Source: Thermoplasmatales archaeon (GTDB taxonomy: Archaea; Thermoplasmatota; E2; UBA202; JdFR-43). Taken from it: a DNA stretch of 34,263 nt. Below the pieces are notes generated by a model that saw only the letters and a program-made list of their open reading frames with translations, did not search any database and was not told the DNA's origin. The DNA lies in the NCBI GenBank assembly GCA_014361195.1, contig JACIWA010000010.1:1-34263 (forward strand), in the 5' to 3' direction. The translations under genes and the position numbers were made by a program. How positions within the stretch are numbered: position 1 is the first letter of the stretch; each line of letters begins with the position of its first letter. Shown piece by piece: positions 1 to 34,263 of this stretch.

Positions 1-158
1 ATTCTTTTATCAACTATAAGAGCAACTCCTTTTTTGAATTTTATTCCAACAGTAGTTGTTCCTCTTTTCACCGCTTCTCTTGCATATTCTACCTGAAACA
101 ATCTTCCATCCGGGCTAAATACTGTGATTTCCCAATCGTATGCAGCTCTCGGGATCAC
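1..158 (-). CDS. psmA: 20S proteasome alpha subunit (N-terminal fragment, cut by window edge)
   Basis: The reverse strand reads from a GTG at 158 through 52 codons without a stop to the window edge. The translation includes [20 protein letters not shown] and then [18 protein letters not shown]. This is the highly conserved N-terminus of the archaeal proteasome alpha subunit: the gate-forming YDR-like segment followed by the alpha-specific helix H0 region. The subunit forms the outer rings of the cytosolic 20S protease. GTG at 158 is chosen because the upstream in-frame sequence is not conserved and the ATG at 163 runs into a stop after two codons. The family's usual YDRAIT appears here as YDWEIT. 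The gene lies 36 bases after thi4 on the same strand. The rest of the protein is outside the window. Confidence 0.93.
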
Positions 159-194
159 GCCATCAAAAAGAAAAGGCAAATATTAATCTTTCTA

Positions 195-953
195 CTAAAT
201 CTTTTTTATTATTATCTCCGCAACTTTTTTTCCAGAAAGAAGCATTCCTCCAAAAATCGGTCCCATTCTTGGCGCTCCAAAAACCGCATTTGCAGCCATT
301 CCAGTAACATATAAGCCCGGAAATATTTCTCCGGTATTTTCAACAGTTTTTCTCTCCCCCTCATCCGCCCACATTGCTTTTTCTCCTTCTATTCTTTTAC
401 TGGGTGTATTCAACCCATATTTTTTCTCAACAATTCTTGCAATATCGCAATCATGCCCAGTTGCATCTATAACACATTTTGCTTCAATAGAAACAGGGTC
501 AACATGCATTTTTGCTTCCTTTATTGCACTCCAATTTATTACAACCCCATTAATCTTCCCATCCTTAACCATTACATCCTCAATCGTAATACCATTGAAA
601 ATTTTCGCCCCGCTATCAATAGCAGAAGAAACAAGCTTTGAGACCGCTTCAATAGAGCTTGCAACCCAATAACCATCTCTTTTAAAGCATTTTACCCCTA
701 CTTCTTCAAGCAATTCCTTTCCCTGCTTCATAACAACAAATGGGTAACCAATCCCCCCTCCCCACATCCCCCCTCCTGGCGCCAGGTGCCTTTCAAAAAC
801 AACAACTTTTTTCCCGCTTCTTGCAAGATATCTTGCAGCAGTCAATCCAGAAGGGCCAGCCCCAGCTATCGCAACATCTATCTCTAAATTATCAAGGAAT
901 TCTTCTAAAAAAGTTTTGACTATTATTTTTGTTATCTCTATGTCCCTTATCAT
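195..953 (-). CDS. thi4: Thi4-family sulfide-dependent thiazole synthase
   Basis: A 252-residue Thi4 protein, which makes the thiazole phosphate precursor of thiamine from NAD and glycine. The dinucleotide-binding GAGPSG is at 31-36, a glycine-rich GGGMWGGGIG segment at 60-69, and the C-terminal MGPIFGGMLLSG is intact. The residue matching the sacrificial sulfur-donor cysteine of yeast Thi4 (C205) is histidine here (H150, in MHVDP). Archaeal Thi4 enzymes with His at this site are catalytic and use free sulfide, so this enzyme probably does the same, which fits a sulfidic anoxic habitat. It has its own TATA-like sequence (about 968-981, minus strand) and lies 25 bases after the zinc-ribbon gene. 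Ribulose-1,5-bisphosphate isomerase is an old misannotation of this family. Confidence 0.93.
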   Translation of the reverse strand: MIRDIEITKIIVKTFLEEFLDNLEIDVAIAGAGPSGLTAARYLARSGKKVVVFERHLAPGGGMWGGGIGYPFVVMKQGKELLEEVGVKCFKRDGYWVASSIEAVSKLVSSAIDSGAKIFNGITIEDVMVKDGKINGVVINWSAIKEAKMHVDPVSIEAKCVIDATGHDCDIARIVEKKYGLNTPSKRIEGEKAMWADEGERKTVENTGEIFPGLYVTGMAANAVFGAPRMGPIFGGMLLSGKKVAEIIIKKI

Positions 954-978
954 GAAATTTGAAATAATAAGAAATATA

Positions 979-1374
979 TTATTTTTTCTTCTTGAAAAGA
1001 GAAGGCAGATAGATGAAATAAACTCCTTCCCTGTGTATTATTATTGAGCCATCCTCGACCAGCTTTCTAACATTGATTTCATAGTCCCCTATTTCCTTTA
1101 TATCTATGCTTTCTATTCTTTCTTTCATTTCTTCCGCTTCTTTTTTCGCCTTTTCCTTTTCCGCTTCTATCTTTTTTATTATATTTTCTATTTTTTCTTT
1201 TTCTCCCTCAAAAATCCTCTTTTCTTCTATTTCCTTCAATATTTTTCTTCTTTTTTCAGTTTCAAGGGGTTTTTTAATGTAATAAAAGAATTTTCCACCA
1301 CAATCCGGACAGCCATTTTCAATGATTTTTGTTTCTGTATAAATCTTACCACAATTTAAGCACTGATGAGCCAT
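979..1374 (-). CDS. Zinc-ribbon coiled-coil protein (OapC-like)
   Basis: A 131-residue protein with a CxxC...CxxC zinc ribbon at the N-terminus (C5, C8, C22, C25). A long charged helix rich in E and K follows (about 38-95), then a short C-terminal segment ending in lysines. It starts immediately after the stop codon of the DUF2073 gene, so the two are surely co-translated. The order GTPase, DUF2073, zinc-ribbon protein matches the oapABC genes next to the main replication origin in Haloferax volcanii, as I recall that work. The biochemical role is unknown. The helix and basic tail make nucleic-acid or ribosome contact plausible, but that is inference. Confidence 0.8.
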   Translation of the reverse strand: MAHQCLNCGKIYTETKIIENGCPDCGGKFFYYIKKPLETEKRRKILKEIEEKRIFEGEKEKIENIIKKIEAEKEKAKKEAEEMKERIESIDIKEIGDYEINVRKLVEDGSIIIHREGVYFIYLPSLFKKKK

Positions 1375-1728
1375 TTAACCCGCCTTTATAATTGTTTTTA
1401 TAACTTCTTTATCTCTGTAAATTGTTTTTAGTTTATCCGCAGGCCCGACAATCGTCATTCTATTTCTCTTGCCAAACAATTTTTGCCAAAAGCCTTTCTT
1501 TTCTTCCATATAGCTTTCCATTTCTATTCCAACAAAACCATCACCTATATCTTCCATGGTCATCTCTATAAGTTTCGCCTGCTCCTCCGCGGTTAAACCG
1601 CTTTCAAGAACAAGAATGTGCCCTTTCTTAACCTCCTTTAAAATGAAATTTAACTTTTCCTCACTACTCAAGCTGTTCAATTTCTCTTGGGCAATAAAGC
1701 TTATATTTATTTCATTTCCTTTTGCCAA
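1375..1728 (-). CDS. DUF2073 family protein (OapB-like)
   Basis: A 117-residue archaeal DUF2073 protein. Recognisable stretches are ILKEVKKGHILVLESGLTAE in the first half and MTIVGPADKLKTIYRDKE near the C-terminus. There is no signal peptide or membrane segment. Its first codons overlap the end of the upstream GTPase gene by 17 bases and its stop abuts the zinc-ribbon gene, so the three form one translational unit. In haloarchaea the equivalent protein is called OapB; no activity has been established to my knowledge. It probably partners the GTPase, judging only from the conserved linkage. Confidence 0.85.
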   Translation of the reverse strand: MAKGNEINISFIAQEKLNSLSSEEKLNFILKEVKKGHILVLESGLTAEEQAKLIEMTMEDIGDGFVGIEMESYMEEKKGFWQKLFGKRNRMTIVGPADKLKTIYRDKEVIKTIIKAG

Positions 1729-2344
1729 ATTTCCTCACCATTGCTTCATATAGTAAATCCATATTTATTCCTTCTAAAGCGGAAATGGGAATTACATCAT
1801 GTTTTGGAAAAGCGGATTTAAGTGTTGCTGGAGTTGAGCCATTTAAATCTATTTTATTTGCCACAATTATAAATGGTAATTCCCTTGCTTCAAGATTCCC
1901 AAGTAATGTTATATTTACCTGTGTAAATGGATTTTTTGTGCTATCCATAAGAAGAATGACACCATCAATATTATCAAGCCATTTTATTGCTTCTATAACA
2001 CCTTCTGTTGCTTCTTTTGCTCTTTTCTTTGCCTCTTCTTCACTTAGACCATATTCCATAAAATCATGAAAATCTATTTTTGTTGCTATGCCTGGGGTAT
2101 CAACAATATCTATTGTAAGAGATGATTTTCCATTCTTTATTATAACTTTATCTTTTTTCTGTATTTTTCTTGTTTCATGTGGTATTTCAGATACTTCCCC
2201 GACAATTTCACCAGTCCAGTCTTTTGCAATCCTATTTGCAAGAGTTGTTTTTCCCGCATTGGGCGGGCCATATATCCCTATCCTAACATGTTTTTTACCA
2301 AATAGCGAAAGAATGAATCCAGAAATTCTGCTAAGCACTCCCAT
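1712..2344 (-). CDS. Era/Obg-like small GTPase (OapA-like)
   Basis: A 210-residue P-loop GTPase. G1 is GPPNAGKTTL at about 26-35, G3 is DTPG, G4 is NKID and G5 is a PISAL motif, so all nucleotide-binding motifs are present. The ATG at 2344 is preferred to an upstream in-frame TTG at 2365. A TATA-like tatatatttgg overlaps that TTG, and the protein from 2344 begins MGVLSRISGF with the G domain starting soon after. The GTPase leads the DUF2073 and zinc-ribbon genes and overlaps DUF2073 by 17 bases. Its family is the Era-like archaeal GTPase called OapA in Haloferax. No KH domain is present, so it is not a classic Era. A role in ribosome or replication-associated processes is guesswork. Confidence 0.88.
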   Translation of the reverse strand: MGVLSRISGFILSLFGKKHVRIGIYGPPNAGKTTLANRIAKDWTGEIVGEVSEIPHETRKIQKKDKVIIKNGKSSLTIDIVDTPGIATKIDFHDFMEYGLSEEEAKKRAKEATEGVIEAIKWLDNIDGVILLMDSTKNPFTQVNITLLGNLEARELPFIIVANKIDLNGSTPATLKSAFPKHDVIPISALEGINMDLLYEAMVRKFGKRK

Positions 2345-2388
2345 CCTGAAAATAATAGATGCCAAATATATAAGATTTGTTAAATTTT

Positions 2389-3039
2389 TTACTGCACCGG
2401 AGCCTCAGCCTTTGGAAATTCTTCTGGCAAAGAGAAGAAAGAAACAATTTCAAGTATTTTTGCTATGAAAATTATTATAGCCCCTACAATTATAATCAGG
2501 GTTATTGCTCCTATGAAATAAAACATTCCTGTTGTTCTGAATAAATCAACCTTGCTGTATTCCGCTATCTTATCATAGCTCTTTCTGAGATAAACTGATG
2601 CAATGATCATGAGAATCCATGCAACAATTAATGCAAATATAATCCCAGCAAACAATTTTATAAGTCCTTCAGTGAAACCTGTTACTTTTGTTTCCTCGCT
2701 TATTTCCTGAATAATTTTTGTAAAATTGAATATGCTTCCACCAATTGATACAAAAATTATAGCTACACCAGCAATAATTGCAACTAAAGAGAAAATGAAA
2801 TACATCAGGTAATTTTTGAATATATTTTCTTCCTTTGCTTCTTCAGCAACATATTTTACCGCTATAAAAAGCATTACCAGCCCCACAATTGCAAGTATTC
2901 CAAAAAAGCTACCAGAATGGGCAAAGAGACACAAGATGAGCATAGATACCACAATTGCAAGTATTCCAAAAAAGCTACCTATCAAAGTTAATATTGCTCC
3001 AATGCCTCCCAAAATTTTTGCATTTCCTAACTTACTCAT
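2389..3039 (-). CDS. DUF996 polytopic membrane protein with internal 22-residue duplication
   Basis: A 216-residue protein with about six hydrophobic segments. It begins MSKLGNAKILGGIGAILTLI, the usual opening of DUF996 membrane proteins in archaea. Function unknown. The segment GSFFGILAIV occurs twice, 22 residues apart, because a 31-base sequence (2883-2913) is repeated exactly at 2949-2979. This looks like a recent in-frame tandem duplication that lengthens the second hydrophobic region. A TATA-like element (minus strand, about 3066-3078) lies about 27 bases upstream of its predicted transcript start region, in the space shared with the divergent pgk promoter. Confidence 0.75.
   Translation of the reverse strand: MSKLGNAKILGGIGAILTLIGSFFGILAIVVSMLILCLFAHSGSFFGILAIVGLVMLFIAVKYVAEEAKEENIFKNYLMYFIFSLVAIIAGVAIIFVSIGGSIFNFTKIIQEISEETKVTGFTEGLIKLFAGIIFALIVAWILMIIASVYLRKSYDKIAEYSKVDLFRTTGMFYFIGAITLIIIVGAIIIFIAKILEIVSFFSLPEEFPKAEAPVQ
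2883..2979. repeat. In-frame direct repeat inside the DUF996 gene
   Basis: Thirty-one identical bases occur at 2883-2913 and 2949-2979. The period is 66 bases, exactly 22 codons, so the reading frame is kept. The repeated protein segment is GSFFGILAIV. Identity over the full 31 bases, including silent positions, indicates a recent duplication or gene conversion rather than protein-level constraint. Confidence 0.9.
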
Positions 3040-3063
3040 TTAATCCCCTATTTTAATCCTTTT

Positions 3064-3097
3064 CCTTTATAAAAATTTTTCGCAACAAAAATAAATT
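3064..3097. promoter_or_regulatory. Divergent promoter region of DUF996 and pgk
   Basis: On the minus strand, tttttataaagg (about 3066-3078) is suitably placed for the DUF996 gene starting at 3039. On the plus strand, aaaataaattc (about 3088-3097) lies 20-25 bases before the pgk ATG at 3114, the spacing seen for leaderless transcripts elsewhere in this window. Nothing else is visible in the 74-base gap. Confidence 0.45.
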
Positions 3098-3113
3098 CTG
3101 CCCATATACCCTT

Positions 3114-4190
3114 ATGCTACCAAAAATGAAAGATTTTGATTTCTCGCAAAAAACCGTTATTCTGAGGCTGGATATAAATTCTCCGCTTGATCCTAAAACA
3201 TTTAAAATAATTGATAATTGGAGAATAGAAAAAGCTATTCCAACAATAAATGATTTAAAGGAAAAAAAATCCAGGCAGATAATAATCGCTCATCAGGGAA
3301 GACCTGGAGAATGGGATTTTACCGATTTAAGAGAGCATGCACATGAAATTGAGAAAATTATAAAGGAAAGGGTTAATTTTGTTGATGATATATGTGGGGA
3401 AAAAGCAATAAATGAAATAAAGAAAATGGAGAAAGGGGACATAATTCTCCTTGACAATGTAAGAAAAATTAAGGAAGAGATGGAGAAAAAAACTCCTGAA
3501 GAGCATGCAAAATCTGATTTAGTTAAAAAATTATCTCCTCTTGCGGATGCTTTTGTCAATGATGCTTTTGCCGCCTCCCACCGCCCGCATTGCTCGCTTG
3601 TTGGCTTTATTCCTGTGCTTCCATCTTTTGCGGGTTTGCTGATGGAAGAGGAATTGGAAATGATTGAAAAGATGCTGAATTTTGCTGAGAGGCCGAGAGT
3701 TTTCGTTTTTGGCGGGAACAAGCTTGATAAAATAGAGCTAATTAAGAGTTTAATTGATAGAAAAGTTGCGGATAAGGTTATTGTTGGAGGGGCTTTAGGA
3801 AATGCTTTTTCAAAGGATGAATCTCTGAGAAAAATTGCTGAAGGAAAAATAGTTTATCCAGTTGATACCATAGATGGAAAAGATATAGGAGAAGAAACAG
3901 TAAAAATATTTGAGGAAGAAATAGGTAAGGCAAAGAGCATTTTCCTAGGAGGCCCGATGGGGGTGTTTGAAGAAAAGGAATACAGGAAAGGCACAGAGAG
4001 AATTTTCAAGGCAATTGTAAATTCCGGAGTTTTTTCTCTGGCGGGAGGAGGGCATACTACAGCTGCAATAAGAATGCTTCGCTTGGAGGATAAATTTTCT
4101 TATGTTTCTACTGGGGGAGGAGCAATGGAGAGATTGCTTATGGGAAAAGATCTGCCTGTTGTAGATGCCTTGATAAAATTTAAAAGGTAA
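3114..4190 (+). CDS. pgk: Phosphoglycerate kinase
   Basis: A 358-residue phosphoglycerate kinase interconverting 1,3-bisphosphoglycerate plus ADP and 3-phosphoglycerate plus ATP in the cytoplasm. Family landmarks are present in order: RLDINSPL near the N-terminus, HQGRPG (substrate-binding loop), LLDNVR, FVNDAFAASHR, a GGNKLDK variant of the usual GGAKVxD, LGGPMGVFE, GGGHTTAA (archaeal form of the nucleotide-binding loop) and STGGGA near the C-terminus. It is shorter than most archaeal PGKs (about 400 residues), yet both ends are intact, so this is compaction rather than truncation. It precedes the GAPDH gene by 15 bases, making a two-gene lower-glycolysis or gluconeogenesis operon. Confidence 0.95.
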   Translation: MLPKMKDFDFSQKTVILRLDINSPLDPKTFKIIDNWRIEKAIPTINDLKEKKSRQIIIAHQGRPGEWDFTDLREHAHEIEKIIKERVNFVDDICGEKAINEIKKMEKGDIILLDNVRKIKEEMEKKTPEEHAKSDLVKKLSPLADAFVNDAFAASHRPHCSLVGFIPVLPSFAGLLMEEELEMIEKMLNFAERPRVFVFGGNKLDKIELIKSLIDRKVADKVIVGGALGNAFSKDESLRKIAEGKIVYPVDTIDGKDIGEETVKIFEEEIGKAKSIFLGGPMGVFEEKEYRKGTERIFKAIVNSGVFSLAGGGHTTAAIRMLRLEDKFSYVSTGGGAMERLLMGKDLPVVDALIKFKR

Positions 4191-4205
4191 TTTGTAATTC
4201 TTCTC

Positions 4206-5264
4206 ATGAATATTGTCCATGTAGTTGGTACAGGCACTATAGGTGAGCCATTAATTGGTTTGCTATGCGATTTGAAAAATGAACTAGGGATAGATGAAGT
4301 GACATTTTATAAACATAATGCGGTTTTAACGGATAGACCGAAAATAAACGGGCTTTTAAGAAGAGGAGGTATGCTTGCGGTAAATAAGGAAAAAATCAAG
4401 GAATTCAGAGAGATGGGAATTGAGCCAACCTATACAGATGAAGAGGCCATAGGAAGGGCAAGTGTTGTGATTGATTGCTCACCAAAAGGATGGGGTTTGA
4501 AAAACAAGGAGAGATATTATAGAAATTATGAGGAAAAAGTGAAGGCATTTCTTGCACAAGGCTCAGAATTTGGATTTGGAAAACCATATGCGTACGGGAT
4601 AAACGATGAAGCAATTAGTGAGAAAGATAAATATATCCATATCGTAAGTTGCAATACCCATAATATAGCGGTTGCAATAAAATGCATTGCTTTTGATGGA
4701 GACAAAAATAATCTTTTATATGGAAGATTTGTGTGTATAAGAAGGGCAAGCGATATATCTCAAGAAAATGATTTTATACCCGCCCCATCAGTTAGTGAGC
4801 ATAAGGATGAGAGATTTGGAACACATCATGCAAGAGATGTTTGGTATTTATTCAATACTCTTGGCCATGACATGGATATTTTTTCTTCCGCCTTGAAAGT
4901 AAATACCCAATATATGCATGCGATATGGTTTGATATGAAACTAAAAAAGAGAACGAGCGAGGAGGAGATAATAGAAAGATTCAGAGAAAACCCTAGGGTT
5001 GCAATAACTTATAAAAAACTATCCAATCTTGTTTTCTCTTTTGGAAGAGATCATGGCCACTATGGTAGGATATTAAATCAGACAGTTGTTGTTTTACCCA
5101 CGATAAAATTAAGAAATGGGGATGAAGTATTTGGTTTCTGTTTTACTCCCCAGGATGGAAATTCATTGCTGAGCAGTGTTTCTGCAACAATGCATGCTCT
5201 ATATCCAGATGATTATATGGAAAAAATAAAAGTTCTGGATCCTTTCCTATTTGAGGAAGTTTAG
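4206..5264 (+). CDS. gap: Divergent archaeal-type glyceraldehyde-3-phosphate dehydrogenase
   Basis: A 352-residue protein with an N-terminal Rossmann motif (VGTGTIGEP), an IDCSPKGWGLKN segment matching the archaeal IDCTPEGxGxKN, the catalytic cysteine in VSCNTHN (C149) and a downstream THHARDV matching the archaeal SHHGPDV. These place it in the archaeal (type II) GAPDH family, which oxidises glyceraldehyde 3-phosphate to 1,3-bisphosphoglycerate with NAD(P). It is unusual: the normal SCNTTG is SCNTHN, the HHGPD loop is changed, and the central and C-terminal parts differ strongly from Pyrococcus or Methanothermus GAPDH. Position 15 bases after pgk supports the function. A changed cofactor or phosphate preference is possible. 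Confidence 0.8.
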   Translation: MNIVHVVGTGTIGEPLIGLLCDLKNELGIDEVTFYKHNAVLTDRPKINGLLRRGGMLAVNKEKIKEFREMGIEPTYTDEEAIGRASVVIDCSPKGWGLKNKERYYRNYEEKVKAFLAQGSEFGFGKPYAYGINDEAISEKDKYIHIVSCNTHNIAVAIKCIAFDGDKNNLLYGRFVCIRRASDISQENDFIPAPSVSEHKDERFGTHHARDVWYLFNTLGHDMDIFSSALKVNTQYMHAIWFDMKLKKRTSEEEIIERFRENPRVAITYKKLSNLVFSFGRDHGHYGRILNQTVVVLPTIKLRNGDEVFGFCFTPQDGNSLLSSVSATMHALYPDDYMEKIKVLDPFLFEEV

Positions 5265-5557
5265 CCAAAAATAAATCCCATGCCTGCACTTGCGCTCTCC
5301 TCGTCCTCAATGAATTTTTTATTTATTTCCTCTTTTCTTGCCCCCTCAATTTTCTTTGCTTTATCCTTTAATATCTCCTCCGCCCTCTTTATTGCTCCCT
5401 CGCTCCCTTCTATTTTAATAAAAATTGAGTTTTCTTCAATGCCAAGTGATTTTGCATCTCTTTTCCATATACTCTGCCTGCTTACAATATCGTCCTTACC
5501 CAGCTCATCAAACATTTTTTCATTTTCTTTAGCTAATTCAAATATCTCATAGCTCAT
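5261..5557 (-). CDS. Conserved small protein of unknown function
   Basis: A 98-residue soluble acidic/basic protein. The middle section (about 35-75) has a beta-strand then long-helix pattern (IFIKIEGSEGAIKRAEEILK) reminiscent of a small KH-like or ferredoxin-like alpha/beta fold. The tail is glycine-rich, ending GMGFIFG. No family is recognised. Its stop codon overlaps the stop of the convergent GAPDH gene by four bases. It is divergent from the Lhr helicase gene. A TATA-like run on the minus strand within 5558-5590 fits transcription of this gene alone. Coding appears real because codon use matches its neighbours and the frame fills the gap exactly. Confidence 0.6.
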   Translation of the reverse strand: MSYEIFELAKENEKMFDELGKDDIVSRQSIWKRDAKSLGIEENSIFIKIEGSEGAIKRAEEILKDKAKKIEGARKEEINKKFIEDEESASAGMGFIFG

Positions 5558-5605
5558 AAGAGTAAATATTTTTAATATTTAGAACTTTTTGATTATTCGA
5601 ACATC

Positions 5606-5618
5606 AAATTATATAAAC
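5606..5618 (+). promoter_or_regulatory. TATA box of the Lhr helicase gene
   Basis: The sequence aaattatataaac is centred about 26 bases before the GTG at 5638. This is the distance from TATA box to transcription start in archaea, so the mRNA is probably leaderless. Confidence 0.65.
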
Positions 5619-5637
5619 CATTTACAATCTAATTATC

Positions 5638-8241
5638 GTGCTCGATGAAAAAATAATCGAAGGATTAAAAGAGCTTGGCTTCAAAAAATTAACCTCACCC
5701 CAGATAAAGGCAATTCCTTATATATTAAAAGGCAAAAATTGCATAATAGTAGCCCCTACTGGCTTAGGAAAGACAGAGGCAGCTTTATTACCAATATTTC
5801 ACCTATTAACAAAAGAAAAAAGAGAGGGAATAAGCATTCTTTATATCACACCATTGAGGGCTTTAAATCGCGACTTGCTGAAAAGAACTTTTTTATGGAG
5901 TAAAAAATTGGGAATAAAAATAGCGGTTCGCCATGGCGACACCCCAGAGAGTGAGAGAAGATCGCAGAGAATAAAGCCACCAGATATGCTAATTACTACA
6001 CCTGAAACACTTCAAATATTGCTTGTGAGTAAAAAATTAAGAGAGAAGCTGAAAAATGTAAAATGGGTGATAATAGATGAAGTGCATGAATTGATGGATG
6101 AGAGAGGGGCTCAACTTACTGTTGGACTTGAAAGATTAGAAGAGTTGGCTAATTTTCAGAGGATAGCTATATCCGCAACGATTGGAAATCCTGAAGAAAT
6201 TGCAAAAATTTTTTGTGGAGAAGATTGTGAAATAATAAATGTAGCGGAAGAAAAGAAAATTGAAATAAGTGTTGAGATGCCAAAGATAAATTTTCTTGAA
6301 AAAGATATAAAGAGTGTTTTGAATAGAATTAAGGAAGAAATAAATGCTCATAAAGCAACTCTTTTGTTTGTAAATACCCGCGATTCCGCAGAAATGCTAA
6401 CATCTATGCTCCATGAAATAGGAGCAAATACAGAAATACACCACGGTTCTCTTTCAAAAGAGGTAAGGATAGAAGCGGAGGAAAAATTCAAAAGTGGAGA
6501 GGTAAAATCTCTTGTATGCACCTCTTCGCTTGAGCTTGGTATAGATATAGGTCATGCGGATTTTGTTATACAATACAATTCCCCACGCCAAGTAACAAGG
6601 ATTTTGCAAAGAGTTGGGAGAAGCGGCCACGGAGTTGGGAGAACATCAAGAGGAAAAATTATTGCAACAAATAGTGAGGAATATGAAGAGGCTTTGGTAA
6701 TTTCAAAAAGGGCTATTGAAAATAAAATTGAGGAAATAAAGATGAGGAAAAATCCCCTAATAGTCTTAGCAAATCAGATAATAGCAATTGCGGTTGAATA
6801 TGGAAGCATATCTGAAGAAAAAGCTTATGAAGTAATAAAAAGAGCTTATCCATTTAGGGAGTTAAGCAAAGAGCTCTTTATAGATGTTTTAAATCAAATA
6901 GTAAGGCAGGGAGTGGTAGCTTACAGAGAAGGAGAAATAAAAAGGAAAAAAAAATCTCTCCTATATTTTCTGGATAATATATCAATGATTCCAGACGAAA
7001 AAAGCTATGATGTTATAGATATCTCCTCAAATAAGAGAATCGGGAAAATTGATGAAAGCTTTGTAACAAATTATTGCTGTATCGGGTTTAGATTTATAAT
7101 GAAAGGAAGGGCATGGGAAGTTGTAAATATAGAAAAAGAAGTTTATGTTACACCCTCTTCAAAAACAGATATTGTTCCTGATTGGACAGGTGAGGAAATA
7201 TCTGTTCCATTTGAAATAGCGCGTGAAGTTGGCGCACTCCGCAGGCTCGTTGAGGGAGGTGAGATGAGAGATGAAATTATTGAGGATGAAATTAAGAGGC
7301 AGAAAAGCCAAGGTTTTATTGTGCCAAATGATAGAATAATAACAATAGAAAGGGAGGGAAGTGAAGTTTATATAACCACTCATTTCGGAACAAAAGTTAA
7401 TGAAACCCTGAGCAAAATAATTGGCGCCCTTATATCTCAAAAAAGAGGAGAGTTTGTTACAACTGGAAGTGATGCTTACAGGATACATTTTAAAAATTGC
7501 AGGCTTAGAGATGAGGAAATAAGAGAAATTATTTTAAAAATACCACCAAGAAGCATTGAGCCTTTACTTAGAATAATTCTTAAAAATAGCTCATTTATAA
7601 AATGGGAGTTATTAAAAGTTGCAAGAAAATTCGGGTTGATTGAAAAAGATGCAAGTCATGACAAAATTTTTATTGAGAAGTTGATAGATGTTTTTGATGG
7701 CACTCCTTTTATGGAAGAAGTTATAAACAAAACAATATGGGACAGGATGGACATAGAAAATACTGAAAAAGCTCTTGAGATGATAAGAAATGGAGAAATA
7801 AAGATAATTTCACAGGGTTTATCTCCAGTAACCAGAGAGATTGAATTAGCTATGAGTGAATTTTTAAAGCCGTCAGTGGATAAATTAACACTTGAAGCAC
7901 TGAGGAAAAGACTTGAGGAAACAAGGATTAAAATTTTTTGCCTTAATTGCTCAAATTCCTTTGAGACAAGAGTTTATCGTTGCCCCGCTGTTTGCCCGAA
8001 ATGCTCATCGAAGATGATTGCGGTTTTAAAGAAGGAGTTTAAGGACAAAAAATCTTTGGTTAAGAATGCTTCACTTGTTGCAGAATATGGAAAAAAAGCA
8101 ATTCTTGTAATGGCGGGGCATGGGATAGGGGCGGATACCGCGGGCAGAATACTTGCGATGCAAAAAGAAGGAGATGAATTGCTTAAAGAGATTTTGAAGG
8201 CGGAAATTACATATGCAAGAACAAAAAGATTTTGGGCATAA
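5638..8241 (+). CDS. lhr: Lhr-type superfamily 2 helicase (archaeal Lhr)
   Basis: An 867-residue ATP-dependent helicase. Walker A is APTGLGKTEA (39-48), the DEVH box is at 147-150, motif III is SATIGN, and the motif V/VI region has TSSLELGIDIG and QRVGRSGHGVGR. After the two RecA domains come the winged-helix and Lhr-core regions. The protein ends in a zinc ribbon with CLNC and CPAVCPKC. Archaeal Lhr proteins unwind DNA or RNA-DNA hybrids and are linked to repair and RNA metabolism. The GTG at 5638 is chosen because the TATA box lies 26 bases upstream and the protein begins at the family-typical position before LGFKKLTSPQ. MCM follows after 29 bases with its own TATA-like element. Confidence 0.93.
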   Translation: MLDEKIIEGLKELGFKKLTSPQIKAIPYILKGKNCIIVAPTGLGKTEAALLPIFHLLTKEKREGISILYITPLRALNRDLLKRTFLWSKKLGIKIAVRHGDTPESERRSQRIKPPDMLITTPETLQILLVSKKLREKLKNVKWVIIDEVHELMDERGAQLTVGLERLEELANFQRIAISATIGNPEEIAKIFCGEDCEIINVAEEKKIEISVEMPKINFLEKDIKSVLNRIKEEINAHKATLLFVNTRDSAEMLTSMLHEIGANTEIHHGSLSKEVRIEAEEKFKSGEVKSLVCTSSLELGIDIGHADFVIQYNSPRQVTRILQRVGRSGHGVGRTSRGKIIATNSEEYEEALVISKRAIENKIEEIKMRKNPLIVLANQIIAIAVEYGSISEEKAYEVIKRAYPFRELSKELFIDVLNQIVRQGVVAYREGEIKRKKKSLLYFLDNISMIPDEKSYDVIDISSNKRIGKIDESFVTNYCCIGFRFIMKGRAWEVVNIEKEVYVTPSSKTDIVPDWTGEEISVPFEIAREVGALRRLVEGGEMRDEIIEDEIKRQKSQGFIVPNDRIITIEREGSEVYITTHFGTKVNETLSKIIGALISQKRGEFVTTGSDAYRIHFKNCRLRDEEIREIILKIPPRSIEPLLRIILKNSSFIKWELLKVARKFGLIEKDASHDKIFIEKLIDVFDGTPFMEEVINKTIWDRMDIENTEKALEMIRNGEIKIISQGLSPVTREIELAMSEFLKPSVDKLTLEALRKRLEETRIKIFCLNCSNSFETRVYRCPAVCPKCSSKMIAVLKKEFKDKKSLVKNASLVAEYGKKAILVMAGHGIGADTAGRILAMQKEGDELLKEILKAEITYARTKRFWA

Positions 8242-8254
8242 ACATTTATAATTG
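8241..8254 (+). promoter_or_regulatory. TATA-like element before mcm
   Basis: The sequence aacatttataattg lies 17-30 bases before the GTG of mcm and begins at the lhr stop codon. The spacing fits a leaderless mcm transcript independent of, or in addition to, read-through from lhr. Confidence 0.5.
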
Positions 8255-8270
8255 AATTTGTTTTAATTTT

Positions 8271-10334
8271 GTGGCTATAACGAATTTGGAAAGTTTGATT
8301 GAGAGATGGGAAAGATTTTTCTATGATTACTGTAAAGAGGAGATTGAGGAAACATCTCTTCGCTACCCTGAAAAGAAAAGTTTATTGCTTGATTACTGGA
8401 AATTGGATAAATATGAGCCAGAGCTTGCTGAATATTTACTTGAAAATCCCTACCGAAGCATTTATTGTGCAGAAGAAGCTCTTAAAAGAATTGATATAAT
8501 AGGAGAGGCAAAACTTCATTTAAAATTAAAAAATCTTCCTGAAACAAAAAAAGTGGAGATAAGGAATTTAAGAGCTCAGCATCTTGGAAAATTTATCTCA
8601 GTTGATGGGCTCGTCAAAAAGGTCACTGAAGTTAGGCCGAAGCTTGAAGATGCGGTTTTTCAATGTCAGAAATGCGGTGCAATAATAAAGGTTCCGCAGG
8701 AAGAAAATATTGTGATTGAGCCTCTTGAATGCTATAAGGATCAAGGAGGATGCGGGAGGAAAACATCTTTTAAGCTTTTAACTGAAAAATCCCGATTTAT
8801 TGACTCCCAGAAAATAGAGCTTCAGGAGAGTCCTGAAGGGCTTAGAGGAGGAGCTCAACCGATGAGGCTTGTTGTATATCTTGATGATGATTTGGTGGGG
8901 CAGGTTGTGCCTGGAGATAGAATAAGTGTTAATGGCATATTAAGAGTGCAGGCGAGGAGGAGCGGGAAGATAAAATTCTCTGAATTTAATAGAGTTATGG
9001 ATGCAAATAGCATTGAGATAAAGGAGCAGGCATTCGAGGAAATTCAAATAAGCGAAGAAGATGAAAAGCGAATAATAGATGTTAGCAAAGATCCTTTACT
9101 TGTTCAAAAGATAGTTGCATCCATTGCTCCTACAATCTATGGCTTGGAAACTGAAAAAGAGGCCTTGGCTTTACAGCTTTTTGGAGGTGTGCCCAAATAC
9201 ATGCCAGATGGAACAAGAATAAGGGGAGATATGCATATCCTCCTTGTTGGTGATCCTGGCACCGCCAAAAGCCAGCTATTGCGCTACATTTCTGAGCTTG
9301 CTCCCCGTAGCATCTATACTTCTGGAAAATCAAGTAGTGCTGCTGGTCTGACAGCGAGTGCGGTAAAAAGTGATGAATTTGGTGAGGGAAACTGGACACT
9401 TGAAGCGGGTGCTTTAGTTCTTGCGGACTTAGGAATAGCTTGTGTTGATGAACTGGATAAAATGTCTCCAAAGGATAGAGAAGCTTTGCATCAGGCAATG
9501 GAACAGCAAGAAATAAGTGTTGCAAAAGCTGGAATAAATGCGACATTAAAAGCAAGATGTGCATTGCTGGGAGCGGCGAATCCAAAACTTGGCAGATTTG
9601 AAGAAGAAATACCTATTGCGGAGCAAATAAATATACCTCCAACGCTTCTTTCAAGATTTGATCTGATTTTTCCATTAACTGATAAACCAGATAAAGAAAG
9701 GGATGAAAAAATGGCAACTCATATATTAGAAGCGCATAGATACGGAGAAAGATTGCAGAAGGAAAAAAACTTAGAAATAGATAAAATGAAACCATTTTTT
9801 GAGCCAGAATTTTTGCGAAAATATGTAGCATATGCAAAGAGAAATGTACACCCTGAAATGACCACAGAGGCGGCAGAGAAAATTAAAAAATACTATGTTG
9901 AAACGAGGGGCAGGTCAAAAGAGGTAATTCCTTTCACCCCCCGCCAACTGGAGGCGTTCATAAGAATAGCGGAGGCGTCCGCCAGAATGCGTTTATCAAA
10001 TGTTGTAACTGTAGAAGACGCGGAAAGAGCGATTAGTATTATGGAATATTTCTTGACTAAAGTAGGAATGGAGAAAGAATTTGATATGTTTGATATAGAT
10101 AAAATCGCCACTGGTATATCAAAAACTCAAAGGGATAAGATGGTCATTATTACGGATATAATAAGAGATATATGCAAGGGAACAGATTCATCCGCAAGTG
10201 TTGAGGAAATAATTAGCAGAGCAATTGAGCAAGGAATGGAAAAAGAGACGGTTGAAAATCTGCTTGCAAAAATGAGGAGAGAGGGGATAATATATGAGCC
10301 AAAAAATGGGAGATACAGACTCACAAATGAATAA
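8271..10334 (+). CDS. mcm: Replicative minichromosome maintenance helicase MCM
   Basis: A 687-residue archaeal MCM, the hexameric 3'-5' helicase of the replication fork. The N-terminal domain carries zinc-binding cysteines C132, C135, C154 and C161. The AAA+ domain has Walker A GDPGTAKS (327-334), a Walker B region (ACVDELDKM), sensor 1 (AANPK) and the arginine-finger LLSRFDLIF. A winged-helix segment closes the protein. No intein interrupts the AAA+ motifs, a common insertion site in archaea. GTG at 8271 is preferred: MAITNLESLIERWERFF is a normal MCM start, and a TATA element sits just upstream. It is followed by DUF424 and NMD3 with gaps of a few bases. Confidence 0.97.
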   Translation: MAITNLESLIERWERFFYDYCKEEIEETSLRYPEKKSLLLDYWKLDKYEPELAEYLLENPYRSIYCAEEALKRIDIIGEAKLHLKLKNLPETKKVEIRNLRAQHLGKFISVDGLVKKVTEVRPKLEDAVFQCQKCGAIIKVPQEENIVIEPLECYKDQGGCGRKTSFKLLTEKSRFIDSQKIELQESPEGLRGGAQPMRLVVYLDDDLVGQVVPGDRISVNGILRVQARRSGKIKFSEFNRVMDANSIEIKEQAFEEIQISEEDEKRIIDVSKDPLLVQKIVASIAPTIYGLETEKEALALQLFGGVPKYMPDGTRIRGDMHILLVGDPGTAKSQLLRYISELAPRSIYTSGKSSSAAGLTASAVKSDEFGEGNWTLEAGALVLADLGIACVDELDKMSPKDREALHQAMEQQEISVAKAGINATLKARCALLGAANPKLGRFEEEIPIAEQINIPPTLLSRFDLIFPLTDKPDKERDEKMATHILEAHRYGERLQKEKNLEIDKMKPFFEPEFLRKYVAYAKRNVHPEMTTEAAEKIKKYYVETRGRSKEVIPFTPRQLEAFIRIAEASARMRLSNVVTVEDAERAISIMEYFLTKVGMEKEFDMFDIDKIATGISKTQRDKMVIITDIIRDICKGTDSSASVEEIISRAIEQGMEKETVENLLAKMRREGIIYEPKNGRYRLTNE

Positions 10335-10341
10335 TATCTTT

Positions 10342-10626
10342 ATGAAGATATATAAAATGGGCGATGATGTACTTATTGCGGCTTGTGATGCTGAACTTTT
10401 AGGAAAAATCCTTGTAAGCGATGAAATTGAGTTTAAGGTTTCTGAAGGTTTTTATAAAGATGTTTTAGGGGATGAAAAACTTTTTAAAAAGAATTTAAGT
10501 TTGGCAACAATAGGTAATCTTATAGGGGAGAGATGTGTTAGATGTGCGATTGAAATGGGTCTTGTTGACCCCGAAAATGTTATAAGGATTGGTGGAATTC
10601 CTCATGCTCAGTTTGTAATAATATAA
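10342..10626 (+). CDS. DUF424 family protein
   Basis: A 94-residue member of archaeal DUF424. The start MKIYKMGDDVLIAACDAELLGK and the end VDPENVIRIGGIPHAQFVII are the family's two signature regions. The ATG at 10342 is preferred because family members begin at this point. An in-frame ATG at 10327 would overlap the mcm stop, and one at 10294 would lie well inside mcm. Function unknown. It sits seven bases after mcm and one base before nmd3, so the three genes are likely one transcript linking replication and ribosome export or maturation factors. Confidence 0.88.
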   Translation: MKIYKMGDDVLIAACDAELLGKILVSDEIEFKVSEGFYKDVLGDEKLFKKNLSLATIGNLIGERCVRCAIEMGLVDPENVIRIGGIPHAQFVII

Positions 10627-10627
10627 T

Positions 10628-11572
10628 ATGTTCTGTGTAGAATGCGGTAAGGAAGGAAAAACATATGAAGGATTATGCCTGGATTGCTACTTGAAAAAAG
10701 AATTGATAAAAATACCCGATGAAATAAAACTAACTATTTGCAGTAATTGCGACGCATATAAAATAAAGGAAAAATGGCTTAGAGGAGATTTCAGAAAGGA
10801 TATAAAAGAGTATATAAAAAAGAATATAGAAGCAAGTATATTTTTTGAAATTGAAATGGAGGAAAATAAAATAATATGCAAAGGTTTTTTTGAAGGAAGA
10901 GAGATTTTAAGGGAGAAAGAAATAAAAATAAAGTTAAAAGAAAGCCTTTGCGATCAATGCTCTTTATTCAGGGGAGGATATTATGAGGCAATTTTGCAGA
11001 TAAGAGGTGCGGATAGCGAGGAGGAAAAATTTATTGATGAATTTGTTAAAAAAAGTGTGGAGGAAAAAAAATCATTTATATCAAAAAAAGAGAGGGTAAA
11101 GGGAGGGATAGATTATTATATAGGAAATAAAAAAGTTGCATCTAATATAGCAAAAGAGTTGAAAGAAGAGTTTAATGCGGAGCATAATCTTTCCTCCTCC
11201 TTGTTCGGGATGAAGGAAGGGAAGAGAATTTATAGAGACACCCATCTTATAAGGCTGCCGGAGTATAAAGTAAATGATTTTGTTATTTTGGGTGAAAATT
11301 TGTATAGAATAGTTTCAATAAATAAAAGAGTTGAAATGGAGGGAATAAATGGGGAAAGGAAAATAATATATAAAAATGATTTGAGATTCGCGAATAAAGT
11401 TGATGTAAATAAAAGAAATGGAATATTACTGCATGAAGATGAAATGGGAATATATGTAATGGATGAAAAAACATACAGAACAATTTTCTTTAACAAACCA
11501 AAAAATTGGAAAAAAGGAAAAGAAATAAAAATATTTGAATGGAAGGAAAATCTTTATTTGCTGGTAGAATGA
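10628..11572 (+). CDS. nmd3: NMD3-family ribosome-associated protein
   Basis: A 314-residue archaeal NMD3 homologue. The N-terminal zinc-binding region has paired cysteines at C3/C6, C17/C20, C38/C41 and C108/C111, as in the family. The middle shows the conserved GGIDYYIGNKKVA and the FNAEHNLSSSLFGMKEGKR stretch. In eukaryotes Nmd3 is the 60S export adaptor. The archaeal protein keeps the ribosome-binding core and is thought to act in large-subunit maturation. A beta-barrel-like C-terminal domain (about 210-314) follows. The gene overlaps the HAD gene downstream by an ATGA. Confidence 0.9.
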   Translation: MFCVECGKEGKTYEGLCLDCYLKKELIKIPDEIKLTICSNCDAYKIKEKWLRGDFRKDIKEYIKKNIEASIFFEIEMEENKIICKGFFEGREILREKEIKIKLKESLCDQCSLFRGGYYEAILQIRGADSEEEKFIDEFVKKSVEEKKSFISKKERVKGGIDYYIGNKKVASNIAKELKEEFNAEHNLSSSLFGMKEGKRIYRDTHLIRLPEYKVNDFVILGENLYRIVSINKRVEMEGINGERKIIYKNDLRFANKVDVNKRNGILLHEDEMGIYVMDEKTYRTIFFNKPKNWKKGKEIKIFEWKENLYLLVE

Positions 11573-12204
11573 AGGCCATATCCTTTGATCTGGATGGAAC
11601 TCTTGTATCAACAGATTATGTAGATGCGGTATGGTTAGAAAAAATTCCAGAGATATATGCGTTAAAATATGGAGTATCTTTCGAAGAAGCAAAGGAATAT
11701 GTAGAGAAGGAATATTTAAAGATCGGCCCGGAGGCGCTTGAATGGTATGATCTCGATTACTGGATAAAGAAATTTGATTTGAATGTAAAATCAGAAGATA
11801 TTCTTGAAAGTTGCATAGAAAATCTTCATCTATATCCTGATGCTCTAAAAATTCTTGAAAAATTAAGCAAAAAATATGAATTAATTATAATATCAAACGC
11901 ATCTCGTGAGTTTATAAATATAGAGACAGAATTTCTTGGCATTAAAAAATATTTTAAAAGAATATTTTCATCAGTTAGTGATTTTAAGAAAACAAAAAAA
12001 GATGAAGAAGTTTACAGAAAAGTATGTGAAATTATTGGAAAAAATAGCAATGAAATAGTTCATGTTGGAGATAATTACGAATTTGACTATTTAGTGCCAT
12101 TAAAAGCTGGTATAAAATCATTTTATCTTGATAGAAAAGGAATTATGAATGGAGAAGATGTGATAAAAAATCTTCTTGAACTAGAAGAAAAGATAAATTT
12201 TTAA
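11569..12204 (+). CDS. HAD-superfamily hydrolase
   Basis: A 211-residue HAD phosphatase of the subfamily I type. Motif I is FDLDGT, motif II is IISNAS, the motif III lysine lies in the KKTKKDEE region, and motif IV is HVGDNYEFDY. A helical cap domain lies between motifs I and II (about 15-85). Start at 11569 is chosen because the ATG overlaps the nmd3 stop as ATGA and places the nucleophile motif at residue 6. An upstream ATG at 11539 would add ten unconserved residues inside nmd3. Substrate unknown; a sugar-phosphate or nucleotide phosphatase is likely. Confidence 0.88.
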   Translation: MKAISFDLDGTLVSTDYVDAVWLEKIPEIYALKYGVSFEEAKEYVEKEYLKIGPEALEWYDLDYWIKKFDLNVKSEDILESCIENLHLYPDALKILEKLSKKYELIIISNASREFINIETEFLGIKKYFKRIFSSVSDFKKTKKDEEVYRKVCEIIGKNSNEIVHVGDNYEFDYLVPLKAGIKSFYLDRKGIMNGEDVIKNLLELEEKINF

Positions 12205-12223
12205 AATAAATAGCATTAATTTC

Positions 12224-14892
<2,669 letters not shown>

Positions 14893-14910
14893 TAAGATAG
14901 TAATATTATC

Positions 14911-14920
14911 TATAATAAAA
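14911..14920 (-). promoter_or_regulatory. TATA box of the coiled-coil/purA operon
   Basis: On the minus strand, ttttattata is centred about 24 bases upstream of the ATG at 14892, matching the leaderless spacing used elsewhere in the window. Confidence 0.5.
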
Positions 14921-14965
14921 ATTTTTGGATGAGTTATGAAATTGTAAAGAAATTTTCTTCAACAT

Positions 14966-15059
14966 TTATTACTAAAAATGCACTCTTAAATCATTCTTCC
15001 ATTGCAATCCCATTTTTGTTATTATTGTTCATGCACTCCTAAATCCAGTTTAGTAATAA
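14966..15059. repeat. 94-bp element with 11-bp terminal inverted repeats
   Basis: ttattactaaa at 14966-14976 is the exact reverse complement of tttagtaataa at 15049-15059. Between them lie two near-identical direct repeats, atgcactcttaaatc (14978-14992) and atgcactcctaaatc (15031-15045), 53 bases apart with one mismatch. No open reading frame is present. It may be a small miniature-transposon-like remnant or a structured or processed RNA. It sits between the coiled-coil operon promoter and the tRNA gene, a typical insertion spot. A second copy elsewhere in the genome would be needed to call it mobile. Confidence 0.45.
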
Positions 15060-15114
15060 GATGAATTTGAATGAATTGCCAGAGTTTCAGGCAGATTCCA
15101 GCGCAATATTTTTA

Positions 15115-15188
15115 TGGGCCCGGCCGGATTTGAACCGGCGACCATCTGGTTATGAGCCAGACGCTCCACCTGGCTAAGCTACGGGCCC
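15115..15188 (-). tRNA. tRNA with CAU anticodon (probably Ile2; elongator Met possible)
   Basis: The minus strand folds into a complete cloverleaf. The acceptor stem pairs GGGCCCG with CGGGCCC, and the discriminator base is A. The anticodon stem pairs TCTGG with CCAGA around loop CTCATAA (anticodon CAT). The T arm pairs GCCGG with CCGGC around TTCAAAT. No intron and no encoded CCA. It is not the initiator, whose acceptor begins AGC in archaea. Archaeal elongator tRNA-Met usually begins GCC, whereas a GGGCCCG acceptor is what I recall for tRNA-Ile2, whose C34 is modified to agmatidine by TiaS. I therefore favour Ile2, but the sequence alone does not settle it. Confidence 0.96.
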
Positions 15189-15206
15189 ATAAAATAATAG
15201 CAATTT

Positions 15207-15218
15207 GTAAATTTATTT
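15207..15218 (-). promoter_or_regulatory. TATA box of the tRNA gene
   Basis: On the minus strand, aaataaatttac is centred about 24 bases before the mature 5' end of the tRNA. This spacing gives a local yardstick for TATA-to-start distances in this genome. Confidence 0.6.
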
Positions 15219-15270
15219 TTTTCTATGCCCCATTTCAGTTTTTGCAATAGTGAATATTAAAAATCAAAAT

Positions 15271-15314
15271 ACTTAAATATAAAAAAGTATTACACTTTCA
15301 TAAAAAAGTAATAC
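15271..15314 (+). promoter_or_regulatory. TATA box and palindromic operator before the small membrane protein pair
   Basis: acttaaatataaaa (15271-15284) is a good TATA box. GTATTAC at 15287-15293 and its reverse complement GTAATAC at 15308-15314 are spaced 21 bases centre to centre, two helical turns. They flank the transcription start predicted about 25 bases after the TATA box. This is the geometry of a dimeric repressor operator. The bound factor is unknown. Confidence 0.5.
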
Positions 15315-15323
15315 GATGATAAA

Positions 15324-15596
15324 ATGTGGCTGATAACAACACTCATATTTGCGATCATTGCAACAATATTGCATATCTCAATAAAAAAATATAGATTGAA
15401 TTATCTAGCTTTAATGCTATGGGGAGCATTTCTGATGATATTTGTTGACCATGTCCTTGGCTATGAAGGAGGTGCTTTTTTAGAATATGAAACCGAAGGA
15501 TTAATAAACAATGGAATCATTCTTGGAATTGTTATGTTAATTCCAGTCCTTATAATATGGCTTGCGCTGGTAGTAATTGAAGAAAATAAGAGGTGA
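15324..15596 (+). CDS. Small membrane protein, first of a tandem paralogous pair
   Basis: A 90-residue protein with three predicted membrane helices (about 2-18, 26-45 and 63-85). It shares the motif KKYRxxxLxxMLWGxxxMxxVxH with the next gene: here VDH is in LMIFVDHVLGYEGG. No known family is recognised. The conserved acidic residue plus histidine at the end of helix 2 could bind a metal or pass a proton, but this is only inference. Its last codons, AAG AGG TGA, form the Shine-Dalgarno sequence of the next gene, so the two are translationally coupled. The promoter carries an operator-like palindrome. Confidence 0.7.
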   Translation: MWLITTLIFAIIATILHISIKKYRLNYLALMLWGAFLMIFVDHVLGYEGGAFLEYETEGLINNGIILGIVMLIPVLIIWLALVVIEENKR

Positions 15597-15597
15597 T
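15590..15597 (+). promoter_or_regulatory. Shine-Dalgarno overlapping a stop codon
   Basis: gaggtgat overlaps the TGA stop of the first small membrane protein gene and lies three bases before the ATG at 15601. It matches the archaeal 16S rRNA 3' end and fixes the start of the second gene at 15601 rather than at the in-frame ATG at 15577. Confidence 0.8.
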
Positions 15598-15600
15598 AAA

Positions 15601-15912
15601 ATGGCGTGTTTCCTATTGCCCGCAGCCGCGGGCGTGGCGAGCCTGGTAGCGAGAAGGAAGGTGCATAAAAAATACAGGATGGATGTGCTAAATGCTATGC
15701 TATGGGGTGGAGTTGCAATGCTTGCGGTCGAGCACATAGCCCACAGAGAAATAGTGCCTTATCCACCATTCCTTACCGCTGGAATTAGCGAAGTGATTCC
15801 AGAAATGCTGAAGATTGGTGTGCCAATGACATTAATAATATTTGCGGTATGGGCAACAATTGTCGCAATAACAGGGATAATTCCAAAGAAGAAAGAATTA
15901 AAAGTTGAATAG
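15601..15912 (+). CDS. Small membrane protein, second of a tandem paralogous pair
   Basis: A 103-residue membrane protein with predicted helices at about 2-17, 30-47 and 72-93 and a lysine-rich tail. It aligns with the preceding protein over KKYRMDVLNAMLWGGVAMLA and then VEH, with the same acidic residue and histidine. It also has a PYPPFLTAG loop between helices 2 and 3 that its partner lacks. The pair probably forms a hetero-oligomer. Function unknown. Start at 15601 is set by the strong ribosome binding site overlapping the upstream stop. Its end overlaps the convergent DUF123 gene by 15 bases. Confidence 0.72.
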   Translation: MACFLLPAAAGVASLVARRKVHKKYRMDVLNAMLWGGVAMLAVEHIAHREIVPYPPFLTAGISEVIPEMLKIGVPMTLIIFAVWATIVAITGIIPKKKELKVE

Positions 15913-16287
15913 ACGGAATTCACCAAGGATTTCATAAAAATTCTCTGCTTTTCTATTGTAAAATAGGTGGCTCTTGCATTTGCAATCGCTCGAGCCAAAT
16001 TTTGGAATAATTTCAAAAACTCCGAGTTTTTTTGCTATATCGCATTCTTCCTTAATTTTGCTTTCTTTGTAAAAAATTTTTTTTATTTTTCCTTTTTCAA
16101 TTAAATAATCAATATGCCATCTTTTCTTTTTATCCTTTCTTAAATGCCTTTCTAATCTTTTTTCAATGCTGTTCATTGCGGAGCCAACATAAGCATAATA
16201 ACCTTTTTTGAAATAAATCCCTCTCTTTCCAACTCTTATTTTTTTATCTTTGTCAATTTCAATTATGAGGATATAAGTCCCTTTCAT
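15898..16287 (-). CDS. DUF123 (GIY-YIG-like) protein
   Basis: A 129-residue DUF123 protein. It opens MKGTYILIIEI, contains YYAYVGSAMNSIEKRLERHL and the signature RWHIDYLI, and ends with a cysteine cluster (CDIA, SDCKCKSHLF). DUF123 resembles GIY-YIG nucleases and is found alone or fused to endonuclease III in archaea, which suggests DNA repair. Direct activity is not established. It overlaps the upstream winged-helix gene by an ATGA, so the two are co-transcribed. Confidence 0.87.
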   Translation of the reverse strand: MKGTYILIIEIDKDKKIRVGKRGIYFKKGYYAYVGSAMNSIEKRLERHLRKDKKKRWHIDYLIEKGKIKKIFYKESKIKEECDIAKKLGVFEIIPKFGSSDCKCKSHLFYNRKAENFYEILGEFRLFNF

Positions 16288-16817
16288 CTGAATATATCTT
16301 TTATATCAAATTCCTTCATCTTATCTTTTGCAAAAACCCATCCATTTTTTATTTCAACGTATCCTTCTTTCTCATACTCTTTAAGCAAATTTCTCATTAT
16401 CTTCATTTCTTTTTTCATTTCCTCTTCAAATTTATCAATTTTTATTCTACCTCTCTTCTTTATACTAACAAGAACAAGCATTATTGTTGCCATGATTATA
16501 TCTTTAGCAAGCAATTTCTCCGCAAATTCATCCTCCACTTCCTCCATTTCTTCACTGATATGTAACCCAAGAAGAATTAATCCGTCTGTAACAAGTTTTC
16601 CAGTCCAAGTAAGCTTATAATAACCATTTTCCTTTTTTATAAAATGGACTTCTCTTAATGCTGATAATGCTCTGTTAAAAGTAGCGGTTGATATTTTTGT
16701 TTCCTCCTGCAGTTCTTTCCATCTTATTTTTTCTTTTTCCCTTAAAACAATCAATATCTTTATAACATTCTCTTTGAATAATTTGAAAATTTTGTATACT
16801 GTATCATTTTTTTTCAT
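16284..16817 (-). CDS. Winged-helix transcriptional regulator
   Basis: A 177-residue protein. An N-terminal winged helix (about 8-75) has recognition-helix-like ISTATFNRALSALREVHFI and wing KKENGYYKLTWTG. The second half is helical and charged, with a possible second winged helix near the end (LLKEYEKEGYVEIKNGWVF). ATG at 16817 is preferred to one at 16874: it begins MKKNDTVYKIF and has a TATA-like tttattaaat about 25 bases upstream (near 16842-16851). It is transcribed divergently from the TauE-type transporter. The shared intergenic region contains direct and inverted repeats, making it the obvious candidate regulator of that transporter. Effector unknown. Confidence 0.78.
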   Translation of the reverse strand: MKKNDTVYKIFKLFKENVIKILIVLREKEKIRWKELQEETKISTATFNRALSALREVHFIKKENGYYKLTWTGKLVTDGLILLGLHISEEMEEVEDEFAEKLLAKDIIMATIMLVLVSIKKRGRIKIDKFEEEMKKEMKIMRNLLKEYEKEGYVEIKNGWVFAKDKMKEFDIKDIFR

Positions 16818-16863
16818 GAGAATATAATAATCTAATTTAATAAACTTTGGGAAAACAAAATAT

Positions 16864-16923
16864 TTTGAAGCCAAATGTTATTGGTTTGAAGCCAAATTTA
16901 TATACTTGGTACTCATATACCAA
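16864..16923 (+). promoter_or_regulatory. Control region of the TauE/AbrB operon: direct repeats, TATA box, palindrome
   Basis: tttgaagccaaat occurs exactly twice, at 16864-16876 and 16885-16897, 21 bases apart and so on the same DNA face. The second copy runs into the TATA box tttatatac (16897-16905), about 25 bases before the ATG at 16925. Between the TATA box and the ATG is the palindrome TTGGTA-N6-TACCAA (16906-16923). The upstream repeats fit an activator or BRE-overlapping regulator, and the palindrome fits a repressor at the transcription start. Confidence 0.6.
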
Positions 16924-16924
16924 T

Positions 16925-17791
16925 ATGCTATATTACCTTTTACCATTAATTGCAGGGCTAATTGCTCAATATATAGATGGAAGTTTAGGAATGGGTTATG
17001 GTGTATCCTCTTCTTCCATTCTTGTTGCTGCTGGATTTATGCCTGCGCTCGTATCCGCTTCCGTGCACATGGCGGAAACATTTACAACATTTACATCTGG
17101 AATAAGCCATTTCAAATTTGGAAATGTTGATAAGGACATTCTGCTCCCTCTTATATTTCCTGGGATAATTGGCGGTGCTATAGGGGCGTATATTCTCTCA
17201 GATATAATTCCTACTAAAGCGGTTAAAATAGTTGTCAGCTTTATTTTGCTCTCCCTCGGTCTTGTAATATTTTTAAGATTTTACTTTGGGAAAATAAGGA
17301 AAAGGGAGGGAAATTTTTCAAAAAGATTTTTGATTGTTGTTGCCCTTGCTGGCGGGTTACTTGATGCAATAGGAGGTGGGGGATGGGGGCCAGTTTGCAC
17401 TTCTTCGCTAGTTGCGACTAATAAGAGAGAGCCAAGAAAAGTTATTGGATCCGTGAATTTGGCGGAGTTTTTTGTAACTCTTGCGATAACAACAACATTT
17501 GCAATAACTCTTGGAATAGAGAATTTCCTATGGAGTATAACCCTGCCCCTGATAATAGGAGGCATTATAGCAGCCCCATTAGCTGCATACACTTGCAGGA
17601 AAATACCATCTATTTTACTCGGGAGCATGGTTGGAATATTGCTTATAGTAATTAATGCAAGAACAATAATTTCATCCTTTATATCAGTAAATTTCTTAGT
17701 GATTTTATCTATAATGGTTTTGATATTTGCGGCTCTTTTAATCATTAAATATGCCAGGATGGAAGAAAAAATTTTGGAGGAACAAGAATGA
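16925..17791 (+). CDS. TauE/SafE-family membrane permease
   Basis: A 288-residue protein with about eight membrane helices in two related halves. The first half has the family's GSLGMGYG motif and the second GGLLDAIGGGGWGPV, both diagnostic of TauE/SafE (DUF81) permeases. Relatives move sulfite, sulfoacetate, taurine-derived or other small organic anions. Here the substrate is not known. ATG at 16925 is preferred to 16847 because the TATA box and palindrome lie between them and the protein then begins directly with helix 1 (MLYYLLPLIAGLIAQYIDG). It overlaps the AbrB gene by an ATGA and is divergent from a winged-helix regulator. Confidence 0.88.
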   Translation: MLYYLLPLIAGLIAQYIDGSLGMGYGVSSSSILVAAGFMPALVSASVHMAETFTTFTSGISHFKFGNVDKDILLPLIFPGIIGGAIGAYILSDIIPTKAVKIVVSFILLSLGLVIFLRFYFGKIRKREGNFSKRFLIVVALAGGLLDAIGGGGWGPVCTSSLVATNKREPRKVIGSVNLAEFFVTLAITTTFAITLGIENFLWSITLPLIIGGIIAAPLAAYTCRKIPSILLGSMVGILLIVINARTIISSFISVNFLVILSIMVLIFAALLIIKYARMEEKILEEQE

Positions 17792-17967
17792 AAATAGATA
17801 TGAAGGATGTTGAGTATATAACCGAGACAAGTGTAACAATAAGGGGAAGCAGGAGAAGGACAACTCTGCCAAAATATATAGTTGAAAAAATTGGAATAAA
17901 AGACGGAGATAAAATAAGATGGATATTATTCAAAGATGGAACAATTTATTTGATGAAAGTAGAGTAG
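17788..17967 (+). CDS. AbrB/SpoVT-family DNA-binding protein (59 residues)
   Basis: A 59-residue protein reading MKIDMKDVEYITETSVTIRG, then RRRTTLPKYIVEKIGIKDGD, then KIRWILFKDGTIYLMKVE. It has the swapped-hairpin AbrB pattern: a beta strand, R-x-TTLPK, a short helix ending in LGIKxGDKI, and a closing hairpin. Its ATG overlaps the transporter stop, with GGAGG at 17776-17780 as ribosome binding site. It is short enough to escape length-filtered gene calling. It probably regulates its own operon, since no toxin gene accompanies it. Archaeal AbrB proteins often control transport or phosphate genes. Confidence 0.85.
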   Translation: MKIDMKDVEYITETSVTIRGSRRRTTLPKYIVEKIGIKDGDKIRWILFKDGTIYLMKVE

Positions 17968-18018
17968 AAAATTTTAAGTAGATTTTTATATTGAAAGTTT
18001 ATAACAATTTAAATTCAA

Positions 18019-18026
18019 AAGGTGAT
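18019..18026 (+). promoter_or_regulatory. Shine-Dalgarno deciding the start at 18031
   Basis: aaggtgat lies four bases before the ATG at 18031. A competing ATG at 18027 opens a frame that stops after five codons, so it is not the start. Confidence 0.7.
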
Positions 18027-18030
18027 ATGA

Positions 18031-18321
18031 ATGAAAAAAGATAAGAAAGATGAAATGAGAAAAAAGCTCGAGGATTTAGAAGAAGTCCTTAGATACAATG
18101 AAGCGGTTCTTGAAGAGATATACGAAACACAGGAATCAATGTTCTCCATATTTGCGGATCTTGTTAAATTGATAAGCAGAATGTATCAAGAAATGAAAAT
18201 AGATGATAAGGAATTGAAATCATGTATGAATAGATTAAGAGAAACCTTTATTGACGAAGGGGAGTATTTTATAAAAAAGGAGATTAATAAAAATAATGAT
18301 TTCTCAGTCGCATATACATAA
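18031..18321 (+). CDS. Small helical protein upstream of elp3
   Basis: A 96-residue, highly charged helical protein with a coiled-coil pattern over about 5-60 and no cysteine cluster or membrane segment. No family is recognised. It has a clear ribosome binding site and overlaps the start of elp3 by 26 bases, so it is co-expressed with elp3. An upstream TATA-like agtttataac (about 17996-18005) may start this transcript. A function as a partner of Elp3 is conceivable from linkage only. Confidence 0.6.
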   Translation: MKKDKKDEMRKKLEDLEEVLRYNEAVLEEIYETQESMFSIFADLVKLISRMYQEMKIDDKELKSCMNRLRETFIDEGEYFIKKEINKNNDFSVAYT

Positions 18322-19828
18322 AATATTTGCAGAAAGATTATCTGAAGAAATTAGGAAGGGAAATATAAAAAACAAAGATGACTTGTTAAAAATAAAAAAG
18401 AGGATAGCAAAAGAACTGGGGATAAATGTCCCACAAAATTCAGAAATACTGCCTTTTGTAAAAGATGAAAAAATAAAGGAAATTTTAATCAGGAAACCCG
18501 TAAGGACAATTTCAGGTGTTGCAATAGTGGCGGTGATGGCTTCCCCATTCCATTGCCCCCATGGAAGATGCCTCCCATGCCCTGGCAACCCACCAGAAAG
18601 CGCTCAGAGCTATACAGGATATGAGCCTGCTTCACTTCGTGCTAGAAGAAATGATTATGACCCTTATCTGCAAGTAAAAGATAGATTGAGGCAATTTTCA
18701 TGCATTGGACATCCGAGTGATAAAATTGAATTAATTGTGATGGGTGGAACTTTTCCAGCAAGAGATTTTCTATATCAGGAATGGTTTATAAAGAGATGCT
18801 ATGATGCAATGAATGAAATTAATTCAACATCTCTTGAAGAAGCTAAAAAAATAAATGAGAAAGCAAAGCACAGATGTGTTGGTCTCACAATAGAAACGCG
18901 CCCGGATTGGTGCAGGTTGCAACATGTTGAAAAAATGCTTGAATTTGGGACAACCAGGGTTGAGCTTGGGGTACAAATCCTTGATGACAAAATTCTTTAT
19001 GAAATAAATAGAGGACATACTGTAAAAGATGTTATGGATGCAACCAGGATTTTAAAAAATGCTGGATTCAAAGTATGCTATCATATAATGCCCGGTTTGC
19101 CTTCTAGCAATAGAGAAAATGATATAGAATGCTTTAGGAAAATTTTTATTGATGAGAGATTCAGACCGGATATGTTAAAAATTTATCCAACTCTGGTTGT
19201 TAAACCATCGAAATTGTATGAAAAATGGGAGAGAGGTGAATATAAAGCAATTAGGGAAGAGGAGGCAATTGATATAATTTCAGAAATGAAGAAATATGTG
19301 CCTGAATGGGTAAGGATACAGAGGATAGAGAGAGATATCCCCTCTTATTTAGTCGAAGATGGGGTAAAAAAGAGTAATTTAAGGGAGTTAGTTCAACAGC
19401 GTTTACAAGAAGAAGGAGCTAGATGCAGATGTATAAGGTGCAGGGAAATAAGGGATAGAAAAGTTGATGATTTTGAGTTAAGGAGGAGAGATTATATAGC
19501 AAGTGATGGAAGAGAGATTTTTCTTTCAATTGAGAATGGGGAGATGGACTTAATTATTGCATATTGCAGATTAAGAATAGCAAATAATTTTGCTATTGTA
19601 AGGGAGCTAAAAGTTCATGGCTCTATGGTTGAAATTGGAAAAAGAAACGATGAAAAATGGCAGCATAAAGGATTTGGAAAAATTTTGATAGATAAAGCGG
19701 AAGAAATAGCAAGCAAATCAAAAAAAGAGAGAATTTTTGTTTTAAGCGGTGTTGGTGCAAAAGAATATTATAGCAAACTCGGTTACAGTGATGACGGATT
19801 TTATATGAGTAAAAATTTATGTGAATAG
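18296..19828 (+). CDS. elp3: Elp3 tRNA uridine C5 carboxymethylation enzyme
   Basis: A 510-residue archaeal Elp3. The radical SAM domain binds its 4Fe-4S cluster through C87, C92 and C95 (CPHGRCLPC, the Elp3-type CX4CX2C). Further landmarks are MGGTFPARD, TIETRPDW, RVELGVQ and YHIMPGLP. The C-terminal third (about 370-510) is a GNAT acetyltransferase fold with the acetyl-CoA loop near HKGFGKILIDKAEEIA. Elp3 uses acetyl-CoA and SAM chemistry to begin the cm5U34 wobble modification on tRNA. The start at 18296 lies inside the preceding gene. The 3' end overlaps the convergent UbiA gene by 12 bases. Confidence 0.95.
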   Translation: MISQSHIHKIFAERLSEEIRKGNIKNKDDLLKIKKRIAKELGINVPQNSEILPFVKDEKIKEILIRKPVRTISGVAIVAVMASPFHCPHGRCLPCPGNPPESAQSYTGYEPASLRARRNDYDPYLQVKDRLRQFSCIGHPSDKIELIVMGGTFPARDFLYQEWFIKRCYDAMNEINSTSLEEAKKINEKAKHRCVGLTIETRPDWCRLQHVEKMLEFGTTRVELGVQILDDKILYEINRGHTVKDVMDATRILKNAGFKVCYHIMPGLPSSNRENDIECFRKIFIDERFRPDMLKIYPTLVVKPSKLYEKWERGEYKAIREEEAIDIISEMKKYVPEWVRIQRIERDIPSYLVEDGVKKSNLRELVQQRLQEEGARCRCIRCREIRDRKVDDFELRRRDYIASDGREIFLSIENGEMDLIIAYCRLRIANNFAIVRELKVHGSMVEIGKRNDEKWQHKGFGKILIDKAEEIASKSKKERIFVLSGVGAKEYYSKLGYSDDGFYMSKNLCE

Positions 19829-20731
19829 AGATATGTATGGCTTTATAAGATAAGCGGTTACAGATATTATATAAAAACCAGCGAGAGTTAAATAAAAATT
19901 AACCCATAATTCATTGTTTTCAAGATTTACAGGGGAAAAATCTATTTTAAATAGTTTGTATAGCATCCAAGCGGTTGGAATCAAAAGAATAAATAAAGCA
20001 GACAGTTCTATAGGGATTAAGCCAAATTTTATATAAATAGCAAGAAGCAAAAAGGAAAAAATTGAGAGAATAAATATTATGAAAGATAATTTTTTAATCC
20101 CATGATAAACAACGGGCGTTATTATACCATGTTTTCTATCTCCTTCTATATCATCAAAGTCCTTCGTGTTTTGCCACGCAAGAACCCAAATTGCAATTAC
20201 ACTCCCAAGGAGCCATGGCACCTTATCAAAAACATATTGCGGAAACACAACGCACCAGGAAGCAGGCACAGGCATCAATCCGCGGGATATTGCAAGAGAT
20301 ACGGTATTAAGCCAGAGCCTCTTTTTAAGCCTGAATGGTTCAAGATTATACAAAATTCCAGAAAATAAAAATAAAATCATGAAGATGCCATAATATGTGT
20401 TGATTAAGAAACCAATAATAACAGTAAAAATTGAAAGGATTAGAGCCATCAACTGGGCTTTTTCTACACTTATTTCTCCTTTTGCAATTGGTCTATATCC
20501 TTTTTTATTTGATTTATCAATTTCCACATCCTCCACTTGATTCATTATCTGTCCAACCGCCTGTGCAAAAGATAGAGCAACCGATGCAAAAAATATTTTA
20601 TCAATATTCTGCCAGAATATATCTAAACTTTTGTAAATTGACAGCTGTAATAAAACGCCAAAAAATATGGATATAAATGGGGCAATAAGAGTGAAAGGCC
20701 TCATCAGCATTATCCATGGTTTTATCCTCAT
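19817..20731 (-). CDS. UbiA-family prenyltransferase
   Basis: A 304-residue membrane prenyltransferase with about eight or nine helices. The two aspartate-rich, Mg-binding motifs are NQVEDVEID (64-72) and DFDDIEGD, with a KKGYRPIAKG basic loop after the first. Archaeal members attach geranylgeranyl chains to geranylgeranylglyceryl phosphate in lipid synthesis or prenylate quinone or related rings. The sequence is closer to the NQxxD type than to the NDxxD type I expect of the lipid enzyme, so the substrate is left open. ATG at 20731 is preferred to the in-frame TTG at 20740. Confidence 0.87.
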   Translation of the reverse strand: MRIKPWIMLMRPFTLIAPFISIFFGVLLQLSIYKSLDIFWQNIDKIFFASVALSFAQAVGQIMNQVEDVEIDKSNKKGYRPIAKGEISVEKAQLMALILSIFTVIIGFLINTYYGIFMILFLFSGILYNLEPFRLKKRLWLNTVSLAISRGLMPVPASWCVVFPQYVFDKVPWLLGSVIAIWVLAWQNTKDFDDIEGDRKHGIITPVVYHGIKKLSFIIFILSIFSFLLLAIYIKFGLIPIELSALFILLIPTAWMLYKLFKIDFSPVNLENNELWVNFYLTLAGFYIISVTAYLIKPYISLFT

Positions 20732-20817
20732 GAAAATCAATAATAAATAAATAGCAATGTTTTAAATGTTTTGGTTCAAAAATAGAATAGAGAATGAAAA
20801 ATAAAAATAGGGAAGAA

Positions 20818-21483
20818 TCAGAGCCAGTCTATGCCTATTGTAAGAAGCGAAGCTCCCATTATGAATTGTGCATTTGGTATTCCATATCCTATCTTTCCAA
20901 AGTCAATATATGCTCCAACAAATCCGCATATTATGAGTGTTTGTGTCCCAACCATATCCCAGTATTCAATTCTTGGAGGCAATAAATGGAAACTAAGAGA
21001 GGCAGTATAGCCGAGCAAAAAATACTGAACCACTATAGGGCGGAACATGAAGCCAAGGAACGCTTCTCCTGGATAAAGAGGAATAAATGAGAATCCGCTT
21101 CCAAAGCTTATAAGTGGTGGCATCAAGTCAAATTTAGGGTTAAGAAAGTTTGGTATAAAACTTGCAATAAAACCCGCTGGCAAAATCCCAAGCTCTACAA
21201 GTTCATTTAAAAAATCTTCAATAATTTGAACTGCTCTATTCTTTTCCTCATCATTTGAAGAACTCTTTATTATTTTTACCGCTTCCTGCGCCTTTTCATA
21301 TTTTGATGATAATCTCTTTGCATCTGGCTCTAATATATGAACTGTTTTCTTTGCATTTCCATTTGGAGAAATTATTGTTACCTCAACAGGCAATTCTTTT
21401 TTGTTTGCGCCAGCACTTATGAAAGGCGTCGCTAAAAGGGCAACCGTTATCGCAAGGACGAGTGTTTTTTTTCCCCATCTCAT
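20818..21483 (-). CDS. Exported or membrane protein of unknown function
   Basis: A 221-residue protein. It has a classic signal peptide (basic MRWGKK, hydrophobic core to about 22, cleavage near SAGA). A soluble extracytoplasmic segment of about 80 residues follows, then four or so hydrophobic segments to the C-terminus (about 98-221), rich in F, P and G. No family is recognised. Start is fixed by aaggtgat (21488-21495 on the minus strand), four bases upstream. It follows truA by 28 bases on the same strand and is probably co-transcribed with it. Confidence 0.72.
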   Translation of the reverse strand: MRWGKKTLVLAITVALLATPFISAGANKKELPVEVTIISPNGNAKKTVHILEPDAKRLSSKYEKAQEAVKIIKSSSNDEEKNRAVQIIEDFLNELVELGILPAGFIASFIPNFLNPKFDLMPPLISFGSGFSFIPLYPGEAFLGFMFRPIVVQYFLLGYTASLSFHLLPPRIEYWDMVGTQTLIICGFVGAYIDFGKIGYGIPNAQFIMGASLLTIGIDWL

Positions 21484-21487
21484 TCAT

Positions 21488-21495
21488 ATCACCTT
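21488..21495 (-). promoter_or_regulatory. Shine-Dalgarno of the exported protein
   Basis: On the minus strand, aaggtgat lies four bases before the ATG at 21483. It supports translation from within a longer truA transcript. Confidence 0.65.
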
Positions 21496-21511
21496 ATAAG
21501 GAAATTATAAA

Positions 21512-22252
21512 TCAATATTTATTTATTTCGGCTATATCTTTAAAAATTTCATTTTTTATTAAAAAATCTGGCTGGATAAAGGGGATGAATTCAAAATCAT
21601 ATTTAATATCAATTAAAATAAGATTTTCTGGTTTGGCCAATCCAAAATTTATCCTCTCCTCCTTTTTTAAAGCTTTCTTCACATCCTCTATATCATATTT
21701 TCCCTCACCCACTCCTAAAACCGCTGCCATTATTCTTCTTATCTGGTTCCAAAGGAAAAATTTTCCCTCAAAATCAAATTTTATTATTTTTCCTTTTATA
21801 ACTTCTATTTTATCTATTCTTGAAATTGTTCTTCTTTTATCCTTAACAAAATAAGCAAAATCATGCTCTCCTTCGAAAATTTTAACCGCTTCAATCATTT
21901 TTTTGATATCATAACCTCTATCATATACATAATACCTGTATCTCTTACTCTTGCAATGTCTTGGATTAAAATTTTCATCAACATATGCATATCCGAAAAT
22001 CCATATCCTTCTAGAATTTTCAAATATTCTCAAAGCATTTCCTCTGCAATTAAATGATATTACATTTGCAATTGCACTCACCCCTCTATCTGTTCTTGCA
22101 GCATATTGGAATTTTGCCTCTTTTATATCTTTAACAATTTTGCTTTTCTTTAAAATTTTTAGTATTTCTCCTTCCACTGTTTCCTTTCCTTTCTGCCTCG
22201 CAAATCCATTGAATAATGTTCCATCATAACCTATTTTCAATGCTATGCGCAT
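21512..22252 (-). CDS. truA: tRNA pseudouridine synthase TruA
   Basis: A 246-residue TruA, which forms pseudouridine at positions 38-40 of the tRNA anticodon arm. The catalytic aspartate is D55 in AARTDRGVSA. The N-terminal MRIALKIGYDGTLFNGFARQ and the later FLWNQIRRIMAAVLGVG are family signatures. It starts 30 bases from the divergent Trm112-like gene, so the two genes' promoters must overlap. Confidence 0.94.
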   Translation of the reverse strand: MRIALKIGYDGTLFNGFARQKGKETVEGEILKILKKSKIVKDIKEAKFQYAARTDRGVSAIANVISFNCRGNALRIFENSRRIWIFGYAYVDENFNPRHCKSKRYRYYVYDRGYDIKKMIEAVKIFEGEHDFAYFVKDKRRTISRIDKIEVIKGKIIKFDFEGKFFLWNQIRRIMAAVLGVGEGKYDIEDVKKALKKEERINFGLAKPENLILIDIKYDFEFIPFIQPDFLIKNEIFKDIAEINKY

Positions 22253-22282
22253 GATTAAAATATTTAATTTATATTTAAATTT
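22253..22282. promoter_or_regulatory. Thirty-base divergent promoter of truA and the Trm112-like gene
   Basis: The entire space between two outward-facing ATGs is 30 bases of A and T with one G. A minus-strand atttaaatat (about 22271-22280) is about 25 bases before the truA ATG. A plus-strand ttaaaatattt (22255-22265) is about 23 bases before the other ATG. Each TATA box therefore lies at the other gene's start site. Confidence 0.5.
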
Positions 22283-22447
22283 ATGAAAAAAGAATATGTA
22301 AAATTGCTTTGTTGTCCATATTGCAAGGGAAATTTAATCTTAAAAGTTGAGAAAGAAGATGAAAAAGAAATAATAGCTGGAAAGTTTGAATGCAAAAAAT
22401 GCGAAAAAGAATATGAGATAAAAAATGGGATACCAATTATGATTTGA
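22283..22447 (+). CDS. Trm112-like zinc-ribbon protein (54 residues)
   Basis: A 54-residue protein: MKKEYVKLLCCPYCKGNLIL, then a charged stretch, then FECKKCEKEYEIKNGIPIMI. The CPYCKG...CxxCxxEYEIxxGIPxM pattern is that of Trm112 family proteins, the small activators of tRNA, rRNA and release-factor methyltransferases. Family members usually begin LxxLxCPxCKGxL. It is easily missed because of its length. It is divergent from truA, consistent with a role in RNA modification. Its 3' end overlaps the convergent aminotransferase gene by 11 bases. Confidence 0.85.
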   Translation: MKKEYVKLLCCPYCKGNLILKVEKEDEKEIIAGKFECKKCEKEYEIKNGIPIMI

Positions 22448-23792
22448 GGTTGGAAAATGTTTCCTTTATTGCTTCCTCAACCAAATCCATTGCATTATTC
22501 ATTTGTTCTTCATTTATGCAAAGAGGGGGTATATATCTTATAGCACTTTCCCCGCACCCGATTAAAAGAATTCCCTTTTTAAAGCATCTCTCAACAATTT
22601 CATCCCTTGCTTTTGGAAAAACCTTCTTGCTCTTCTTATCCTTTACTATTTCAGTGGCTCTCATTAATCCTATCCCCCTAGCATCCCCGACTATCTCATA
22701 TTTTTCAACAAATTCTTGCAATCTCTTGCCCATCAACTTCCCTTGCTTCTCCGCATTTTTAATCAAACCCTTTTCAAGCAATTCAATAGTTGCAAGAGAT
22801 GCGGCGCAAGCCACCGGGTTGCCCCCGAACGTGGTGGAATGAGCGCCCTTTACTCCAAAATCAATTTTTGATGGATAAATGCAGGCGGATAAGGGCAAGC
22901 CAGACGCTATTGCCTTTGCGGTTGTTATTATATCAGGTTGAATGCCAAAATGTTCAATTGCCCACATCTTACCAGTTCTTCCGAATCCCGCTTGGATTTC
23001 ATCATCAACAAGCAATATATTCTTTTCTTCTAAAAATTTCTTAAGTGTTTTAAAGAAGTTTTTAGGAGGCACAACATATCCTCCTTCTCCTTGAATTGGT
23101 TCAGAGAAAAAGGAAGCAACTTCATCGCTCGGGAGAAAATGCTTGAAAATATATTCTATATAATTTATAACCGCATTTGTTAGCTCATCTGGCTCTTCAT
23201 ACCCATCTATTCCAAAAGGATTTCTATAAGGATTTGGATATGGAATATGCACCACCCCTGGCATCCAAGGAAAGAATCTTTGCTTATGAACTATTTTGCT
23301 AGCGGTTAGTGCAACTGCTCCCATTGTTCTTCCGTGGAAGGCTCCTATAAAGGATATGAAGAATTTCTTATTTGTAGCCCATCTTGTCAATTTTATTGCA
23401 CATTCTATAGCTTCCGCACCACTATTGCCGAAGTAAACTTTTTTATTCCATTTGCCAGGAGTGATATTGGCTAGCTTCTCCGCTAAATCAACTTGGACTT
23501 TATAATAATAATCTGTTCCCGCAAAGTGAATGAATTTTTCCGCTTGCTTTTTTATTGCTTCCACAACCTTTGGATGAGCATGTCCAACATTTACAACTCC
23601 TACACCAGAGACAAAATCAAAAAATATATTTCCATCAACATCTTCAAAAACAATTCCTTTTGCTTCCTTAACAACCGCTGGAGATGCTTTTGTTGTATTT
23701 GCAATATATTTTTCATCTCCTTCTATTATCTTCTTGGCATTTCTACCAGGAACATTTTTAACTACTGGTTTTTTTTCCTTTCCAGTTATCAT
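22437..23792 (-). CDS. Class III PLP-dependent aminotransferase (GabT/ornithine aminotransferase-like)
   Basis: A 451-residue fold-type I, class III aminotransferase. The PLP lysine is K293 in TTAKAIASGLP, the PLP-ring aspartate lies in LVDDEIQAGFGRTG, and the phosphate-contact region is FGNSGAEAIE. It resembles the archaeal family containing Pyrococcus 4-aminobutyrate and ornithine aminotransferases and broad-specificity amino-acid racemases. The sequence does not decide between transamination of GABA, ornithine or lysine and racemisation. It stands alone, with a TATA-like tttttaaatt about 23 bases before the ATG. Confidence 0.9.
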   Translation of the reverse strand: MITGKEKKPVVKNVPGRNAKKIIEGDEKYIANTTKASPAVVKEAKGIVFEDVDGNIFFDFVSGVGVVNVGHAHPKVVEAIKKQAEKFIHFAGTDYYYKVQVDLAEKLANITPGKWNKKVYFGNSGAEAIECAIKLTRWATNKKFFISFIGAFHGRTMGAVALTASKIVHKQRFFPWMPGVVHIPYPNPYRNPFGIDGYEEPDELTNAVINYIEYIFKHFLPSDEVASFFSEPIQGEGGYVVPPKNFFKTLKKFLEEKNILLVDDEIQAGFGRTGKMWAIEHFGIQPDIITTAKAIASGLPLSACIYPSKIDFGVKGAHSTTFGGNPVACAASLATIELLEKGLIKNAEKQGKLMGKRLQEFVEKYEIVGDARGIGLMRATEIVKDKKSKKVFPKARDEIVERCFKKGILLIGCGESAIRYIPPLCINEEQMNNAMDLVEEAIKETFSNLKS

Positions 23793-23836
23793 ATAGTTGA
23801 AATGCTTTCCAATTTAAAAAATTTCCTAACGAGGGA

Positions 23837-23848
23837 AAAATTTAAAGT
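23837..23848 (+). promoter_or_regulatory. TATA box of the RecB-like nuclease gene
   Basis: aaaatttaaagt is centred about 27 bases before the ATG at 23869, fitting a leaderless transcript. Confidence 0.5.
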
Positions 23849-23868
23849 TAAATCTTTAATATTTAGTA

Positions 23869-24999
23869 ATGATTTATTCAAATTCATCGATAAATTCTTT
23901 TGAGGCATGCCCATATAGATTTAAATTAATGTATATTGATAAAATTAAACCGATTAGAAAAAGTGTTGAAACTTTTATGGGAAACAGGGTTCATGAGGCT
24001 CTTGAAAAATTGTACAGGGATAAGATATATGAAAAAACATGCTCTTTGGAAGAGCTTCTCGAATTTTATAATAATAGGTGGGAAAAAGAAATGAATCCCC
24101 AAATTTTTGTTGCGAAAGAATATGATATAAGCAATTACAAGAAAATGGGTGAGAGATATTTAATTGACTATTACAATACATATAAACCATTTGATGAAGG
24201 TAAAATAATAGCATTAGAAAAAAAAGTTTTATTTCCCATAAATGAAAAATATTGGGTGGCGGGGGTTATTGATAGAGTAATGGAGGTAGATGAAAAATAT
24301 GAAGTACATGACTATAAAACCTCAGTCCATTTGCCAACCAAACAGGAAATAGAAAATGACCCTCAACTTGCAATATATGCTTTATCCCTAAAATACATGT
24401 ATGATATTGAGGAAATTGAACTTGTATGGCATTTTCTCGCTTTTAATAAGGAAATAAGAATTAGGAAAGAAAATTATGAGGATATAAGGGAAAATTTGAT
24501 TTATAAGATAAAAAAGATAGAAAAGGCAATAAAAGAAAATGATTTTCCAGCAATAGAATCAAGTTTATGCGATTATTGTGAATACCAGCAAATTTGCCCC
24601 ATTTTCAGGCACAGATGGTGCGAAGATGAAGAAAGCTCTTCTCTTGTAAATAAATACTGGGAGGTATGCGGTAAAATTTCTGAAATGAAAGAGATTCAGA
24701 AACAGCTAAGGGAGAAATTGATTGAATATGCAGAAAAAAACAAACTTGATAGGATATATGGAATAGGAAAATATGTGGATATTAAAAAATATAAAAATAT
24801 AAATTTTAAAGAGCAAGATAAATTGAAGGAGATTTTGAAAGATTGCAATTTGTATGAAAATTATTCAAAAATTGATTTAATATCTCTATCAAATGATTTC
24901 ATTTCAAAAAATCTTCCAGAAGAATTATATGATAAAATAAAGCATTTGGCGGAGGAAAAGAAAGATATAAGGGTTTATCTGAGGGAAATGGAAGAATAG
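23869..24999 (+). CDS. RecB-family PD-(D/E)XK nuclease with Fe-S cluster (Cas4/AddB-like)
   Basis: A 376-residue nuclease. Motif order is C14 in FEACPYRFKL, H42, D135 in AGVIDRV, D148-x-K150 in HDYK, and the RecB-type QLAIY (Q166...Y170). Three more cysteines, C234, C237 and C243 (CDYC...C), close the sequence. With C14 these four cysteines form the 4Fe-4S clasp of AddB, Dna2 and Cas4 nucleases. A helical C-terminal extension (about 260-376) is not part of the minimal fold. No cas genes or repeats are nearby, so a repair or end-resection role is more likely than CRISPR adaptation. It is convergent with a DUF763 gene three bases away. Confidence 0.9.
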   Translation: MIYSNSSINSFEACPYRFKLMYIDKIKPIRKSVETFMGNRVHEALEKLYRDKIYEKTCSLEELLEFYNNRWEKEMNPQIFVAKEYDISNYKKMGERYLIDYYNTYKPFDEGKIIALEKKVLFPINEKYWVAGVIDRVMEVDEKYEVHDYKTSVHLPTKQEIENDPQLAIYALSLKYMYDIEEIELVWHFLAFNKEIRIRKENYEDIRENLIYKIKKIEKAIKENDFPAIESSLCDYCEYQQICPIFRHRWCEDEESSSLVNKYWEVCGKISEMKEIQKQLREKLIEYAEKNKLDRIYGIGKYVDIKKYKNINFKEQDKLKEILKDCNLYENYSKIDLISLSNDFISKNLPEELYDKIKHLAEEKKDIRVYLREMEE

Positions 25000-25002
25000 A
25001 GT

Positions 25003-26055
25003 TTATTCAACAAAAATTTTTAGTTTTTTAATTGCCTCAATTTTATCTTTCTTTCCTATTTTTGCCTCCTCTAAGCTCTGAATTAAAATATTCGTTGCTT
25101 CATCCATTGCTTTTCTATTAACTGGATAAGGTACTCCATCTTTTCCTCCAACTGCAAATGAATATTTAACCGGATCATTCCATGAAGGAGGGCATCCATA
25201 AATGAGGTCAGAGATATAGGCAAGAGCTCTTACAGTAGATGCTCCAATTCCCTTTATTGCAAGCATTTCTTCAAAATTTCTTGGTTGAATTTCATACGCT
25301 TCTCTCAGGGCATTCCAGTTTATTTTTTCCGGCATTCTTAAAGCAAGCATTTTTCCATCAAGAGTTGATTGATAAAGCTTGCAGGATCTAATTTTCATAA
25401 ATTGCTTATAAACCCAGGAAGGTTTTTCCTTTACAATATCAACGCTCACATTTCTTGCTTCCTCGCTTTCTTTGTCCGTCATATTTAAAGCAATACCTTT
25501 TTTCCCTATTATTCCAGAATGGGGTTCTTCCACAAAATTTTTGATCTTCCATATCCAATGGTATCTTCTTGCATATCTATTTTCCTTATCCATCCCTTGC
25601 TGGATTACAATCCATCTCCCGTATGAATCAAAAATTATCATATGGTGATAAAGTTCATAGCCATCCTGAAGTGCTGCACTATCAACCTTTGCGGTCATCC
25701 TGCTTGCATAAGAGATTTTATCATAAATCTCCCCAGCCTTCTCCTCAATTTCCTCAAGTGTTCTTTTTGCCATTCCTTTTCCCCCAGCTGCCATAATTCC
25801 ATATTTGGAAAGCGCCTCCTTGAGGCAGGCGCAAGTAACAGTGGTGGTGCCTGAAGAATGCCAGTCATAGCCCAATACGCAGGAGAAGCTTTGGAACCAG
25901 TAGGGATTGGAAAGAAGTTCGAGCAGTTTTTCCTCACCATATTCTTCTATTATGATCGCAGAAATTGCATCCGCTAGCCTTACCATTCTTTTATACAGCC
26001 AGGCGGGTGCTTTTCCGTAGTGCAGGGGTAAATCCGCTATACCAGTTTTTTCCAC
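25003..26055 (-). CDS. DUF763 protein with helix-hairpin-helix motif
   Basis: A 350-residue DUF763 protein. It begins with the signature MEKTGIADLPLHYGKAPAWL. Conserved features are CVLGYDWHSSGTTTVTCACL, HYHMI/YARRYHWIW, EEPHSGI and a helix-hairpin-helix-like KGIGASTVRALA near residue 265. The helix-hairpin-helix suggests DNA or RNA binding. The conserved H, D and C residues suggest an enzyme, but I know of no proven activity. GTG at 26055 is chosen, with tttatattc about 25 bases upstream on the minus strand. It ends three bases from the end of the Fe-S nuclease gene. Confidence 0.9.
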   Translation of the reverse strand: MEKTGIADLPLHYGKAPAWLYKRMVRLADAISAIIIEEYGEEKLLELLSNPYWFQSFSCVLGYDWHSSGTTTVTCACLKEALSKYGIMAAGGKGMAKRTLEEIEEKAGEIYDKISYASRMTAKVDSAALQDGYELYHHMIIFDSYGRWIVIQQGMDKENRYARRYHWIWKIKNFVEEPHSGIIGKKGIALNMTDKESEEARNVSVDIVKEKPSWVYKQFMKIRSCKLYQSTLDGKMLALRMPEKINWNALREAYEIQPRNFEEMLAIKGIGASTVRALAYISDLIYGCPPSWNDPVKYSFAVGGKDGVPYPVNRKAMDEATNILIQSLEEAKIGKKDKIEAIKKLKIFVE

Positions 26056-26090
26056 AATATTAAATTTTTTTTGAATATAAACTTAAGGGA

Positions 26091-26102
26091 AAAAATATAA
26101 AT
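26091..26102 (+). promoter_or_regulatory. TATA box of the C25 peptidase gene
   Basis: aaaaatataaat is centred about 25 bases before the ATG at 26121, again the leaderless spacing. Confidence 0.55.
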
Positions 26103-26120
26103 CCTGAAGGCATTCATTTC

Positions 26121-27830
26121 ATGAAGAAAGTTGTGGTAACATTTGCGGTATTGGTATTGCTGATTACATATTTCAACGGAGAAGTTAAATCTGAGAATAA
26201 AAAAATTGATTACAGAGTAATAAAATATGCTTTTCCAATAGGAACAAAAATAGAGAGGATTGATGTAATTCCATTAAATGTCAAAGAAACACATGTTTTC
26301 AATAAAAAATCTATAAGTTTTATTGCGGATAATATGAGGGAAAAGAAACTTTATATGGAATATGAAATACCTGAAAAATGGTATGAATATAGTATAGGGG
26401 TTGGGATGGATAAAGGAGAGAGATGTATATTTTTAACCCTTTATCTTTACAATATAATATCTTCAAGTGATAAATTCTATGAGGCAAGCGACTTTGATAT
26501 AAAAATTGATTATTCTTTGCCAGAGAAAACATTCGCTTCAGCATATGATTTCCTAATAATTTCTCCTGATGCATGGGTAAGCGAGCTATCTTTGCTTAAA
26601 GAGCATAAGGAGAGCAAGGGAATAAAAACAATAGTAGTAGGGTTAAGTGAAATTTATACTCATCCATCTGCTGTGCATGGAAGAGATGATGCAGAAAAGG
26701 TGAAGTATTTCATAAAGAATGCAATTGAGGAATGGGGAATAAAATATGTAATGCTTGTTGGAGGAAGAGCTTTTGGATATCAGGAAAAGTGGATTATGCC
26801 AGTAAGATATACAAATCTTGATGATAGAAGTGGATGGGAAACCAGTTATTTGAGCGACTTATATTTTGCAGATATATATAAATATGAAAATGGCTCGATC
26901 GCTTTTGAGGACTGGGATAGCAATGGAAATGGAATATATGCGGAATGGAAGGGAATGAAAAGAGATAACCTGGATCTATATCCTGATGTTTATGTTGGCA
27001 GGCTTGCTTGCAGGAATAAATATGAGCTAAAAATAATGATTGATAAGATAATTAATTATGAGAATAAACCATTTGAGAATTTCAAAAAATTCATATTAGT
27101 CGGTGGCGATTCCTATGACGACAACCATAAATACATTGAAGGTGAGCTCGCTACATGGGAAGCTTACAAATACATGCAAGATTTTGAGGCAATAAAATTA
27201 TGGGCATCTGAAATAGATTTAAGTTCAAAAAATATAGTGAATGCGATAAATGAAGGGGCGGGTTTTGCATATTTTTGTGGGCATGGAAATCCAATGAGCT
27301 GGAGCACTCATAAACCTGGAAATTTCAATGAGTGGGAAGAAGGTCTGCAAATCTTTGATATGCCATTTTTGAGAAATGGATATGAATTACCCATTGTAGT
27401 TATAGGTGGATGCCATAATAGCCAATTCAATGTGAGCATATTCTATTCATTTGATAAGGAGAAAGTCTGGAAGGGTGAAAACGCTCCAGAATGCTGGAGC
27501 TGGTGGTTTACACGCAAAATAAATGGCGGGGCTATAGCAACGATTGGAAATACCGGGCTTGGTTACCATGGAAGTGAGGATGAAAACAAAGATGGAATTC
27601 CTGATTATTTGCAGGTTTTGGATGGATGGCTTGAAATAAACTTTTTCAGAATATATAAGGAAGGGGTTGATATTCTAGGGATGCTTCACTCACAGACAAT
27701 AAAAGAGTTTATAGATTATTTCCCTGGAGATTCAAATATGCCATTGAAATATATTATAGATGTAAAAGTTGTTCAGGAATGGCTATTGCTTGGTGATCCT
27801 ACTCTTAAGATAGGTGGCTATAGAGAGTAA
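26121..27830 (+). CDS. Secreted C25 (gingipain-like) cysteine peptidase
   Basis: A 569-residue exported peptidase. A signal peptide (MKKVVVTFAVLVLLITYF) is followed by a propeptide-like beta-rich region (about 25-140). The catalytic domain has H388 in FCGHGNP and C431 in VIGGCHN, the His-Cys dyad of clan CD, family C25. FDFLIISPDAW-type, MLVGG, YVGRLACR and LLGDPTLKIGG segments are other family marks. There is no obvious sorting signal or C-terminal membrane helix, so it may be released or held by another factor. Such peptidases are abundant in protein-degrading sediment archaea. A second gene with a similar N-terminus begins at 34019. Confidence 0.9.
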   Translation: MKKVVVTFAVLVLLITYFNGEVKSENKKIDYRVIKYAFPIGTKIERIDVIPLNVKETHVFNKKSISFIADNMREKKLYMEYEIPEKWYEYSIGVGMDKGERCIFLTLYLYNIISSSDKFYEASDFDIKIDYSLPEKTFASAYDFLIISPDAWVSELSLLKEHKESKGIKTIVVGLSEIYTHPSAVHGRDDAEKVKYFIKNAIEEWGIKYVMLVGGRAFGYQEKWIMPVRYTNLDDRSGWETSYLSDLYFADIYKYENGSIAFEDWDSNGNGIYAEWKGMKRDNLDLYPDVYVGRLACRNKYELKIMIDKIINYENKPFENFKKFILVGGDSYDDNHKYIEGELATWEAYKYMQDFEAIKLWASEIDLSSKNIVNAINEGAGFAYFCGHGNPMSWSTHKPGNFNEWEEGLQIFDMPFLRNGYELPIVVIGGCHNSQFNVSIFYSFDKEKVWKGENAPECWSWWFTRKINGGAIATIGNTGLGYHGSEDENKDGIPDYLQVLDGWLEINFFRIYKEGVDILGMLHSQTIKEFIDYFPGDSNMPLKYIIDVKVVQEWLLLGDPTLKIGGYRE

Positions 27831-28963
27831 ATTATTGCGGAAATAATTATAACCAATATTGCAGGAGGGAGAAGGAGTTTATATAAATCCGTGAGCTTTG
27901 GCTTGAAATACTCGTATGTCAGTACTAAACAAGGATGAACAGGAGATACCAAATAACCAATGAACGAGGAAATATATAATAAGCTCACTAGTTTGATATC
28001 AAATATAAAGGGAGATAGTAAAGGATAGAGTATTCCAATTGCTGCCAAATTATTTGCGGTGATTGTTCCAACCAAAAATGGGATTATTGCTATCATTGCC
28101 ACTGGATTAAAATTTGAGAGATAGGAATATATTATTTCCGGGGCTTTCATCGAAATTATCATATTTTTCAAAAGCATTATTCCAAATATTGCAATTAATA
28201 AGCTAACTAATCCTTTTTTTAAAAAATAAATTTTTCTCTTCATGGATATTGCCACCGCAAGAATAATTCCAATGCTAAGAGAGATTAGAAAGGATAAGTA
28301 GGTATGCATAAAAAATGATAAAATTATTGCCAATGAAACAGTTAAAAGAATAGGAAATATTGCAAGATAATTACCCTCACTCTCCTTTTCCTTTTTCCTA
28401 GAAAATTTTTTAACAACTGGCATAGCTAAAAAGAAGCTCAATAAAAATATAGGAAATTGCATCAAAATCAATTTGTATATACTAACGCCAGCCAGATCCG
28501 CAACAAGAACAAGAGGAGTTGAAATTGGTAAAATTATAAACCATACATGTCGATACCATAAATTCAAAAAAGTCAGCTCATTTTTCTCTCCTCCTTTGTC
28601 TATAAGTGGCGCGGACATCAGCGCCCCGCCAGGCACAGGGAGCATACCAAACAACGAGGGTATCGCAATCAAAAGCCCTCTGTAAGAAAGTTTTTGGCTC
28701 AAAAATTTTACAAGCTCCCCCATTGCCCCTCCTTCTTGTAGAATTGTGGATAACAGATTTATTAAAAAAATTATGAATATTAAAGCTATTACAGTCCAAT
28801 CTGTTGCGGTCTTATATAGATTTTCTGGCAGATTTTTATAATCAAATACTGAAAGAATTATAATTCCCGCAAAAACTGATATTGCAAAATTTTTTCTTTT
28901 TGCAACCAAAAAAATGATAACTGAAAATGACAAAAATATTGATAATAGAGTTAAATCAATCAT
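27818..28963 (-). CDS. DUF401 polytopic membrane protein (ion-transporter-like)
   Basis: A 381-residue membrane protein with ten to eleven helices. The signature is PSLFGMLPVPGGALMSAPLI, and a related motif in the second half reads YLVSPVHPCLVLT. This is the DUF401 family, a distant relative of NhaC/GntP/CitM-type ion transporters in which two re-entrant loops line the transport site. The substrate is unknown. Its ATG overlaps the taw1 stop as ATGA, so the two are co-translated. Its 3' end overlaps the convergent C25 peptidase gene by 13 bases. Confidence 0.85.
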   Translation of the reverse strand: MIDLTLLSIFLSFSVIIFLVAKRKNFAISVFAGIIILSVFDYKNLPENLYKTATDWTVIALIFIIFLINLLSTILQEGGAMGELVKFLSQKLSYRGLLIAIPSLFGMLPVPGGALMSAPLIDKGGEKNELTFLNLWYRHVWFIILPISTPLVLVADLAGVSIYKLILMQFPIFLLSFFLAMPVVKKFSRKKEKESEGNYLAIFPILLTVSLAIILSFFMHTYLSFLISLSIGIILAVAISMKRKIYFLKKGLVSLLIAIFGIMLLKNMIISMKAPEIIYSYLSNFNPVAMIAIIPFLVGTITANNLAAIGILYPLLSPFIFDIKLVSLLYISSFIGYLVSPVHPCLVLTYEYFKPKLTDLYKLLLPPAILVIIISAIIYSL

Positions 28964-29874
28964 ATCTCCCTCTTTTTTCCTCTTCCGAGCAATACAACCC
29001 TTGAATCAACCCTTTCATCTTCTATTTTATAGCCTGTTAAATCACTTAATTTTTCTGCAAAATTTCTTATTTCTTCATGATTTGGCATATTGTTGCGATG
29101 CATTCTCTCTTTTGAATAGCCAACGTGCATATATCCTTTTGGCTCTATAAACCATGCATCGCTTTTTTCATCTATCCTGGCATATTCCTCTTCATAACCA
29201 AGATTCCAATCCTTAACCAGAGTATGTCTTATAACTGTTCTCGTATTTAATGATGGAAGCAATTCAATTGTTTCGTTAATTTTTTTCCAGCCATCTTTGA
29301 CTAATGGGCAACATAATTTCTTATACAAATCTTCATTAGGGGCAGCAATTGTTACATAAATCTGTTTTGGCAATGTGTCCATTTTTTCAATAAATTCTGG
29401 ATTTGTTCCATTTGTTACAAGAAAAGTTGTCATTCCCCTTTTATGGCATTCTTCAAAAAACTCGCTCAGGAAGGGATATAAGGTAGGCTCACCAGTTAAT
29501 GAGCATGCAACATGCTTTGGTTCAATTGCCTCTTTCCAATCCTCAATTCTAACCTTCTTGTTTCCTTTATAACCGCTCAAAAGCCTTCTTTGTTCCTCAA
29601 TACTCTTTTCCAATATAAATTTTGGGTCATCCGCCTCTTCCCTTTTAATTTCTTTTAGAGTAAAACCTTGAAAACGCCAGCAGTAAAGACATTTCTGAGT
29701 GCAATGATAGGCGGCAGGCGTCATCTGCAAGCAACGGTGGCTTTTTATTCCATAAAAAGTGCTCTTGTAACATGGTATATTTTCAACCAGTGCTTTTTTT
29801 AGCCAGTAGCAGAGTTTTACAGCGGAGTGCCTGCCAACAACTGCATAACCCTGCTTTTCCAGTATCTCCTTCAC
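28960..29874 (-). CDS. taw1: tRNA 4-demethylwyosine synthase Taw1/TYW1
   Basis: A 304-residue radical SAM enzyme that condenses pyruvate carbons onto N1-methylguanosine-37 of tRNA-Phe to make the tricyclic wyosine core. C58, C62 and C65 (CTQKCLYC) bind the SAM cluster. C22, C35 and C48, spaced 13 and 13, bind the second cluster, as in Methanocaldococcus Taw1. CSLTGEPTLYP, FLVTNGT and MHRNNMPNHEE are further landmarks. GTG at 29874 is chosen because an ATG two bases upstream is out of frame and stops at once. A TATA-like aataaattaata lies about 20-25 bases upstream on the minus strand. The DUF401 gene follows. Confidence 0.94.
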   Translation of the reverse strand: MKEILEKQGYAVVGRHSAVKLCYWLKKALVENIPCYKSTFYGIKSHRCLQMTPAAYHCTQKCLYCWRFQGFTLKEIKREEADDPKFILEKSIEEQRRLLSGYKGNKKVRIEDWKEAIEPKHVACSLTGEPTLYPFLSEFFEECHKRGMTTFLVTNGTNPEFIEKMDTLPKQIYVTIAAPNEDLYKKLCCPLVKDGWKKINETIELLPSLNTRTVIRHTLVKDWNLGYEEEYARIDEKSDAWFIEPKGYMHVGYSKERMHRNNMPNHEEIRNFAEKLSDLTGYKIEDERVDSRVVLLGRGKKREI

Positions 29875-29909
29875 ATGTATATTTGATTATTAATTTATTT
29901 TTTTATCCA

Positions 29910-29946
29910 TTTAGGCACAAATGCCAAAACCTTTAAATTTATAAAT
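29910..29946 (+). promoter_or_regulatory. Palindrome, BRE and TATA box of the SPFH operon
   Basis: TTTAGGCA (29910-29917) and TGCCAAAA (29922-29929) form an inverted repeat matching in seven of eight positions around CAAA. Immediately after comes acctttaaatttataaat (29929-29946), with the TATA box tttaaatt about 23 bases before the ATG at 29959. The palindrome sits exactly over the BRE position, where a regulator would control TFB/TBP loading. It also lies between this promoter and the divergent taw1 promoter. Confidence 0.5.
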
Positions 29947-29958
29947 TGTTTTACAATA

Positions 29959-30477
29959 ATGGTAGATATTAGAGAAAGAATTGAAGAAGACAGGGGGGTC
30001 TTAAAAAAAATACAGCTTATTATTCCTGGCTATGAAGGATATAGAAGGAGGGAGGATATAAGAAAAGCGGATAATCTTTTAAGAAATCAACTTGCTGACA
30101 AACTAAAAATTGCAAGAAATGATATAGAGGGTGTAAGAAGAAATCTTGTTTATAAATATGAAACAAGAAATCTGGAAAAGATAGGAGATTTGCTTAACTA
30201 TTTCCAGAAAATAGACGGGCAATTAAGACATGCGGAGCATGGCTATTCTGGAATTTCACCTGCAATAAGAATAGAAGAGGAAGAGCTGAATAAGCTATAT
30301 GAATTTGACTATTCAATGGCAAAAATTATAGAAGGGATAATCAATGAGGCGAAAAAAATGAGGAGTGTTAAAGAGGAGGAAATGCTTGATGAAATTGAAA
30401 GAATAAGAGAAATGCTTGGAGAATTTGAAAAGACTTTTAAAATGAGGATGGTTTATATTACAGGAACAGAGGTGTAA
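29959..30477 (+). CDS. Helical protein of the SPFH operon
   Basis: A 172-residue, mostly helical, charged protein with no signal peptide or membrane helix. It contains IIPGYEGYRRREDIRKADNL near residue 22, HAEHGYSGIS near 92 and a tyrosine-rich LYEFDYSMAKIIEG. I recall actinobacterial and chloroflexal proteins with the same IPGYxGYKxKExRRxADKLLR opening, also next to SPFH genes, so the pairing appears to cross domains. It could be a soluble partner of the SPFH scaffold or a very divergent PspA-like helical hairpin, but neither is shown. The stop is one base before the SPFH start codon. Confidence 0.72.
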   Translation: MVDIRERIEEDRGVLKKIQLIIPGYEGYRRREDIRKADNLLRNQLADKLKIARNDIEGVRRNLVYKYETRNLEKIGDLLNYFQKIDGQLRHAEHGYSGISPAIRIEEEELNKLYEFDYSMAKIIEGIINEAKKMRSVKEEEMLDEIERIREMLGEFEKTFKMRMVYITGTEV

Positions 30478-30478
30478 A

Positions 30479-31633
30479 ATGTTATTTGGAGGAAGTAAAA
30501 GGACAGATGCAACAGCTGGGGGCAAAGAAGGGATAATAGGGGCAATGACAATTGCGTGGGATGATGCCTACAAGAGAAATTTTATAATGTGGAAAGTTCC
30601 CAGGAATATAAGGCTAAATGACAATATAGTTGTAAGAGAAGATGAAATAGCGGTTTTTTATAGAGATGGAAAGGTTCTTGCATATTTAGATAAGCCAGAT
30701 AGATATGCTTTAACTAGCCAAAATGCTCCAATTCTTGGTGGCCTTATAAGAGCTTTATCTGGGGTAAAACAGCAGGCGGAAGTATATTACATACAAAAGA
30801 AGGTTTTTGATGGGAAGTTTGGGAGTAAGCAACCTTATCAATTTAAAGACAAGGAGTTTGGTATTGTAAATCTAAGAGTTTTTGGAGAATTCCGCTATAG
30901 AGTAAATGAGCCTGTTAATTTCATAAACCAATTTGTTGGAACACTTAACTACCAAACAAGTCAAGAAGTGGAAGAAAGAATAAAGGAGCAGATGGTTCTC
31001 TTAGTATATGATGCAATTGGCCATCTAAAAGAGAAGGGAATGGGAGTAACTGAACTTGCTCCAAATTTAACAAATATAGAGCAGATTGTACTTGAAAAAT
31101 CAAAAGACCATTTTGGTATGTATGGGATTGAAATAAATAAGGTATCCGGACTATACATAAATCTCCCTGAAGAAGTTCAAAAGGCGGTTGATACAAGAGC
31201 AAGTATGCAAGTTTTGGGAACAAATTATATGCAATACCAGGCGGGGCAGGCAATGAGAGAAGCAGCGCAAAATCCATCTGGCACCGCTGGCGCTGGCGTT
31301 GGCATAGGCGCTGGCATAGGAGCGGGCTATGCAATGATAGGGAGCATGGCACAGGCAATGCAACCCTCTCAAACACAACAACCCTCCCCACAACCCCAAG
31401 GCAAAGCTTGCATAAAATGCGGAGTGATAATTCCGGCGGATGCTAAATTTTGTTCATCTTGTGGGGCGAGGCAAGAAAAAATTGAGTGCCCAAATTGCAA
31501 AGCACCTCTGCCAGCTGATGCAAAGTTTTGCTCTTCCTGTGGAACCGCTTTAGGGAGTAAAAAGTGCTCAAATTGTGGAGTTGATATGCCTGCAAGTGCA
31601 AAGTTTTGTCCGAATTGTGGAAAGAGCGTGTGA
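30479..31633 (+). CDS. SPFH/Band-7 protein with three C-terminal zinc ribbons (YdjI-like)
   Basis: A 384-residue protein. Residues about 25-240 form the SPFH (stomatin/prohibitin-like) domain, with the RNIRLNDNIVVREDEIAVFY opening typical of the YdjI, so-called virion-core-like branch. A glycine-zipper stretch (268-294, GAGVGIGAGIGAG) could insert in or pack against a membrane. A Q/P-rich linker (295-309) leads to three near-repeats of C-x2-CG...PADAKFC-x2-CG (311-384), each half a double zinc ribbon. SPFH proteins form oligomeric membrane microdomain scaffolds, and the ribbons probably recruit partners. In Bacillus, YdjI acts with YdjG and PspA in envelope stress. No N-terminal signal is seen. 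Confidence 0.87.
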   Translation: MLFGGSKRTDATAGGKEGIIGAMTIAWDDAYKRNFIMWKVPRNIRLNDNIVVREDEIAVFYRDGKVLAYLDKPDRYALTSQNAPILGGLIRALSGVKQQAEVYYIQKKVFDGKFGSKQPYQFKDKEFGIVNLRVFGEFRYRVNEPVNFINQFVGTLNYQTSQEVEERIKEQMVLLVYDAIGHLKEKGMGVTELAPNLTNIEQIVLEKSKDHFGMYGIEINKVSGLYINLPEEVQKAVDTRASMQVLGTNYMQYQAGQAMREAAQNPSGTAGAGVGIGAGIGAGYAMIGSMAQAMQPSQTQQPSPQPQGKACIKCGVIIPADAKFCSSCGARQEKIECPNCKAPLPADAKFCSSCGTALGSKKCSNCGVDMPASAKFCPNCGKSV

Positions 31634-31638
31634 TAGGT

Positions 31639-32388
31639 ATGACAAGTATAAAATGCAATAAATGCGGGGCATCAATTGAAATAGAGCCTGGCACAAAATT
31701 TGCTAAGTGCGAATATTGCAATTCTCAGATGTATATAGACAAAAGTGGGGTTGGATTCTTTTATATTGTTGAAATGAAAATAAAAGAGGAGAATGCAAGG
31801 GGCATATTTAAAAGATGGAGTGCTGGCTCTGCTATGGCGAAGGATTTGGAAAATGAGGCAAAAATAGTGAAAATGATTCCTGAATATTTCCCACTGTATA
31901 TGTTCAAAAGAAATGTAGAGGGTAAGGAGGCAATTTATTTTGAGCCAGCAAAATCAACAAGTTTGCCAGGAATGCACGCACTAAAAGTTCCAGCAGGGGA
32001 TATAAAAATATTTGATCAAAATTACATAGTTGATCCGAGAGCACAGATTATACAACCTGATTTGGGGATGGATGCTTATCTGAATAATCTGCCCGGTAAA
32101 GCGGAAGAGCAAGCTTTAGTATTCTTTCCCATATGGTATATTGAATATAGTTACAAAGGAAATATCTATAATGTTGTAATAGATGCATCTTCTGGTGAAG
32201 TGTTTTCTGAAAAATTTCCAACCAGGGAGAGTTATCCATACATTGCGGTTGCTTCCCTTGGATTCTTTTTATTCCTGATCTATGGTATAATCTCCCTTTT
32301 CTGGAAATTCACATATGGCTTAATCGGAATGGCTATAACAACTCCTATTCTATTCCTTGCATCCTATTTTGTGGCAAAAAATATGTGA
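31639..32388 (+). CDS. Zinc-ribbon membrane protein of the SPFH operon (first of three paralogues)
   Basis: A 249-residue protein. A zinc ribbon with C6, C9, C24 and C27 opens it, an alpha/beta domain follows (about 35-190), and two membrane helices end it (about 197-220 and 225-245). It shares with the next two proteins the ribbon, a YFPLYMF-type motif and a later FFPIWYIEYSYKG segment. The ATG at 31639 is chosen because it follows the SPFH stop and an AGGT-like site; an earlier ATG at 31606 would lie inside the SPFH zinc ribbon. The layout matches the zinc-ribbon plus membrane-anchor plan of bacterial YdjG. Confidence 0.78.
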   Translation: MTSIKCNKCGASIEIEPGTKFAKCEYCNSQMYIDKSGVGFFYIVEMKIKEENARGIFKRWSAGSAMAKDLENEAKIVKMIPEYFPLYMFKRNVEGKEAIYFEPAKSTSLPGMHALKVPAGDIKIFDQNYIVDPRAQIIQPDLGMDAYLNNLPGKAEEQALVFFPIWYIEYSYKGNIYNVVIDASSGEVFSEKFPTRESYPYIAVASLGFFLFLIYGIISLFWKFTYGLIGMAITTPILFLASYFVAKNM

Positions 32389-32394
32389 GGTGAT
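32387..32394 (+). promoter_or_regulatory. Shine-Dalgarno overlapping a stop codon in the SPFH operon
   Basis: gaggtgat overlaps the TGA stop at 32386-32388 and lies three bases before the ATG at 32398, coupling translation of two of the paralogues. Confidence 0.75.
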
Positions 32395-32397
32395 TGG

Positions 32398-33417
32398 ATG
32401 GAAATATCTATCGGGATTTCGTGTCCTTCATGCGGGGGCGCTTTAAATGTTGAAGAAGGTAAAAAGGTTATTTCATGCAGGTACTGCGACGCCCTTATAT
32501 GGCTTGAGGGTGATGAAGGAGTTTATACAGTTATGTTTGCAAATAATGTTACGAAGGAGAAGGCAATTTCTCTTTTAAATGAATGGTTTGGTAAAAAATT
32601 GAAGGCGAGGGATTTGAAAAGGAGAGCGGAAATAACTGAGATATTCCCCATTTATTTACCATTCTGGAGAATGAAGGCAAGAAGTGCGGGATGGGTATGC
32701 GGATATAGAGAGGAAAGGCATTATGATGCTGTCAGGAAAACTACAACTGTTAAGAAAGTCCCAATGGAAAAAATGGTTTTCAGAGATTTTGACTGGACGC
32801 AGATTGCATGTGACGCAGGAGACATTGGAGTAAAATATCTTAGAAACTTGCAGGGAAATACTATTAATGCAAACGCTGACCAAATACCCACTTTTGAGGT
32901 AACAACTTCAAAGAGTGATGCAATTAATTTAGGAATTGAGAAAATAAGGCAGGAAGCGATAAAAAGTGCTGGGGTTGAAAATATAACTTTCCAGAAGATG
33001 CATGTAATACCAAAATCATTCATGCTTATCTACTATCCTGTATGGATTGCAAGATATAAATATAAAGAGAGAATGTATTTTGCGACAATTGACGGAGTGA
33101 CTTCAAAGGTCATTGCGGGCAGGGCGCCGGGCGATGCGCTATACCAGGCAATGATTATGACCGGCGGAGCAATTTTGGGGGGAATAATTTCATCCCTCGG
33201 TATTTGGACAATTGGTTCATCAACTGGATTAGGAATTTTTGCTCTTATTGGAGGGTTTATCATTTTTATTGCAAGTTATATGTTTTTCAGGCATGGAAGC
33301 GAGATAGTTGAAGGAGATATAGAGAAAAAATATGGTCTTCCATTAGAATCTATTAAAAATATTAAGAATATCAGAATAGATGCTCCGGGAAATGTTTTTG
33401 GAGGTGGAAAAATATGA
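32398..33417 (+). CDS. Zinc-ribbon membrane protein of the SPFH operon (second paralogue)
   Basis: A 339-residue protein. A zinc ribbon with C9, C12, C27 and C30 opens it, followed by a long alpha/beta region containing FPIYLPFWRMKA (about 83) and YYPVWIARYKYKERMYFATID (about 208). Two membrane helices lie at about 245-290 and a hydrophilic C-terminal tail follows. The two PxW motifs align with those of its neighbours, showing a shared fold. It is the largest of the set because of an insert around 95-135 (GWVCGYREE...) and the extra tail. A strong Shine-Dalgarno sequence precedes it, and its stop overlaps the next ATG by four bases. Confidence 0.78.
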   Translation: MEISIGISCPSCGGALNVEEGKKVISCRYCDALIWLEGDEGVYTVMFANNVTKEKAISLLNEWFGKKLKARDLKRRAEITEIFPIYLPFWRMKARSAGWVCGYREERHYDAVRKTTTVKKVPMEKMVFRDFDWTQIACDAGDIGVKYLRNLQGNTINANADQIPTFEVTTSKSDAINLGIEKIRQEAIKSAGVENITFQKMHVIPKSFMLIYYPVWIARYKYKERMYFATIDGVTSKVIAGRAPGDALYQAMIMTGGAILGGIISSLGIWTIGSSTGLGIFALIGGFIIFIASYMFFRHGSEIVEGDIEKKYGLPLESIKNIKNIRIDAPGNVFGGGKI

Positions 33418-33986
33418 AGGTTGTGCAGGTTAAATGTCCAAAGTGTAAAAATTTATTTTTTTCAAAAACAACTGACATGGCTTTTATTTGCGAAAATTGC
33501 GGGACATTACATATAAGAGAAGATGAAATAAAAATTTTTGATTATGAATTTTGGAAATTCTCGAAGAATATGGAAGGGGAGAAATTTTACATGCCTTTCT
33601 GGAAAATAAATGTAACAATAAATGTAAAGGAGAGCAAGGTTGTTGGATTGATGAAAATTGCAAACTTATTAAAAGGTGACACTGGAAAAATGGATATTTA
33701 TATCCCAGCAATAGATTGCACGCCAGATGATTTTAGAAAATGGTCAAATCTTTTAACATTTGATAAATTAAATTTTGAAATTGAAAAAACAACAAAAATT
33801 CCAAGGATTCCGCTGGCAATAGGAGAAAAAGAAGCGGAAAAGCTTGCGGATTTTCTTGTTCTAACTTATGAAGCGGAAAAACCAGGAGTTTTGCAATATA
33901 TAGATTATGAAATGAAAATAAATGAGAAAAAAATTGTATATGTGCCCGCTTATCTAATTAATAACAAATACGTAATAGGGTTATAG
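33414..33986 (+). CDS. Zinc-ribbon soluble protein of the SPFH operon (third paralogue)
   Basis: A 190-residue protein with the same opening zinc ribbon (C8, C11, C26, C29) and the YMPFWKINVTI motif (about 60), followed by an alpha/beta region. It ends VYVPAYLINNKYVIGL without any membrane helix. It seems a shortened, soluble version of the two previous proteins that keeps the domain linked to the ribbon. Its ATG overlaps the preceding stop as ATGA. It closes the five-gene operon. A T-rich stretch (about 33990-34008) follows, which may serve both as terminator and as promoter of the next gene. Confidence 0.76.
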   Translation: MKVVQVKCPKCKNLFFSKTTDMAFICENCGTLHIREDEIKIFDYEFWKFSKNMEGEKFYMPFWKINVTINVKESKVVGLMKIANLLKGDTGKMDIYIPAIDCTPDDFRKWSNLLTFDKLNFEIEKTTKIPRIPLAIGEKEAEKLADFLVLTYEAEKPGVLQYIDYEMKINEKKIVYVPAYLINNKYVIGL

Positions 33987-33989
33987 TAA

Positions 33990-34008
33990 GGTTTTTAATA
34001 TTTTTCTC
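33990..34008 (+). promoter_or_regulatory. T-rich stretch: possible terminator and TATA element
   Basis: ggtttttaatatttttctc directly follows the SPFH operon and lies 11-29 bases before the next ATG (34019). T-tracts terminate archaeal transcripts, and tttttaatat could be the TATA box of the next gene. Both readings are tentative. Confidence 0.35.
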
Positions 34009-34018
34009 ATTTATTGTC

Positions 34019-34263
34019 ATGAAAGCATTGGCAATTGTAATATCTATTATAATGATTGCTCCTGTTGCATTGCAAAAAAGCAACGAAAATATTTTCTATG
34101 GCTATACAAATTTTATTTACAGAGAAGGTTATCCTATTCTGCCATATAAATATGAAACATACATATTTCCATTTGGAACAGAAATAAAGGAAATAGAAGT
34201 AATGGAAAAAAATGTTGAAAAAATAAAAATAAGTGGAAAGATAGAGCCCGCTCCAGCACCTTA
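34019..34263 (+). CDS. Exported protein, N-terminal fragment resembling the C25 peptidase propeptide (cut by window edge)
   Basis: From ATG 34019, 81 codons run open to the window end. The protein starts with a signal peptide (MKALAIVISIIMIAPVALQ). After it comes YPILPYKYETYIFPFGTEIKEIEV, similar in layout to the VIKYAFPIGTKIERIDVIPL of the complete C25 peptidase at 26121, which lies at the same distance from the signal. It is therefore probably a second secreted C25-type peptidase, though the catalytic domain lies outside the window. Confidence 0.6.
   Translation, partial: MKALAIVISIIMIAPVALQKSNENIFYGYTNFIYREGYPILPYKYETYIFPFGTEIKEIEVMEKNVEKIKISGKIEPAPAP

Follow-up and report, generated by a model that had tools for sequence, protein, structure and literature searches.

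A five-gene SPFH and zinc-ribbon module without PspA in a Thermoplasmatales archaeon and the helical protein family linked to it

Introduction

How might an archaeon that lacks PspA organize or protect its membrane under stress? Archaeal membrane-stress systems are poorly known. In Bacillus subtilis, the SPFH (Band-7) protein YdjI is reported to recruit PspA to the membrane and to depend for its own membrane localization on the membrane proteins YdjG/H, and its loss leads to lower membrane fluidity (PMC8581546). YdjI-type proteins are discussed within Psp loci (PMC9239133, PMC11237479), and one survey reports that the Psp domain is absent from more than half of the archaeal genomes (PMC9239133). 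The window analyzed here, a contig of 34,263 nucleotides from a Thermoplasmatales archaeon (JACIWA010000010.1), contains five genes, P1 to P5, encoding a helical protein, an SPFH protein and three zinc-ribbon proteins. This raises the question of what such a set of proteins could do at the membrane and which part the helical protein plays in it.

Organization of the locus

The locus had been described from its sequence as a tight operon, and this description holds: all five genes are intact, lie on the plus strand and follow each other with gaps of 1, 5, 9, and -4 nt from P1 to P5. Because of this spacing the five genes read as one transcription unit. The module ends at position 33986, as was proposed, and it starts at 29959 rather than at 29910. 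The first gene, P1 (29959-30477, ORF call), encodes a helical protein of 172 aa and is followed by P2 (30479-31633), which encodes a YdjI-type SPFH protein of 384 aa with C-terminal zinc ribbons. P3 (31639-32388; 249 aa) combines a zinc ribbon with a middle domain and two C-terminal transmembrane (TM) helices, P4 (32398-33417; 339 aa) a zinc ribbon with a long-stranded beta domain and a TM hairpin at residues 247-298, and P5 (33414-33986; 190 aa) is a soluble zinc-ribbon protein and a divergent relative of P3 and P4. The start of P3 was set to the ATG at 31639, which gives the 249 aa, in place of the TTG at 31606 used by the mechanical ORF caller; the P3 orthologue in the sister species also has 249 aa. 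Reading of the flanking sequence on the plus strand points to a candidate archaeal promoter 5' of P1, the A/T-rich TATA-like element CCTTTAAATTTATAAAT (29930-29946), and to a T-rich stretch 3' of P5 as a putative terminator (33990-34008). The upstream neighbor of the module is a divergently oriented radical SAM gene of wyosine type (28960-29874), and on the downstream side follows a gene at 34019.

The SPFH protein and its tail

P2 is of YdjI type by its match to the Pfam model Band_7_1 (PF13421; E 1.8e-35; 30602-31213, plus strand), a model that also matches in B. subtilis. It had been predicted to carry a glycine-zipper and three zinc ribbons, and both are found: DZR/zinc-ribbon models match in three stretches and P2 has six CxxC pairs, placing the three C-terminal ribbons at 31409-31621 (plus strand), and sequence reading shows a Gly/Ala-rich, glycine-zipper-like stretch at about residues 268-288 (31280-31342, plus strand) with a best 19-residue hydropathy of 1.27 at residue 270. 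No TM segment is predicted in P2. Its profile weakly matches the structures of stomatin and prohibitin. Compared with cage-forming relatives, P2 presumably has little space for a long helix past the SPFH domain, and it seems to be without their long coiled coil, so that P2 need not form a ring or cage.

The tails of P2 relatives usually contain three or two ribbons, and these are replaced by SHOCT in three loci (L084, L053, L112) and by an HTH_17 domain in two (L056, L085). Because of this swapping, the tail of the SPFH protein looks like an exchangeable adaptor. Such a swapped module would also suit a quality-control or chaperone unit, in which the SPFH assembly would collect protease substrates or membrane proteins, with the ribbons as adaptors for substrates or proteases and P1 as a co-chaperone; moreover, Band-7 proteins were proposed to be assembly chaperones in Psp loci (PMC11237479). 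However, clustering of the neighboring genes reveals no protease, ATPase or chaperone gene that is prominent among same-strand neighbors, and we regard a unit of this type as unlikely.

The zinc-ribbon proteins

P3, P4, and P5 contain two CxxC pairs each. Two TM segments each are predicted in P3 and P4 and none in P1, P2, and P5, in agreement with the proposal of two membrane-anchored and one soluble ribbon protein; in both anchored proteins the ribbon is N-terminal and the TM segments are C-terminal. The three proteins find one another in iterated profile searches and are in this sense paralogous, as suggested, but they constitute a divergent family and are not near-copies. The domain fold of P4, modeled with AF2 (pLDDT 84.9, pTM 0.72), has no match in the PDB, the best hit reaching E 0.06 with TM-scores near 0.1, and is therefore left unassigned. 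The ribbons resemble those of TFIIB, RNA-polymerase and S27e, and an HTH_17 domain ends some P2 relatives, which could indicate a nucleic-acid-linked membrane regulator with TFIIB-like ribbons that bind DNA or RNA. Yet P3 and P4 are anchored in the membrane by prediction and ribbons are common as protein-contact modules; we consider this role very unlikely.

P1 belongs to an undescribed helical protein family

AF2 predicts P1 to be a compact all-helical bundle (pLDDT 86.5, pTM 0.83) with helices at residues 4-21, 31-65, 72-91, 107-136, and 139-168, the longest comprising 35 residues. The invariant residues of a 57-member alignment mainly cluster in two loops, PGxxGY and GYxG, represented in P1 by IPGYxGY (residues 22-28) and GYSG (residues 95-98). 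No fold match of the predicted model to the PDB was found at E < 0.2, and no Pfam family fits P1. The NCBIfam model NF047596 (LIMLP_15305 family, Leptospira) does match, with E 1.3e-15 and homology over almost the full length, but the score of 57.8 bits is far under the curated equivalog cut-off of 210 bits and P1 is therefore not an equivalog of LIMLP_15305. Further members of the P1 family match the LIMLP_15305 family as well, which is itself without an assigned function. Judged by these sequence comparisons, P1 is a member of an undescribed protein family.

A single-sequence search retrieves P1 from 4 of 59 close genomes only, while a profile built from four sequences detects it in 123 of 390 Thermoplasmatota genomes, in 105 of the 203 well-assembled ones and in 62 of 155 genera. 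A scan of named genomes returned 129 P1 relatives, 80 of which were kept, and these include members from Bathyarchaeota, Thermoproteota, Nitrososphaerota, Chloroflexota, Actinomycetota, and Acidobacteriota. In none of the collected loci is P1 fused to an SPFH or ribbon domain, and one bacterial query yielded no plasmid-borne P1.

P1 and PspA

The module was said to lack a recognisable PspA, and this applies to the whole genome: PspA (PspA_IM30, PF04012) is absent from it, Snf7/ESCRT-III (PF03357) gives no match in it at E <= 1, and neither Vps4 nor adaptin-appendage proteins are found by Pfam among the five genes. Among the 390 Thermoplasmatota genomes, three contain PspA over the cut-off; two of these (G219, G244) also carry P1, so PspA and P1 are not mutually exclusive. 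Of 43 further P1-positive genomes, four, each of them bacterial, have PspA over the cut-off. Across both sets, PspA encoded elsewhere in the genome does not pair with the operon.

P1 shares operons with YdjI-type SPFH proteins in genomes that are nearly all without PspA, and it is all-helical, which makes it conceivable that P1 is a functional replacement of PspA, a membrane-remodeling protein that the SPFH/ribbon scaffold brings to the membrane. Nevertheless, the idea that P1 is a look-alike of PspA or ESCRT-III did not survive comparison. The hhalign profile-profile probability for P1 and PspA is 1.1%, while as a control the same PspA profile recovers PspA/Vipp1 PDB structures at 1e-32; with no helix longer than 35 residues, the compact bundle has no long hairpin; and PspA, Vipp1, and ESCRT-III folds are absent among the best 50 PDB matches of P1. 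We judge a replacement of PspA in this sense to be distinctly unlikely.

Conservation and genetic linkage

The module is more than an array of chance ORFs, as shown by selection on all five genes and by linkage across phyla. All five are present with 80-93% identity in the sister species (G001), the sole other species of the genus examined, and dN/dS values of 0.04-0.11 indicate strong purifying selection on each of them, ratios that are approximate because dS is >1 and near saturation. The block is intact in the sister species at a different genomic site, where it adjoins a gene cluster judged by eye to be of type III CRISPR type; since its neighborhood differs, the five genes travel or persist together.

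Linkage in relatives, which had been set as a test of the original prediction, is strong. P1 is followed within 400 nt by an SPFH domain encoded on its own strand in 129 of 134 archaeal and bacterial loci, namely those with enough downstream sequence, which were picked by their P1 match and of which many are related and do not represent independent events. Among the exceptions, L101 has a ribbon protein between P1 and SPFH, L167 and L169 show upon sequence reading a divergent, sub-threshold SPFH-like ORF close by, L171 is a lone distant P1 paralogue, and L173, without SPFH, is a weak P1 fragment match that was left out of a stricter count. P1 and Band_7_1 also co-occur at the level of genomes, with strong Band_7_1 matches in 114 of 117 P1-positive vs 7 of 273 P1-negative Thermoplasmatota genomes (table 114/3/7/266; Fisher p 1.6e-85, uncorrected for ancestry, the genomes not being independent); the thresholds applied, E < 1e-15 for P1 and E < 1e-12 for strong Band_7_1, were chosen after viewing the lists. 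Of the three P1-positive genomes without a strong Band_7_1 match, two (G094, G262) have their P1 match close to a contig end.

Of the 95 loci with full flanks, 71 have a ribbon-protein gene (>=40 bits) close to P1 on its strand; in the other 24 no ribbon protein attains 40 bits, so ribbon anchors are not universal. The order P1-SPFH-ZNF-ZNF-ZNF is kept in about 20 loci, all from Thermoplasmatota-type archaea. Variants comprise two archaeal loci (L157, L185) with three ribbon genes upstream of P1-SPFH, a reduced set in Bathyarchaeota consisting of one soluble ribbon protein, P1 and SPFH, and an actinobacterial locus from Thermoleophilia (L096) in which P3-, P4-, and P5-like genes precede P1, SPFH and a DUF2207 protein. 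A small protein with 3-4 TM segments accompanies the P1-SPFH pair in 39 loci. The FAD-dependent oxidoreductase and class I lysyl-tRNA synthetase genes that often neighbor the pair in Bathyarchaeota (named by eye) were set aside as clade synteny and not as parts of the module. The view of an exclusively archaeal module has to be abandoned, as P1-SPFH pairs also occur in Chloroflexota, Actinomycetota, and Acidobacteriota.

Evolutionary history

The P1+SPFH pair of the window clusters with those of two genomes from a different group in the phylum (f44) at 99% SH-aLRT support, and relatives from the same class (f4) carry a distinct P1+SPFH type on the opposite side of the tree. P5 occurs in 2 of 17 genomes of the own family, the rest of which is without P1 and P5. 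The module was thus likely transferred into the present genus, as far as the trees and gene content tell; differential loss is a possible alternative. This patchiness, the likely transfer and the CRISPR-type cluster beside the block in the sister species are features that an anti-virus defence or conflict system on a mobile block would display as well. On the contrary, the PADLOC defence-system models give no convincing match but only weak zinc-ribbon ones (E >= 0.001), P1 is present in about half of the well-assembled Thermoplasmatota, and the genes are strongly conserved and encode no effector-like domain, and we hold a defence function to be highly improbable.

A putative PspA-independent membrane scaffold

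By analogy, the five genes may represent a PspA-independent relative of the ydjGHI membrane scaffold, in which P1 is an obligate partner of the SPFH protein and the whole likely organizes or protects the membrane under stress, a reading to which we assign an even chance of being correct. In such a scaffold, P3 and P4 would be inserted into the cytoplasmic membrane via their C-terminal two-helix hairpins, with zinc ribbons and middle domains facing the cytosol, and these anchors would tether an assembly of P2, itself devoid of a membrane helix. The helical bundle P1, with its two conserved loops, would act as an obligate P2 partner, and an additional contact would come from the soluble P5. Following the YdjGHI example, the complete assembly might then organize or protect the membrane under stress. 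As a guess, P1 could supply the helical part that P2 lacks.

In a broader sense, P1 might found a family that serves as universal partner for one branch of YdjI-type SPFH proteins and either replaces PspA or provides the helical wall missing from these SPFH proteins, and that together with a new family of ribbon anchors would form a membrane-maintenance system of several archaeal phyla and some bacteria; we put forward this generalization tentatively, with somewhat less than even confidence. A PspA-free SPFH module would suggest a route of membrane upkeep in archaea. The SPFH/zinc-ribbon core is shown to be separable from PspA, and the unnamed P1 family now has a defined genetic partner, so that its function can be tested directly.

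Comparison with known systems

Neither the P1 family nor the five-gene set is described in the searched passages of the open-licence literature, and to this extent the module is little described, as had been supposed. The expected likeness to the B. subtilis YdjG/YdjI set is supported by Band_7_1 and TM prediction: both the pspA-ydjG-ydjH-ydjI operon, as portrayed in PMC8581546, PMC9239133, and PMC11237479, and the present module combine a YdjI-type Band-7 protein without membrane helix with zinc-ribbon membrane proteins. In contrast to the B. subtilis operon, the present module has no PspA, an unrelated helical protein in P1, three ribbon proteins and no identified TPM-type YdjH. SPFH proteins with a zinc ribbon are likewise discussed in the Meth_adaptin archaeal ESCRT loci, where they adjoin membrane-remodeling genes; these loci are reported to have Vps4, ESCRT-III, and adaptin-like proteins (PMC10936438), while the present five genes encode none of these. 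Finally, P2 has the SPFH domain in common with the stomatin, prohibitin, and flotillin assemblies, from which it differs by the missing N-terminal membrane helix, apparently also by the missing long coiled coil, and by its C-terminal ribbons and its genetic partners.

Variations in Module Composition

Some relatives of the SPFH protein P2 carry, in place of the C-terminal zinc ribbons, either a SHOCT domain (L084 7485-8471, L053 1535-2530 and L112 1681-2688; L-numbers denote loci from other genomes with a relative of the helical protein P1, and coordinates are those within the locus) or an HTH_17 domain (L056 3441-4472 and L085 7569-8612). A recurrent small 3-4-TM protein of ~114 aa, which has no Pfam match, adjoins the P1-SPFH pair in 39 loci, mostly of Bathyarchaeota (e.g., L078 8443-8787). 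Bacterial versions of the module include two further proteins, a membrane protein of the DUF2207 type and one that has two TM segments and ends in a zinc ribbon, located at 4551-6491 and 6539-7222 in the Thermoleophilia locus L096 and at 349-2244 and 2296-2817 in L056.

Additional Copies and Genomic Surroundings

A second P1-SPFH pair, whose SPFH protein is devoid of ribbons, is found in L166 (6103-8516), directly followed by an NMD3-like gene and with ribosomal protein genes alongside, as named by eye. Distant P1 paralogues without an SPFH neighbor (L171 6301-6831; L173 5865-6455) adjoin genes that were likewise named by eye as encoding a ribosomal protein and a zinc-type alcohol dehydrogenase. 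In the window, a peptidase family C25 (gingipain-type) protein is encoded upstream of the module (26121-27830), and the downstream gene is cut by the window end (34019-34263); its 81 aa gave no matches in a Pfam search, and its secreted-looking N-terminus resembles that of the C25 protein. In the sister species, the module adjoins what was judged by eye to be a type III CRISPR-type gene cluster (L127 4295-10200), apparently comprising Cas10-like and repeat-associated proteins.
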